The position numbers and the translations under genes were made by a program. Source: Physcia stellaris (lineage: Eukaryota; Ascomycota; Lecanoromycetes; Caliciales; Physciaceae). Taken from it: a stretch of DNA of 64,000 nucleotides. How positions within the stretch are numbered: the stretch's first letter is position 1; each line of letters begins with the position of its first letter. Location of the stretch: the NCBI GenBank assembly GCA_018902385.1, contig JABSSW010000028.1, forward strand, positions 496,001-560,000, written 5' to 3'. Positions 1-64,000 of the stretch are shown here, piece after piece. The notes under the pieces were generated by a model, which had not been told where the DNA came from, did no database searches, and saw only the letters and a program-made list of their open reading frames with translations.

Positions 1-739
1 CAAATATACAATGACGTTAATATCGAGACGAATCGTTAAAATTTTATTGATGAAATTTTGAAACGTCGTCGAAACGTTAATGAAATCGAAAAAAAATACG
101 TTATATTCGAAATGATCATATCGAATACGAAAAATCGTTTTTCATTCGTTTTCATGTTTGATACGCAATCGATGATAAACAGCAATCAAATCAATGTTGA
201 TATACTTAACAGTTTTGTTGAATTTATTTAAATTTTTATCGATTAACGATAGAGAATATTTATTTTTATCGTGAAAACATTAAGATTTCTGTAGTTCACG
301 CATAATCGTAAATTATCGTTTTTTTTTTTTTTTTGACGAACAAGATGAACGCTTTTGCAGAAAATTGTGAAAATCGAATGAAATCGTTAACTAAATGTTT
401 TTCGATATAAGCACGTAATATTCGAAATTCATTTTCGAATAAAGAATAAATTGATTCATGCGACGATTTTTTGTTTTTTTTTAAATCAATAGCATGATCG
501 TTTGAGTCATGATTCGATAATTCGTAAATTTTATTTTCGTTATCGAGTTTTTCATACGTTTTCAAGATATCGAAAAGAATGATTTTGACATCGAATTTTT
601 CTTTCATTTCAGTCAAAACAAATTTTATTTGAATTCGTTTTGAAATATGCATTTCATGCATGTCGAATTGTTTGTCAATATACATTCGTACGAACATGAA
701 ATACGTTTCGATTTCGTTATCGATGACGTTTTCGATCAA
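1..739 (-). pseudogene. Ty3/gypsy reverse transcriptase fragment, stop-ridden
   Basis: The open frame 296-739 (147 codons) ends with the characteristic N-terminal entry into gypsy-type RT: an acidic stretch, E-F-x-x-L-R-x-Y-I-E, F-I-R, S-x-F-S-A, then L-F-V-K-K-K and a Y-D-Y that corresponds to the usual VDYR. A TGA at 296-298 interrupts it. The same frame continues without net frameshift to the window edge and keeps the palm-domain spacing, but carries ten or more stop codons. The catalytic YxDD box would lie to the left of, or at, the window edge and is not seen. Confidence 0.7.
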
Positions 740-1339
740 TTGTTTTGATTCGATGTTTTCGATACGACATGTGATAAAAATGAAATGTTTTTTTTTGCAA
801 CGTCAAATTTTGATACTGTCGTCGTTTCAATTTATTTTGATTTTCGAAAATTGTATTCAAAACATGTTTAACGTTAAATTTCAGTTCAGATTCACGATCA
901 GAAACGATTTTTCGAAAAAACGACTAATTTTCTTGACGTTTGACATTTCGAGTTGTACGAAATAAACGTTATACGTTTTCAAACGATAATTGTCAATTGT
1001 TATTGCATCACAATTTAGAGTTTCAGAGCGACGAAAATTCAATTTTTTCGCATAAACATGATTTATCAAATTAATTTTCGTCTTTGTATCGAATATTGTT
1101 TTCGATTCGTTTCAGATTTTGTTTTCGTTCTGTATGTTAATTTTGATTTTGACGCATTTACGAATCACGAATTTTTTAAATTTTTTGCGTCGTTTTTTTT
1201 TTTGTTAGCATGATTTTTGTTCATGTTTGAGAAAAACGACGTATCGAAATCGAAATTCGAAAATTTCTTTTTTTTAACGATTTGAGCGAAAATCATTAAA
1301 TCGATTAGTTTTTTGATTGTTCAAAAGTTTGATCAGCGA

Positions 1340-1910
1340 AAATGATTTTGTTCTTTTTGTTTGTGCAAATTTCGATTTGATGATCTGATTTGTCACAATT
1401 TATACAATTATTTTTGTTTTGAATTTTTTTGAATTCGTTGACGAATCAACGATACATTCGAATATTTTTCGATTTGACTGATTCGTGATTCGAGTTAATT
1501 TTGTTAATATTTTTGATTTTTTTATTTTTGAATTTCGCAATTTTGAATTTTTCGTTTTCGTTTTCAAAACTGTCAATATCGAACGAAATTTTACGTTTTT
1601 TGAAACTCTTGAGTTTTTTTTTCAAAATTTGAGCGTTTTTCATACGTTTGAGTCGTTTAAACAATTTCGTTTTTGTGAAAATCTTTTTTTTTTTAAAAAG
1701 CATGTAGCGAAATTTCAGACGTAATTCGTCACGAAAATCGTTGAATTTCATTGTTTTCGTGAATTTGAATTCGAATTTCAATTCAGCAAGCATATTTATT
1801 CGTTCGACATTGTAATTTTTAATCGATTGATTGTGACTTTGTTTGTGTTTGCGATATTTTTTCAAAAGATTTTGTTGCAACGTGATTGCTCGTTCGATAT
1901 CGTTTTTCAA
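1340..1910 (-). pseudogene. Gag-like ORF with CCHC zinc knuckle, interrupted by stop
   Basis: A 154-residue very basic open frame (1446-1910, minus) ends in TGA at 1446-1448. In the same frame beyond that stop lies a perfect CX2CX4HX4C box encoded at 1365-1406 (Cys, Cys, His and Cys all present), the nucleocapsid-type zinc knuckle of retroelement Gag proteins. The stop can be explained by TGG to TGA, a G-to-A change after G, which is the dominant mutation type in these repeats. The protein is lysine- and phenylalanine-rich because C and G have been removed from most codons. It is not functional as read. Confidence 0.7.
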
Positions 1911-3945
1911 AAAAATCTTGAATTCGTTTCAGATGTATTGTTTGTTTGAATGAAAATCGATTTTTACGTTTCAAAACTTGTTCGCATTGTTATTTGACTT
2001 AAAATAAATATCAACGTATGCGATTTTGATTAAATTCGAGAATTGAATCATGTGATTCACGTTGTTTTGCGTGAATTGATTTTTTATTTGTTTGCAATAT
2101 CTCTTTTATTTTTTGTAATTTTTTTTTTTATATTGATTCGATGTCGTCTCGATAGTTTTCATGACGAAAAATTTTCAAACAGAATCAAAAACAAAAATAA
2201 ATGAAATAAAAACAAATGAAATAGAAATTACAGATTTCGAACGTTCAGTATTTCGAGTTTGCAATCTGATTTTTTTTTATGACTTTTTTCGATTTGTTGT
2301 TTGTAATAAATCAATCAAAAAAATACGTCAGCATTTTCGACAAACTCAAAAAGCAAATCATTATCAGAGTTCGACATGATGTATGCGAAACAACAAAATT
2401 GTATTCTGTTAAATATACACGAGTGACATCATTCTGAAATATGATAGCGATTAGAATGTAAAACTCGTACTAAAAATAATATAATTTAATGAATTATTGA
2501 CATCAGAAATGTATAGTTTGAAATGTAATATATTGATTTATTAATCGTTACAGAACAGATTACGTTTTGCAATTGCTTTTTATTCACATTCTATTTATTC
2601 AATCGTACGAATTCGAGCGATTTCGACTGACAATATGAGCTTGTTGAGTTTATCGTTGATCGAATTGTAAGATAATTGAAATTAATTTTTTTCGAAGTTA
2701 TTCGAATTTCGATAATCGAATTGCTTGACGAAATGCGAATCGCATTTTCGAAAGTTCTGAACTTTTATTTTTTACAATTGCGTTGTTTTTTGCGCTCATT
2801 ATTTTTTCGACATTTGAAACGTTTCAGAATTTCATTTTTGTTGTTTTCGATATTTTGTTTTGCAAAAAAGTTCTGATTGTTTTGAGTGAAATTCAAGATG
2901 AAATTCTGTAATTCTATTGCAAATGAAAATTTCATGATAAAATGTAAATTCGCAACGAAAACAATACGATGAGCATCGTAATTTCGTATTGATTGATTGA
3001 TTCGTTGTTTATAATTTTTATATTTCTGAAAGTTGTTTTTTTTTCTAGTGAAAACTTTCTGAATGTTTTTTTTGAGAAAATCAACATATTTTTTTCATGT
3101 ATATTTTTTATCTGAATTGTTTTTGACTTTGACATTTCACAACAATTGAACACTCGATTCTTTTTTCAAAAAGATGATAACAAAAAAAAACTTGATTTTG
3201 TTCAAATTCTCGACATATTCGTTCGCTTGATTCATGTCGAATTGATTTTTCATTTCTCAAACGTATTGAGTTCATTTTTTGTAACTGTTTTCTGAAAATA
3301 AATTTGACTTGTCGCTCATTATCTTGATGTAAAATGATTTTTTTTTGGAAAAAATAATCTGAACGATTGATGAAATGACTTGATTGCGTAATGTTTTATA
3401 TCGAGCAGTCTGTTGTTGAATGTATGTTCGATATTTTTGCGAAATGACGTTTGATTTTGAAAAATCAAAAATCGACTCATTGATGTTCGTGAGAGAAAAA
3501 AAGCAGACATGTTGTTGACTTGATGTCTTTGTATCACGAATGATGTTAATTTGATGATTATGATAGAAATTAAAATGTAAAATACGAAATGTAACATCAG
3601 AAATGTATAGTTTTTGATTGATAATTAAATTAATTTCTAAAAAATCAAAAATTTTAATCACTATTTTCTCGTTATATACAAATGTACGAATAAAAAGAAT
3701 AAAAAATTCCAATTGCAAATCACTCGACTTGTTGCTTGTTGTTGTATAAAAAAATGCAAACAATATTTTTTCGAATTCGATGTTTGCTTTGCATGTGATC
3801 ATGATGCATATTTCGATTTTATCGAAATTCGATCATATTTTATGTCGATCTGAATTCTGAATGTTTTACATTTTTTACAAATCGAAAATAACGAGCGATT
3901 TTTAATTCTGTTATACGCGATCTTTTCATTGATCAAAATTTTTGC

Positions 3946-4157
3946 CGAAGCTCGTCCGAATTCAGCTTTAATGCAACGCTAAAGGGACGCTATTCACCCG
4001 CTGTGGAAGGGGACTGTACTTACTACTCGTACTGGTCCGAACGCCAAGCCTCGGTCCCAAATAAGCCTAGCTCCTTTTGTGGGTTTTGCTAATGGAACAC
4101 TGGAACCACCTTACAGCTCTCTGCTGGAGTAAATCTTTTTTATATGCAGTGCAAACA
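3946..4157. other. Junction of AT-rich block and MIC60 upstream region
   Basis: About 210 bp of normal-composition DNA separate the hypermutated block from the MIC60 start codon. It must contain the MIC60 promoter, but no specific element is recognisable. Confidence 0.5.
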
Positions 4158-6452
4158 ATGTTACGCTCAGCCTTGCCACGGACTAGGAAGCTAGCTTTGG
4201 GTTCGATCAGAGCAAATTTGAACCCACAATGGCTTGCGCCATCAAGTCACCTCCAAATTCGAGTATGCCAGCACCTAGATTCTAACTAAATTCGCTGACC
4301 GTAATCACAGAGATCCTTCGCAGATTCAAAGTCGATTGACCCTAATACTAAACCTAGCATACATGACTCAGACGCTATTGTGCTTCCTGGATCACAGAGC
4401 ACCACTGCCGTTGGGCCTACACCAGCTCCTCCGGGGGCTGTAGCTTCACCATCACCTGCAACACCTTCATCTCCTACCCCTCTCGCCGACTCGGCGGTCC
4501 CGCTAGAGAACGTTCCTCTCATCCCGCCTACCCCCTCAGCCAGCAAAATCCAGACAGCACCACCAACCTCAATACCATCTCCCACCAAGCTTGATGCAGC
4601 TCCACTTCCACCCACACCACCTTCGGAACCCCCGAACTCAGCCAGCTCAAAACCTCCTCCACCGCCTCCACCTCCGCCAAAACGCAAGGGCGGCAGATTC
4701 CGAAGGTTCATATTGTACTTGTTCATCCTCAGTGGTCTAAGCTACGGTGGAGGTGTATACTATTCGCTTGTCTCTGATAATTTCCACGACTTTTTTACAG
4801 AATACATACCTTATGGAGAAGATGCAGTATTTTATTTCGAAGAGCGCGAATTTAGGAAGCGATTCCCGGGTCTCACCAATCCAACAAATCGACCACCCCC
4901 CGACTCAGGTAACAAAATCACAATACCTAGTAAAAGTGGGGTATCATGGAGCGTAGCCAAGGAACAACAAGGTGGCAGTGATCTAGGCTCGAAAGGAAAG
5001 CACATGAGCGCCTTGGATAAGAATCCTGAAGTCAAGGAGCAGAACGCGCAGCAAAACCCCCTAGCTGCGACAGGGGGTGAGCAAACCGGCGCAGTCCAGA
5101 AAGCGAAGAAAGATGCAGATCCACCGTCAAAGCTCAAAGCTTCAAGCGAAGCGGAGAAATCTCAACCACCGAAGTCTGAGGTCCCTTCTCCACAAAAACC
5201 GTCGGAGAAGCCAGCACCCAAAGCTGAGCCAGCTCTGAAGCCAGTCGCGAAACCAGTCGCGAAACCAGTTGAGGACAAGCGAGATCCGAACAAAGGACCG
5301 GAAGTCGACGAGCCCAGTGTGATTATGCCAGTGCCTCGTATTGACCCTTTAGCAATCAAGAATGCCGATGAGCCTGTAGTACAAGATCTTGTCAAGATCC
5401 TGAATGATATTATAACAGTGGTTAATGCTGATAATGCTTCTTACAAATACACGCACCCGCTGAACAAAGCCAAGAACGAGCTTGCCGGTGTCGGTGCGAA
5501 GATCTTGGCCCTCAAGCAGGCCGAGAAAGCCTCCGCAGAGCAAAAAATCAAATCGACACAGGCAGAATTCGACAGCAGTGCTCAAGAGCTCGTCCGCCGT
5601 CTCGAAGTAGAAATGCGCGATCAGGAACTCCGGTGGAAAGACGAGTTTGAAGCCGAGCGTGAAAAGATTTCCCAGACTTACCATCAGCGCCTCCAAACCG
5701 AGCTCGAACATTCACAACAAGTCGCCGATCAAAAGCACCGTAACGAACTCCTAGAGCAAGCCGTCTCTCTCAAGAAAGACTTCATGAGCTCTGTCCGTGA
5801 CCGCGTCGAAACAGAGCGCAGCGGCCGCCTCTCCAAACTCAATGAGCTCAGCAGCAGTGTCTCGGAGTTGGAACGGCTGACAGCAGACTGGAACTCCGTC
5901 ATCGATGCAAACCTTCAAACCCAGCATCTTCAAGTCGCGGTCGAAGCCGTCCGCGCGACTCTCGACAGCGCAGATCGCCCCCGTCCATTCATCACCGAGC
6001 TCGCGGCTCTGAAAGAAATCGCAGCCGGTGACCCCGTTGTCAAAGCCGCCATTGGCAGCATCAACCCCACAGCTTACCAGCGCGGTATCCCCACTACCGC
6101 ACAGCTGATCGATCGCTTCCGCCGCGTTGCGGCTGAAGTCCGCAAATCCGCCCTGCTGCCCGAAGACGCGGGCATAGCGTCCCACGCCGCGAGCTGGGCA
6201 CTCAGCAAAATGCTCTTCAAGAAGAAGGGCATGACCGCGGGCGATGATGTCGAGAGCGTCCTCACGCGAACGGAGACGTTGCTGGAGGAGGGCAATCTAG
6301 ATGAGGCAGCGCGGGAGATGAACACGCTGGAGGGATGGGCGAAGACGCTGAGTTGGGATTGGTTAGGGGAGTGTAGACGCGTGTTGGAGGTCAGGCAGGC
6401 ATTAGATGTCATGGGCGTCGAGGCCAGGTTGAGGGGGCTGAGTGTTGACTAG
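4158..6452 (+). CDS. MIC60: MICOS complex subunit Mic60 (mitofilin)
   Basis: Predicted join(4158..4262,4311..6452), 748 aa. Mic60 is the inner-membrane core of the MICOS complex and shapes cristae junctions. Exon 1 gives a basic presequence starting MLRSALPRTRK. The 48-nt intron has donor GTATGC, a CTAAC branch point and acceptor CACAG, in phase 0. Then come a Ser/Pro-rich linker ending in a run of nine prolines and a KRKGGRFRR stop-transfer flank, one membrane segment at about residues 165-186 with a GGG motif, the conserved stretch SDNFHDFFTEYIPYGE, a long charged region, a coiled coil (about 440-560) and the C-terminal mitofilin domain. The in-frame ORF opens at a GTG, so the ATG in exon 1 is the better start. 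The length suits the fungal family. Order and motifs make the call secure; the exon 1 join is inference from splice signals. Confidence 0.95.
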
Positions 6453-7061
6453 GTCGATGGGGTGAATGTATGAATACGCTGGTTTTCTCATTTGTTTCTG
6501 AGCAGCCGATGGGCCTTCTTGCCCTTCCTATTGGGAGATGGACGCAGGGCGAAAAGTGAGATGGAGAAGAAGACCTTTGGCAGTCCGGTAGATTTATGTA
6601 TATAATACATAGACAAAGCCGCCGAGAAGATGGTTTATGCGTGGCCAGCGCTTCAACACTACTTATGAAGCAAATCCTGCAGAGCGAATACAATCCCAGC
6701 GTTTCGAGTCTGTAGTATCTTCGAGCCCGCCTCCACGAACGAAAAGATAGGCAAATACAAAGCCTTCCATCTTGAGAAAGCCCACATATCGGAGTCCACG
6801 GCTTCGGACCGCTTCCTATCCTCTGCATTACGGAATCTAGTATTTTTTCGCTCAACATCTAAACTATCAACAACCAATAACCTCGAGCCTGGACAACAGA
6901 ACGCCGATATCCATATCTATATACCCCTCCCCCCATCCCGCTTTTTCAATGCCGTAGAGTGGATAATGTCAATAAATCGCCAATGCCGCCCAGATCTAAT
7001 ACATTCCCAATCGTAGTCGGGTACAGATACACGCTTCGCTCACTCGCTAATTGATGGCCCA
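6453..7061. other. Convergent intergenic region
   Basis: Shared 3' space between MIC60 (plus) and MEF1 (minus). There is a short AT-rich stretch with TATATAATACATA near 6598-6612, compatible with 3' processing signals. I see no gene here. Confidence 0.5.
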
Positions 7062-9674
7062 TCATCGCTTGTTTCGATCCGCGAGGTATTTCTCGTGCTT
7101 GGCTACGAGTTCTTTCCTGCAATTACACGTGTGTCAGCCATCTCCCCGTTGCGCTATTCGTCGTTTTGCCGCTTGTAGGCGAAATCTAAGATATGGGAGG
7201 GAGAGACGGCTAGGGAAAGTGGGCAAAGAAAGAAGAAGACTCACTGCAGCTGCCCCGGCGCGGGCGAATAATGGCTAAACTCCATACTAAACTCGCCCTT
7301 CCCCTGCGTCGCCGCCCGGAGCTGGGTGCTGAACCCAAACATGCTATTCAAGCTACAATCAGCATACAGCGTGAAATCCTCGGGCCCAATATCCGTCTCG
7401 CTGATGACGGCATTGCGCTTGTTCAGCAAGCCGACGATGTTCCCCTGGAACTCGTTCGGGGCCGTGATGGTGGTTTTCATCAGCGGTTCCAGGATCTGGG
7501 GTTTGCCTGCCGTGAAGGCTTTGCGGAACGCTTGCTGGGTGGCCGTTTTGAAGGCCATTTCCGAGGAATCGGTCATGTGCGTCGCGCCGTCGTTGACCAC
7601 CATGCGAGTCCCTAAGACGCGATGGCCGACCAGAGGGCCCTTTTGGCAGGAGGCTTGGAAGCCTTTGTCGCATGCGAAGAGGAATTTTTCGCTGATCGTG
7701 CCGCCCGAGACTTGCTGTTCGAACTCGTTGGCTTCGAGGCTACCGGTTGGTTCCATCCAGCCCATCACCCGGGCGAAGTCGCCCGCACCGCCGGTTTGCT
7801 TCTTGAGGAGGTGGTCGAAGGGGACGCGCTGGGTGATGGTTTCTCGGTAGGCGACTTGAGGCTGGCCGGTTTCGCAGGCGACGCGGTACTCGCGGCGCAT
7901 GCGCTCGACGTAGATGTCCAGATGCAGCTCGCCCATGCCGGAGATGATGGTTTCTGAGGATTCGAGGTCGACGTGGACGCGGAATGTGGGGTCCTCGCGC
8001 TGGAAGCGGGACATGGCTTTTGAGAAGTTGGAGAGGTCTTTCTGTTCTTTGGGTTTGATAGAGAGGGAGATGACGGGCTCAGGGACGAACATAGAGGTCA
8101 TGGTGTAGCCGAGTGTGCCGTCTGTGAAGGTGTCGCCAGATGCGCAGTCGATACCGAAGACGGCACAGATCTCACCGGCGCCGATTTCATTGACGTCTTC
8201 CATCTCGTTGCTGTGCATGCGGACAATACGTGGTACTTTGACTTTTTTGTTTGTTCGCGCGTTGAAGACATTGGCCGCTTTCCGGAGTGAGCCTTGATAT
8301 ACACGAATGTAGGTCAATTGACCAAAGTTCGATTCTTCGAGTTTGAAGGCGAGACCAACAAAAGGTAGAGAATTATAAGATACCAACTTTACTGGAGCTT
8401 CATTGCGCCTGCGGTCCAGGGCGAGATTTTCGACTTCAGACGGATTAGGAAGATAGTCGCATACACCATCGAGCATAGGCTGAACTGATTTGTCCGCCAA
8501 GGCAGAACCCATGAAGACTGGGGTAAATTTGAGCGATATTGTGGCTCTTCGAATCGCTGCTCGCATCTGTTCCTCGGAGGGAGTTCGCTCATCAAGGAAT
8601 ATTTCGGCAATCTCATCGTCGACGTCGGCCAAGGTCTCTATCAGCTTCTTTCTTCTCTCGATAGCTACAGGCTTAACATCCGCTGGAATATCGTCACTCT
8701 CGGTAATAATATCGCCTTTCAAGCCTTCATTGTAAATAGCTTTCATCCTAATCAAGTCAACGACTCCTGTGTACGTATCTTCCCTCCCGATCGGTACCTG
8801 GACAGCTGCTGCACTAAGCTTCAGCTTGTGGTTAATTTGGTCAATGGCTTTGAATGGGTTTGCGCCCATCCGGTCCATCTTGTTGACGAAGCATATTCGG
8901 GGAATATTATATCTTCTCATTTGCCGATCTACTGTGATGGTTTGAGACTGGACACCAGAGACCGCGCACAATATCATGACCGCTCCGTCAAGGACCCGTA
9001 ACGCACGTTCCACCTCGATGGTGAAATCAATATGCCCAGGGGTATCGATTAGATTGATATGGTATTTCTCGTCTTTGCCGTTCTCCTTTTTGACCCAATC
9101 GCAGAACGTAGCGGCCGACTGAATAGTGATACCCTTCTCTCTTTCGAGATCCATAGAGTCCATCTTAGCTCCGACCGCATCTTTGCCTCGGACCTCGTGG
9201 ATGGACTTGATGCGCCCAGTGTAGTATAGCACACGTTCAGTAGCAGTGGTCTTCCCACTATCGATGTGGGCCTGAGTCTGTTAGCCACTGGGCCCATCAT
9301 CGGTCTGGAACTTTACAAACGGCTATTCCAATATTTCGAACCCGAGAGAGACGCTCTGCTTCTTGGGGGGCAAGATTATCGATGATTGTCTCTTGAGCAA
9401 GATTTTCTGGCTCTGCTGCTTTTTCGAGCCTGGTGGTGTAAGCGTTGTCCTAGGAGCCGTAATGGAATACATACACTGCCGCAGCCGCACCGGACTGCGA
9501 CCTTCGAGGATGCCATCGTCGGTCTAAGGGGTAATTATGGGATTGCACGGGGCGAAGAGCAGCTGTTGAGGCATATCTAGTCGCATTGACAAATGAAGGT
9601 ATGCGGAAAGGAGTGGCACATCGACCGTAAGCGACAACACATCTTCGAACACCCAAGGCGCCGGCGGACTTCAT
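7062..9674 (-). CDS. MEF1: Mitochondrial elongation factor G1
   Basis: Predicted complement(join(7062..7116,7245..9271,9321..9429,9475..9674)), 796 aa. This GTPase drives ribosomal translocation in mitochondrial protein synthesis. The N-terminus is Arg/Ala/Ser-rich and looks like a presequence. The P-loop AHIDSGKT starts the third exon (residues about 104-111), and DTPGH, NKMD and the domain IV/V motifs follow. Three introns are inferred: 9430-9474 and 9272-9320, which restore the [14 protein letters not shown] junction exactly, and 7117-7244, which adds a C-terminal [17 protein letters not shown]. All joins keep the frame. The main exon has no internal break. Family membership is certain; mtEF-G1 rather than EF-G2 is judged from overall resemblance. 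Confidence 0.95.
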
Positions 9675-10156
9675 CCTTCGCCCTTCGTTGACTCACGATG
9701 TCCCAAAAATGAATCCTTGGCGTGGACGATGTTCCAGGACTTTTTCAGCCTTACCCGCAACTCGCCTCGCGCACCTCAAGGTCAAAAAGGGGTTAGTGAG
9801 ATTGATAGACCACTTCGAACACATCGATTTACTAATTAAGTTCGGAAGACCATCAATAGTCATGATATTCGCTTTTCTTTCGTATCGCTCTTCAGTGGTA
9901 GTTACACAAATTCACTATGCACCCCTTTCCGAAGCTCAAATTCTCCGTTTCCCTCTCCCGCCGTGCCTGTGCCTCTTAGAGTAGTCGCCGCCTCTGCGAA
10001 TCGTTGATCTCGAAAGGCGCGATGCCCAGGTAATCGCCGCTTCCGCTCCTCCCATTCTTGGCTCTTGCGGCGTTCATAGAGCTGGTGGACTTCATCTTCT
10101 TTGAAGACTTGGTCTTGTCTTGCGTTCTTGAGACCTCGTACTTATGTCGGTGACCT
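9675..10156. other. Intergenic region
   Basis: Lies between the MEF1 start (right end of that minus-strand gene) and the stop of the N-myristoyltransferase gene. It holds the MEF1 promoter and the NMT 3' region. Short ORFs here have no recognisable domains. Confidence 0.5.
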
Positions 10157-12084
10157 TCAAAGCATAACCACACCTATTCCACCACGATGCTTTTCGTCCA
10201 CATTGTTCTTTGCATCAACACCTCCCGCAATCGGGAGGGTTCGGTAATTGTAAAGGTAATAATGTAGCTGGCCGTCTCCTGGACCAAATTTTTGTTGTTC
10301 GAGGAAAAGTGGGTTATCAAGAAGGGTTAATGCATTGAACACATCAAAATGGGACTGCCAGTAAGATTTAGTTATGCATATGCTGAAATCCGTGAGACAT
10401 AAGATTTGGAGGTTTACCTTTTTGGCTAATATCAAGGCATCCAAGACGAGGCTGTTCAACCGTTCCTTGAGCCCCTTTTCATTCTCCTCAAAAGCCTTCT
10501 CTGTAGCATAATAAAACATGTAAGCCGCACGCACATTGTCATGCTTCTGATTGCCGATGACGGAGGACTCCAAGCAGTAAAATGAGAAGAAATCTGTGAT
10601 TTTCTTCGTGTTTGGATCCTCGACGACGTAGGACCAGATGACTTGTTCGAGAGTGGTTTTCTCATCGTGGAGAATCCAATGCTCAATCTCAGATCTATCA
10701 AATTCGGGAGCCATGTCAAACCGGTTCAAGTATCGCTTGAGTAAAGACTCGACGGCATCCAGGTCTTTGTGTTGCATAACCCGTAATCCTCGGGTCTTGG
10801 TAGAGTCTGGAAGCTTATATCGAAGAATTTGTCGGTCTCTTGTCGAATTGGATGGCAACGGCGAGAAGCCGACCTCGTAAAGTTTCAGCCAGTCCAGGCT
10901 TCGATGGAAGTACCGACATGAGGATACTGGTTTTGGAAGTACAACACCGCCTGTGTAGATAGCTTGGAAGATCCCAAGGATGTAGCATCGCCGGGTGATT
11001 TCCTTGATAAGGACAGGAGCCAGCCGCTTAGCCCGCAGTTTCTTATGAATGCAAAGGAAATTGATTTCAGTGCACTTCAACACCTTCTTCCGGACACGAA
11101 GGGCTACAGGGACGCCAGATATGAAAGCTACCAGACGTTGCGATTTCGTAGCACGGACTCCTACATGCCATTCCTTTCGCCAGCCGGGAGACTTGAGGGC
11201 CCTGAGAATATTAATCAGTCAAGCTAGACGCAGGAAAATAGTTTGACACATACCAATTGAAAAATGAAACTGAGTAGTTGAACCGGAACATTGATTCCTC
11301 ATCTTCGACATAGTGTCCGGTCAAAAGTTCATATACTTCTTCCAACTGTGTGCATATAAACAGCAAGCGCATGCGCCAAATGTTGTACATCATACCTGCT
11401 TATTTTCACTCAGATCCATTGTGACCCATTCATATCCTTCATACATCGGTGGTGGCTCTTTTGGTACTTCGTCTGGCTTGATCATCTTTATAGGCCCTTC
11501 TTCAAACTCTTGAGCCTCATCTGCCAAAACTCAGCTCATCGAACCCATTGCAGATACGCCATAGACTGACCAAATCGGGGCACGGGCTGTGTTTGCCAGA
11601 ACTTATATGAAGCCATGTCTTTCTGATTCTTGCCGCTGACAGACTGCTCAAGTATCAGTGGGTATTCTTTTGAATCCTAAATCATAGAGCAGACCATGCC
11701 TGTCAGTAAGTCTGACACATCAAGCTTCTTGAGCGCTTCTGCTGCCTTTTCGTTGTCCATACCAGCAACTTCGCCTTTCAATGAAGGGTTCATTTCGAGC
11801 AGTTGCTCGACATGTGCTTGGGTGAGCTTGCTTGCAGGCTTGGAGCCACTTGCGTCGGCGTCCTCATTTCCGGATACACCGAGTGCCTTCTTTAGCTTTG
11901 CCCTTTTTGACTTCTTTTTCTTTGCAGCTGAGCGTTCAGCTACGGCGTCGGTGCTCGTATTATCTGGGGCCTCATCCTCCTCGATCTCGTCATTGTCCGA
12001 AATTTTGCCGTCTGCCAAGTCAACAACCTCTTTGATAGCGGCCTCATCCACTGCGGGATCAACTTCTTTTGACTCTTGGTTCAT
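10157..12084 (-). CDS. NMT1: Glycylpeptide N-tetradecanoyltransferase (N-myristoyltransferase)
   Basis: Predicted complement(join(10157..10354,10418..11201,11254..11345,11396..11520,11571..11643,11695..12084)), 553 aa. It transfers myristate from myristoyl-CoA to N-terminal glycines of cytosolic proteins. Visible family marks are a lysine-rich N-terminal region (ribosome-targeting type), KFWQTQPVP, the [12 protein letters not shown] signature, KFGPGDG near the C-terminus and an ending in GVVML. Five introns of 50-63 nt are inferred, each with GT-AG ends and frame-preserving phases. The last one (10355-10417, 63 nt) is stop-free and divisible by three, so a plain ORF reading would carry 21 extra residues between ALILAKK and SHFDVFNAL. 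The gene is complete and probably essential. MEF1 lies downstream on the same strand. Confidence 0.95.
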
Positions 12085-12582
12085 GCTGGTAGTTGTTTGA
12101 CTTGTAATTTACCACGGCAAGGTATCTTGAATAGCAGAGGCGTTTCAGTGCATCGACGTTGAACCCTAATCACATGTAAATCAATGATACAACCCTAAAT
12201 AGAATCGCCCTCTTGCTCGACCGACTGGACAGAGAAGCTAAACGATTACTACCGCATCTCAGACCATTAACAGCTCGGTAGTTCGGATGTGGATAGTCAA
12301 TAATCTCCTTTGTTCGCTGGTCAAGCAGCAACCCCCCTAGTTTGCGTGTAGGGTTAGTATGTATAACCCAGCGAACAAAGGGATAGAATCTTGCTCAATT
12401 CATACGTCTGTATGCTCTTACTTCATCTTTAGGGAATTGTGGAGACGGTCTAGTATCCGAGATAAATTTCGATGTTCTAGATTGAGAATTTGAAGAGATG
12501 GAGACGATATGACGTTAACATTTCAAGTACGCTGCACCATCAGTTACTTCTAAATCCATCAATGATCGGATACTGTGGAGTA
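12085..12582. other. NMT1 upstream region with a 14-bp inverted repeat
   Basis: Promoter side of NMT1. It contains a perfect 14-bp inverted repeat (cctttgttcgctgg at 12307-12320 and its complement at 12368-12381) around a 47-nt loop that itself holds AACCC...GGGTT. This could be a hairpin, a small foldback element or a palindromic factor site. Single telomere-like CCCTAA units occur at about 12163 and 12193, too few to call a telomere array. Confidence 0.6.
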
Positions 12583-12622
12583 CAATCGGGTTAGTTTTTT
12601 TGACCTAACCGTGCAATAACCG
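12583..12622. repeat. Outer left terminal inverted repeat
   Basis: Forty bases that are nearly the reverse complement of 16805-16844, with only a few mismatches. They share a central core reading TTTTTTGACCTAACCGTGC. This TIR is unmutated and gives the ancestral state of the ends. Confidence 0.85.
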
Positions 12623-14710
12623 AGGTCCCGCCCCACCAGGCCACTTTTTCGTCCACTTCGTTCTATTATCCACGTTACATACGTTCAAATTGTACAAATA
12701 TCGCAGCTCTTGATGTTGAAATTATGGAAAAAACATATGACTTCATTTGTATGCAATTTATTTCGTTTCTTCGACACAAATTGATCAAAACAAATTGTTT
12801 CGTCAATTATTATCAAAATCATTATCGTTTTCGAATTGACGATCACGTCTATTTCGAACGCAAACGTATTGATTTTACGAAATTTGATCAACATTGAAAT
12901 TACGTTTTGATTTGTTTCGTGAATCGTGAATATCACGATAAAAACGTTTTTAATGATTGAATTCGCGAATATCACAAACAAAAAATCGAAATTCGTTTGC
13001 GTTTGAAACAAGATTTTGATCGTCGAATCAATGATTGTATCATTTTTATTGATGACGAATATTATTGAAAAAAAACAAACGAATTTGTTACATCAAATAT
13101 TTTGATTATTATCGTCAATTAAATAATCAATCATGAAAATGATTATCGTCATTACAATCAATGATTTGTTGAAATTTGATTGATATGTTTTCGATTTATT
13201 TTTGAATAATTTTTTGAAAAAAAATTTGTCAAATTTTTTTTCATTTTTTACAAATTGAATTTCAATTCTTTGTTTGTTTTATATGTTTTTTGTTAATTTC
13301 ATCGCGTTTTCAAATTCATGCGTGTTCGATGACGTTGATATTTGATAATCGTGACGATTAATCGATAAATTTCACGATTTCGTTGAAACGAAAACAAATT
13401 TCGTTATGTTGAAAAACATGAATTGAAACATTGTTTTCGATAATCAATCAATCAACGTTCGAATATTTGATTTGCAAATTTTCTTTAATTCAAAAAAAAA
13501 AATTTTTGTTTAAAAACGTTTTTTTATGACGAAATCAATCAATTTTTTCGTTGAATTTGTCATTTTTAATTTTGACGTGATTTTTGAAATAAATTTCGTA
13601 TTTGACGATTTTGTTAAACAATATTTTTTTGTTTTTTTTTTTTTTTTTTTCATTGTTTCGAAAATTAAAAAAACGACGTAATGTTGATTTATTTCAACGA
13701 CGTTTTTTTCGATCAATAAAATTTTCATTTCGTATTTTTTTTTTTTCGATTTTTTCAAAATAAAAATGCATGAATTTTTTTTCGAAATAACAAAAAATCG
13801 TTTATTCGAAATTCATAAAAAAGTTTTTTATTTTGTTCATTACAACATTTTTATGAAAAATTTCGTCGATCAAATTTCATGCTCGATTCATTTTTGTTCA
13901 ATTTTGAATATTGTACAAAACAAAATAATATAATATTGATTTTTAATTTCATTTTTTTTTATTGCGAATTCGTCGATAAAAATTGCACGATTTTTGAAAT
14001 CGAAATGTTTTCATTTATTCGCAAAAATAAAACGTTTTCGTTTGTTTTTTTCGTTCAAAATCGATTTTCAAATTGATTTTCGTTTAAAAACATCATGTTT
14101 GTACATAACAATTTGAAAAATCGATATGAAACAATCAAATTTCAAATAATCAATGTGTTGATCAACAAAACGTTTTCGATTTTTTTTATTAATCAATACA
14201 TAACGAATCAAAAAAAAATTTTGAAATTCAATGAATTTTTTTTTGCGATTTCGATCGCACGAAATCTCGTAATTGAAAAAATCATGCAAAAAAAATTTGT
14301 TTTGTTCGACATGACATTTGATTTTATTTGTTGTTGTAATCACGTTTGAAAAATTGATATTTTTTTTTTTAATTTATTGTTAATTTTTTTAAACGATATA
14401 TTTTGTTGTATATACATGTTTGTGATCATGATTTTGAACGTGATTGACGAACGATGATTTCGTTTTTTTATTCGATCATTTGTGATCGTTCGATTTTTGA
14501 TTTTGCAAAATTTTTTGAACATAACGTCACGAAATGAATTCAATAAACAAACATCAAAAAATTGTATCAATTAAACATCAAGCAATTGTAAAAATTTGAT
14601 TTGAAAAAAATCAAATTCAAAACACTGTTTACATCAAAACATTGATGAAAAAATTGTTCAAACGTTATCGTTTTTCGATTATCGCACGATTAAATCAAAA
14701 AAATTAATTT
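12583..14710. mobile_element. TIR DNA transposon, copy 1 (hypermutated)
   Basis: About 2.13 kb. The left terminus CAATCGGGTTAG follows a TA at 12581-12582. Its right end meets copy 2 directly at 14710/14711. The first approximately 130 bp have normal composition, and the rest is saturated with C-to-T/G-to-A changes. The terminal inverted repeats and the TA target duplication around the pair fit the Tc1/mariner superfamily. No transposase could be read through the damage: open frames such as 14068-14343 (minus) are fragments with no motif I can name. Orientation is unassigned. Confidence 0.85.
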
Positions 14711-14750
14711 CAATCGAATTAATTTTTTTGATTTAATCGTGCAATAATCG
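14676..14750. repeat. Fused inner TIRs forming a long palindrome
   Basis: The right TIR of copy 1 and the left TIR of copy 2 abut here, giving an approximately 75-bp near-perfect AT-rich palindrome. Both TIRs are fully mutated. Compared with the outer ends, the final CGATTG and the TA expected between two independent insertions are missing, leaving a single T before CAATCG. Confidence 0.8.
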
Positions 14751-16844
14751 AGATTTCGTTTCATCAAATCATTTTTTCGTTCATTTCGTTTTATTATTCA
14801 CGTTACATACGTTCAAATTGTACAAATATCGCAATTTTTGATATTGAAATTATGAAAAAAACATATAATTTCATTTGTATGCAATTTATTTCGTTTTTTC
14901 GACACAAATTGATCAAAACAAATTGTTTCGTCAATTATTATCAAAATCATTATCGTTTTCGAATTGACGATCACGTTTATTTCGAACGCAAACGTATTGA
15001 TTTTACGAAATTTGATCAACATTGAAATTACGTTTTGATTTGTTTCGTGAATCGTGAATATCACGATGAAAACGTTTTTAATGATTGAATTCGCGAATAT
15101 TACAAACAAAAAATCGAAATTCGTTTGCGTTTGAAACAAGATTTTGATCGTCGAATCAATGATTGTATCATTTTTATTGATGACGAATATTATTGAAAAA
15201 AACAAACGAATTTGTTACATCAAATATTTTGATTATTATCGTCAATTAAATAATCAATCATGAAAATGATTATCGTCATTACAATCAATGATTTGTTGAA
15301 ATTTGATTGATATGTTTTCGATTTATTTTTGAATAATTTTTTGAAAAAAAATTTGTCAAATTTTTTTTCATTTTTTACAAATTGAATTTCAATTTTTTGT
15401 TTGTTTTATATGTTTTTTGTTAATTTTATCGCGTTTTCAAATTCATGCGTGTTCGATGACGTTGATATTTGATAATCGTGACGATCAATCGATGAATTTC
15501 ACGATTTCGTTGAAACGAAAATAAATTTCGTTATATTGAAAAACATGAATTAAAACATTGTTTTCGATAATCAATCAATCAACGTTCGAATATTTGATTT
15601 GCAAATTTTTTTTAATTCACGAAAAAAATTTTTGTTTAAAAACGTTTTTTTTATGACGAAATCAATCAATTTTTTCGTTGAATTTGTCATTTTTAATTTT
15701 GACGTGATTTTTGAAATAAATTTCGTATTTGACGATTTTGTCAAACAATATTTTTTTGTTCGTTTTTTTTTTTTTTTTTCATTGTTTCGAAAATTAAAAA
15801 AACGACATAATGTTGATTCATTTCAACGACGTTTTTTTCGATCAATAAAATTTTCATTTCGTATTTTTTTTTTTCGATTTTTTCAAAATAAAAATGCATG
15901 AATTTTTTTTCGAAATAACAAAAAATCGTTTATTCGAAATTCATAAAAAAACTTTTTATTTTGTTCATTACAACATTTTTATAAAAAATTTCGTCGATCA
16001 AATTTCATGTTCGATTCATTTTTGTTCAATTTTGAATATTGTACAAAACAAAATAATATAATATTGATTTTTAATTTCATTTTTTTTTATCGCGAATTCG
16101 TCGATAAAAATTGCACGATTTTTGAAATCGAAATGTTTTCATTTATTCGCAAAAATAAAACGTTTTCGTTTGTTTTTTTCGTTCAAAATCGATTTTCAAA
16201 TTGATTTTCGTTTAAAAACATCATGTTTGTACATAACAATTTGAAAAATCGATATGAAACAATCAAATTTCAAATAATCAATGTGTTGATCAACAAAACG
16301 TTTTCGATTTTTTTTATTGATCAATACATAATGAATCAAAAAAAATTTTTGAAATTCAATGAATTTTTTTTTGCGATTTCGATCGCACGAAATTTCGTAA
16401 TTGAAAAAATCATGCAAAAAAAATTTGTTTTGTTCGACATGACATTTGATTTTATTTGTTGTTGTAATCACGTTTGAAAAATTGATATTTTTTTTTTTTA
16501 ATTCATTGTTGATTTTTTTAAACGACATATTTTGTTGTATATACATGTTTGTGATCATGATTTTGAACGTGATTGACGAACGATAATTTCGTTTTTTTAT
16601 TCGATCATTTGTGATCGTTCGATTTTTGATTTTGCGAAATTTTTTGAGCATGACGTCACGAAATAAATTCAATAAACAAACATCAAGAAATTGTATCAAT
16701 TAGACATCAAGCAATTGTAAAAATTTGATTTGAAAAAAATCAAATTCAAGACACTGTTTACATCAAAACATTGATGAGGGGACTGTTCAGACGCTATCGT
16801 TTTCCGGTTACCGCACGGTTAGGTCAAAAAAATTAGTCCGATTG
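14711..16844. mobile_element. TIR DNA transposon, copy 2 (hypermutated)
   Basis: Second head-to-tail copy of the same element, collinear with copy 1 over its whole length and differing by scattered transitions and a few 1-2 bp indels in homopolymers. The right terminus ends CCGATTG and is followed by TA at 16845-16846. The last approximately 80 bp are unmutated, whereas the matching end of copy 1 (14626-14710) is fully mutated. The longest remaining frame is 16196-16699 (minus, 167 codons), lysine/isoleucine/phenylalanine-rich. It may be the N-terminal DNA-binding part of a transposase, but I see no definite motif. Confidence 0.85.
16805..16844. repeat. Outer right terminal inverted repeat
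   Basis: Partner of the left TIR at 12583-12622. It ends in CCGATTG directly before the TA duplication and keeps its CpC, GpG and ApG dinucleotides. Confidence 0.85.
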
Positions 16845-17735
16845 TAATGTGATGAATTATTGAGAAAGCGTTTCCAACCACTCGTCCGACGAAAAATGAG
16901 CACCGAAAGGAAGTGAGTAATGATGAAATCATGATAGCTCGATTTAGGATAACAAGAGATTGTATATGATATGAAAGATTCTTTGAAAGTGGTTTCGTTT
17001 CCAACTCAAGATACCACTCATTCATGTCGTTCCGATGCTCAGTTCTGTCCGCGCGTGCGGACATCGAGCAGGTCTCAATTCCAATGGTCTGCTGTCCTTT
17101 GAAGGAGAAACTCGCTGAAAGCTTCATTCAAAAGATTCCTTTTGATTATAAAGTAGCTCCGTCGGTCATGTAATCCCAAGCCTTTTTTGTCGACCCCGAA
17201 TGCTGGAGTAAGAAATTGTCTCAGGACGACCCTATTTGCCAATCAAAAGCCCAGGGTAATGTCTCCTCTAGCCGTCAATCCGCACAATGTCGAATGGGCC
17301 ACCAGTACCCTTGAGTTGTAGGCCTTTTGTCGGATCACCGAGCCCTCTCCTATCACCGAGCATTTCTGATGTGGTTTTTCAATAACTTTGAGGACGAATC
17401 TTTTTGGTATGAATCAGGCATGGAATCAGGCATGGAATTGAGAGGATCTCCTTCAGTAAGACCTTTGTCTTCAGAAATCTCTAGATTCACCCATTCACCC
17501 ATTCACCCATGTGGGCAATGTGTTTTTGTTTTATAATGAAAGTCTCGAGTCTTTATTGATGTCCTTGTAAGGCCAAAGTTACAACTGGAAAGTCCGGTGT
17601 TGGAGGATTAGAAAGATATAGCGGTATTGTTGAAGCACGACCGTGGCTGACTATACAAAGTTGAAAAGCCATAGGTCAAATTCCAGAAAAAGAACGCTAG
17701 CAAAAGAATTAACAGAAAATTGAGTATGGAAGATA
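16845..17735. other. Intergenic region
   Basis: Normal-composition DNA between the transposon pair and the ABHD12-like gene. It contains a nonamer repeated three times (CCATTCACC-type, about 17487-17513) and a repeated ATGGAATCAGGC near 17409-17432. A 102-codon minus-strand frame (16819-17127) starts in unique DNA and ends inside the TIR. I see no domain and do not call it a gene. Confidence 0.4.
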
Positions 17736-19121
17736 CTAGATGTCGAAGATATTCATTACTGCTTTTGCTGCTATAGAATAAGTTGGAAGCCGGTTATGTC
17801 CTGCACCCATTGTCAGTTTGCATCTTTTGATCAATCTTCTCAGGGCGAAGAATATCCGCTGGGCTTACCTCCATGCTGAACCACCTCTAATTTGATTCTT
17901 TTCAGGCCCTCGCCCCGGGTGTTGCCAGCCTTCCAACGCCAAACGAAGGCACCCTCCCCTAGCTCTTCGACCGTCTTTGCGCTGTCAATCTGCTTATTGG
18001 ACATACCGTGCTCGGTCGTTCCATTTGCTGCTGCATGAAACATGGTGGTGGAGTGAGTCCACGGAATGTCAAAATCATTTCGGGCATGTATAAGTCTTAG
18101 ATCAAGATTTCGGCTTCGACGCACAAGATTTTCGACTCTTGCTACAGACTTCCACGTTTCTTGGATATGATTGGCAAAGAACTTCTGAAGTGTAGGATAG
18201 GGTCTTAGTGGTGAGAGTATTGGAATAATGCCACCAACAGCGTAAGTCGTCATTAGTGTAGGAATGTCGGAAAAGCTTGCAACGAGCACGATGCCGGCGA
18301 ATTCGGTTTGGGATTCTATGATGAAGTGCTCAGCTACTGCTGCCGCAACTGCAGTCCCCAGGCTTTGTCCGAACAGGATAATTCTTTCCGGAGGGATTCC
18401 TGCAACGTTCATCGCCCAATCTACTAGAGTGATGCCATCTGCGATAACACCTTTCTCCGTTGGGCTACCAGTAGAATACCCAAAGCCACGGTAGTCGACT
18501 GTCAAGACATGAATCTTGTCGGACGCGCTTGACGATAATGCTCTATACGTGTCGGTACGCCAGCCTTGAGCTACCGTACCCGCATTTCCATGAACTGTCG
18601 CAGCTCAGCATACCCCTTCAAATTTCATAGGAGTGGTAACGGACAGTTGATTACAAGTCGGCTTTCAGGATCCGTAGATAGAAGCTTGAATGCCAGTGTG
18701 TCGGCTACGTTATTGGAGAGCCCCGCAGGCTCATAGAGTAGCGGTTGTTCATTACGCGTGTATAGTGCGATTGGAAGGATATGCCACGAATAAAGCACTA
18801 TCCCGTCACTGGTGTTGATATTGAAAGGTCGAACCTGATTCTCTGCTTTAGGTCAAATCTACAAATTTGAATGGAGACCATGCGCGTTACTCAAAAACCC
18901 AAATTGTTCTGGTTTATTGGGATCCTGCCACCATTTTGTTTGCACCTTATGGGCGTACAACGCTCTGCGACGAGTTCAGTCTCAGATATCCGAAAGAATG
19001 ATGCTTTCGCTTACTGACGCTGTACCCAGCCGTTCAGTAGGGACGAAAGGAATGCAAAATACAAGGCTCCTCCAACGACCAATGACCAATAGGCTCTTTT
19101 GAAGATGGGAGCAAGAGGCAT
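17736..19121 (-). CDS. Alpha/beta hydrolase, ABHD12/Bem46-like
   Basis: Predicted complement(join(17736..17800,17869..18594,18645..18842,18891..18964,19015..19121)), 389 aa. It is probably a membrane-anchored serine hydrolase of lipid type. An N-terminal hydrophobic segment (about residues 11-29) follows a short basic start. The oxyanion region VINFHGNAG, the nucleophile elbow GQSLGT, an Asp in ARNDFDIPW and the catalytic His in HGGHN are all present. The last exon (17736-17800) is needed to complete HGGHN, since the plain ORF runs into intron after HGG. The four introns (48-68 nt) all preserve frame. The ABHD12 label rests on the GNAG...GQSLG...HGGHN arrangement and the DPNKPEQFGF stretch. 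Substrate is unknown. Confidence 0.88.
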
Positions 19122-20651
19122 TGAAAGAATAAAGATTGCGAAGATCTATGATATGGTGGGATGATGGATGGGAGCTCGAAGATATCTTATCGGAAATATC
19201 GCTTATTCCAGTTTTGCTTGGCGCGAGGCTGCCTCAGCCTGAGACTAGCGCAGGAGGGTCCTGATCTTCGGCTAAGAGGTCTTGTGGTATTTTAGCGTGC
19301 GATATTATGCAAAGCAACCAAAGAAATACATTACTTTAAGGGCGGCTGGGGGGTTTGCAGAATGCTCCCTGTATGATATTGACATGCTTCCTATGCAGAG
19401 ATATCTGGCCTTATTGTGTACCTCGAGAAGATATCGAGATACTCTAACACTCGAAATCTGCCAAATATACAAGGCTCTCGAGAGGAATTTGTTTTTTGGC
19501 GAGCTTTTCCAGAGAAAATACGCTAGTCTCGGGAAATCAACCTTAAATTCTGTAGCGTTCAACCTTAAACTTTGGGGAGTTCTCCGGGTTGGAGCGCATA
19601 GATCAAACACATCTCTTGCGCACGCATCATAACTGATCACGCTCACGTTGGCACACAATACTCTGAGTGTCATCCCCGCGTGAAAATCGGCCGAATCGCA
19701 CGATTTTGCAATCGGATTTTGACTGGCGTGGATGGCTATTGAGCAACGAACTACCCGAATGCTCGCTTAATTTGAGATATCTCTGAAAGTCTTGTGCAAT
19801 ACAGAGATATCTTATCATAATAGCTCGAAATTGCAAGCTTGTCTCTATATGATTTGTTGAAACAACAAAATTCAATGAGATATCTCGATCGTAGAAAGGC
19901 TTTTTCATAGAAAATGCTACAGAAATGCTTGGCATTTCTGGAAGAACCTCGGTACAATTAGCCCCCGGCCATGCCTGGCAGGATCATTTTGAAAACCCCC
20001 CAGGCGCCCTTAAAGTATACATGTAGGTAGGTCGGAAATATCCGAACAATAATAACAAGCACGACCTCAAAACTTAAGCCCGCGGGCTGCAAAACCTCCC
20101 TATAGCCCGATCGCGCAGATAAAGAAAAATTAACGGCCAATGCTACCGCCCAGCAGAGCCAATGTGGCTGTTTTCTGGCATATGTAGGCGGTGCTCGCTG
20201 GCCGGGGGAACCACCAAGATCCTCTATACAGAAGCCTTCAGGGGCATTAGCCATGATTCCTTGAGCTAGCTGGTCACTTCTAGATTTTTCAAAGAAAGCC
20301 CGCAAAGGTTACATAAGTCCATATTGTTGCGAGGGGAATTTGAAAGCACGGTGGCACGGCGTCATGCTGCTTCATGCAGCGAATGTCTTTCTTTGTTGCT
20401 GGAGAATGGGGTGACGGACATCCATTGAGCCCTCAGACAAGCACAACCCCACAGGCAGTCTGGCAAAGCGAGGAACGCATCCGCGGACAGGAACAATTTC
20501 GGTGAGATACATACTTCCCTATAATGAGCAGTTTACTAGAGTGTGAGATTGAGTGGTAGTCCCAATATATTGAATACTGTGATCGCGCTAAGACATTGAT
20601 GCCTGCTATGGTGGAACTCTTCAACATATAGTCACCCGCGAACTTCTTGTG
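19122..20651. other. Long intergenic region upstream of the hydrolase gene
   Basis: About 1.5 kb between the start of the ABHD12-like gene and the end of the secreted-protein gene. Short open frames on both strands overlap each other and show no domain. The notable content is a cluster of AGATATCT palindromes (separate entry). Confidence 0.5.
19181..19884. promoter_or_regulatory. Cluster of AGATATCT palindromes
   Basis: GATATC occurs six times in 704 bp (at 19181, 19400, 19430, 19776, 19806 and 19879), five of them as the full palindrome AGATATCT. Chance would give far fewer than one. Each palindrome contains two overlapping GATA cores on opposite strands, so GATA-type zinc-finger factors are possible binders. 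The cluster starts 60 bp upstream of the ABHD12-like start codon. The regulatory role is inference. Confidence 0.4.
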
Positions 20652-21576
20652 CTAGTCCCAATGATCGATCCACAGCGAAGCCTCCTTCGTAACACCCGTG
20701 AACCCAATCTCGAAAACGAGCTGTGCAGTCTGATCCGGCACAGTCGGCAGGTCAATGCTTGAGCAGCCATTGCAAGACGCTGTGCCCCCAACTTGCGCCC
20801 TGTAGCTCTCCTGCCCATTAATCGTGTCCACAGCTTGCGCAGATATTGCAATGTTATCCATCTTGATTACCTGGCTGAAGTCCTTAGTTGTCACCAGAGC
20901 ATCAAGGGTCTGTCCAAGGGAACCCTTGTTCACATTCAAAGTAACCCTTCTATGACCATTGCCCGATTGGCCAGCTGTAATGAGATTGATCATATTCGAA
21001 TTACTGACGCAATAAGCGACCGAGCTGCTTTCCTCGTCATGGTTGTTCTGAATACAAAACTCGTTTTGGGCGCAAGTGCCAGTGCTAATCTCGTCGTTCC
21101 TGACAGCGTATTGTAACGAACCTACAGGGCGGTAGTTGCAGGTTATTTTGAAGGCTTTTGCGTCTAGACTTCCGCTCGTGTGATCGCATGTTGACTTGAT
21201 GAAATAAGGGTCTTGAGAATCAGGGCACGAGTCGATTCTGCGACTGGTGTCTCGTTTCTTAATCCTTGTGAGTCCGCGGGCATATTTGATTGCTTGGACG
21301 ATTTCTCCGTTTTGAGTCACGGGAGAATCAACGATGGTCACGTTAACAGTTGCAGGACTATTGGGAACACCGTTAGTCGGAGCCAGCAAGTCAAGACATC
21401 CTGTGAACATACGAAACAAATATAGGCTCGGCGCCCGGAGCAGAGGACGTTTGCCTTGGAGCGAGTACATCAACATCCTTCTCTGCGAGAGTAACGTCGC
21501 GGCCAACAACTAGAGCAGTAGCGCTGGCTGCAGCCAGAGCGTTCGCGAAGCACAAAATCCTGGAGAGAACCGCCAT
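20652..21576 (-). CDS. Secreted eight-cysteine protein of unknown function
   Basis: Predicted complement(join(20652..21357,21413..21576)), 289 aa. The N-terminus (MAVLSRILCFANALAAASATA) is a signal peptide. A 55-nt intron (donor GTATGT, branch CTAAC, acceptor AATAG) is required to join the signal-peptide frame to the body, since the two frames are out of register without it. The mature part has eight cysteines, a possible Kex2 site in IKKRD, and many Ser/Thr/Asn residues but no domain I recognise. The C-terminus TKEASLWIDHWD is short and acidic. An extracellular or cell-surface role is likely; an effector or other host-interaction role is only a possibility. No neighbouring gene clarifies the function. 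Confidence 0.75.
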
Positions 21577-23120
21577 TGCTATAGTGGTGAGCTCTCTTTA
21601 GCCTTTAATATACTGAGAAGCTAGTTTATGAGCGGGAATGATAAGCGATTTGAAGACTTGAAGATAGATGAAGGATGAGGGGGCACAGGCAGTATCTTAT
21701 GTCTTTCCATGGTTGCTCGTGTGATCCGCAGCCAGAGAAGATAACAAATCCGCGTTCTCTCAAGCCGTCTTTTGTTTCAGGCCTCGTGGTTCGCCTTCCT
21801 TGTCAAGCTCATGAGCACCAATAATGTATCGATCACAGCCCAAGCAAGCGAAGGGCGACACAATGGTGTTAACTGCACCGGAGTACTTGAGGGCTATCCG
21901 ACATTACTTGTGACGGCATTGATGACTCCTGAACGCTACAATGACAAGGGGTAGGCACGATAACCCTTCGGCGATCAGGGTCGGTTGGGTGATGTGTGTT
22001 TGATCGCAAGCCCAGTATAGAGATCTTCGAAGCTATTATAGCCGCGTTGAAACAGTTCTACTCTGAGGCATTTGGTATCTCTATATGTTTGAAACGTACG
22101 CGATCCGTGTAGGTAAGATCCCGTGCTCAGCCGTTGCAGGTTGGGCGTACACTAGAACGAGCAAGAATTATTAGACTTAGCTCGAGAATAATAGTAATTG
22201 AGCTGTATGAATAGCGTTGGGCTCTTGATACTGTGGAAGATTAACTCAATTTGCTTGTGCTTGGCAGCATTGTTCCTTTATGTATCCTGACAACGCCTAT
22301 CTCCAATCTCACGCGATATGGTCTGAACTATTGCGCAGTTGACCTCGTGCTAATTGTCGATCGCAGATCCGATCGGGGTTTTGAAAGTGGCATTTGTCGA
22401 ACGAGCTCTGGTAGGCCATCTACTCGCAAACGCGAACAAGGTGACGGTAGTGCTTTGCCTCGGATGTCGAGCGGCGAAGCTTTCTAAACGCTTCCGTGTG
22501 ATTTTGGGGCGAGGTTTCAAAAGCCACCAGCAGGGAAGATCATGGCTCGAGTCATTAGAAGCGAATTGGTACTTCACAGATTGAGGCCAAGGCGTGGAGC
22601 AGGAGTTCGCAGATCTGACAATGGATTATTAGCTGATGTGTTCAATCATCGCATCGTTCATCGTCGTCGTCGATGCTCAATATCTCTATGCACTTCGGAA
22701 ATCCGGGAATTGAACTCAACTCATACCAGGGTTCTGCTGGGCTCGTCAATCCGAGGAATAACGGGAAAACGAGGCTTAACCCGTTAAGATGAGATGGAGC
22801 AATGGGTTGACCGTTGAAACCTGTTGACAACGGAGCCTGCCGCTTTGCCCCCCACGCGAAGCCCTGCCACGTGCCTGCTAGCTTAAGGTACAAATTCCGG
22901 CTTAAGACCGAAATACGTACCCTTGATAACAATTCTGAGCCTCGAAAAGAAGGAAAGATGACAGGAGGAGCTCCGTTGTACTCCGTGCGCCAGATTAAGA
23001 AAAGAATAACTGAAATTGAGAAAGCTTCGTCAAGACTGTTGCTACTGGTATATCCCGCTCGATAAAATCACCTCTCTCATCAGCGATCACATCAACCTCC
23101 CAGCGATCTCCCTAGAAGCC
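21577..23120. other. Long intergenic region
   Basis: About 1.5 kb between divergent genes (secreted protein, minus; GH5, plus). Only short, mutually overlapping frames are present (for example 22251-22487), with no recognisable domain. It holds both promoters. Confidence 0.5.
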
Positions 23121-24800
23121 ATGCACAAATTTCTCGCTAAAGCCAAATCTTCCCTCTCATCTGCCGGCTCCCCTCCCCAAACTTTGGATGCCCAGTGGGC
23201 GAAATCACCACCCACCGCTCTTCACATACCACCTACCAACCTCGACCTTCTCCGCTACCGGTCCCACCACGGCACAAACCTCGGCTCAATCTTTCTTCTC
23301 GAGAAGTGGCTATGCCCTTCCATGTTCGAGCCCACAGCGGCAGGCGATAGCGAGCTTGACGCCGTCACAGCGTACGCGTTTACCTCCGCACCCTGCCCGC
23401 CGGCAAAGCGAACCACGTGCTGATACGCAAAGGAGCGATTCAGCTCGATCAACGCCCACGATATAACCGCTACGTGCCGAAAGTGGCAAAATCATTATGC
23501 CTCTGCGCTCTCCGACATTGAAATAGCGTGGCTAGCCCACGAAGCCCACATCACAACCATTCGCCTTCCCATCGGATACTTCACTCTCGGGCCCTCCTTC
23601 ACCAACGGCACCCCATTTGCAGGGCCCATATCGGAAGTCTACAATGACGCATGGCCCGCTGTTCTTCGTCTCTGCGAACGCCTGTACGAAGCCGGTATTG
23701 GCGTCTTACTAGACCTTCACGCCTTACCGGGCGGTGCAAACGATCAGGACCATGGCGGGACTAGTAGCAAAAGGGCTGAATTATGGGGCAACAGCGACCA
23801 TCTTGAGTTGGCGAAACGTTGTCTATGCTTCATGGCTGACGAGGTAGCAAAGGGTAATATTCAGGACTGTGTGGGGATAGAGCTGTGCAACGAAGCATGC
23901 TGGGGCGCGGAGGCTATGTACGAGTGGTATGAAGATGTGGTTAAGGCGATCGGGAGGGTGGATGCAAGTATACCGCTTTATATTAGCGATGGATGGGATC
24001 TTGGACGGGCGGTGGCTTGGTGTGCTGGGTTCAATAAGAGGGGTAGTGGGAATCTGGTCGCGGTGGACACGCATCGGTATTACTGTTTTACGGAGGAAGA
24101 CAAGATGCAAAGTCCGCAGGAGCTTGTTAAGCGGGTGCGTGGTGAGCTGTGTGAAGTAGAAGCCGCTTGTGGAAGCGTGGTTGATAAGGGCGCTGTAGAT
24201 ATTGTGATCGGTGAGTGGAGTTGTGCGCTCAGTGGAGAGTCCTGGGGCAAAGTCAGCGGAGTGGACCGGGATGAATTGATTCGTGCATTTGGAAGAGCTC
24301 AGGGAGAACAATGGAGGTCCAGAGCTGGTGGAGCCTTCTTTTGGACAGCGAAGATGGACTGGATGGATGGTGGGGAGTGGGGGTTGTTCGAGATGGTGAA
24401 GAGAGGGGCTGTGGTGCCACCGGCGAACTTGACCATGTCCTTTGACCAAGTGACGAAGCGGGCTCGACAAGCAAGACAGCTGAAGGATGAAAAGAAGAGG
24501 GAGGCTATACAGGCACATACTGGGTACTGGGATTCGACAGCACCCGGAGGAAATTTTGAGCACTGGAGATTCGAGCAGGGATGGGACTTGGGCTTTGCAG
24601 ATGCAATGGCATTCTACGAGATGAGAACTCACGTAAATGACCTTGGAGTGCGGACCGGAGCGGACGCTATTGGTGCGTTGGAGCTCTGGATCACCAAGAG
24701 GCTGCGTGAATCCGGGCAGTCGGGAGGCTTGATCTGGGAATGGGAACATGGGTTTAGGCAAGGTGTATCTGCTCTCGAGGGTCTCGTTCGAACAACATAG
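23121..24800 (+). CDS. Glycoside hydrolase family 5, exo-1,3-beta-glucanase-like
   Basis: Predicted join(23121..23371,23444..24800), 535 aa. Likely a retaining beta-glucan hydrolase. HHGTNLGSIFLLEKWL near the N-terminus matches the G-x-NLG-x-x-x-x-x-x-W pattern of fungal GH5 glucanases. The acid/base Glu is in IELCNEA (about E234) and the nucleophile Glu in VIGEWS (about E341). The inferred 72-nt intron (donor GTACGC, acceptor ATTCAG) restores DAVTA-SINAHDITATCRKW. The start Met was chosen because it opens a lysine-rich N-terminus typical of the intracellular subgroup. There is no signal peptide, so action inside the cell or unconventional export is suggested. C-terminal to the barrel are about 120 further residues rich in aromatic and charged positions. 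Confidence 0.85.
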
Positions 24801-25642
24801 TGATCGTCTCGCTCTTCGCTGCTTGGTATTTGAAGGCCAATTCGGTGCTTTTGAATTGAACGGATACCCATACTATCGAAGTTGTACGAGCAAAACTTGG
24901 AATCCGTACATCCAGCTAGATTGAAGAAGACAGAGAGAATATTATTGACGCGTAACAGCGGCATGTATCATTCTATCATGTCTATCTCATTCCGCCTCTC
25001 TACTTGTGCATCAAGCTTCGTCGCACCTCCTAGTTATGTACATATCAGCTCTTTAGCCAATTATGACACTCTTACCTTGAAGAGTAGCGCCTAAACTTGA
25101 TCTTTCGGAACCAGAACTACCGGTTGCTGTTTGAGTCTCGATCGGCGGAATTTTTCTCACGGTGTAGATTGGCTTGATCGAGAAAGAGGGAATTATCGAC
25201 TCTGCTGCGAAGTCCCATCCCCGTCCGTTTTGTCTCTCTTCGCTCGTTGTAGATAGTAAGAGGCGAAACAAGAGCAAGGTTTTCATATTCGCATCACAGC
25301 ACGTGCGTCAAGGTCCGGGCTTTCCTGAAAGTGCCCGCTTGATGAAGTATTTGGAACAGTTCAGGGAATGGAGAACTTGATACCAAAAGCAGCACTACTG
25401 TATGATGTCTTGAATCTTTGATGTGACTCAGATGTCGTTGTTGGTCTAGGGTTGAAGGAGCGGAAACTCGACCGACGATGCCAAAGCGTGACGGGAGTGA
25501 TCTTGCGGCACGCCTTCCCAATCGGGACAGCTCTTCCTCTTCCAGTCATTTCATCATTCACACCGCGATGTGTTGAGAGCTGCAACGTTTCAATCTTGGC
25601 GGGGCAATGTCACCGTGTTGATGCGAAGCTACACCGATCAAA
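24801..25642. other. Intergenic region
   Basis: Between the GH5 gene and SWC3, both on the plus strand. It contains the SWC3 promoter. I see no coding sequence with a recognisable domain. Confidence 0.5.
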
Positions 25643-27246
25643 ATGAGTGAAAAAAGGAGACAGTCGACGCGAAATCGCGGTGAACCACCGCTCAAGAAAC
25701 GCCAGTCTCCACCACCACCCCCTCTCGCCCCTCCGCCTGTAGCCGTTGAAACTCAAAAAGGATTGCCTCCAAAGTTACAGGAAAACCAGGCACTTCCCAT
25801 TCTGAAAGAAATGCAGGATCTGTCCCTTCCTACCACAGAATATCAGACTATCATGGAAAGGTGAGCAACTACGATGTCAAACAAGTCACACCTACGCTTA
25901 CACACACTGCCCAGTGGGGTGTTGGCAGCCTCAATCGAGCAATCGCGACGGAAATGGGTCACGGAAGGCGTCTTTGAAAGGTACTGGGCAAAACCCTCGA
26001 AAAAGAGAAGCCAAGATGCCCAAAACCCATCCAAAGAGTCCATGTCACGGCTGGGTCTCTGCTCAATGGTCATAGAGCCTCATGTCTTCGAGGTTACCTT
26101 GTATACGGTCAGGGAACCTCAAGTGACCTACCAGCCTCCTGTACCCCGTCCTGTTGCTCCATACCAACCTAATCCATCCATCGGAGCACAGAACGGCCTT
26201 CCTCACGGTCATCCGCAACCCAACCCATCTCCACTCCCCTTCCGCCCTTTCGAGAGGGATTCGCGCGGTTCGACCCTCACGGACTCTCGTCCTATCAGCC
26301 TTCCTACACAAACCCTCCATCTCACCCGGCGGCCGCGTCTCCAAATGCTGCGATATCCCCATCTGGCGCAGTAGAGGCTAATGGCGCACAATTGCAGAGT
26401 CCAAAGCCCAGTCCGGATCCAGTGATTCAAATGCTTGCGACAAGAGCAGCATCGGACCATGGTCTAAAAGCCTTGATGAAAATGGTCGCTTCGGGCAGAG
26501 CAACGCAGACCCAGCTGAGAGAATTTCAGAATCATATAGATGACCTGAATGCAGAAATCAAGGCTGGGCGCGGACCACTACCAGTGTCGCCGCATGATGG
26601 AAATCCTCCGAGACCACCACCTCCTGGTGGGCCGTCTCTTGCATCAGTGTCTACCCAGAGTGTAGCACAAATAAAAAATCCAACAGCTAGTCAGCCAAGC
26701 ACCTATGGACAGCCTGCTCCTATCAAGCTCGAGGATCCTCCAAAATACTACCATCCGTATCAGCAACCGGTGAAGCCAAAAAGTATTATCCAGTACAAAT
26801 CGGACATAAGTGCAGTAGTGTTTGACTTCGGTGGCTCTGGAGATCGATTCTCCATTCCTCGGTTTAGCATCCTCGAGTATCTCCCAGGAGCTAATCAAGT
26901 TATCGTTTCATTCCTAGTCATCAGAAAAGGCGATGCCAGTTTGCCTGGAAATTACAAAGATAATCTTAGCTATTATCAGCCTGTCACCATGCGACTATCC
27001 ACACCTCAGCCCCGGACGCTAGAGCCTTTGGCTAAAGTTGTGGCCCCGGCAGAAGAAGTTAGGAGGTATATGGAGAGTGTCTTTGACAAGATGAGCCCAA
27101 TTGAGACAAGCTTCCTGGCGACCCGGCTACCACGCGTAAGGGAGGAAGACTCACAGGCGACCAAGGAGCGAGCAATTCCAACTGAGGAGCCAGTGTCTAA
27201 GACTCACTATCCGCCGCCAAGTTCTTTGGTCCCTCTGGTAGCTTGA
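25643..27246 (+). CDS. SWC3: SWR1 chromatin-remodelling complex subunit Swc3
   Basis: Predicted join(25643..25860,25915..26207,26255..27246), 500 aa. Swc3 belongs to the SWR1 complex that exchanges H2A for H2A.Z. Exon 1 encodes a basic, proline-rich start ending in LPTTEYQTIMES. After a 54-nt intron comes GVLAASIEQSRRKWVTEGVFERYW and, further on, EPHVFEVTLYTV, the hallmark Swc3 block. The C-terminal half has an Ala/Arg-rich helical stretch (MLATRAASDHGLKALMKMVA) and an FDF-containing beta region ending near EEVRRYMESVFDK. The second intron (26208-26254, 47 nt, donor GTCATC) is the only GT-AG pair I found that reconnects the two frames, and it lies in a Pro-rich linker, so it is less certain than the first. 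Confidence 0.85.
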
Positions 27247-27908
27247 AGAGACCTCATTCGAATTCTCGCTAATCGGACTTACTTCGTGGTTGTAGATGGA
27301 AAAAAAGTTCCACGTGATACCCTTGTTGAGAGGTTGAATTGCTTCATCTCTAAAGCCGAGAACCAATCTTCCAACTGAAGTTAAAATGAGTCCCTTTCGT
27401 TGAGAGGTTGAACTGCTTCGTCTCTGAAGCCGAGAGTCAATACTCCAACCGAAGCTAAAACGAGTTCCTTTCGAGAGGCAACACTAGAGTTTTATCGTTA
27501 CACTTCACTACGGAAACCAACTCCTATGCTACGCAAACGGCTGTCGTGTTTAGCTTTAAGTAAGTATATGTCTGTAACGTTAATAAAGCTATACAGACGT
27601 TGCTCCAAAGTTCTAGTTGAGTGGGGCGTCGTAGCATGGCTTGAGGTACCATAGAGTTGGGCCCAACATCCGCCCTCCATGCTCTCAACAATTGAAAGTA
27701 AGTTTCTAGAAGCTTTGCTCTTCGTTCAAACGCTTTCTATATCTACACCCATTCGCTTCCAGGACTCTGTTCTTTCCTCACTTCTGTCTAGTAGTAATAA
27801 ACCCCAATCTACGCCCACAAATCCTATTTTTATCCAAGTCCAATAGCGATTACCTGCATTTATCAATAGAAACACTTCCTTTTCTTCGGGCTCTTCTACG
27901 TTGCCATC
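27247..27908. other. Intergenic region with a diverged tandem duplication
   Basis: Downstream of SWC3 and upstream of the next plus-strand gene. The main content is a 74-bp unit repeated twice (27325-27398 and 27399-27472), listed separately. The remainder is AT-leaning with no gene. Confidence 0.55.
27325..27472. repeat. Two tandem copies of a 74-bp unit
   Basis: Both copies begin GTTGAGAGGTTGAA and run through CTCT(A/G)AAGCCGAGA to CCTTTC. About ten differences are almost all transitions. The spectrum is mixed (CpT, CpG and CpC all involved), unlike the large transposon pair. Confidence 0.8.
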
Positions 27909-28742
27909 ATGTTGCCCTTGAACGCCACACTCGCTGTTACGGGTGTTTACACAGTTCTCATTGTCTGGATCTTCATCGCCGCCGTCACCTGGTCGTGGTG
28001 GACCCCATTTAAAGAAGTGCAAAGCTTAGCACGAGGAGGAATTACAGCTCCTCTACCTAAATCGGTTCCCGATGCCCTCCTTGCGACGTTGATTCTACTT
28101 TTTACGCAGGGATGCTGGTGCATCTTCACATTTGGTCAAATCATCACTTTGTACATGGCGACAGATAGCAGCAAAGACCCTCATCGGAATGCGTATTTAA
28201 CTAACGCCCTGGCATTATGGTCACTTATCTCCGTCCTCTGCATCATCGGAGGCATAAAGCTTGCAGCGATAACCTATGATAATCTTCGTCAGATCGGTCT
28301 CTTCCCTAAGGAATTTCGCCCACGCCTGCGGAGAGGGCACCCGAGAGCAAACGACATTGAAAGACCGGCTCGACGGCTTTCCAGATATCGCGACAACTTC
28401 CACGCGGACATTGAGTCAACCCCAGGCTACGGAACCTTTTACAATCCGGGAGAAGATCAAGGCTATGATGATGAAACGGAATTCTACTACCCGAGCAATC
28501 CCCACAGGAGCAGGACTTTAGCGTCCCGCTCTTTCGTACCGGGCTGTCGTGAATGCGAGGAGTCGATGCTCTTGGAGCGTGCTCCAGAGCGAGGAGATCC
28601 TCACCGTTCGCTACAAGGATTGTCGCACTCGCCACTGTACGAATCGCCCATGAATGGGTCGCAAAGTGAGGTCTCGGACGCGGACGATGAGCTGGAGGAA
28701 GTTGGAGATAGCGGTGCGGAGCTTGAGCGTGCTCGAGGATGA
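27909..28742 (+). CDS. Three-TM membrane protein of unknown function
   Basis: Single-exon gene of 277 aa. Three hydrophobic segments are clear: about residues 4-28, 56-84 and 98-120. The N-terminus reads MLPLNATLAVTG with a potential N-glycosylation site, suggesting an outside N-terminus. After the third segment comes a long soluble tail. It starts with basic arginine-rich stretches (RPRLRRGHPR, ERPARRLSRYR), then Tyr/Asp-rich segments and an acidic end (SDADDELEEVGD). I recognise no family. The basic-then-acidic tail suggests a cytosolic interaction platform. An ATG in good context (gccatcATG) supports the start. Confidence 0.75.
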   Translation: MLPLNATLAVTGVYTVLIVWIFIAAVTWSWWTPFKEVQSLARGGITAPLPKSVPDALLATLILLFTQGCWCIFTFGQIITLYMATDSSKDPHRNAYLTNALALWSLISVLCIIGGIKLAAITYDNLRQIGLFPKEFRPRLRRGHPRANDIERPARRLSRYRDNFHADIESTPGYGTFYNPGEDQGYDDETEFYYPSNPHRSRTLASRSFVPGCRECEESMLLERAPERGDPHRSLQGLSHSPLYESPMNGSQSEVSDADDELEEVGDSGAELERARG

Positions 28743-30188
28743 CTTCTCGGTATGAGGGGCTGAGGGCGAAGGGAAGTAGGGCAAAGCAACGAGGGCCTAT
28801 GCTTTTGGTCGATGTGGACAATTGGGATAAAGTGTGAGTGGTGCCGTGTGTCCCAGATATCTGTGGGATCTAGGACTTTCACGAAGAGCACGAAGAGAAA
28901 GATTGTGCCTTGCGGATCATCACGGTTACCTGGAAACCCTTTTTTCCAATGCACTTTATGCACCTCGATGACTACCAGCATATCGGCACAAGCCTCGGTA
29001 AAAAGACTTGGTATAGACGGACATTTTGAAGCGATTCTGCCAGGCTGATCAGGGAATCCTCACGGCGCTAAAGCAAGGAGCTATACCACCTTCCTATCAA
29101 AATATCACGCAATCCCAAGAACCACACGACCGATGCCCAGCTCGCACAACTTCTTTTCCCAGCGTGGATTCAACCTCTCATTCTTCTCGCCACTTGGACC
29201 TGTGACTTTGTGCCTAGCCAATATTTCGAATATATAACCACCAAACATCAGCCCGTGTCGTGATATCACCCAAGTTGGCATCTACCTCACAGCCGGTTAA
29301 CAACCCATCGCCAACCAATCCAGCTTCCCCGCAACTCAATTAAAAATCTCAGCAAATCCTCAAAACTTGATAGCTCTACACCTCTTTCTTATACTTACCT
29401 GTCCACCACCGAAAGAAAGAGCCGCTCACCAGCAAAATACTCGATGGCCAATTCTCAAAAATTCGGTTTGCATTGTTCGAAAAAGTTTTCGACGCCTATC
29501 CCCAGCCGGAAACCTTCCTGGATAAATGTTATCTTACCCACTTTGGCGTTGGTCGGGGGTGAGTTGTTCTTTTCTGGATTGGTATTTGTCATTGCTATAG
29601 AACGCACAATAGAGACTGAGCGGAAGGAACATGAGTTAGTAGACAGTCGAAGTATATATAGCTGGTGATTCGCTTGGCATGTGCTCGTACCGTCTATATT
29701 CCCAGTCCAGTTTGAGCAGGGAGTCGACGAGCCGCGGCGCTGAGTGCCTCGTCGCCTTTTCTCCCTGATGGCCGATGGGGATTCAGATAGATGAAAGCGC
29801 TAGTTTAGAGTTAGGTACATGGGGGAGTTTCGCTGGGATGTTCCTTCTGTTTGGTGAAGCTGGGTTTGAGCACAGTGCTGAGTTTGGCTTGGGATTTTGG
29901 AGTTTTTGAGGATGCGATTTTGTATGGTTTTTTGTTTGGGCTATGCCGTTTCTGGTTGAATATTTCATGGGCAGCGGCGGTATTGTAATGTTACCGATGG
30001 GTTCGAACATTCGATCTCTGAATTTGGCGATTTCGATTTCGTTTAAGTTTTCATCGGATGCAAGTGGGATTTCTCAGGAGATCAGTAGGAACGGGTTTGA
30101 GATGGTGTGTGGAGATAGAAAGCAGTATAAGGTATCTACAACATTTTTTACAGAGTTTATGAACATGCTTCCCCGCAACTCTTAGTCA
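28743..30188. other. Intergenic region
   Basis: About 1.4 kb before the mitochondrial TyrRS stop codon. Apart from one weak small ORF (29444-29668, listed), I see no gene. A single AGATATCT palindrome occurs near 28855. Confidence 0.5.
29444..29668 (+). CDS. Possible small protein, weak
   Basis: A 74-codon frame starting at an ATG after a CT-rich leader. A 42-nt segment (29559-29600) has a GTGAGT donor and a CTATAG acceptor, and removing it would give a 60-residue protein with a short hydrophobic centre (INVILPTLALVG) and a charged C-terminus. No family is recognised. It could be a chance ORF. Confidence 0.25.
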   Translation: MANSQKFGLHCSKKFSTPIPSRKPSWINVILPTLALVGGELFFSGLVFVIAIERTIETERKEHELVDSRSIYSW

Positions 30189-32406
30189 TTATCGGCGAGA
30201 CCTGGGATTCCGCATGGACGCATCTCTCTTCGCGACAGTATACTTCCTTTGATACTCACGGTCATCCTCAGCGCCAGTCTCGGTCCCCTCGTTCCGCCGC
30301 GCATTCTTCACGTCCTCCTTCCTATTACTACTTCGAATCGGCTCGAGCGTCTTTCGAAATTCCGTTTTGGGTTCCACCGCTGGCCGATACCTGACCTTCT
30401 CTTCCTCGGCTTCGACCGCTGCACCATCGTCTTGAGGTGCCTCGGTCTCAGACTGGGTGATACCCGTCTTGTCTTCTATAGGCCATCCCGGTGCAGTCAA
30501 GCCCTTAGCCTCAAATTCCTCATCACTGACAATCCTGACGATCTTCATCCTCCATTTCCCCACCCTCAGAATCAACACTTTCCCATCAATGATGTGAGAC
30601 GTCGTGTCCCCCGCGTTCCAATTCTTGCAAGGCGTGAATTCCAATTCGTCACCCATCGTTCCTTGGTTCGAGGGTCGGCTCCCCACATACGCCCCCTCTT
30701 GGGAGCAGAGACGGTGGCCTTCTGAACGGGAGGCGACTAAGCCTGCGGAGTAGAGCACTCGGGCAATAGGTTGATCGACAACGAGTGAGGCAGGGAGAGT
30801 GACGTTGAGGGAGGGAGCGTCATAGACGGTGGTAATGGGAGCGTGTCGATTGAGACTGTTTGAAATGACTGCGGGTTTGCTGGAATCCGGAGTGTCAGCG
30901 ACACTCTTGCTCGGGGATAATTGTTGGATCGTAGGTTTGCGTTTGAAGAGCTGGGCGTGCTGCGCGGCTGCTTCTTTGGCGTCTTTCTCGCTGTGGATCA
31001 GGCAAAGGACCTCGTGGGCGAGATTGTGCTGGGCTATGCGCTTGGAGGCATCTTGGTTGTGCTTGGACATCATGGTCTGGATATCCGCGAGAGGGATGAA
31101 AGTGAAGAGCTTCAGGTATCGCTCTACGTCTGCGTCGGCTGTTCGCAGGAAGAACTGGCATCCTTGTCAGTAATTGGATTGGCGGAGTGCGAAGGACTTA
31201 CTTGGTATAGGTCAAAAGTGCTTGTTAACTCTTTGTCCAGCCAGATGGCATTTCCAGCGCTTTTCCCAAACTTTTCCCCGGATGCTGTTGTTAGAAGAGG
31301 TGTAGTAAAGCCCGTGGGCTTGTCATGAAGTCCAGGGCTTTCTATCCGGAATCTTGGGTCGGCATGGTGCTTGATTATGTAGGTGACGGCGTCGATTCCT
31401 GCTGTAATATTGCCATATTGGTCTGACCCTCCAATCTGCATCTGGATATTCTTGGTGTGGTACATATGCCACCAATCCCAAGACTGAAGTATTGGGTACA
31501 TGAACTCGGATAACGACATTCCATCGCCGCTTTCCATTCTTGTTCGGACACTGAGACAGCAGACTTTTCAGCTCATTGTCGCGGGTATTCAAGGATTACC
31601 TAGATGGACTTACTCACGTCTCTTTTCCCAACATCGGCCCCATTCGAAGGCCTGATCCGAGCATTCGAAGGACCTCTGTCACCGGTAGCTTGTTGAGCCA
31701 AGTATTGTTGTTAATCAGCTCTCTGTGCCATGCCCATTCCCAATTGTAGCCGTAAGTCCTTGCGTGAAACTCGGCTTTCTGCCAGAGCGTTTTGAGCTGA
31801 AAGTGCATGCTGACCATGTTTACTTTCCTGGTAGCTGTATCCGTATCTTCTCGAGCACTGGTTCGCCCCGTTGGATCTCCGAACTTTGCTGTCGCACCAC
31901 CCAGCTGAATTATATAAGCTATGTTGACCGAGCACATGAGATTGAGCACTCACTAATGAGACAACGTGAAAGCCATGAATGTACATCCAATACAAGGCCA
32001 TGAGAGGTAGTAGGTGTCCAATGTGCAAAGAAGGGGCTGTAGGATCAATACCAACATAGGCACCGACCCTTTTCTCCGTCATCAATGTATCGAGGGCGTC
32101 TCTCGTGCTACCCGTATCAGTGTGGATCGAGCAACTTAGAATGTCGAATTACCCAGCGATCTGACTGACAAGGCCCCTGCTTTCAAGTATTTCCAGCATA
32201 CTCTGTTTTTTGCCATGGCGTATTTCTTCGGCTCGCTCTTGCCAATCATTGGCCGCGTCTTCTTGCTTCTTCAACCATCTTTGGTGATAAGATCGTTTGG
32301 GAAATTGATCTGGTGATCGAACAAGGCCAGGGTGTTTTCGTGCGCATGAGCGGCATATGTACGGCGTTGATGATGAGAGGCGGCTGCTGTTCCTTGCCAG
32401 GATCAT
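30189..32406 (-). CDS. Mitochondrial tyrosyl-tRNA synthetase, CYT-18 type
   Basis: Predicted complement(join(30189..31154,31202..31550,31618..31904,31954..32107,32153..32406)), 669 aa. It charges mitochondrial tRNA-Tyr. In Pezizomycotina this class (Neurospora CYT-18) also promotes group I intron splicing. The HIGH-type motif SLHIGHLLPL, the tyrosine pocket region GGSDQYGNITAG and the KMSKS-type loop KFGKS are visible. Residues after about 500 include an S4-like domain (PIARVLYSAGLVASRSEGHRL). The N-terminus is Arg/Ser-rich, consistent with import. Four introns (45-67 nt) all keep frame. The C-terminal tail is highly charged. The splicing role is inferred from lineage, not from the sequence. 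Confidence 0.92.
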
Positions 32407-32672
32407 TACGATTTACCTCGAGTTTAGTACCTTGCGCGATAGAACAGGAGATTGCAATGATCAGAGCGCCTGAGGTGCTTGATGAGCTTAAAAATACCAA
32501 CTGGGTAAAGCTCCTGCGGAAGCGGCTTCATGGGCCGAAGCTCCATAGAACTAGTCTAGAGTCTCGTCCACTTGAGATGGTGACGATATTGAGAGTTGAG
32601 GTCGCAGTCATGCTGACCAAAGTCCTCGATGATACTAAACCCTTCCAATTGAAGTTTGTGAGGCCAGCGCAA
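32407..32672. promoter_or_regulatory. Bidirectional promoter between MSY1-type and SIP1-type genes
   Basis: The start codons of the mitochondrial TyrRS (minus, 32406) and the GH36/Sip1 gene (plus, 32673) lie 266 bp apart and point away from each other, so both promoters must share this interval. No specific motif is identified. The shared-regulation idea is inference. Confidence 0.5.
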
Positions 32673-35588
32673 ATGCAACTCTTCGCCCGCGCACTCTGTG
32701 ACCCTCCTTTGGGGCAGACCACAGTCATTCCATCTCATCAGTCTCTAGTAGGTCAAGTCTCCTACTATCTCTATAAAATCTGCCGATACCACGATAACCA
32801 TTGGCAATCTTCAATGGTGTAGTGATTACTCCAATGATCTGCTGCTTCTAGAATTCTGTATCGCCTTCTCGATAGTAGAATATTTGGTGCATGGCCAGAT
32901 TTCTCGGACTTCTGCAGTCAAATGACTACTTTACTTTCTCCCAGTAACTGAAAGCGTGGTAGGTGACTTTCAATGTCTGCATCGAATCTAGCAAATCCTT
33001 TCCGGAACAAGGATGGGAAGCCATCCTTTGGCACAACGGCCACGACAATCGGGAATGGAGGGAATTGGCTTTTGAAGAAAATCTCACGACCAATATCCCA
33101 GTAGGTTGTAGCAAAGCATCTCACGATTTCATTTGCTGAAGAAAATCAAAAGCTGGCCATCAGCTCCAAAGGTCGCCCAAGAGTGTATCGACGCTACTTC
33201 ACCGCTCGCTTATTACGGCCCTCCAGTTCTGAATCCATTCAGTTCACGCTCAAGTATCGTACTTCCTCAAGTGATTCGTGGAAATGGGTCAACGAGCACT
33301 CGTCGCTGGAGGACGGCGAACTGTATTTCCAACCACAGCAACTTCCTGTTGAACTTAAGGATTATTTAAAGGGTTACGATCCCAGACTTTCAATTAGTAG
33401 TGAAGCTAGTGACACTCCCCAAACGCTTCTCTGGTCAATTACGGCAGCAGTCTCGAAAGCCGAAGGCAAAAATTCAGGTTATACGGATATGAATCTAGGT
33501 TTGCCAAATAGTTTCACGAGATGGTTCTCACTTGTTAGGATATGGAGTCCTTGGCTTGCACCCCGTCATGGCAAAGGAAAATTTGCTCCGACAGAAGACG
33601 CTGTTCTCTCATCCTTTCTACGTTGGGACGGTCTGCATTTGGTAATTCTTGCGATTAGTGGAACACAGGATGTCCTGACTGTGCTCAGGCCTGATGCCGA
33701 TGGTAATGTGATTGCTCACTCTAGAAATGATGATGAGGAAAAAGGAAAGCTTCAAGTGGTCGTCGCTGTTGGGCGCACATTCGAGACCGCGAATGCCGCA
33801 GTCATGTACCACGCCCGGAAGCTGGTCCAAGGAGACCAGTATATGAGTCGTGAGACTAAAGAAGAGATGAAAGCTCAAATTGATAATGGTATTAAGCCAG
33901 AGTGGATGGAGAATTGGTATGATGGCCTGACTTACTGCACATGGAACGGTCTAGGCCAGAACCTGAATGAGCAAAAGATATTCGATGCTCTTGACATCTT
34001 GAAATCGAACAACGTAAAAATCACGAATCTCATAATCGATGACAATTGGCAGAGTCTTGACAACACTGGCGACTCGCAATTCAAGCGAGGAATGACAGAT
34101 TTCGAAGCTAACAAGGAGGGATTTCCTAATGGACTTAAGTACACCGCGTTCACCATTCGCGACAATCATCCCAACATCAAGCATATCGGTGTATGGCATG
34201 CTATCCTTGGTTACTGGGGAGGGATATCCCCAACTGGAAGCATCGCCCAAAACTATAAAACCAAATTAGTCCGAAAGCAAAAAGGTGTTGCTGGAGGTAC
34301 ATTCACTGTGGTTGACCCGGACGACGCGCCTCGCTTTTACAATGATTTCTATAAATTTCTCTTAGAATCCGGTGTCGACTCTGTCAAGACCGATGCACAA
34401 TTCTTCCTTGACCTCCTAGATGATGCAGATGACAGGAGGCGCTTTATCAATACCTATCAGGATGCATGGACTATTGCAAGTTTGCGATACTTTTCCATCA
34501 TGGCTATCTCTTGTATGTCTCAGATACCACAGATCCTATTCCATACTCAGATGCCGACGAGCAAACCTCGTCTTATGGTCCGCAATTCGGACGACTTCTT
34601 TCCAGATGTCCCTTCATCGCACCCTTGGCACATCTTCACAAACGCCCACAACTCTGTCTTCACTTCTCACCTGAACATCTTGCCGGATTGGGACATGTTC
34701 CAAACTTCACACCCTTACTCGTCCTTCCATGCTGCTGGTCGTTGCGTTTCGGGTGGACCTATCTATTTTACCGACGAGCCTGGCAAGCATAACCTCGACC
34801 TGATCAAGGAGATGACTGCGCAGTCAATACAGGGAAATACGATCATTCTCAGGCCGGATATGATAGGCAAGACTGTAAACGTTTATACCGCGTACGAGGA
34901 AGAACGGTTATTGAAAGTGGGTACCTTCGTTGGAGGTACAGGTGGGATAAGTATCCTAGGTTGCTTCAACGTTTCAGAAAGACCTCTAGCGGAATTCATA
35001 CGTCTCAGCGACTTCTTCGGTATAGAATGCGGAGAAGATTACATAGTACGGAGTCACACGACAGGCGAGCTTTCTCCTCCTGTGTCTAAGGATAGCGAGA
35101 GCCCAGCTGTTTCACTTGAAGTGGGAGTGAAGGGTTCTGATATTCTCACGGCGTATCCAGTACGCTCGTTCACTCTGAGTGGAAGCACTGGCCTTAGGCA
35201 AGAGGCCACACAGGTAGCTGTCCTGGGTCTGCTTGGGAAAATGACTGGAGCTGCGGCAGTCGTTCGGAGCGAAATGCGAATCGAAGACAACGGACGGCTG
35301 AGACTAAAGGCAACAACAAAGGCTCTAGGGATATTTGGTCAGTTGAAACTCAAAGACCATTGGCAAATACTAACCATGAAAGGCATTTACATATCCTCCC
35401 TCCCTGCTCTGGTCATCGAGGAGCATCTGCTCATTACAATCTATAGCAGAGCTATACCTCTGCACACAGTCAGGACGAGCCAATCGTCTGCCTTAGTCCT
35501 CGAGATAGACATCGAGACTGCATGGGATGAGATGGGCCTTCAAAGCAGTTGGAACAACGAGATGACCATGGAGGTCTTTATCAAATAA
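32673..35588 (+). CDS. GH36 raffinose synthase/alkaline alpha-galactosidase-like protein (Sip1 family)
   Basis: Predicted join(32673..32747,32963..33100,33153..35337,35383..35588), 867 aa. It probably acts on alpha-galactosides such as raffinose-family sugars. Exon 1 supplies the PPLGQTT start motif and exon 2 EAILWHNGHDNREW. The main exon has IIDDNWQSLD, the nucleophile Asp in VDSVKTDAQFF and an acid/base Asp candidate in RNSDDFFPDVPSSHPWH. A 45-nt intron (35338-35382; donor GTCAGT, branch TACTAAC, acceptor AAAG) is stop-free and in frame, and removing it gives KALGIFGIYISSLP. The first intron is 215 nt, longer than the rest, so an extra small exon or a different first exon is possible. There is no signal peptide, so the protein is likely cytosolic. 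Confidence 0.88.
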
Positions 35589-36585
35589 TTTCCATGATGT
35601 AAAGACCACCATCGCGCACCTTCTGTATGAGTGTGTCATTGGCCTCGAAGGTGGCCAAGTACTGTTGGATGGAATGAAATGAGCGACATATGCGCATCAC
35701 TTTGCATTGCCATGTACACGTCAGATACAGGTTTATCTCGAATCTGTTACGGTTGGAACGGTCTATGCGGTCCATCTACACTTACAGGGTCTTGTTTCCG
35801 CTCGAATGGAGACATCTGATCGTCTGTTTCTTTGAGCTGTGGGTGGAAAGGTGGTAATGAACTCAGCCAGTTTACTTATCTTTCTCCAGCTAGAGTCGAG
35901 GTATCCAATGGGTCTAAACAAAGCCGAAGTGGCCAAATCACAAAAGATGAAATAAAGTGGCTAGGGAGATTGATTTGACTCTGCTAGTCATCCCATCACC
36001 TTTTCTGCCTCAGATTTGTCTCTTGTTTCCCCCTTCCAAGCTTGTGGCTATTACTCACCTTGATGGCTCAACCGTTCATTTGAGGGGTCTTTGCTGAAGT
36101 TAACCTGATTGCAAAGACAGAACGAGTAGATTTTGGTGTTTCGCGGTACTTGATGGCTATTAGAATCCATCGGATCCGAGCACAATGCTCGTTGATATAC
36201 ATCCATACCATCAATGAGGCTTCAAAGTGTTAAGTGCCCGCAGAGAACAGATGTCTTAACGAATCGACAAGAGATTGATTTTTATGCGTCCCGGCAGGAC
36301 CTGCCCTATCTACCTTCCTGTTGGAAGTTGGGCAGGCTGAAGCTAGCTTTTTATGTAAGCTCCACGTCGAAGGATTCTTGTCATCGATGTTGATGCTTCT
36401 GTCAACATAAAAGTCCACTTTCATTTCAGTACATCACTGACCCCCGGCTGTTAAGCGGCCCAGAGAATGTAGGATCAGTAATCACGTTTATGGACAACTT
36501 CATTCATGAGCTTCTTCAATGGTCCAATCCTGATCCTATTGCCCCGTAGCCAGAGAGAGAGCATAGAATAACTGATCTGCTCGGC
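35589..36585. other. Intergenic region
   Basis: About 1 kb between two plus-strand genes. Short frames without domains only. It contains the promoter of the ankyrin gene. Confidence 0.5.
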
Positions 36586-38129
36586 ATGGAAGCAGTTGGC
36601 TTCGTGGCCAGCGTGGTCGGCGTGGCTACAGCGGCTCTGGCCTCTAGTCGGGCCTTGTACGAGATGGTCGACGAAGTGCGCAACGCTCCAGATGAGCTCT
36701 CAGCCATCTCAAAAGATACGCATTCTATGCACGATGTGGTGACATCTATTCAGTTGGCACTCAGAGACACCATTGTTATCAAAGTGCTTCAGGAAGACCG
36801 ACAGCTTTGCGACCTGGTAACAAGACTGGAAGATCCGATGCTGAACTGTACGACTATGATGTCACAACTTAAGCTGAGGATAGAGCCGCACTTAAAGCTG
36901 GGTAGTAGCGGTACACTTCGGTTCAGCAGCATCGACATTCGTTGGGGTTTCAAAAAGAAGGACATTATCGAGTGTAGAAATAGGCTTGAAACCACGAAGT
37001 CAACGTTGAATGCCGCTCTTGCCTCAATAGTGTTCTTTATTACCCTGAGATCCGCTGGCCAGAATACAGATAACCTGCTAAGCCCAGACTTTGCCATCGG
37101 CACTAGCAAGTATGATGTCGACGCTGGGTCAGTCTTGATGGAATATGCCGAGTCAATTGAGCCACGGTCTCCCCCACTCATTACCATAGCAGATACCATA
37201 ATGGAACCGGTGGAGCTAATGGCAAACGTTCCGATTCCGATTTCCGCCTCACGAGTCGAGGCGATTGAGGAACCAGAGGAATTTTACAGAGATCATGTTA
37301 TCGACCCTCCAAATGCTATCGAGATGAAGGACATAAAGGCAATTAATGAATTACTCAAACAAGGCCGCGATGTAAACCGTCGAAATAAGGATGGAGAGAC
37401 ACTGTTGCACTGGGCTGCCGTAAGTGGGAAGACAGATGTGGTGAGGTTCTTAATCTTACATGATGCCGACATCAACGCCAGACGAACAAGGGACGGTCGT
37501 ACTCCTCTGCATTGTGCTACCGCCGGGAAACATAAGGATATCGTTGAGATACTCCTAGCACGCGGCGCCGATGTGGCAGCTCTCGACTGTGATAACCTCA
37601 GTGCTTTGCAGATGTGGTTAGGATTCGGTAATGCGACTATCTTTTTAGGGATGTAGACGTCTTTTCTTGGGATGTAGATGAAGACACTGCGATGTTGTTG
37701 CTACGAGATGGACCTCCATTACTGAGTTTAGAGCACCAAAGAGCGCCGCCATTACTCCTTGCAATCTGGACAAATCTCCCGCGAGTTGTAAAGGCGATAC
37801 TTGAGAGAGGAAGGCGGACAGGCCAACTCTCAGCAATGCTAGGGAAGTTTGACAACAAAACAATCCTTATCCATGCGATCGGGAAAGGCTCAATTGAGAT
37901 CGTCAGTATTTTGTTGACCTTTGGCGTCAATATCAACGAGTGTGACTCGATTCAACGAACACCGCTCATGATAGCTGCTGGCAACGGACAATTAGATATC
38001 ATGTGGTGTCTCATAGAAAAAGGCGCTGACCGTCAGGCAAAGTCCAAGAATGGTCGACAATTCTGGGAGTTCTTGAAGCAAAACCATCCTGAAGCCTATG
38101 CGGAACACTTTTGCAGAGTTCGCGACTAA
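36586..38129 (+). CDS. STAND-type N-terminal domain plus ankyrin-repeat protein
   Basis: Predicted join(36586..37627,37678..38129), 497 aa. Residues 1-60 (MEAVGFVASVVGVATAALASSRALYE...) match the helical N-terminal domain found on many fungal NLR/STAND proteins (the Helo-like group). No NACHT or NB-ARC ATPase follows. From about residue 240 there are ankyrin repeats, with clear DGETLLHWAAVSGKTDVV and DGRTPLHCATAGKHKDIVEILLARGAD units, and further units after the intron ending in TPLMIAAGNGQLDIMWCLIEKGAD. The 50-nt intron (donor GTAATG, acceptor TGTAG) is needed to keep the repeats in one frame. A role in self/non-self recognition or immunity-like signalling is possible by analogy only. Confidence 0.82.
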
Positions 38130-40032
38130 TGAATGCTCCCTCTCGAACGATGTGCAGGTATCCAATCTTCGTGAACCGCCAGCATCTGAGAGTCTGGCCA
38201 TGGAATTCTAGCGAGGGAATGCCAAAACATAGTATTGCTTCCACAGCAGCGGGAACACCTGTATCCCATCGTCTGGTCCCAAGTGGTGAGATTATTGAAC
38301 ATCTACCCTGACAAAACTGCGACTACCCGACTTGGGCCGGAATCAGCGAGTGAGGTTTTCTTCATGTCATCTTCAAATGCTTTGTGCCAAAACGGGTCCA
38401 CGTTTTGTCACAATGAGTGTACCTCCGTATTGGTGGCGATGCATCGGAGGCAGCATCGCACCACAACAGACCATGTGACAGGTCCTTACCGCATATACCC
38501 CTCAGACATATGCCCTGGAGTCATCCCATTGGATCGTCTGGCTCAATGCCTTGTGTTATCGACATGGCATTTCGCGAAAGGGTCCAGCTGTGTTTCCATG
38601 CTCTCTTTACTCTGCAATACCTACGAATGATCCGTACTCTGTGAGGATTAGGCTTATTGGACAGATTGTCGGATGAGGAGAAGTACTCCGCAAAGACGTC
38701 GAGCTCGCCACTGAATCTATTTGAGAAGCCAAACCGCAGACAATGTGCAAAAAAAGTAAACCGAAAATAGAAAAAGCAGATGTCTCGATGTAGACGTATT
38801 GCACAATGCAATGCAAAATGTGATACGAGAGAAAATTGATGGTTTGTCATTGGTGATTATTAGTAAGAAGGTTCTTATACTCGAGGGTTTTGATGACAAT
38901 TAATATTCGGAAAACGTTATGTTGGATACTGCCATATGAGCTAATAATCGGCCGGGAAGCCTGATTTAGGATGCACTTTGATCATGGGCCGCTTGTTGCG
39001 TTGTTTTAAAAGATCTCATCGATCACGAGCCCTATGCTACTGCAGTTGACAGCCTCAGAGACCCGGTGGGTCGCAAGAGTCGCCTTAGATATCCAGTATC
39101 GTCGCCGATCAATACACGACTTGATGGTAATCAACGCTTTACTTGCGATCCTCTGAAAACTTCTCTGGCATCTCCAAGGACGAAAGTAATCACAATACTA
39201 TCACACTACTTCCGAACCCAAATGTCATGGGATTGCAGACAACCGCACTACGTTGTCCATGAAGGTTGCTCTCCACCACGTGGTATAGAACTACTTAGCG
39301 TCAAAATTCCTTGAAGTTGATGGCAGTCAGCCAATTCATCAGCTGGAAGATGTCATGATCTCCTAGCTTCGCCCAATATGCATGAAAGGACGTACTGGGA
39401 AATTATACATGAAAAATCATGATAAGGCAAAAAAGAAGCGTCTCTCATCTAAAATTAGATGATGTAAAATGAAAAAGACATCAGTGAAATGCTCTATCTA
39501 TTATATTATAATACAGCAACTACTACTGTACCAACATGGGCTACGGTACGTGTGCCTCCAAGCGGTCCAGATATCGAATCGTTGTCGACCTTCGACCCCT
39601 CGATCGTGGATTATTAGAACAAAGAAGAATGCAGGCTAGACAGATTCCGAGCCAATCCGTCAACTGAGGAGCCAACGATCAAAGAAATGGAGACGATTAC
39701 TACGTCTCTTTGTTCTTCAATACATCCGCATTTTGGGGCAACGCCACTATGAGTCCTGCCATGTCGACCGTCAAAGGTACACCTATCCCACAGGGTCCGT
39801 GTTATCCCATATACGACATCAATGGCGGTCTGGATGATCTCATCCCCGCTCATTGTTTTCCTTATATAGTCGACCAGAAAGCCGTTCAAACCTCCCTTTC
39901 TCCCAATCCATCACCATATACACTCGCTCAAGCGGTTCAATATCTGCCTATTGCTCTTCAGCATACACTGCTTACAGCACACATTGCTCACAGCACACAC
40001 TTTCACTAAGCAAATACTATCAGATCCTCAAT
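38130..40032. other. Gene-poor intergenic region
   Basis: About 1.9 kb. Several short frames (for example 38235-38630, 131 codons) overlap others and show no domain or splice logic. The right end is the leader of the secreted repeat protein, with direct copies of CAGCACACATTGC/CAGCACACACTT near 39977-40000. Confidence 0.5.
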
Positions 40033-40746
40033 ATGCATCCTTCAGTCCTTCTCTTTGCGCCAGCGCTCCTTTCGCTGCTGGTGGCCAGTAGCCCAGTCCC
40101 TCAGCAAAAGACCGCCAAGCTAGCAACACGCTCTACACCATACCGCAACCCCAATTTCTGGAGGCCGCTCAATCCCAAAACATGGGAGAAGATTCACCAG
40201 CGGCAAACCGATGATGTGGACATCGACGTCGAGGAATTAGATCTCAAGACTCGCTCCACACCCTTCCACAACCCGAAGTTCTGGAGACCGAAGAACCCAA
40301 AAGCCTTCCAGAACATCCACCAGCGCGACGAACCTACATCTACTACAGTCACTCCGTCTGCCGCCAATGCTACCACTGTCCCTTCCCCAACCACCAACTC
40401 CACTGCTGCCGCTTCTGCCACTCCCGTTCCCACCGACGATGAGTCCTCCACTGACCCCACAGACCCCTCCAACGACCCCAGTGCCGCGGACGAGGACCTC
40501 GTCTGGGTCGACGATGACGATGAAGATTCGTACCTCGACAAACGCCACGACACTTCCGCCACTGATGAGGACTCGGATGACGACGTCGTGTACCACTACC
40601 TGTACGATGAGCGCGAAGCTGCGGGTAGTGATTCGGCACCTGTACCAGAGGCGGACAAGAGGGAGGTCGTGAGCAAACGAGAGGTTGACTACGATGAGGA
40701 CCTTGATTATCTGTTCGATGATGGGACTGCCGCGGAGGATTTCTAG
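40033..40746 (+). CDS. Secreted protein with two 26-residue repeats and Kex2-type sites
   Basis: 237 aa, single exon. A signal peptide spans about residues 1-20 (hydrophobic core LLFAPALLSLLVA). Two repeats at residues 32-57 and 73-98 share 18 of 26 positions, with pattern STP-x2-NP-x-FWRP-x-NPK and ending IHQR. A Thr/Ser/Pro-rich probable O-glycosylated linker follows, then an acidic, Asp-rich C-terminus with Tyr clusters and three KR sites (170-171, 209-210, 215-216). The pattern suggests a precursor cut in the Golgi by a Kex2-like protease to release peptides. The ATG at 40033 was chosen over upstream in-frame codons because it opens the signal peptide. No DUF3328/UstY-type enzyme gene is seen nearby, so a ribosomal cyclic-peptide cluster is not supported. 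Confidence 0.82.
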   Translation: MHPSVLLFAPALLSLLVASSPVPQQKTAKLATRSTPYRNPNFWRPLNPKTWEKIHQRQTDDVDIDVEELDLKTRSTPFHNPKFWRPKNPKAFQNIHQRDEPTSTTVTPSAANATTVPSPTTNSTAAASATPVPTDDESSTDPTDPSNDPSAADEDLVWVDDDDEDSYLDKRHDTSATDEDSDDDVVYHYLYDEREAAGSDSAPVPEADKREVVSKREVDYDEDLDYLFDDGTAAEDF

Positions 40747-42027
40747 ACAGGGAGGGAATGGCGAGTGATTGGGAACAGAGATTTATATTTCTTCAATCTA
40801 TATTTTGGGACGGTACTAGTATGTGGGGTGCGATGAGGGACAGTAGCTCGCGGACCATCGGCTCTACTTTCTTTGATTTGTTACATTCACTTCTTCTGCG
40901 CTGATTGGCGTTCCATTTTGTTTTCTTCTACAAAAAAGCGGTTTTTTCTGGGGACTTTTGGTCTGCAGCACCTTTTTTGCTTCTAAACATTCATTTCCTT
41001 CTTTTTTACACATATCATATCAAAAGTAGCCAATATTGCTTAAAGGCTGTTCTGAGCTCCCCGTACAAACTTCCAAGACAAAGCATCCCTTTCTACCGAA
41101 CTCAAATGTGGTGGGTAGGTGCAAGGGTAGGATAGACAATTGACCAGCGTCACAAGTACTGGCTGTCAATAAAAATCCATACTCCTACCCACCCATTTCC
41201 TATTCCCCTCCAGTAAGTAAGCAGTGTGCCTGTCCTCGATGACCCTTGATCGTCAATCGACCCTACCCTCCACACAGAAGTAGCACTCTCACTCTCATCT
41301 CATACCTTCCGGTATTCTCGTTCCAACCCTCCCTCTTCCATCCCCCTCGCCTTTGAAATCTTCATCCACCCGCTCATCCCCCTCCCCCAAGCCCACTGTT
41401 TCCACCACCGCCCTTATTACCTTTCGCGGAAAGGGGATACCAAAGCCGATTGGCGGGGGTGACGTTCATGATTTCGTTTTTTTCTTTTTCTGGCTGTGTT
41501 GAGGGGGTTATTGAGTCCTTGAAGGAGGCGGTTGAGGGGAAGATGAGTTTGAGGCTGATTCTTGGGGGAGAGATGGGGTTGGAGTGGAGTGGGATGAAGT
41601 GGGGTGAAGGAAAAAGAAAGGGGAAAGGCGAGAAGAAGGGTTTGATTCGAGTACATAATGATGGTGTTCATACTGGTGAATAAAGACGGACCGTGACTTG
41701 ATTATTTGGACCTGGGTCGGCATGTATGGATTCTATCTATCACTGCGGAAATGGAATGATGTACAGTTCTAATAGATAGTACTGAGTATTAGGCTCATCG
41801 GGGGAGTAGCCTTCACTGCTGAGGTCCGTTCGGCTACTAAGCTGTAAGGTTTTGTCGTTTTGGGGGTTATGCTACCCTTCGGAGACCAGATGTACCTATT
41901 CATCCCTCTTTCGTTCTTACGATTTTCCACGATTGAATGTGTAATACAAGTAAAAACAAGAGAATGACTCACATATCAAGCTTCCATCAATTATTCTAGA
42001 CTACTTAGGTAGTAGAGAAGACTTACA
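40747..42027. other. Intergenic region
   Basis: About 1.3 kb of pyrimidine-biased DNA between the secreted repeat protein and the next minus-strand gene. A 77-codon frame at 41450-41683 is glycine/lysine-rich with no domain and is probably chance. Confidence 0.5.
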
Positions 42028-42639
42028 TTACAGCAAGGTACACCTACTATTCCAAGTCTTTCTCCCCCTCCTCTCTGACTTCAACCCCAGATCCGCATTC
42101 CTCGGCAAAGGCAAAAAGTCTTTCAGCCCATTGAGCTCTCTCCCACAAGGTACCTTACGACGGATCTTGGGATTGGAGGAAGGCTTGCTGATGCGTGACG
42201 ACGACTCTTGTGGACTGCGAGCGGGACTTTTGTTGGAAGCGGAGACGACCCGATTATCGATCGACGAGGAGGAGGAGGATGTAGTTCTCTTCATTGACAG
42301 AAGCGCGATTGCTGCTTCCTCTACGCTCACCTCAGAATTCGTAGCACTCCAAGACTTCGAATAGCTGACTCGACTGTTAGCGGATGCTGAGGAGGAGATA
42401 GATTCCTTCATACCAAGAAGCGTAGCTGCTGCTTCTTCTTCTTGGGTCGTCTCAAAGGTCTGAACTATAGCGAAGGCATTAGCAGACGGGTTTGGCGCCT
42501 CACGTACCTTGCGCTCATGCTCATTATCCGTCAGCTCGTTCGATAGCGCTTGTGAGGTTGCTGTGTTGGAAGCGGTAGCTGAGGGTCGAGGAAGAGGCCG
42601 CTGGTTGTCGAGGGCGCTGAGGATTTGTGTGATGTTCAT
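42028..42639 (-). CDS. Hypothetical low-complexity protein with duplicated motif
   Basis: 203 aa from the Met of MNITQILSAL; an upstream in-frame Met at 42726 would add 29 residues. The sequence is Ser/Asn/Ala-rich with a basic C-terminus (KIRRKVP, KSERRGRKTW). A motif occurs twice, EEEAAATLLGMK and VEEAAIALLSMK, each followed by a serine run and an NRV, suggesting an internal duplication of about 45 residues. Short amphipathic EEAAxxLLxMK segments in a disordered protein are often docking motifs of nuclear regulators, but no family is recognised. It lies downstream of no obvious partner. Confidence 0.5.
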   Translation of the reverse strand: MNITQILSALDNQRPLPRPSATASNTATSQALSNELTDNEHERKVREAPNPSANAFAIVQTFETTQEEEAAATLLGMKESISSSASANSRVSYSKSWSATNSEVSVEEAAIALLSMKRTTSSSSSSIDNRVVSASNKSPARSPQESSSRISKPSSNPKIRRKVPCGRELNGLKDFLPLPRNADLGLKSERRGRKTWNSRCTLL

Positions 42640-43672
42640 GGTTTGATGGATCGCTGCTGCTGTTCGTTGAGGCATGTAACGCAGAAAGATGAAATGCAAG
42701 TAACCTTGTAGAGTAGCTATCTGCAATTAGATGTTTCCTCCACTCAGGATAATTTAGAGGCTGGAATGAAGAACAGAATGTTGCCTTTACCATACGTTCT
42801 ATATGTAGTGAACGGATTCCCGCAGAGCACCGTGCTTCTTCTCACAATGGCAACAAAGAAAGCGAAGAAAAGTATAAAGAAAATAACAAAGAAAGCAGAA
42901 AAGACTGTGTTTCGACAATGAATTGTGTTATTGGATTTTCGCACATTCCAAAGTCTGTGATCAAATGCAACTGTATCGGCAAGCCAGCCTGATGCAAAGG
43001 TTTAGAGTTGTAAGTTTCGAGTGATATGTAGCAATCTCGACGACAAGCCTTTCGAAGTTCGGTAAAGCAGCTTCTTCATCTCTCCCTCGATAGAAATAGT
43101 GTCCATAATCCTGGTCTGCTAGTCAGTAGTAACTTGTACTCCGGGGAAAAGTGGCCAAGGTGCAAGTAATGCATGATGAATACTATCAAGAACACTCAAA
43201 CCAACGAACCATACAATACCCTGATAGGCCGACCACGTTGAGATCTTCTCGCCAAAGTAGTGACCTCAGAGGTCCTCGCTCGATCACCAGTAGAAGCGTG
43301 CTCGTGATTGGACACTCTCCGGAAAACCATCCCGAATGCTCATAGTCGTGCAAGGCACTTCAGCTATTTATATATCACCGAGGATTCGGCCATCACCCAG
43401 GGTTTGTTTTGTTGCCCTAGTAGTTAACATGGATATCGTAGACATTCTGCGATTATTGAAATTCTATCGATTCTTGCCGAGACATGAAAAGCAAGTACTA
43501 ACGATTGAGGGAATCCGCCATCTATGCAGCAAGAAAACTCTAGTCTTCGATCGAAGCGACGGCCACTACCTCAAGATTATGTATCCACACCCCGACCTCT
43601 CTATCCATGAACCAATCCTCCTACTTTTTGATATAACATGCGAAAAGTAACATAAGAATATCCTGCCCCTTT
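42640..43672. other. Intergenic region with one small ORF
   Basis: Between the hypothetical gene and the 3' end of the ABCC gene. Apart from the small frame at 43429-43650 (listed) I see nothing recognisable. Confidence 0.5.
43429..43650 (+). CDS. Possible small protein, weak
   Basis: 73 aa from an ATG (MDIVDILRLLKFYRFLPRHEK), ending 23 bp from the convergent ABCC stop codon. It is moderately basic with no membrane segment or signal. Its composition resembles a real protein, but no homolog comes to mind and no splice sites support it. Confidence 0.25.
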   Translation: MDIVDILRLLKFYRFLPRHEKQVLTIEGIRHLCSKKTLVFDRSDGHYLKIMYPHPDLSIHEPILLLFDITCEK

Positions 43673-46600
43673 TTAGTCCTCAATAGTCCCAATATCCACC
43701 TCTAAGCGCTGTCGTTCCCCACTTTGCTGGACCATGTCCCAAAAGACGCCTCTTTTCTCCATCAACGCTTTCGGCGTATCGAATTCTGCAGCCAAACCAT
43801 CACTCATAACTAGAATTTTGTCAAAGTCTGATATTGTCGAAAGTCGATGTGCGATCACCAACAAGGTGCTGTCCTGGAACTCTTCCCGGATGGAGCGTTG
43901 AATAAGAACATCGGTTGCCATATCAACTGCGGAAGTAGCTTCGTCGAGCACCATAATCTTAGGACGAGATACAATGGCACGAGCAAGGCAAAGAAGCTGC
44001 CTCTGACCTTGAGACAGGTTTAGCCCGCCTTCACTGATGCGAGAGTGCAGGCTTCCAAAGATGTTGGTATTAGTATCCAATGGTGTGCCCGGAACCCCGT
44101 GTCCACTGTTCGACAACTCGTCTCTTGAACCAGGGCCGGTGTTACGAATTAGGTGTACCCGCTCCAGGGCGTCAAAGAGTTCCGCATCACTGTGTTCGCC
44201 AAATGCGTCTAGATTAGAGCGAACAGTGCCCGAAAAGAGTACGGGGTCTTGAGGTATGATCGCCAGGCGACTTCGAAGATCATGAAGCTTGATCTTGGAT
44301 ATATCCACACCATCGATAATGATACTACCAGCCCGGGGTTCCAGAAAGCGGAATAGAGCCAGGGTCAGTGACGATTTGCCAGCACCCGTTCGGCCCACAA
44401 CTCCGATGCGCTCATTCTTATCAATCTTGAAGCTGAGTCCCTTGATCACTGGGGGAAGATCGGGAGCGTAGCCAGCAACTAGGCCGTCAACTTCAAGTCG
44501 ACCCTCCGGTGGCCACGCTGCAGATACTTCCTGTCCTCCCTGATCTTCTGTAGGAAGTTTAGAGTATTCGACAATCCGTTCCGTAGCATTCATTGCAAGT
44601 TCAACGTTGGCATATTGCCGGATAGTCCATATCATTGCGCTACTGTACTGTAATGCGAAAGACAGCGCAAATCCAGCGAGGGAGGCGTCAATGCCGGCTT
44701 GTAAGACAATGACAGCAGCCACGAAGGTGGCAAAGAACCCTCCTATGATATTAAGATTGATCATTAGCCATCTGTTACATAGCCACAGATACCAAAAGGC
44801 TCTGGCATGATCATCGATTTTACTGAACATCTTCTGCGTGTAAGCCTCAGCTTTGTCGAATGCGCGGATTGTGCCGAGACCCACGAGGATCGAACCGAAT
44901 TGCTCGAAAATAGGGCTTTTGTAAGTGCTTTCCAAACGCTTTATTTCGCGAGCGCCGGCCAAGAAAAGCGTAGCGACGAAAAGGCAGAAGAGTAGGAGTA
45001 CAACTGCGAAGAGTAACATAAAGGGTGACACAAATGCTCCTGCGACGATAATACCAATTAACTGTATGATTTGATAGAGCATGAAGCCCAGATCACTACC
45101 CATCCTCGAGTCAACAGCCACAAAATCAGCTGTGAAACGGTTCAATATCCGCCCCACGGGAACAGTGTCGAGCCATCTGAGCGGTGCGCGTAGTATAGTG
45201 TGGGTAAGTCTTTCGAAGAGGATCCGGGATGCCCTGAGAGATCCCAAAAAGACACAGAAGTACCTGACGGTACCCATGAAGCATATTGCCACAGAAATGC
45301 CGACGTATATTGACAAGTAGAATTTCAGGCTGCCATTCTCTTCGTTTTGCGTAGCGAATCCCTTGAAGGATGTACGGTCCACAAGATAGAAGGCTTTGTT
45401 TTGGGAGAAGAGAACTGTCTGCAACTCGTGTGTCTCGTAGGAGCGAGTCCAAAGGCTGACCCACCATGCCCGCCCTAAAAGCATTGCTTGGTAAGTGGCG
45501 TAGAGTAGCAGGATCGGAATCCAGAACCACACGCCTCCGGATGTTTCGAGGTACTCTTTATAGATTGACACCTTAATGGCACCGGTTTCTCTTGATTCTT
45601 CCTCCGTGAACTTCTTAGGCTGGCCCTCAAGTTTAGCATCCAAGACACCATGATTACCAGCAGGTGCTGTCTCAGACTCCATTGTAAGCACCTTGACCAA
45701 GGATTCGCCGTTGTTGTCTTGAAAATTTAACAAACTCTGGTCGTCATACTGTTCTGATGGTCTTGACTGAGCTTGCTGCTCATCCGACAGAATCTGATTC
45801 AGGACGCCGGCACGTTGAAGATCTTCGACAAAACCCGCGTGCTCTGCAGTGCCTTCAGACAGGACTACGGCATAAGATGTGCTGGGTAGACAAAGCTCGA
45901 TATGATGCGTGACCAGGATACGTGTACGCCCCTTGCCCAAGTCACCTATCAATGCTTCCTCATAGAGATGGCGGCCGACATGAGCGTCAACAGCACTGAA
46001 AATGTCGTCAAGAACCAGGATACCTGCGCGCGAGTAAAGTGCGCGGGCAAAAGACAGCCGCCATTTTTGGCCGCCACTGAGATTGATGCCGTTAGCTCCG
46101 ATATCAGTATTGTCGCCGTCTGTAAGCATCTCGAAATCTTTCGTAAGTGCGCACGCTGACACGACCTTTCTATAGCGGCCAGCATCATAAGGGAGGCCAA
46201 ACAGAATATTTTCCTTGATCGTAGCATTCTCGATGAAACATATCTGGGCTACAAAAGCGATTGCCGAATCGATAATCCAGTCGCTCTTGTTGGCCTTGAA
46301 GTCATGCCTTTCGCTCAGCGGTGGAGCAACCGGAACCTCGATTCGACCGGCCAATCTGTCAACCTCTCCAATGATTGATGCTAGAAGTAGAGATTTCCCT
46401 GATCCAGTTTGCCCTGAAATGACACTCAACTTCCTCCTTGGAAACTTGATGTTGAGGTTTCGCAGTACAAAACGCTCAGTGGCATCTTCATCCGAAGGCC
46501 ATGCTATGGAAGCATCTTTATAAGAAATCTCGACACCAGGTACGATGTAATGTTGCTTTTCAGGGGCTTCGAGATACTCTGCGATCCTTCCAAGGCTGAC

Positions 46601-48554
46601 CCATGCTTCTAAGGCGTCTGCGGTCAGTTCAGGGATGACAGCTAGGTTGATCTCAATCTGCGCGAAGATAGCGATTGTTGTAAAAGCAACGGAAGGCGTG
46701 AGGTCACCGTGGAGAAACGCATACCTTGGGCAGTTAGCAGATTTTGACAAGCGATCAAGTTCCTTACATTGCCAATGCTACAGCGGACAACATCACAGGC
46801 CCGAGTATCCAAATCGAGATTAAGACTGTATCCAAGCAAAAGACTCTCCACTGCTTAGCCAGCTCTGCGGATCGAGACTGCCTGATCTTCGATTCCCACT
46901 GCCGTTCCAAAGCAGAAAACTTGATCTGGCGTATACCCTGTAGAGCTTCTGTAACGACAACCTGTCATGGCGTTAGTAACTTAGTGGTCTGGTAGAACAC
47001 ACCTTTATCATACCATTTTCTGGTCACGAAGTGTCATTAGCTCTCCCTGCGTTTTAGTATAGGCCTTGGAGGCGTAGACGTTGATTGGAAGTACCAGAAC
47101 GAATACGCCCAAGCCAGCGAGTAGCGCTGCCCACCCAATGAGGGTCTCTAAGATCCAAACGCTCACGATTAACCGAACGACTGTTGACGGATAGAGAAAC
47201 CAGAAAGTTGCAAAGTCAGCGACCCTTTTGGTATCAACCCCCACTAGGTTTATCTGAGCTTGCCGGCTCTTCTGTGCGTCTTCATCGATCGGCTTGCCAT
47301 TATGATCCCCTAAGATGGCACCATTGGTAGACCCATTGCCCGGAGTCGTTGTAGCAGTTCCTGTCTTTGCAAGGGATTTGACATCCTTGCGCCGGGTGGC
47401 CTTAGCTACGATGAAAGCGGACAGCTCAGAGCGAATCATGGCCCCTAATCGCGCCCCTATGCCAACCAATGTTAAATCATGTGATGCGAATCTTTCATAT
47501 CCACTTACAGACAATCCACAAGAGCCAAGTCTCGAGGGAGTTGGTGATAATTATTGAAGCTCCGAGTCCTATAATCCAAGCCCACGCATCACTGCTGACA
47601 GCTTCACCTTCTGAACGGTGCTCCAGAAGCTCCAAGAATTTGTACATGGCGAGCGAAGGTGCAAAGAGAAGGATACCATGAACGGTAGACAAGACTGTCT
47701 GAAATAAAGCTTCCGGATAATGGGCAGCTAACAGAGTTTTCCAAAGGCGATCTTTGGTCTCCATTGTGTTAAATTGATCATGAAGATGAGCTGATCGGAC
47801 ACCAAGATGGAGATATGGTAGGTCCTCCAGATCTAGACCTTTATTGGCCTTGGCAAAAGACAACAGGCTGTTGACCCAGCCGAAAGTGTATCGGCTAAAG
47901 GCAGAAACAGTGTATTGCTTGTCAACAGGGTAGCCCAGAAAGTAGACCATCGGTCGTCGCGGGTACAATAAGGAAAGTATGAGACACAACACGCCAGCGG
48001 CAAATTGAACAGCATCCAGGACCATGCTTGTGCTGTTCCTGCTCGAGCCATAATCGTTGTATTGCACAAGGACATTTTTCGCAGCTATAGAAACAACGAG
48101 GATCAAAAAGGCGAACGCTGTTCTCAATGCCAAATGATAGAGTAGAATAGGCTGGCGCGAAAGATGAAAGACTGTGATTTGGGGACAAATCAGAAGCTGT
48201 AAGATTGATCAGCTCAGCCAACTCTGTTGAAGAGATAGGCTTGCTCACCCAGCTAGCGAAGGTCATCCAGTCGAAGAAAAGTAGGCTTCTTATGGCAGTT
48301 GTGTTCAAGATGGCAGCGGAGAGTGCCAGGATACATCCTGCACTCCACAACGCTGCGATGGAGTATTTGAGGACACGGACATAGTTCAAATACCCTTTCT
48401 GCGAATCTTCGGTCGCAACGCCATCATGATCTTCATAAAGCTTCTTCTGGCTTGCGTTCGAAGAGGAGCTCCTAAACTTCCACAGTGTCTGGGCAGCAAG
48501 GATACAGATAAAGGCGGTGCTGATGGCGCTGATAACGAGGGGCAGATGATCCAT
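43673..48554 (-). CDS. ABC transporter, ABCC (MRP/YCF1-like) full transporter
   Basis: Predicted complement(join(43673..46724,46768..46961,47014..47456,47509..48196,48249..48554)), about 1560 aa. It probably exports or vacuolarly sequesters conjugated organic anions or toxins. Order: an N-terminal TMD0-like region, TMD1, NBD1 (Walker A GQTGSGKS at about 648, signature LSGGQ, Walker B ILVLDDIFSAVD), a linker, TMD2, then NBD2 (GRTGAGKS at about 1320, LSQGQRQ, IMVLDEATSAVD). As usual for ABCC, NBD1 has Asp where most ABC proteins have the catalytic Glu after Walker B, so only site 2 looks competent. Four introns of 43-52 nt preserve frame. The 5' end is uncertain: the chosen Met (MDHLPLVISAIS) sits inside what is normally the first TMD0 helix, so an upstream exon is likely. 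Confidence 0.9.
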
Positions 48555-50880
48555 AATTACAATAGTGAAGATGCTCAAGATCAAATGGCATCTTCTTCCA
48601 GCGAGGGCGCAGAGAGAAGGAAGGAGAAAAGGATTGCGGGACAAGCCCAGACAGATGTTCAAGGTTGTCCATGGCAAGCATCACTCTCGTCAAGAGTCAG
48701 GATCCAGGCACTTTTTTCGGTTGCATGTGCAGTGATCATCGCGATGCCCCACCAACGATTTTCTGGAACTAAGGTACGGACCACTGAGTCACCGACAGGG
48801 GAATGTGTCGCCTATCCGCAAACAGCCGCCTTTTCACTATTCCCCTTTTCGACCAACGAGACTGGAATCATGAGCACATCACTCCTAGCTCCCAGCCATC
48901 GACCATGTCTAGAGAGTGAGATAAACTTTCTCCTCATGCAAGATCTGACGCTAAACATGTCTGCATCCTGTCAATACGCATCCATCCTATGATCAAGGTG
49001 CGTTTTGCATTTGCAGACTTCGTACGGAAAATTCTTGCAAAGCACACTGCACATGGCTTGTATCTGCCGCCAATGAAACGGCCAAAGCTACGAACCGACC
49101 ACTCTCTGACTGCTTCAACAGCCAATGTGGGAAGCGTCCTGCGACGAGATCGGGAAATTTCCCCTCAAAGACGTTGACTTTCCAATCAATCAAACTTGCA
49201 TTATGCATAATCATCTCGGATTGCAATCATCCGAGTACAAGATCTCGCAGCTCAATTTCACAAGGTAGCTTTTTGACGAAATCCTATTCATTCAGTGGTT
49301 TGCGTTAACAAAAGGGATTCACATGTATATCCACCCTCGCCACCCTGCATGAAATATGGTCGTACCCGAGACTTCGTCCGGAGAGGATCCAGAAGATTAC
49401 TGGCGCCCACCAAACATCCGAGCTAATTGCAAAATCCACTTAGGAAGCCTCATCGAAAGCCATCCTCGCCATCACACTCACCGAGAACGCCCAACGAGAA
49501 CACCCAGCTAGAACATCCACCTAGGTGCCCAGCTGGACTATCTCAGCTAAGGTATTAAGCTAAACCTCTACCTATGCACAAGACACCTCTATATAACTCG
49601 TTCGTGAGGCCTCGAAATGACTGATGTAAGACGCAATTGACTGAGACAAATCCGATGCTTGAAACCACCTCGATAAAAATATTCACATGAACGCGAGAAT
49701 GCGGCGCCAACGGACTTTTGGGAGCCGTGAATTCCACGTCTTGAGGTCGAAAACCCAGCGGTACTTACATGTAGATAGACAAAGAAACCTTCGTTACCCA
49801 CGTGATGTACTTGGCTTTGCGAAGATATCTGGATCGTTGGATGATTCTCCTGGTCTGAACGAGAATTGCTTGAAACAGGTCTTCATAAGCGAAGATTCCA
49901 TGGTCGGATAAGGTCGTGTGCTTTCAACCATCCGGCAGGTTCTGTATGAGATTGTCGAGTACTCAGCTGGTCGTCAGTTTTGAGGCCCACGAATATATTA
50001 AAACTAGAGACCGCCACGCTGAAAGATTACCATCTGTAATGAAGCAGAATCATAATGCTGCTCAGTCACGCGACACGAATACCATACGTTGGCGACACTT
50101 GTACCTTTGGGTACTCTCTTGGATGGGCAGTGATATGAGAAGTGTTGCCAACCCTGTGAGATACGAGAATAGCCTAGAATTGACGAAGAATCGAACGCAA
50201 TGAGGAATAGAAGTTCGTTGATACATTTTATCACAGGGTCCGATAGCTAGAGCTAGTTCATCATGGTGTATTCCTATTACCTTGTAGCAAAGCGTTAAGC
50301 GTTGACTTGGTAACGTGGCGTCGTTGCCATGGTATCGTGTGCTCAGGTCGACTTTGTAATTCTTCATGGCGACTGTTGACTTTTGACAATACAATTGCTG
50401 TTGAAGGTACATACCAACGCCTTTAGTGAAGTGGAGGATGAGAGTCGGCAAGTCGGAGAGGCTGGTCGTTGGATTTGAGACGATCTCGTGTCGTTGAAAC
50501 CACGCTAGTCACGCGCTGCTCCAGCTGGAGAAATGCGGAGAAGTGCTCCTGCAAAACCCAACAAGACGACAATTCAACTTTCCTTCTCCGCAAACTTGCA
50601 TTGAATACCCTGCTTCTGAAGTTTGTCGATATTGAAGACATACAAAACATCCTCACTCCGCCCTTTTCGTTTCCTCCGGCAACTTTCTTCAACCCTCAGC
50701 AAGCTCCAAGCTCCGTGCGGGATCCTGCTCACAGTCTAAATGTACAGTTGTTGGAGAGACTGATCCCACCCAACATCATTGTTCCCGCCTGTGTCCACTG
50801 TTGGATATTATCAAGAATAACCGCCCTACTCTCGATATTACAGAAGGGACAATTACCGATCTTTCCCCCCTCTACGAGCC
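48555..50880. other. Long intergenic region
   Basis: About 2.3 kb between divergent genes (ABCC, minus; Cac2, plus). The first part may include a missing 5' exon of the ABCC gene. Short frames (for example 50469-50915, overlapping the Cac2 start in another frame) show no domain. Near 49430-49540 CCCAGCT/CACCTAGGTG-type motifs recur without a regular period. Confidence 0.5.
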
Positions 50881-53269
50881 ATGAAAGCCTCTCCAATTCA
50901 GATCACATGGCATAATGACAGTAAACCCATATTTTCCGCTCATTTCGAACCTCATGGCAAGGGTCGACTAGCCACTGGAGGTGGAGATAATAATGTCAGA
51001 CTCTGGAAAGTGAACAAAGATGGCGAAGAGAGGACGGTGACATATCTGACTACCTTGGTGAAAGTAAGTAATTCGCCCGATAGTGGGTATCTCGTCAATT
51101 GACTAAGGGCCCCTTCTAGCATACTCAGACTGTCAACGTTGTTCGCTTTGCTCCTCGAGGTTCGTACTATTCTGGACTTGATCAATCTCAACTGATTATG
51201 GGCAGGGGAAATGCTTGCAACAGCTGGAGATGATGGCAACGCGCTACTATGGGTCCCATCAGAGACACATAACTCCGCTCCAGCCTTTGGGGAAGATGCA
51301 CTCGAAGATAAAGAGACTTGGCGAATAAAGCATATGTGTCGCTCGACCACTGCTTCTGAAATATATGATCTTGCCTGGTCTCCTGACGGAGTCTTCTTTA
51401 TCACAGGAAGCTTAGATAATGTAGCTAGGATATACAACGCTCAGACCGGTAAGAGAACATTGGCATGGGGCGGTCTTAGCGCTGGGCTGATATATAATAG
51501 GATCAATGGTGCGACAGATTGCAGAGCACAACCACTACGTGCAGGGCGTAGCATGGGATCCCCTCAATGAATACGTAGCAACGCAGTCTTCAGATCGTTC
51601 TGTCCATATCTACAGCCTCAAGACCAAAGATGGCCAATTCACGCTCAGCCAGCATAACAAGGTGACCAAGATGGATCTCCCCGGGCGGAGGATATCTTCA
51701 AGCAGTCCGGCCCCTCAAGACCTAGGATCTCGATCATTGATCGGACTTGACTCTACATCTCTAGCTCCAGCGTCACCCGCGCCTTCAATGCCAGGTACCC
51801 CAACATCCCTAGCGCTGCCTATGAATCCGCCTGCAATCACCCATAGCCGGCGCTCTTCTTTCGGTTCATCGCCATCCATGCGGCGCTCTGCGTCCCCTGC
51901 TCCATCTATGCCCCTACCAGCAGTTCGACCGATGGAGAACTCCCCGAATCCATACCTTGGCGCTGGAATTGGGGTAAAAAATGCAAGCATATATTTCAAT
52001 GAGACATTAAACTCCTTTTTCCGTCGTTTGACCTTTGCACCGGATGGAAGTCTTCTGTTCACGCCCGCTGGCCAATACCGGACACCCCATGCCGTCGACG
52101 GAGCAAAAACCTCGGATGATGTGATCAATACAGTCTACATATACACTCGAGCTGGTCTAAACAAACCGCCAATTGCTCATCTTCCCGGCCATAAGAAACC
52201 TTCCGTTGCAGTAAAATGCTCGCCAGTTGTCTACACCCATCGATCCAACACCAAGCCAACGGCTCATGTCACAATGGACACGTCATCGGCCGAGGAGGCA
52301 TTAGCAGCTCTACCCGAACCTGTCGTACCATCTAAAGCCCCTACAAGTAACTCCGCCATGGACCCACCTCCATCGACCAGTACCACCATGCCTTCGCCGA
52401 GTGACGTTACAAGGCCAGCGTCATCACCTCGGAACGCTGAGAACGAGACACCAACGCAGCCCCCAGGACCAAGTCCTGCATTTGGGCTACCGTATCGAAT
52501 CGTGTACGCAGTCGCAACGCAGGACTCGGTGTTAGTCTATGACACGCAACAGCAGACACCTTTAGTGGTTGTGAGTAATCTGCACTACGTGACATTCACA
52601 GATGTTACATGGTTAGTTCTTTATCAGCTGTTCTGTAATCTGTAAGGAGCGCTGACAATCGCTACTAGGTCAAACGATGGTCTGACTCTTATCATGAGCT
52701 CCTCGGATGGCTATTGCTCACACCTTGCATTCGCTCCTGGAGAGCTCGGACAAATCTACACGGGGCATGTGCCAACAGCCCATCATCCATCTCTAGCTTT
52801 GTCCGCTCCCTCGACTGCCCAAGTCACGCCTATAGCTACACCAATAACGGCGGCAGCGCCGCCACTAGAGAAGCAGCTCCCGCCTGGATTCGTTTCGTCA
52901 AACTCTCCAGCGCTAACTCCTGCCCGGAGTACAACCCCAAGTACTCAGCAATCTGCAATTCGACCACCAAGCCCGACCAGGTCCAATTCAACATCATCTG
53001 TCGCCACCCAATCAGGCATGGTTAACAGCAACCCTACACCGACATTGGGGAGCGTGCCCAGCGTAGCTGCGAGCAACACGTCTTTCTCGGGCCTGCCATT
53101 GACAACACCTCCACAGACACCGATGTCCGGGCTTGTCAGCGGGCCGAGCTCCGTCAGTGGCAGCGTGCTTGGAAAAAGAGACAACAGTGAATCTGAAATG
53201 GAGGACCCTGCTGGTGTGCCGAAAAGGAAGAGGATAGCACCTACCCTTGTAAAAGGGGAGAGATCGTGA
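50881..53269 (+). CDS. CAC2: Chromatin assembly factor 1 subunit B (Cac2/p60)
   Basis: Predicted join(50881..51063,51120..51159,51206..51448,51501..52611,52669..53269), 725 aa. This is the WD40 subunit of CAF-1, which deposits H3-H4 during replication. The start MKASPIQITWHND and the first WD unit (LATGGGDNNVRLW) are typical of the family. Further units are MLATAGDDGNALLW, FITGSLDNVARIY, VATQSSDRSVHIY and, after a long Ser/Pro insert, FRRLTFAPDGSLL and FTDVTWSNDGLTLIMSSSDGYCS. The C-terminus is Ser/Thr/Pro-rich and ends with a KRKR-type nuclear signal. Introns of 46-57 nt with GT-AG ends preserve frame. The short 40-nt second exon is fixed by both flanking junctions. Confidence 0.93.
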
Positions 53270-54097
53270 AGATAATCCACATGGATTATGAAATTCCTAA
53301 TGCGGCTGGACATTGTTTAGCAGGGATCTTGAATCTATGCGGATTAGCACGGCGCTTGGAGGTTAGCTATGGCTTGCTTTTCTGTTATAAGGCTGTACTT
53401 GGACATTGCATTATGAAGATAGCTTGGGATACTTGGGATACTTGGGATGACGAGTAAGGTAGCTTGTCAGAAGGTCACATGACGGAGAGATGGCTTGAAT
53501 ACCATCATGCTTTTGGAAGAACTTACAGGATAGCAACGCCCTTGCTAGGGGCTGGGACCAGGGCCACCAATTGATATCTTCTGACTGATAGGGGTGCTCT
53601 CATAGAAGGTATCTAGACTGATCATGAGCCTTTGGATATGTGAGCGATGCAGATGTTCGTTGTAATCTAACGCAGTATGACGACGTTGTGGCTTGAAGAT
53701 CACGTGCAGTCACCCTGACAATCTGTAGCGCGAAGCGGGACACCTCAAGGACCAGTCAAGCAGCACCTCCAGCACATCTGCCTTCCTCACTTCAAACTCA
53801 CCATTGTTGTCAACTTCCACAATTACCCTGTGCTGATCATACCAGTAAGTTGCCCTGCATCTTTCAGCGACAGGAAGACACCTGTCGTTTCACGCCAGTT
53901 GGGGGCGCTTCCTTTCTACGTCACAGCCTTCACAGCCTCAAAAGCCGAGAAGATCAGAACTGTCCACAAGACTGTTCTTCACTACATAGATTTATCCTCT
54001 CTTGATATAACTCAGAAGCTTACCTTCTACTGCTCAACAGGGACATCTCATCAAACACCTACTTACAAGTTGAAGCGTCACCACAACTCCACGCAAC
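53270..54097. other. Intergenic region
   Basis: Between Cac2 and the eisosome gene. A GGGATACTT unit is repeated about three times at 53427-53450. No gene is seen. Confidence 0.5.
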
Positions 54098-55559
54098 ATG
54101 CATCGTACCTACTCTATGCGCCAGTCGCGCGCCCCGACTGCCTCGCAAATACAGAATCCTCCACCACCTTCATCTTCCACCAAGTCAGGTCGCTTCTTTG
54201 GCAAGAGCAGTGTCGGTAAGTGATAGATCCTCAACTCCAACCTCCGATTTCCCACACCAGCTGCATTCGATCTTCGATGTCCGGACCTGCGATGGCATAC
54301 ACTATGCCAGTGATCGCTTGCCATAGCTGGTGTATTACTCTTACTCTTTTCCGTGCATCAGTAATGTTATCCCTCACGTCAAGCCTGCGTCCAGCTTATG
54401 CAGCGCTTCGGAGTCTTTGTGTCCCAAGCATTGTTTGGTCGCCATCACTGTTGAGAAACAGATTGATAGCCAGAAGATGTGTTTAAGATCAAAGCTGACA
54501 TCCTCGTTCTATAGGCCATGCATTCCGTAAATCCACTGCGGGCGCATTTGGACCAGATTTGGCGAAGAAGCTCTCACAGCTGGTGAAAATGGAAAAGAAT
54601 GTCATGCGGAGCATGGAGTTAGTCGGCAGAGAGCGTATGGAGGTTGCTGTATGTATTTCAATAATTACCACCTTATAAGTGATGGTATTAACGATTACGC
54701 AGCAACAACTTTCGATCTGGGGCGAAGCTTGCGACGATGATGTCTCGGATGTTACTGATAAGCTGGGTGTCTTGATTTATGAAGTAGGCGAGCTCGAGGA
54801 CCAATTTGTCGACCGCTACGATCAATACCGTGTGACTATCAAAAGCATCCGCAACATCGAAGCCTCAGTGCAGCCCAGCAGAGACCGCAAGCAAAAGATC
54901 ACGGACCAAATTGCTCAACTGAAGTACAAAGAACCAAACAGCCCTCGCATTGTTGTCCTTGAGCAAGAGCTTGTCCGTGCTGAAGCGGAGTCGCTTGTCG
55001 CAGAGGCTCAGCTTTCCAACATCACCCGCGAGAAGCTCAAGGCCGCTTTCACCTATCAGTTCGACGCATTACGTGAACACAGCGAAAAAATGGCAATCAT
55101 TGCTGGCTACGGCAAACATCTTCTAGAGCTTGTCGATGATACTCCTGTCACCCCTGGCGAGACTCGCCAAGCTTATGATGGATACGAGGCTAGCAAAGCG
55201 TACGTTCCCTTAGAGTCTAGTCGAAGGCTTCTATTAACTCTGTTCCTAGTATCATTCAAGACTGTGAGGACGCCCTTACGAATTGGGTTACAGCCAACGC
55301 TGCCGTGTCCCCCAAACTTAGCACGCGTGCACGCAACCTCTCACAGCGACGCAAGCAGCGCACTCAGGGCGAGGGCGTCGATCTGAGTGGTCAAGATTCC
55401 AGCATGAAGGACCGTGAGAGCGGTCTGTGGGTTCCAGCCGGCGCACATCGTGAGTATGCCGATGATGGGGAGGAGGAGGAGGAAGAAGAGGAAGAGGAGG
55501 CAGCCACGGGTCACCCCGAGGAGCGAGGACGGGAAGGTGAGAGGGTTACGGCGGCTTAG
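54098..55559 (+). CDS. Eisosome core BAR-domain protein, Pil1/Lsp1 family
   Basis: Predicted join(54098..54215,54515..54648,54703..55199,55250..55559), 352 aa. It forms plasma-membrane furrows (eisosomes) by coating PI(4,5)P2 membranes with a BAR scaffold. The N-terminus MHRTYSMRQSRAP and the block GPDLAKKLSQLVKMEKNVMRSMELVGRERMEVA are diagnostic of the family. The long helical BAR domain fills the middle, and LTNWVTANAAVSPKLSTRARNLSQRR follows. The C-terminus is acidic, with a run of ten consecutive glutamates. The first intron (54216-54514) is 299 nt, about five times longer than its neighbours. The other two are 54 and 50 nt. Frame is kept throughout. Confidence 0.93.
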
Positions 55560-55985
55560 TAGCTGAGACAAGCATGTAATGTGAAAGGTGTGCAGACCAG
55601 GTTAAGGTATACCCACGTGGAGGATGCGATCGAGGCGACCTCGGGCTTTATTTCCTTGTTGGTTATTTCATGCAAGTAAGTGGTGGATGCTGGAATGATC
55701 TCAAGAGCTATGAGCGGACGAGGAGAGTAGTTGTAATGATCTGAGAGCCTTTGTGTCTTTGCTTGCCTTTCTTATTAGATACCTGCAAGATCGTACATGT
55801 TCCAATTACTTTCCATCTCGTGCTACACCAAATGTCCCACCTCTAATGTCGTGCTATTTAACAACGTCAAGGGCCACGAAACCGAGGAGCAGATCACGTG
55901 ATTTTTGAAAACCCTAAGAAAGCATCTCAAGTCTTCGGACCTACCGAGGGTGCCATGTTTTGCAACTGTATAATATGTGGAAAGA
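55560..55985. other. Intergenic region
   Basis: Pil1 3' region and promoter of the LigD-like gene. No additional gene is seen. Confidence 0.5.
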
Positions 55986-57739
55986 ATGGAGCATCCTACA
56001 GGCTACGACTCAGACACCACAGCTACAGATCTGGATTCAAAGGACTTGACGTTCGTTCCCAGAAGCTCACCACCGACCTCTCTCGAAGCACCGATCTCGC
56101 CACCTCCATTGAAGCGCAGAAAAACTGCACTCGAATCTACAACAAAATTATCTCCCAGGCCGGAAACCGATGATTCCAAAGATTTGTCTAATCTCGCAGC
56201 TATTGAAGCCGGTGAGGCTAAGATCGATGACCATCTAAAGTATTTCTCGGGGCATCTGCGGAAATACGTTAAGGAAGGAAAGGGAGGGTTGGAGGTTATG
56301 AGAGTTGAGGAGTGGATGGATTTGTACCGCAGGAATGAGCATGCGCGGGGGAGGCATTTTGTTGTGCATCAGCATGATCATCCTGTCGCTGGTGGGTCGA
56401 TTCGACTTCGGGCTCTTCTAAATTCTACTTCGTTTCTTGTCTTGCTGGCGTCTTATCTTCTAGTTTCCCATTCTCTTAAGTTGTAGAGCAGCATGATTTC
56501 CGATCGTAATGACTAAAGGAGCAGGTTTTATTTCTTGTAGATATATTGAAGAGGTGCTAAATGAGTGAGGCAGGCGTGCATTATGATCTCAGACTCCAGA
56601 TCTCAGAGAGTAGTAGCATCAGCTTTGCGATCATGTACGGCCTCCCTGGGAACCCAAACTCGAGAAGACTGAATAGGAATGCGACCGAGACGAGGGTGCA
56701 TAACCTGTGGGTAAGTATTCGTTTCTCCTCCTCATGTTTTGAATTTGAATGGTATGATCGACCGTTTCATGGAGTGCAATTAGACACCATTTAGTATCGG
56801 TCCATGTTCCCCTAGACTGACTTTCCAAAGAATCACCTCATCGAAACCGCCTCGTCGCAGACGGGAAGCCTTCTGATATGGGACACTGGCGAATACTCCA
56901 TCCTTCCCTTCCACGAAACATCCTCTAAGGCCACGGACGACGAAGATTCAGAAACCTCGTCCGTCTCTTCATCCGCTCCACGGACTTCAATATCCGAAAG
57001 CGAGAAACTGCATCACGCTTTCCAAAACGTACGTCTGCACTCTAAGCTTTTTCCATTTCACTACTTCCCCATTTAATCTGCATACACGAGACGCCAAAAA
57101 TCCCCATATTTATCGAAGATGAAGCTCACACCACGAGCACAGCGCAAAATCCGCCTCCGCCTACACGGCCACCGCCTGCCCCCAAACTACACCATCTCGC
57201 TCCGCCTCCTCCCCAGCAACAACCTTGCCTCGCAGCCCCCAAAACCCCTCCGCAAACGCCGTCGTCGGCCTTCCACCCACCTCTTTACCAAAGGCCCAAA
57301 TACCAGCGACGAGGACTCTGAATCCGACACCGCTTCCACTCCCACATCCACTGTCAGCCCAGATGGCAAAAGCATCGAGTTGAAGAGTAAGTCAAGAAAA
57401 GAGCTCGCCCAAGAAATCGCAGACCAAGAATCCGAAGCCGTGCGCCTGCACAACGCCTACCCCGGCGCAACGAACAGCATCGGCTCCATCCACCAGCGCC
57501 GCTGGTTCCTGAGTATGGATCGCCGCGCGTCGGGGTTTGTGCCTGTTGCTACTGCCGAAGGAGAAAGGAGATGGGTTAGAGGTGGGGATGGGGATGGGGA
57601 TGGGGATGGGGGCTTCCTGGTGCGCGGAAGGGATGTCGAGAGGAGTGTGCTTACGGGGAGGAACGCGGATGAGGTTATGCGCGATGAGGCCGTGAGGGGG
57701 TTTAGGGGAAGGAGGGGGTGGAGGGCTGTTGTGGAATGA
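55986..57739 (+). CDS. LigD-type 3'-phosphoesterase-domain protein
   Basis: Predicted join(55986..56391,56574..56710,56831..57028,57143..57739), 445 aa. The core RHFVVHQHDHPVAG-VHYDLRLQ, then FAIMYGLPGNP and GSLLIWDTGEYSI, matches the phosphoesterase domain (LigD N-terminal type) that in bacteria trims 3' ends during end-joining. The His and HYD residues of the metal site are visible. The junction VAG|VHYD spans a 182-nt intron, and the other introns are 120 and 114 nt, all longer than in neighbouring genes. The last acceptor could instead be at 57118. A disordered, acidic insert and a basic RKRRRRP segment follow, with a glycine/aspartate repeat near the C-terminus. No ligase or polymerase domain is attached. 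Activity on DNA or RNA is inferred only. Confidence 0.75.
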
Positions 57740-58816
57740 GTTTCGAGGGGGTGGAGGTGGGTTGGATTTTTTGATTTGGGGGTTTTGGGGAGAGGAGGTG
57801 GGTTGATGAGGAATTGATAGGTAGGTCTTTTAGTGCTGAAGTGAAAGAAGGAAGTGTGAGATGCCAGTTTTGGAAAAACCTTTTGTTATTTATTGAAAAG
57901 GCGCCGCGTTTGGGCCTTCTTGTTTTCTGGATGCCTGGTTTCCATGGCTTTGATGATCCTGATGGGGGTTTGGTCAGACTTGAGACTGGTTCAGATGGAT
58001 TTGACGACTTGACGATTTGACGACTTGACGACTTGACGACTTGACGACTTGACGACTTGACGACTTGACGACTTGACGACTTGACGACTTGACGACTTGA
58101 CGACTTGACGACTTGACGACTTGACGACTTGACGACTTGACGACTTGACGACTTGACGACTTGACGACTTGACGACTTGACGACTTGACGACTTGACGAC
58201 TTGACGACTTGACGACTTGACGACTTGACGACTTGACGACTTGACGACTTGACGACTTGACGACTTGACGACTTGACGACTTGACGACTTGACGACTTGA
58301 CGACGTGAGGACTCGACGACTTGACGATTTGGGAATGAAATTTGCCAAGAGGTCAATTGACGATATACTGATCTTGGTTTCGTACCTCGTATATCGGGTT
58401 CGATACTAGTAGGCCTAAGAATTGACAAGAGAGATATTATACATGAGGATTGCGGTCGTTGACAGTTTCGTAGCGACTAGGAGGAACATACTGGATAGAA
58501 AAAAAGAAAAGAAGGAAAGGGGCATAAAAAACGTGTGAGAGAGAAGAAAAAGAAGAGCATAGCCACCGGCATCAGTATGATCAGTCACAGCGGGACTTCG
58601 TAGATGCGTGAACGGAATCGAATTGATGTCAATACCAATCAACCGACTCTGTTTAATCCGAAGCATTTCTCTGCACTGTTTCCATAAGCATGAACATATC
58701 CAAGTCCCAACTCCAATTGCACGGGAAAAGGACCGGGTAATCCAACACCCATCGTTGCGTCCCATCATCACTTACAAACCTGTACACCCTACCCACGAAC
58801 CACCCCAATCCAAAAC
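57740..58816. other. Intergenic region dominated by a satellite array
   Basis: Convergent space between the LigD-like gene and the cysteine-rich gene, holding the 8-bp repeat array at 58001-58330. Outside the array I see no gene. The open frames across it are artefacts of the repeat. Confidence 0.7.
58001..58330. repeat. 8-bp tandem repeat array (GACGACTT)n
   Basis: About 41 head-to-tail copies of GACGACTT, almost perfect in the middle and with variants only at the edges (GACGATTT near 58011, and GTGAGGACTC and GACGATTT near 58306-58330). Because 8 is not a multiple of 3, every forward frame encodes the same eight residues in rotation, and so does every reverse frame (SSSRQVVK on the minus strand). 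No stop arises, so long but meaningless ORFs appear. Confidence 0.97.
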
Positions 58817-59697
58817 TCAAGGCATCCACCCAATCCCCCCAACCCAATGCCTCCCCTCCATACCATGCCCCTGCGCTTGCCCACTGCCACTCCCACATCT
58901 CCTCCTCGCCCCACAACAAGCCAAACACTCCCTCCCCACCCCTCCCGCATCCACAACCGCACACATGCCACACACCCTCCTCCCACAGCCCTCGCACTCA
59001 AACTCCCTCCCCGACTCCCTCTCATCGGTATCGATATCCATTCCGCTCATATCCACATCCGCGGATGCGGGCGGGGAGGAGGGTGGGTAGAGGCACAGAT
59101 CGCAGTCTTCGCAGCGCGGCATCGGCACGGTGGTGTGTGGTGGTGGAGGAGGAGGAGAAGTGGGTGCTGGGGCGGGAGGGAGATGCTGCCAGAAGGCGTT
59201 GAGGGAGGATTGGGTGCGTGGTTGGGAGGAGGTGGATGTGGAGGACGAGGATGCGGATTGGATGGGGGAGGGCTTGGGCCGGGGAGGGACGTTAGGGGTG
59301 GGCGAGCGGGCGGCGGCGAAGAGGAGGGAGTATGTGTTTTCTGGGCAGTTGTGTTAGTTTTGTCTGTTCGTTTTGCCAATTGAGGAGGTTGATGGCTGGA
59401 GTTCGAGGCGAGGAGAGGAGGGGGGAATGCACCATGCACCGTCTCTTCGCTTGGGCGACTGTTTCTGAATCGCTTTCTTGTTCGCGAATGGAGATGCTTG
59501 TCTATGGAGTTGGCAGATGATGGAGGCGATGCGTCTGGTGTCCATGGATAACGTGGGACGGAAGCGTTGTGGTAGGAGTCGGACATGGGCGCATCTTCGT
59601 CTGTGGAATCGTTTGTGGGGCTGAAAGGGTGGTCACGGGAGAAGGCGGTCGCATCAGACGGGGAGAAGTTGCTTGAGCGTTTGCGTTTGATTGCCAT
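58817..59697 (-). CDS. Conserved fungal cysteine-rich (zinc-ribbon-like) protein
   Basis: Predicted complement(join(58817..59340,59433..59697)), 262 aa. The N-terminus MAIKRKRSS is basic and probably nuclear. RTRKRFRNSRPSEETVHENTYSLLFAAAR is a block I associate with a widespread uncharacterised Dikarya protein. The 92-nt intron (59341-59432) recreates VHENTY exactly. A Pro/Ser-rich linker leads to a SLNAFW motif and a C-terminal cluster of paired cysteines (CEDCDLC, CEGCGRRVCGMC, CLACC), about eleven in all, suggesting one or two bound zinc ions. The acidic MDIDTDE stretch between cysteine groups is also typical. Function is unknown. The extreme C-terminus (after GGIGWMP) is as read. Confidence 0.75.
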
Positions 59698-60463
59698 ATT
59701 GAAATGAGATCACTGGCGTTGTATTTGAGACGAAGGGCAAGGTGGGCTTGTTTTCGAGAAGATGATGACGATCTTGAAGCGGACGCGGGGCGCGTCAACT
59801 TACACGCGAAAAGACCATCAGAAGAACGCTTGACTGCATTGGGTGACACTTCGGTTTTAAGGTAGCCAAATCTCACTTATAGCCAACTCTCCTGAAGCAT
59901 TATTGATACTGCGTACTCGCGTGCTTCAGACGCATTTATCATGTAGTTGTCCCCGGCCCAGAAGCTTCTTGATCGGCCGACCTTCCTCAGGATTAGGAGC
60001 CAATTAGGAGACCCCATTCAATCATTAGGTGGTGGATGAGTTTCGGAAGAATCCACGGTACCTGATTTTTGCCATTGATTATCACCACAAGTAAAGACTC
60101 GTTGTGTCAAAATTCCCAAAAGAATAAATTCTCCATCAGCGTAAAGATAATATTTTTAGGGAGCGCCTATCCGGACTTGAGATCGCTATTTGGACTTGCC
60201 AAGACCTTTATATCCGGTATATCCGGCCTGCAGCATACGGTCCCAAATGCTCGATTCTGAACGATTCAGCACCATATCACGATTGTACATGCTATCGAAT
60301 TGAGTTTAGCGTGAATAGACCAATTGCATTGATATTGATGTAGAAAGGGCCCGATTTTCTACCTAACAACAGGACCTCGGCCAATCAGATGAGGCCTGCA
60401 AGGTCGCAAAGATTATTCCTCCCCTCTCCGCCTGCTCTTTATCCTTCGCATATCTTTCATCTC
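59698..60463. other. Intergenic region with one arm of an inverted duplication
   Basis: Promoter side of the cysteine-rich gene, then unique sequence and the isolated repeat arm at 60157-60258. The arm can be read as a fragment (GSAYPDLRSLFGLAK) of the gene at 60464-61049 but has no coding context here. Confidence 0.55.
60157..60258 (+). repeat. Inverted duplication, arm A
   Basis: About 102 bp repeated in reverse orientation at 60883-60989. A core of roughly 47 bp, beginning AGGGAGCGCCTATCCGG, is identical; the outer part is about 80-85% alike. The arms are about 620 bp apart. Confidence 0.9.
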
Positions 60464-61049
60464 CTAGTCAGTCTTCGCTCGCTTGTTGATATTTGCATTG
60501 GTGTTGGTCTTCCGTTTGCGTCCGGTGATGGTCCGCACTGAATTGGTTGTGGCCGCGGTGGAGCCAGTAAATTCCCCATCGTATTGCATCGCTTGACTGT
60601 ACAGTTGGCTTGGTGAAGAAGGCATAACCGTGTAACTAGACGGAGGAGGTTGGCTCGAAGGGACTTGCACTATTTCGTCAGTCGTCAAATCAATTGCTTT
60701 CTTGAAGGGTTTTTTGATGGGTGAACCATTCCCCCCCCAACGGCGGCGAGAGAAGGGCATCGGGGGGTGTTTCCGACTCATATTCGCTAACAGTGAAAGG
60801 CGTCGTGGCCTTACTAGGAGGAGAGATCATAGCAGGGGTCTGATTCGCGATGCAGGTGGGTGGTAGGTAGGTAGGTAGATAAAATCGAGAATTGGGAAGT
60901 GGGTGTTGCAGGCCGGATATACCGGGATTAAGAGTCTTGGCAAGTCCAAATAGCGATCTCAAGTCCGGATAGGCGCTCCCTATTTTTACTCCTCTGAGAC
61001 TCTCGTCCTTGTCCCATCTGTATTGGGTTAGCGCAGAGCTAGTCGCCAA
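60464..61049 (-). pseudogene. Nuclear-type protein gene with a frame break at a G8 run
   Basis: Two overlapping minus-strand frames together look like one protein. The upstream frame (to 60690) carries YRWDKDESLRG, SAYPDLRSLFGLAK and SEYESETPPDALLSPP; the downstream frame (60464-60781) carries NGSPIKKPFKKAIDLTTDE and ends with a bipartite basic signal (GRKRK...NKRAKTD). They meet at a run of eight G (minus strand) near 60730-60740. A one-base length change there would put them in one frame. It could be a sequencing error, a recent inactivation or an unrecognised intron. The 5' end is undefined, since no good ATG was found. Family unknown. Confidence 0.45.
60883..60989 (-). repeat. Inverted duplication, arm B
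   Basis: Reverse-orientation partner of 60157-60258. It lies inside the coding frame of the minus-strand gene fragment (encoding SAYPDLRSLFGLAK...), so this arm is probably the source and arm A the copy, unless both come from a small mobile repeat. Confidence 0.85.
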
Positions 61050-61938
61050 AGCAAATCTGGGTAATACTCAAGCGGAGGGTTTTCACTGAAGAAGATCCTC
61101 CATCCATACGTCACAAACATCATATAATCGTGCTCGCCCAACGTTTTTGCCTTTCGCTCTATCACGGCGTCTGTACGAACATGGAAGCAAGACATAGAGA
61201 TGGACGACAAGACGGCATAATCACCTTAGCTTTCGAAGATTCTATTGAGACTATTTATAGCGTGCACGGGCCGCAATTCATCTCCTTTGACGACATGCGA
61301 TCATCTCGCTGGTATCCACCACGCCAACACATTGTTGCTGATCAGATCCAGGTCTTGTCTGACAGCAGTTGGATGAGCCTTCCGACATGTTCGAGATACT
61401 ATGCTTATCAGTTGAGTTGGAGTGGTGTGTCGACTCACCTCACACTTCTGTCTTGGTGCAACTGTTGGGTCCCGATGAATAAACCCGAGGTAGCCACATG
61501 AAGAATATGAGTCCAAAACACACTTCAAGGAAGACCGAACAGAAACTGAGACAGTCTCTTAATTCTGCAAGGCGTCAATATCGAAGACTCTGCAACTGTC
61601 TTGGTACAACACCTTCAAGCATCGACAGACAATATAGGTCACATCTGACTGAAGTTGTCTTTGTTCTGCATTTTATTGACGGCCAAAGCTGACAGGTAAT
61701 ATACCCGACGCGCATCAAAGCCATGGCTCCTTCATCAAGCGCGCAGCATACCGGGACTCAGGAATGTACCTCGAGGACCCGGCGACAGTATGAAGAAATC
61801 ATAGTGACAATTGCCAAGCTTTGACAGGCACCAACTCCTAGCTCAAGAGATCTAGTCTAAGGAAAAGAAAGGGTGAAAAAGGGTCATAAAAGCGACACAA
61901 CGAAAGACCACAGATCGCTCACCCACATGTCCCAGCAT
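61050..61938. other. Intergenic region
   Basis: Overlapping short frames on both strands (61130-61501 plus; 61028-61210 and 61301-61528 minus) without recognisable domains. One of them may contain upstream exons of the broken gene at 60464-61049. Confidence 0.4.
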
Positions 61939-62646
61939 TTAAATCTGCAGCCAAGCGAGCAGTCCTTGAAGAAAAGAGGCCAGCGCGAATATGGCTGCAC
62001 TCACGGCCACTCCAACGTCCGCTCTGCGCGAGTATCCACCGACCAGTGCCCCGATTGCGGGCGAAACGACCAGCATAGAGATCAGCAACCAAGCAATCCT
62101 TCTTTTGTCGAACACCCTTCGAATAAGGATGACTTCCTTTCCACCTAAACTCATTCGTCTTTCAGAAGCCGCGACGGAGAATTGCGTGTTGTCCTGGACA
62201 TATGTGCGCTCGTGGATCATCACATTTGGATTGAGGAAGGCTTCGGTAAGGATACTGTCGTCTCTACAGTCTTTTACGTTCACTCTTTCGTAAGGCTCGT
62301 TGCCCAGTGTACTTCCTATCTTGTACACGAACCAATGTTAGCACTTCTCTTCGACATGCCACATGATGCTTTTCTTTACCCATTGTATCTTTGCTGTGCC
62401 CACGACAGTCCTTGTCAAAAGCAAGACGAACCGACTCTCTTTACAAGCACTTCGAGCCGCTCTCTGGTAACAGTCTCTTAATTCTTCAAACGTCCTTTCG
62501 CCCGTGTCTGTGGCACCTAAGGGAACAAAAAATAGGTACGACGCCCCGTGAGTGTTTTGAGCGACGACTGCCCATTGAAGTTGGGGCTCGACAAATTGTG
62601 GAGGCGAGCACCAAGCTCTTGGATAAACAGGACGATTTTGACGCAT
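61939..62646 (-). CDS. Small protein with two C-terminal membrane segments
   Basis: Predicted complement(join(61939..62319,62380..62646)), 215 aa. A 60-nt intron with donor GTAAAG, branch GCTAAC and acceptor TACAAG joins the two frames in phase 0 (KIQW|IGSTLGNEP). The N-terminal half is soluble (QWAVVAQNTHGASYLFFVPLGA). The C-terminal half ends with RRVFDKRRIAWLLISMLVVSPAIGAL and, after SRRADVG, a second hydrophobic helix running to LLAWLQI at the very end. This soluble-plus-two-TM layout recurs in uncharacterised filamentous-fungal proteins. I can assign no function. An upstream exon is possible. Confidence 0.55.
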
Positions 62647-64000
62647 ACTCTAGGTATCTGCACTTCGAAGTGTCTTTGAGCTGCTAAGAAACTATGTATG
62701 GATTTGAGGCGGCACTTCTCTTAGGGCGGATCTTATAACGAATTATACCAAGAATATGTCTGATCAAGTTGTCAATTGAGACATTGTATGATATATCATA
62801 CGGTAGAAAAATGAAGAAACTCAAGCTATATTTCGGGTTGAATCTGCGAAGCTCATCTCGTCGAAGCAGGTAAAGTATAAACAAAATACCTGAGGTGGCA
62901 ACGATGGCCGCAGTGGCGGCAATTTAATGTGTAGATTCATAAATCGACCTACATGTTTAGGCGGCATTCACGAATTTAGGTACCGTGCACTAATTGGATG
63001 CGCAGCTGGAGTACATTTACTAATTTTCAGGTACTTTTTTGACAGTTGGTAGTGTTTTGACTAACCACACCGTTCTTAACTTAAAGGAGTAATCGTGGGG
63101 TTGCCGCAAATCGTGCTGCGGCAAATCCACGGGCCACATTCACATGTACTCCAAAGTCGCAGATCGTAGTTCGTCCTGCTCTACCCCTGCAGAAAGCACC
63201 CCATGGGCCATGGCATAAGGTTGGTCTTGGACCAAACCACTCCTTGACAGCTCACCCCGGGTCTGGCTTCCAAACTTGACAGTTCGCCATCCAATTTACT
63301 AACCATCGACTCCCTTTCAGTTCTAGTAAGGTCCTGATGCACGATCATGCCGTTTGCCAGCACTTCCTCGTAAAAGGCCCAATGAGAAGCGAAGTTTCCG
63401 CTGACAAAGCCGCCGAAGATGGTCGTTCGTACAGAGACGGTGCATTATTGCGCGTGTTCGAGATGTCAAACGTTGATGGGAGCCAATCGCCAATTGTCCT
63501 CCAAGGCGATGTGAGGGCCCGGCGATCATGCTGTCATGTAGATCTGGGCTGCGAGCCTCACGCAGGCTAAGGTATTTTCCGGGCCCGCTCGAGCTAGTAA
63601 GGATTGTCAGGTCGGATGTTTTACTTCACTTCAATGGTTGTTATCGATATCTACTGCAGTCTATCAGCTTTAACATCTTCATCATCTTAATTCTGATTGT
63701 ATTACATATGGCATCGAAGTCGTGCATAGATGAAGCTCTGTAATCCATTTCTGGAGCTGTACCCTTGGCTTTGATCAAATGAACTCTCCATCAAAGGTGC
63801 AGTAAATAGTGTGCCCTCTATACAACTTGGTTCACGGACTTGTGTCTGCAACTTGATACTTTGGAAATGTATAAGGACATCGAAACAATCTTCCCTGAAG
63901 GAAAACCTCAGCCGTTTGGGACACAGCGCCGAGCAAAAGAATTAGAAGTAAACGCTCAGAGCTTCTCAGCAGGGTTTTAAAGCTCGTGATTATAATTTCA
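62647..64000. other. Gene-poor right end
   Basis: About 1.35 kb. Only short frames (for example 63337-63570) without domains. It is of normal composition and not obviously repeat-derived. A gene may begin beyond the window. Confidence 0.45.

Follow-up and report, generated by a model that had tools for sequence, protein, structure and literature searches.

CpC- and CpT-directed hypermutation of transposons in a lichen-forming lecanoromycete, probably by a RIP-type process

The window analysed here, a stretch of 64,000 nucleotides from a 44 Mb genome of a lichen-forming lecanoromycete, harbors at positions 12583-16844 a tandem dimer of a 2.13-kb inverted-repeat transposon (Table 1). Self-BLAST aligned 12583-14706 with 14711-16835 at 95.96% identity, and the alignment and the junction sequence showed that the terminal 5 bp (GATTG) of copy 2 are missing from copy 1. 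The left and right terminal inverted repeats of the dimer, compared by eye, are identical at 29 of 32 positions. A weak profile match to HTH_Tnp_Tc3_2 (TGA read as W; E 0.0047 in copy 1 and 0.01 in copy 2, below the cut-off) suggests that the transposon may be Tc1/mariner-like, and a diverged relative is present on C1. The dimer flanks have a normal dinucleotide composition. The 2 kb to the left, also normal in composition, are single-copy except for one 47-bp match and are free of the CpY mutations (Y, C or T) described below.

Table 1. Features of the window discussed in the text, with the evidence for each.
Feature	Position	Strand	Evidence
Second hypermutated block, part of an LTR-type retrotransposon	1..3600	-	dinucleotides, identity to reverse-transcriptase loci
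TA, probable target-site duplication, left	12581..12582	.	by eye
Dimer copy 1, 2128 bp	12583..14710	.	self-BLAST, alignment, junction sequence
Left terminal inverted repeat, 32 bp, unmutated	12583..12614	.	sequence, by eye
Outer left end, unmutated, shows pre-mutation sequence	12583..12782	.	CpY bins, alignment
Hypermutated core, both copies and junction	12783..16682	.	CpY bins, dinucleotide counts
Decayed frame, Tc3-type transposase helix-turn-helix, weak match below cut-off	13843..14373	-	profile match
Dimer copy 2	14711..16844	.	self-BLAST, alignment, junction sequence
Outer right end, mostly unmutated	16683..16844	.	CpY bins
Right terminal inverted repeat, 32 bp, unmutated	16813..16844	.	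sequence, by eye
TA, probable target-site duplication, right	16845..16846	.	by eye

Copy 1 (12583-14710) was realigned to copy 2 (14711-16846) and the substitutions were sorted by 3' neighbour. The first 200 bp of the left end contain 30 substitutions, 17 at CpC, 11 at CpT, 2 at CpA and none at CpG, exactly as counted in an earlier note on this DNA; the C or G is always in the outer copy, as that note had also stated for both ends, and there are no transversions or indels. From 16750 to the right end there are 17 substitutions with C or G in the outer copy at all 17. The note had put these at about 16, all CpY, which holds for 16 of them (9 CpC and 7 CpT, contexts by eye), the remaining one having a CpG context in the outer copy and a CpC context at the junction. 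Six more differences lie at 16636-16703 (3 CpT, 1 CpG and 2 CpA, the latter including one in the opposite direction). At the left end, 28 of 29 CpY sites are gone from the inner copy versus 2 of 47 CpR sites (Fisher p = 2.4e-17), which rejects local composition as the cause. That the outer ends could be unrelated sequence, one of the refutations foreseen in the note, is likewise rejected, as the left outer end equals the inner end save for the 30 transitions. Because the inner ends are mutated and the outer ends are not, the mutator acted on the dimer after dimerisation; mutation before dimerisation would have made outer and inner ends alike.

Remaining CpY sites number 23 in the bin 12583-12682 and 6 in 12683-12782, fall to 0-2 per 100 bp throughout the core, where CpA and CpG sites together number 13-32, and rise again to 9 in 16683-16782 and 16 in 16783-16882. 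In Neurospora crassa RIP, too, mutation fades at repeat borders. Between 12780 and 14600 the dinucleotide counts are CC 0, GG 0, CT 5 and AG 3 versus CA 102, TG 121 and CG 93. The differences between the two copies in the dimer interior are 7 CpT, 16 CpA and 4 CpG transitions, 9 transversions and 5 indel positions, in agreement with the earlier remark that residual interior differences involve CpA/TpG. Such an excess of CpA over CpY differences can also be seen in some other pairs of copies that are already saturated at CpY. The second block of the window (CC 0, GG 1, CT 67, AG 85, CA 167, TG 263, CG 193) is 84% identical to the reverse-transcriptase locus L026 over 1-1836 and 69% identical to L052 over 38-503. 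We read it as Gypsy-like; a Pfam search of three frames found no retroelement domain in it and gave one chance-level match.

Comparison of retrotransposon copies across the genome revealed the same rule. Nine copies of one LTR retrotransposon family, compared with the least-mutated copy L021, show C-to-T changes at 3779 of 3863 CpC, 3485 of 4034 CpT, 264 of 3849 CpA and 124 of 3570 CpG sites; the CpA preference of classical RIP is thus absent. The 5' neighbour has little effect at CpY sites. Of the mutated CpA sites, 179 of 264 precede C or T (CAC 96, CAT 83). A second pair, L051 and L052, covers 7 kb of an LTR retrotransposon, of which L051 has LTRs identical at 392 of 392 positions and is unmutated since insertion. 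Here CpC is mutated at 915 of 919 sites, CpT at 891 of 932, CpA at 56 of 904 and CpG at 4 of 888, the last figure also setting this process apart from the basidiomycete type, in which CpG is preferred, and from decay of methylated CpG, which is rejected with CpG as the most protected context. The pair differs by 1866 C:G to T:A transitions, 9 reverse transitions and 14 transversions. As in RIP, the transitions affect both strands in L051/L052 and in L021/L038; in the latter, 387 of 813 C and 525 of 945 G are mutated. Expressed as rates, CpC exceeds CpT 1.7-1.9 fold. CpC also leads in three lightly mutated copies of another repeat (CpC 88, 165 and 123; CpT 32, 60 and 55; CpA 8, 17 and 11). These nine-copy, 7-kb and lightly mutated comparisons bear out the proposal that the CpY hypermutation is unlike classical RIP. 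The accompanying idea that CpA and CpG are spared fits CpG well and CpA as a minor target, but in the retrotransposon comparisons some 6-7% of CpA sites have mutated, and their protection is incomplete.

The earlier note had proposed a genome-wide tabulation as its own test. In the above comparisons of mutated with unmutated copies CpC and CpT are in the lead, and both low-GC windows and transposon stop codons agree with this. Among 80 windows from 20 contig-midpoint stretches, 17 have a low GC content (20-31%), and all 17 fit the CpY rule (CpC 1, CpT 120, CpA 1066, CpG 880). They sit in five stretches, and both stretches checked are repeated (42 and 54 matches). In-frame stops in 150 scored RVT_1 matches are 251 TGA, 33 TAA and 3 TAG (hand tally), and those in 10 DDE_1 matches are 44 TGA, 3 TAA and no TAG, an excess of TGA that is expected because TGG becomes TGA; the 8 RNase_H matches carry little weight, with only 4 TGA and 1 TAG within 3 of them. 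The usual RIP indices, with published thresholds (PMC6714961), were positive in none of 113 windows. TpA/ApT is 0.39-0.47 in mutated blocks, and the composite index is -1.03 in pooled mutated DNA versus -0.59 in the gene-rich part of the window. Indices that rely on TpA/ApT and CpA+TpG thus rate the mutated DNA as less RIP-like than that gene-rich part, and RIP of this kind could therefore be undercounted.

In the few places compared (two repeated low-GC stretches and the left flank in the window), repeats are affected and single-copy DNA is spared, but some repeats escape. The DNA adjoining L052 (8001-10000) belongs to a repeat family with 225 candidate places, 40 of them scored; of seven copies compared, four (79-86% identity) are without CpY bias and three have it. 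Two LTR-type elements, L022 and L023, are 95% identical over 3.4 kb without CpY bias; most of what separates them is synonymous (129 of the 143 codons that differ), and family relatives exist at 70-82%. Relatives of the mutated retrotransposon were also sought in viral_contigs and genome_contigs, where none was confirmed.

The genome encodes one DIM-2-like and two RID-like methyltransferases, the RID-like (RID/Masc1) class of both loci being assigned from a tree plus characteristic motifs. In the tree, one of the RID-like genes (L017) falls in a distinct clade of 19 of the 86 rows, L017 included, whose only named member is from a lichen fungus. The earlier note had asked whether RID or DIM-2 homologs are unusual; such homologs are present, and none is tied to the CpY rule.

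The best explanation, and one we regard as probable, is a RIP-type process with a changed order of targets, CpC being taken first instead of last and most CpA being passed over. The CpY spectrum, its occurrence in many transposon copies and its speed relative to other substitutions are direct observations. Repeated DNA would be recognised, presumably by homology and during the sexual cycle, whereupon cytosines of both strands would become thymine, fast and almost completely. The machinery would be of the cytosine-methyltransferase class, with a RID-family enzyme as the putative agent, which would select a C followed by a pyrimidine, take CpC at about twice the rate of CpT and mostly reject CpA and CpG. 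The L017-type paralogue may carry this altered specificity.

Alternatively, a methyltransferase or deaminase could attack C whatever its 3' base, with T:G repair of the thymine-glycosylase type at CpG and CpA leaving only CpY mutations. This would account for the low but non-zero CpA rate, yet the absence of mutated CpG in the L021/L038 pair (0 of 408) and the graded CpC and CpT rates would demand repair that is near-perfect at CpG and graded elsewhere, and CpA mutation depends on the following base (CAC 14.8%, CAG 3.0% in the nine-copy count); we consider it unlikely. Slow spontaneous deamination of 5-methylcytosine, which a maintenance methyltransferase would have placed at CpY, with no repeat-induced burst, is in keeping with the DIM-2-like gene, the widespread low-GC DNA and the copies at intermediate stages. 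It is quite unlikely in view of L038, which differs from L021 by 912 C>T or G>A transitions, one T>C change, 8 gapped bases and no transversions, leaving no time for ordinary substitutions and already suggesting that CpY transitions are out of step with transversions. APOBEC enzymes read the 5' side of their target. An APOBEC-type single-strand cytidine deaminase acting on retrotransposon DNA would explain C-to-T hypermutation of retroelements, but the rule found here is on the 3' side, both strands are mutated and DNA-transposon sequence is mutated too, which makes it very improbable; APOBEC_N has no match in the genome and also none in 14 control genomes, and is hence uninformative. Classical CpA-type RIP, in which CpY would only seem to dominate through a local accident or at a late stage, could draw on the CpA differences common between copies saturated at CpY but is refuted for the copies examined by the counts, in which 93-94% of CpA is kept while 98-99.6% of CpC is lost (nine-copy and L051/L052 comparisons), by the lead of CpC in lightly mutated copies and by the TpA/ApT values.

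The RIP-type process proposed here shares with that of N. crassa the C:G to T:A changes on both strands of repeats and the presence of RID-like and DIM-2-like genes, whereas the order is CpC>CpT>>CpA>CpG instead of CpA>CpT>CpG>CpC (PMC5496416). CpT-dominant changes have been described in RIP-capable control fungi (PMC7882544) as well as in Tad1 of N. crassa (PMC2621366). CpT signatures occur alongside CpA in Botrytis cinerea, Sclerotinia sclerotiorum, Magnaporthe oryzae and others, which have CpT as a major target and a RID-like gene in common with our case, but CpT joins CpA there and CpC is unnamed in the relevant part of PMC4352252, while in the present genome CpC comes first and most CpA is passed over. 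The CpG/TpCpG bias of basidiomycetes (Microbotryum and others) is similar in that C-to-T changes in transposons follow a neighbour rule; the target there is CpG, with a Masc2-like enzyme and no RID class found according to the same part of that source (PMC4352252), and CpG is the most protected context here. The strong RIP of another lichen fungus, Cladonia rangiformis, resembles the present case in that its transposon DNA is low in GC and sharply bordered, homologs of RID and DIM-2 exist and some copies are unmutated, but its mutated DNA peaks near 16% GC, lower than in our low-GC windows, and the main text on it does not mention dinucleotides, CpA or CpC (PMC12542154). Searches of an open-access literature library showed no RIP with CpC as the first choice.

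A survey from 2025 that spanned 1,239 fungal genomes describes RIP-like defences as sharing a CpA preference (PMC12543289), with which the near loss of CpC from many transposon copies and the rejection of most CpA in this fungus contrast. Transposon genes also die differently, mostly by TGA and not by TAA or TAG stops in the matches scored. A hint of wider spread of the CpY rule comes from protein composition alone, as 66 of 120 transposon proteins among the matches listed from public data are without Pro and Gly, four of the five query rows being themselves mutated. We tentatively suggest that a RID-family paralogue, that of the L017 clade, might have been re-tooled in a lineage of lichen fungi around Physciaceae to read the 3' pyrimidine, in a repeat-directed process near saturation in one or few cycles, unseen by the usual indices, that could have left its mark on about a fifth of the sampled sequence (17 of 80 windows). 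If this is true, the L017-clade mutator prefers first the context that Neurospora likes least. With two RID-like paralogues in one genome, the target choice of RID becomes open to experiment.

In the tandem transposon pair of the window (the dimer, 12583-16844), the outer ends carry C or G where the inner parts have T or A, at C standing before C or T, as the earlier note had described and as realignment confirms. Below, CpC and CpT are together called CpY, and CpA and CpG are called CpR, each read with C as the target on both strands. The substitution tally claimed for the left end was recovered exactly (17 CpC, 11 CpT, 2 CpA and 0 CpG); in these 200 bp 28 of 29 CpY sites and 2 of 47 CpR sites are mutated (p = 2.4e-17). 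At the right end, from 16750 onward, where all substitutions had been assigned to the same class, 16 of 17 are CpY by the context in the outer copy (contexts read by eye), and the seventeenth is CpC when read at the junction, also by eye. Per 100 bp, the core of the dimer retains 0-2 CpY and 13-32 CpA/CpG sites. The margin spared by mutation is about 200 bp wide on the left and 100-160 bp wide on the right. Later duplication of an already mutated copy is ruled out, as it would give alike outer and inner left ends; because these ends differ by 28 CpY mutations, mutation came later than dimerisation.

Self-comparison aligns the two dimer copies (12583-14706 with 14711-16835) at 96% identity. Copy 1 is without its final five bases, and the dimer is therefore a head-to-tail junction, which excludes two clean insertions. 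The unit is likely a Tc1/mariner-like DNA transposon; in addition to its termini, listed in the table, its decayed minus-strand frames give a weak match, under the curated cut-off, to the helix-turn-helix of Tc3-type transposases. The other long matches found for the unit are just two pieces on one contig (C1; 69% and 74% identity), the first of which (L003) sits in CpC-poor DNA. The 2 kb left of the dimer are single-copy except for one 47-bp match.

Elements and termini described in the text (G000, this genome; C5 and C12, contigs)
Feature	Position	Description
Dimer unit, terminal inverted repeats		32 bp, 29/32 matching (by eye)
TA	both outer sides of dimer	by eye
L021 family		LTR-retrotransposon; RNase H and integrase domains
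L022	G000:C5:1165021-1168497	LTR-type element
L023	G000:C12:58812-62288	LTR-type element

The searched genome comprises 44 Mb in 147 contigs. An LTR-retrotransposon family that we read as Gypsy-like was aligned to its least-mutated copy, L021. The count covers nine of 12 matching loci, those aligning over >2300 columns; the shorter L010, L028 and L033 were left out. CpA, which the earlier note had held to be protected, is a minor context in the C-to-T tabulation of these nine copies (CpC 3779/3863, CpT 3485/4034, CpA 264/3849, CpG 124/3570). The effect of the 5' base is small in the nine copies (CpC 96.8-99.0%, CpT 83.4-89.7%). The minor CpA mutations prefer a pyrimidine next (CAC 96/648, CAT 83/963, CAA 58/1325, CAG 27/913), which hints at a wider recognition footprint. 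One copy, L038, is separated from L021 by 912 C>T or G>A changes; besides these the alignment shows 8 gapped bases and a single T>C, with transversions absent. A pair of longer LTR elements, L051 (unmutated) and L052 (mutated), gave CpC 915/919, CpT 891/932, CpA 56/904 and CpG 4/888; transversions number 14, and transitions in the reverse direction 9. Rate ratios are 1.7-1.9 for CpC/CpT and 54-85 for CpC/CpA. In loci L025-L050, GC is <0.31 in 23 of 26, with pooled counts of CpC 80, CpT 2535, CpA 9813 and CpG 9342 on both strands.

Classical CpA mutation converts CAA, CAG and TGG to TAA or TAG, while CpY mutation converts TGG to TGA. A search for reverse transcriptases scored 150 of 527 candidates, and the in-frame stops within these matches are TGA 251, TAA 33 and TAG 3 (hand tally); 10 DDE_1 transposase matches, two of them adjoining on contig C14, have TGA 44, TAA 3 and TAG 0. 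For an unselected sample, a 2-kb stretch was taken at the middle of each of 20 contigs (147 in all), and the 20 stretches were divided into 80 windows of 500 bp. Seventeen of these have <35% GC (summed CpC 1, CpT 120, CpA 1066, CpG 880), and every one fits the CpY rule; windows of >=42% GC have CpC 3666, CpT 4014, CpA 4010 and CpG 3252. The low-GC windows lie in five stretches, two of which were searched against the genome and found repeated (42 and 54 matches). The affected share of the sample is about one fifth, very roughly 9 Mb when a sample this small is scaled to the genome.

The order of mutation is visible in three lightly CpY-mutated copies (L091, L092 and L093) of a repeat beside L052, about 2 kb long, whose family is found at no fewer than 40 scored places among 225 candidates. 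Relative to L052:8001-10000 they have lost 88, 165 and 123 CpC, 32, 60 and 55 CpT, 8, 17 and 11 CpA, and 5, 8 and 10 CpG sites, respectively, so CpC comes first and CpT second already in lightly mutated copies. The LTRs of the unmutated element L051 are identical at 392/392 positions, and the element (from 2957; also L085) is nested in DNA almost devoid of CpY; TTCAA, seen by eye, is a probable target duplication. We infer that the process works in episodes, as expected of a sexual-cycle mechanism.

Some repeats escape, which counts against the simple reading and somewhat lowers confidence in a RIP mechanism. The other four of the seven copies compared from the family beside L052 (L087-L090, 79-86% identity) are without CpY bias; since RIP is described as reaching 80% identity across 400 bp (PMC3828140), divergence may account for their escape. 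L022 and L023 share 95% identity across 3.4 kb with CpY bias absent, 129 of 143 changed codons being synonymous and L023 having a single in-frame stop within the common stretch; their family relatives are at 70-82% identity. The window also holds a TTGACGAC array (58001-58331; 41 copies, 97% uniform) with intact CpT sites, so that a short-period repeat of such length seems to escape the mutator. A 100-bp inverted repeat pair of 87% identity (60157-60256 and 60883-60982) lies in otherwise normal DNA.

Protein data offer a lead only to CpY-type mutation elsewhere. A profile query was built from five pieces of reverse transcriptase, of which four carry the mutations; it is biased toward its own kind and gave 1349 matches. 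Among the 120 listed, almost all ENA proteins and some possibly from the same species, 66 lack both Pro and Gly, and by our composition classes 79 are CpY-like, 13 mixed, 28 normal and 0 CpA-like. Trp is still present in 17 of the 66 (P0231, P0232, P0249 and 14 others). A possible pitfall for annotation is that gene callers using code 4 translate the TGA codons created from TGG by mutation as Trp.

RIP in N. crassa prefers CpA>CpT>CpG>CpC (PMC5496416) and thus ranks CpC last, whereas the present genome loses CpC first and mostly spares CpA. Departures from the N. crassa order have precedents. RIPCAL found more CpT than CpA changes in N. crassa Tad1, and dominant CpA with CpC among other depleted contexts in Stagonospora nodorum (PMC2621366). 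CpT-to-TpT dominates alignments from RIP-capable controls (PMC7882544), Monilinia combines classical CpA with CpC-to-TpT double mutations (PMC8959702), and Monacrosporium haptotylum keeps the TpA product pattern with the CpA decrease absent (PMC3828140). Among the four CpN SNP contexts of R. solani AG8 the commonest is CpC, which is nevertheless sparser in repeats (spacing 301 bp) than genome-wide (214 bp). Amselem et al. 2015 assign CpA, CpT and CpG signatures by methyltransferase class, CpC not being among them (PMC4352252), and Badet and Croll 2025 describe CpA preference as common to RIP-like defences (PMC12543289). No report of CpC-first mutation with CpA mostly spared was found in searches of the open-access literature.

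Four PF00145 matches correspond to three methyltransferase genes. L018, a long single frame with an extra DUF7893 domain, we read as DIM-2-like. The other two, L017 and L019/L020, have a motif replacing ENV that we take to be RID-type, and both proteins retain the C-terminal QIGNAVPP motif. The best named match of L017 is a Heterodermia aff. obscurata protein (72% identity) and the first of L020 is from Gyalolechia, both genera of Lecanoromycetes; we take the genome to be that of a lichen-forming fungus, probably in Caliciales or close to it. In a quick tree of 86 rows, built without bootstrap and with 31 of 83 forks open, L017 falls in a 19-row clade (SH-aLRT 97) with Heterodermia as the only named member, and L020 groups with other lecanoromycete RIDs, close to Teloschistales. 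A lineage-specific RID paralogue would be the obvious suspect as candidate enzyme for the CpY rule.

CpY mutation in this genome is real, strong and genome-wide. The tested sequence-level features of RIP are present, the CpA feature of classical RIP is absent and some repeats are untouched; the mechanism is probably of RIP type. RIPper's published thresholds are product >1.1, substrate <=0.75 and composite >0 (PMC6714961). With cut-offs of product >1.1, substrate <0.75 and composite >0.01, none of 113 windows in 23 mutated loci is RIP-positive by the usual indices, nor is any of the 23 loci by older thresholds; pooled TpA/ApT is 0.41 in mutated loci against 0.68 in the gene-rich part of the window. 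Mutation of the CpY type would be missed by the usual RIP indices.
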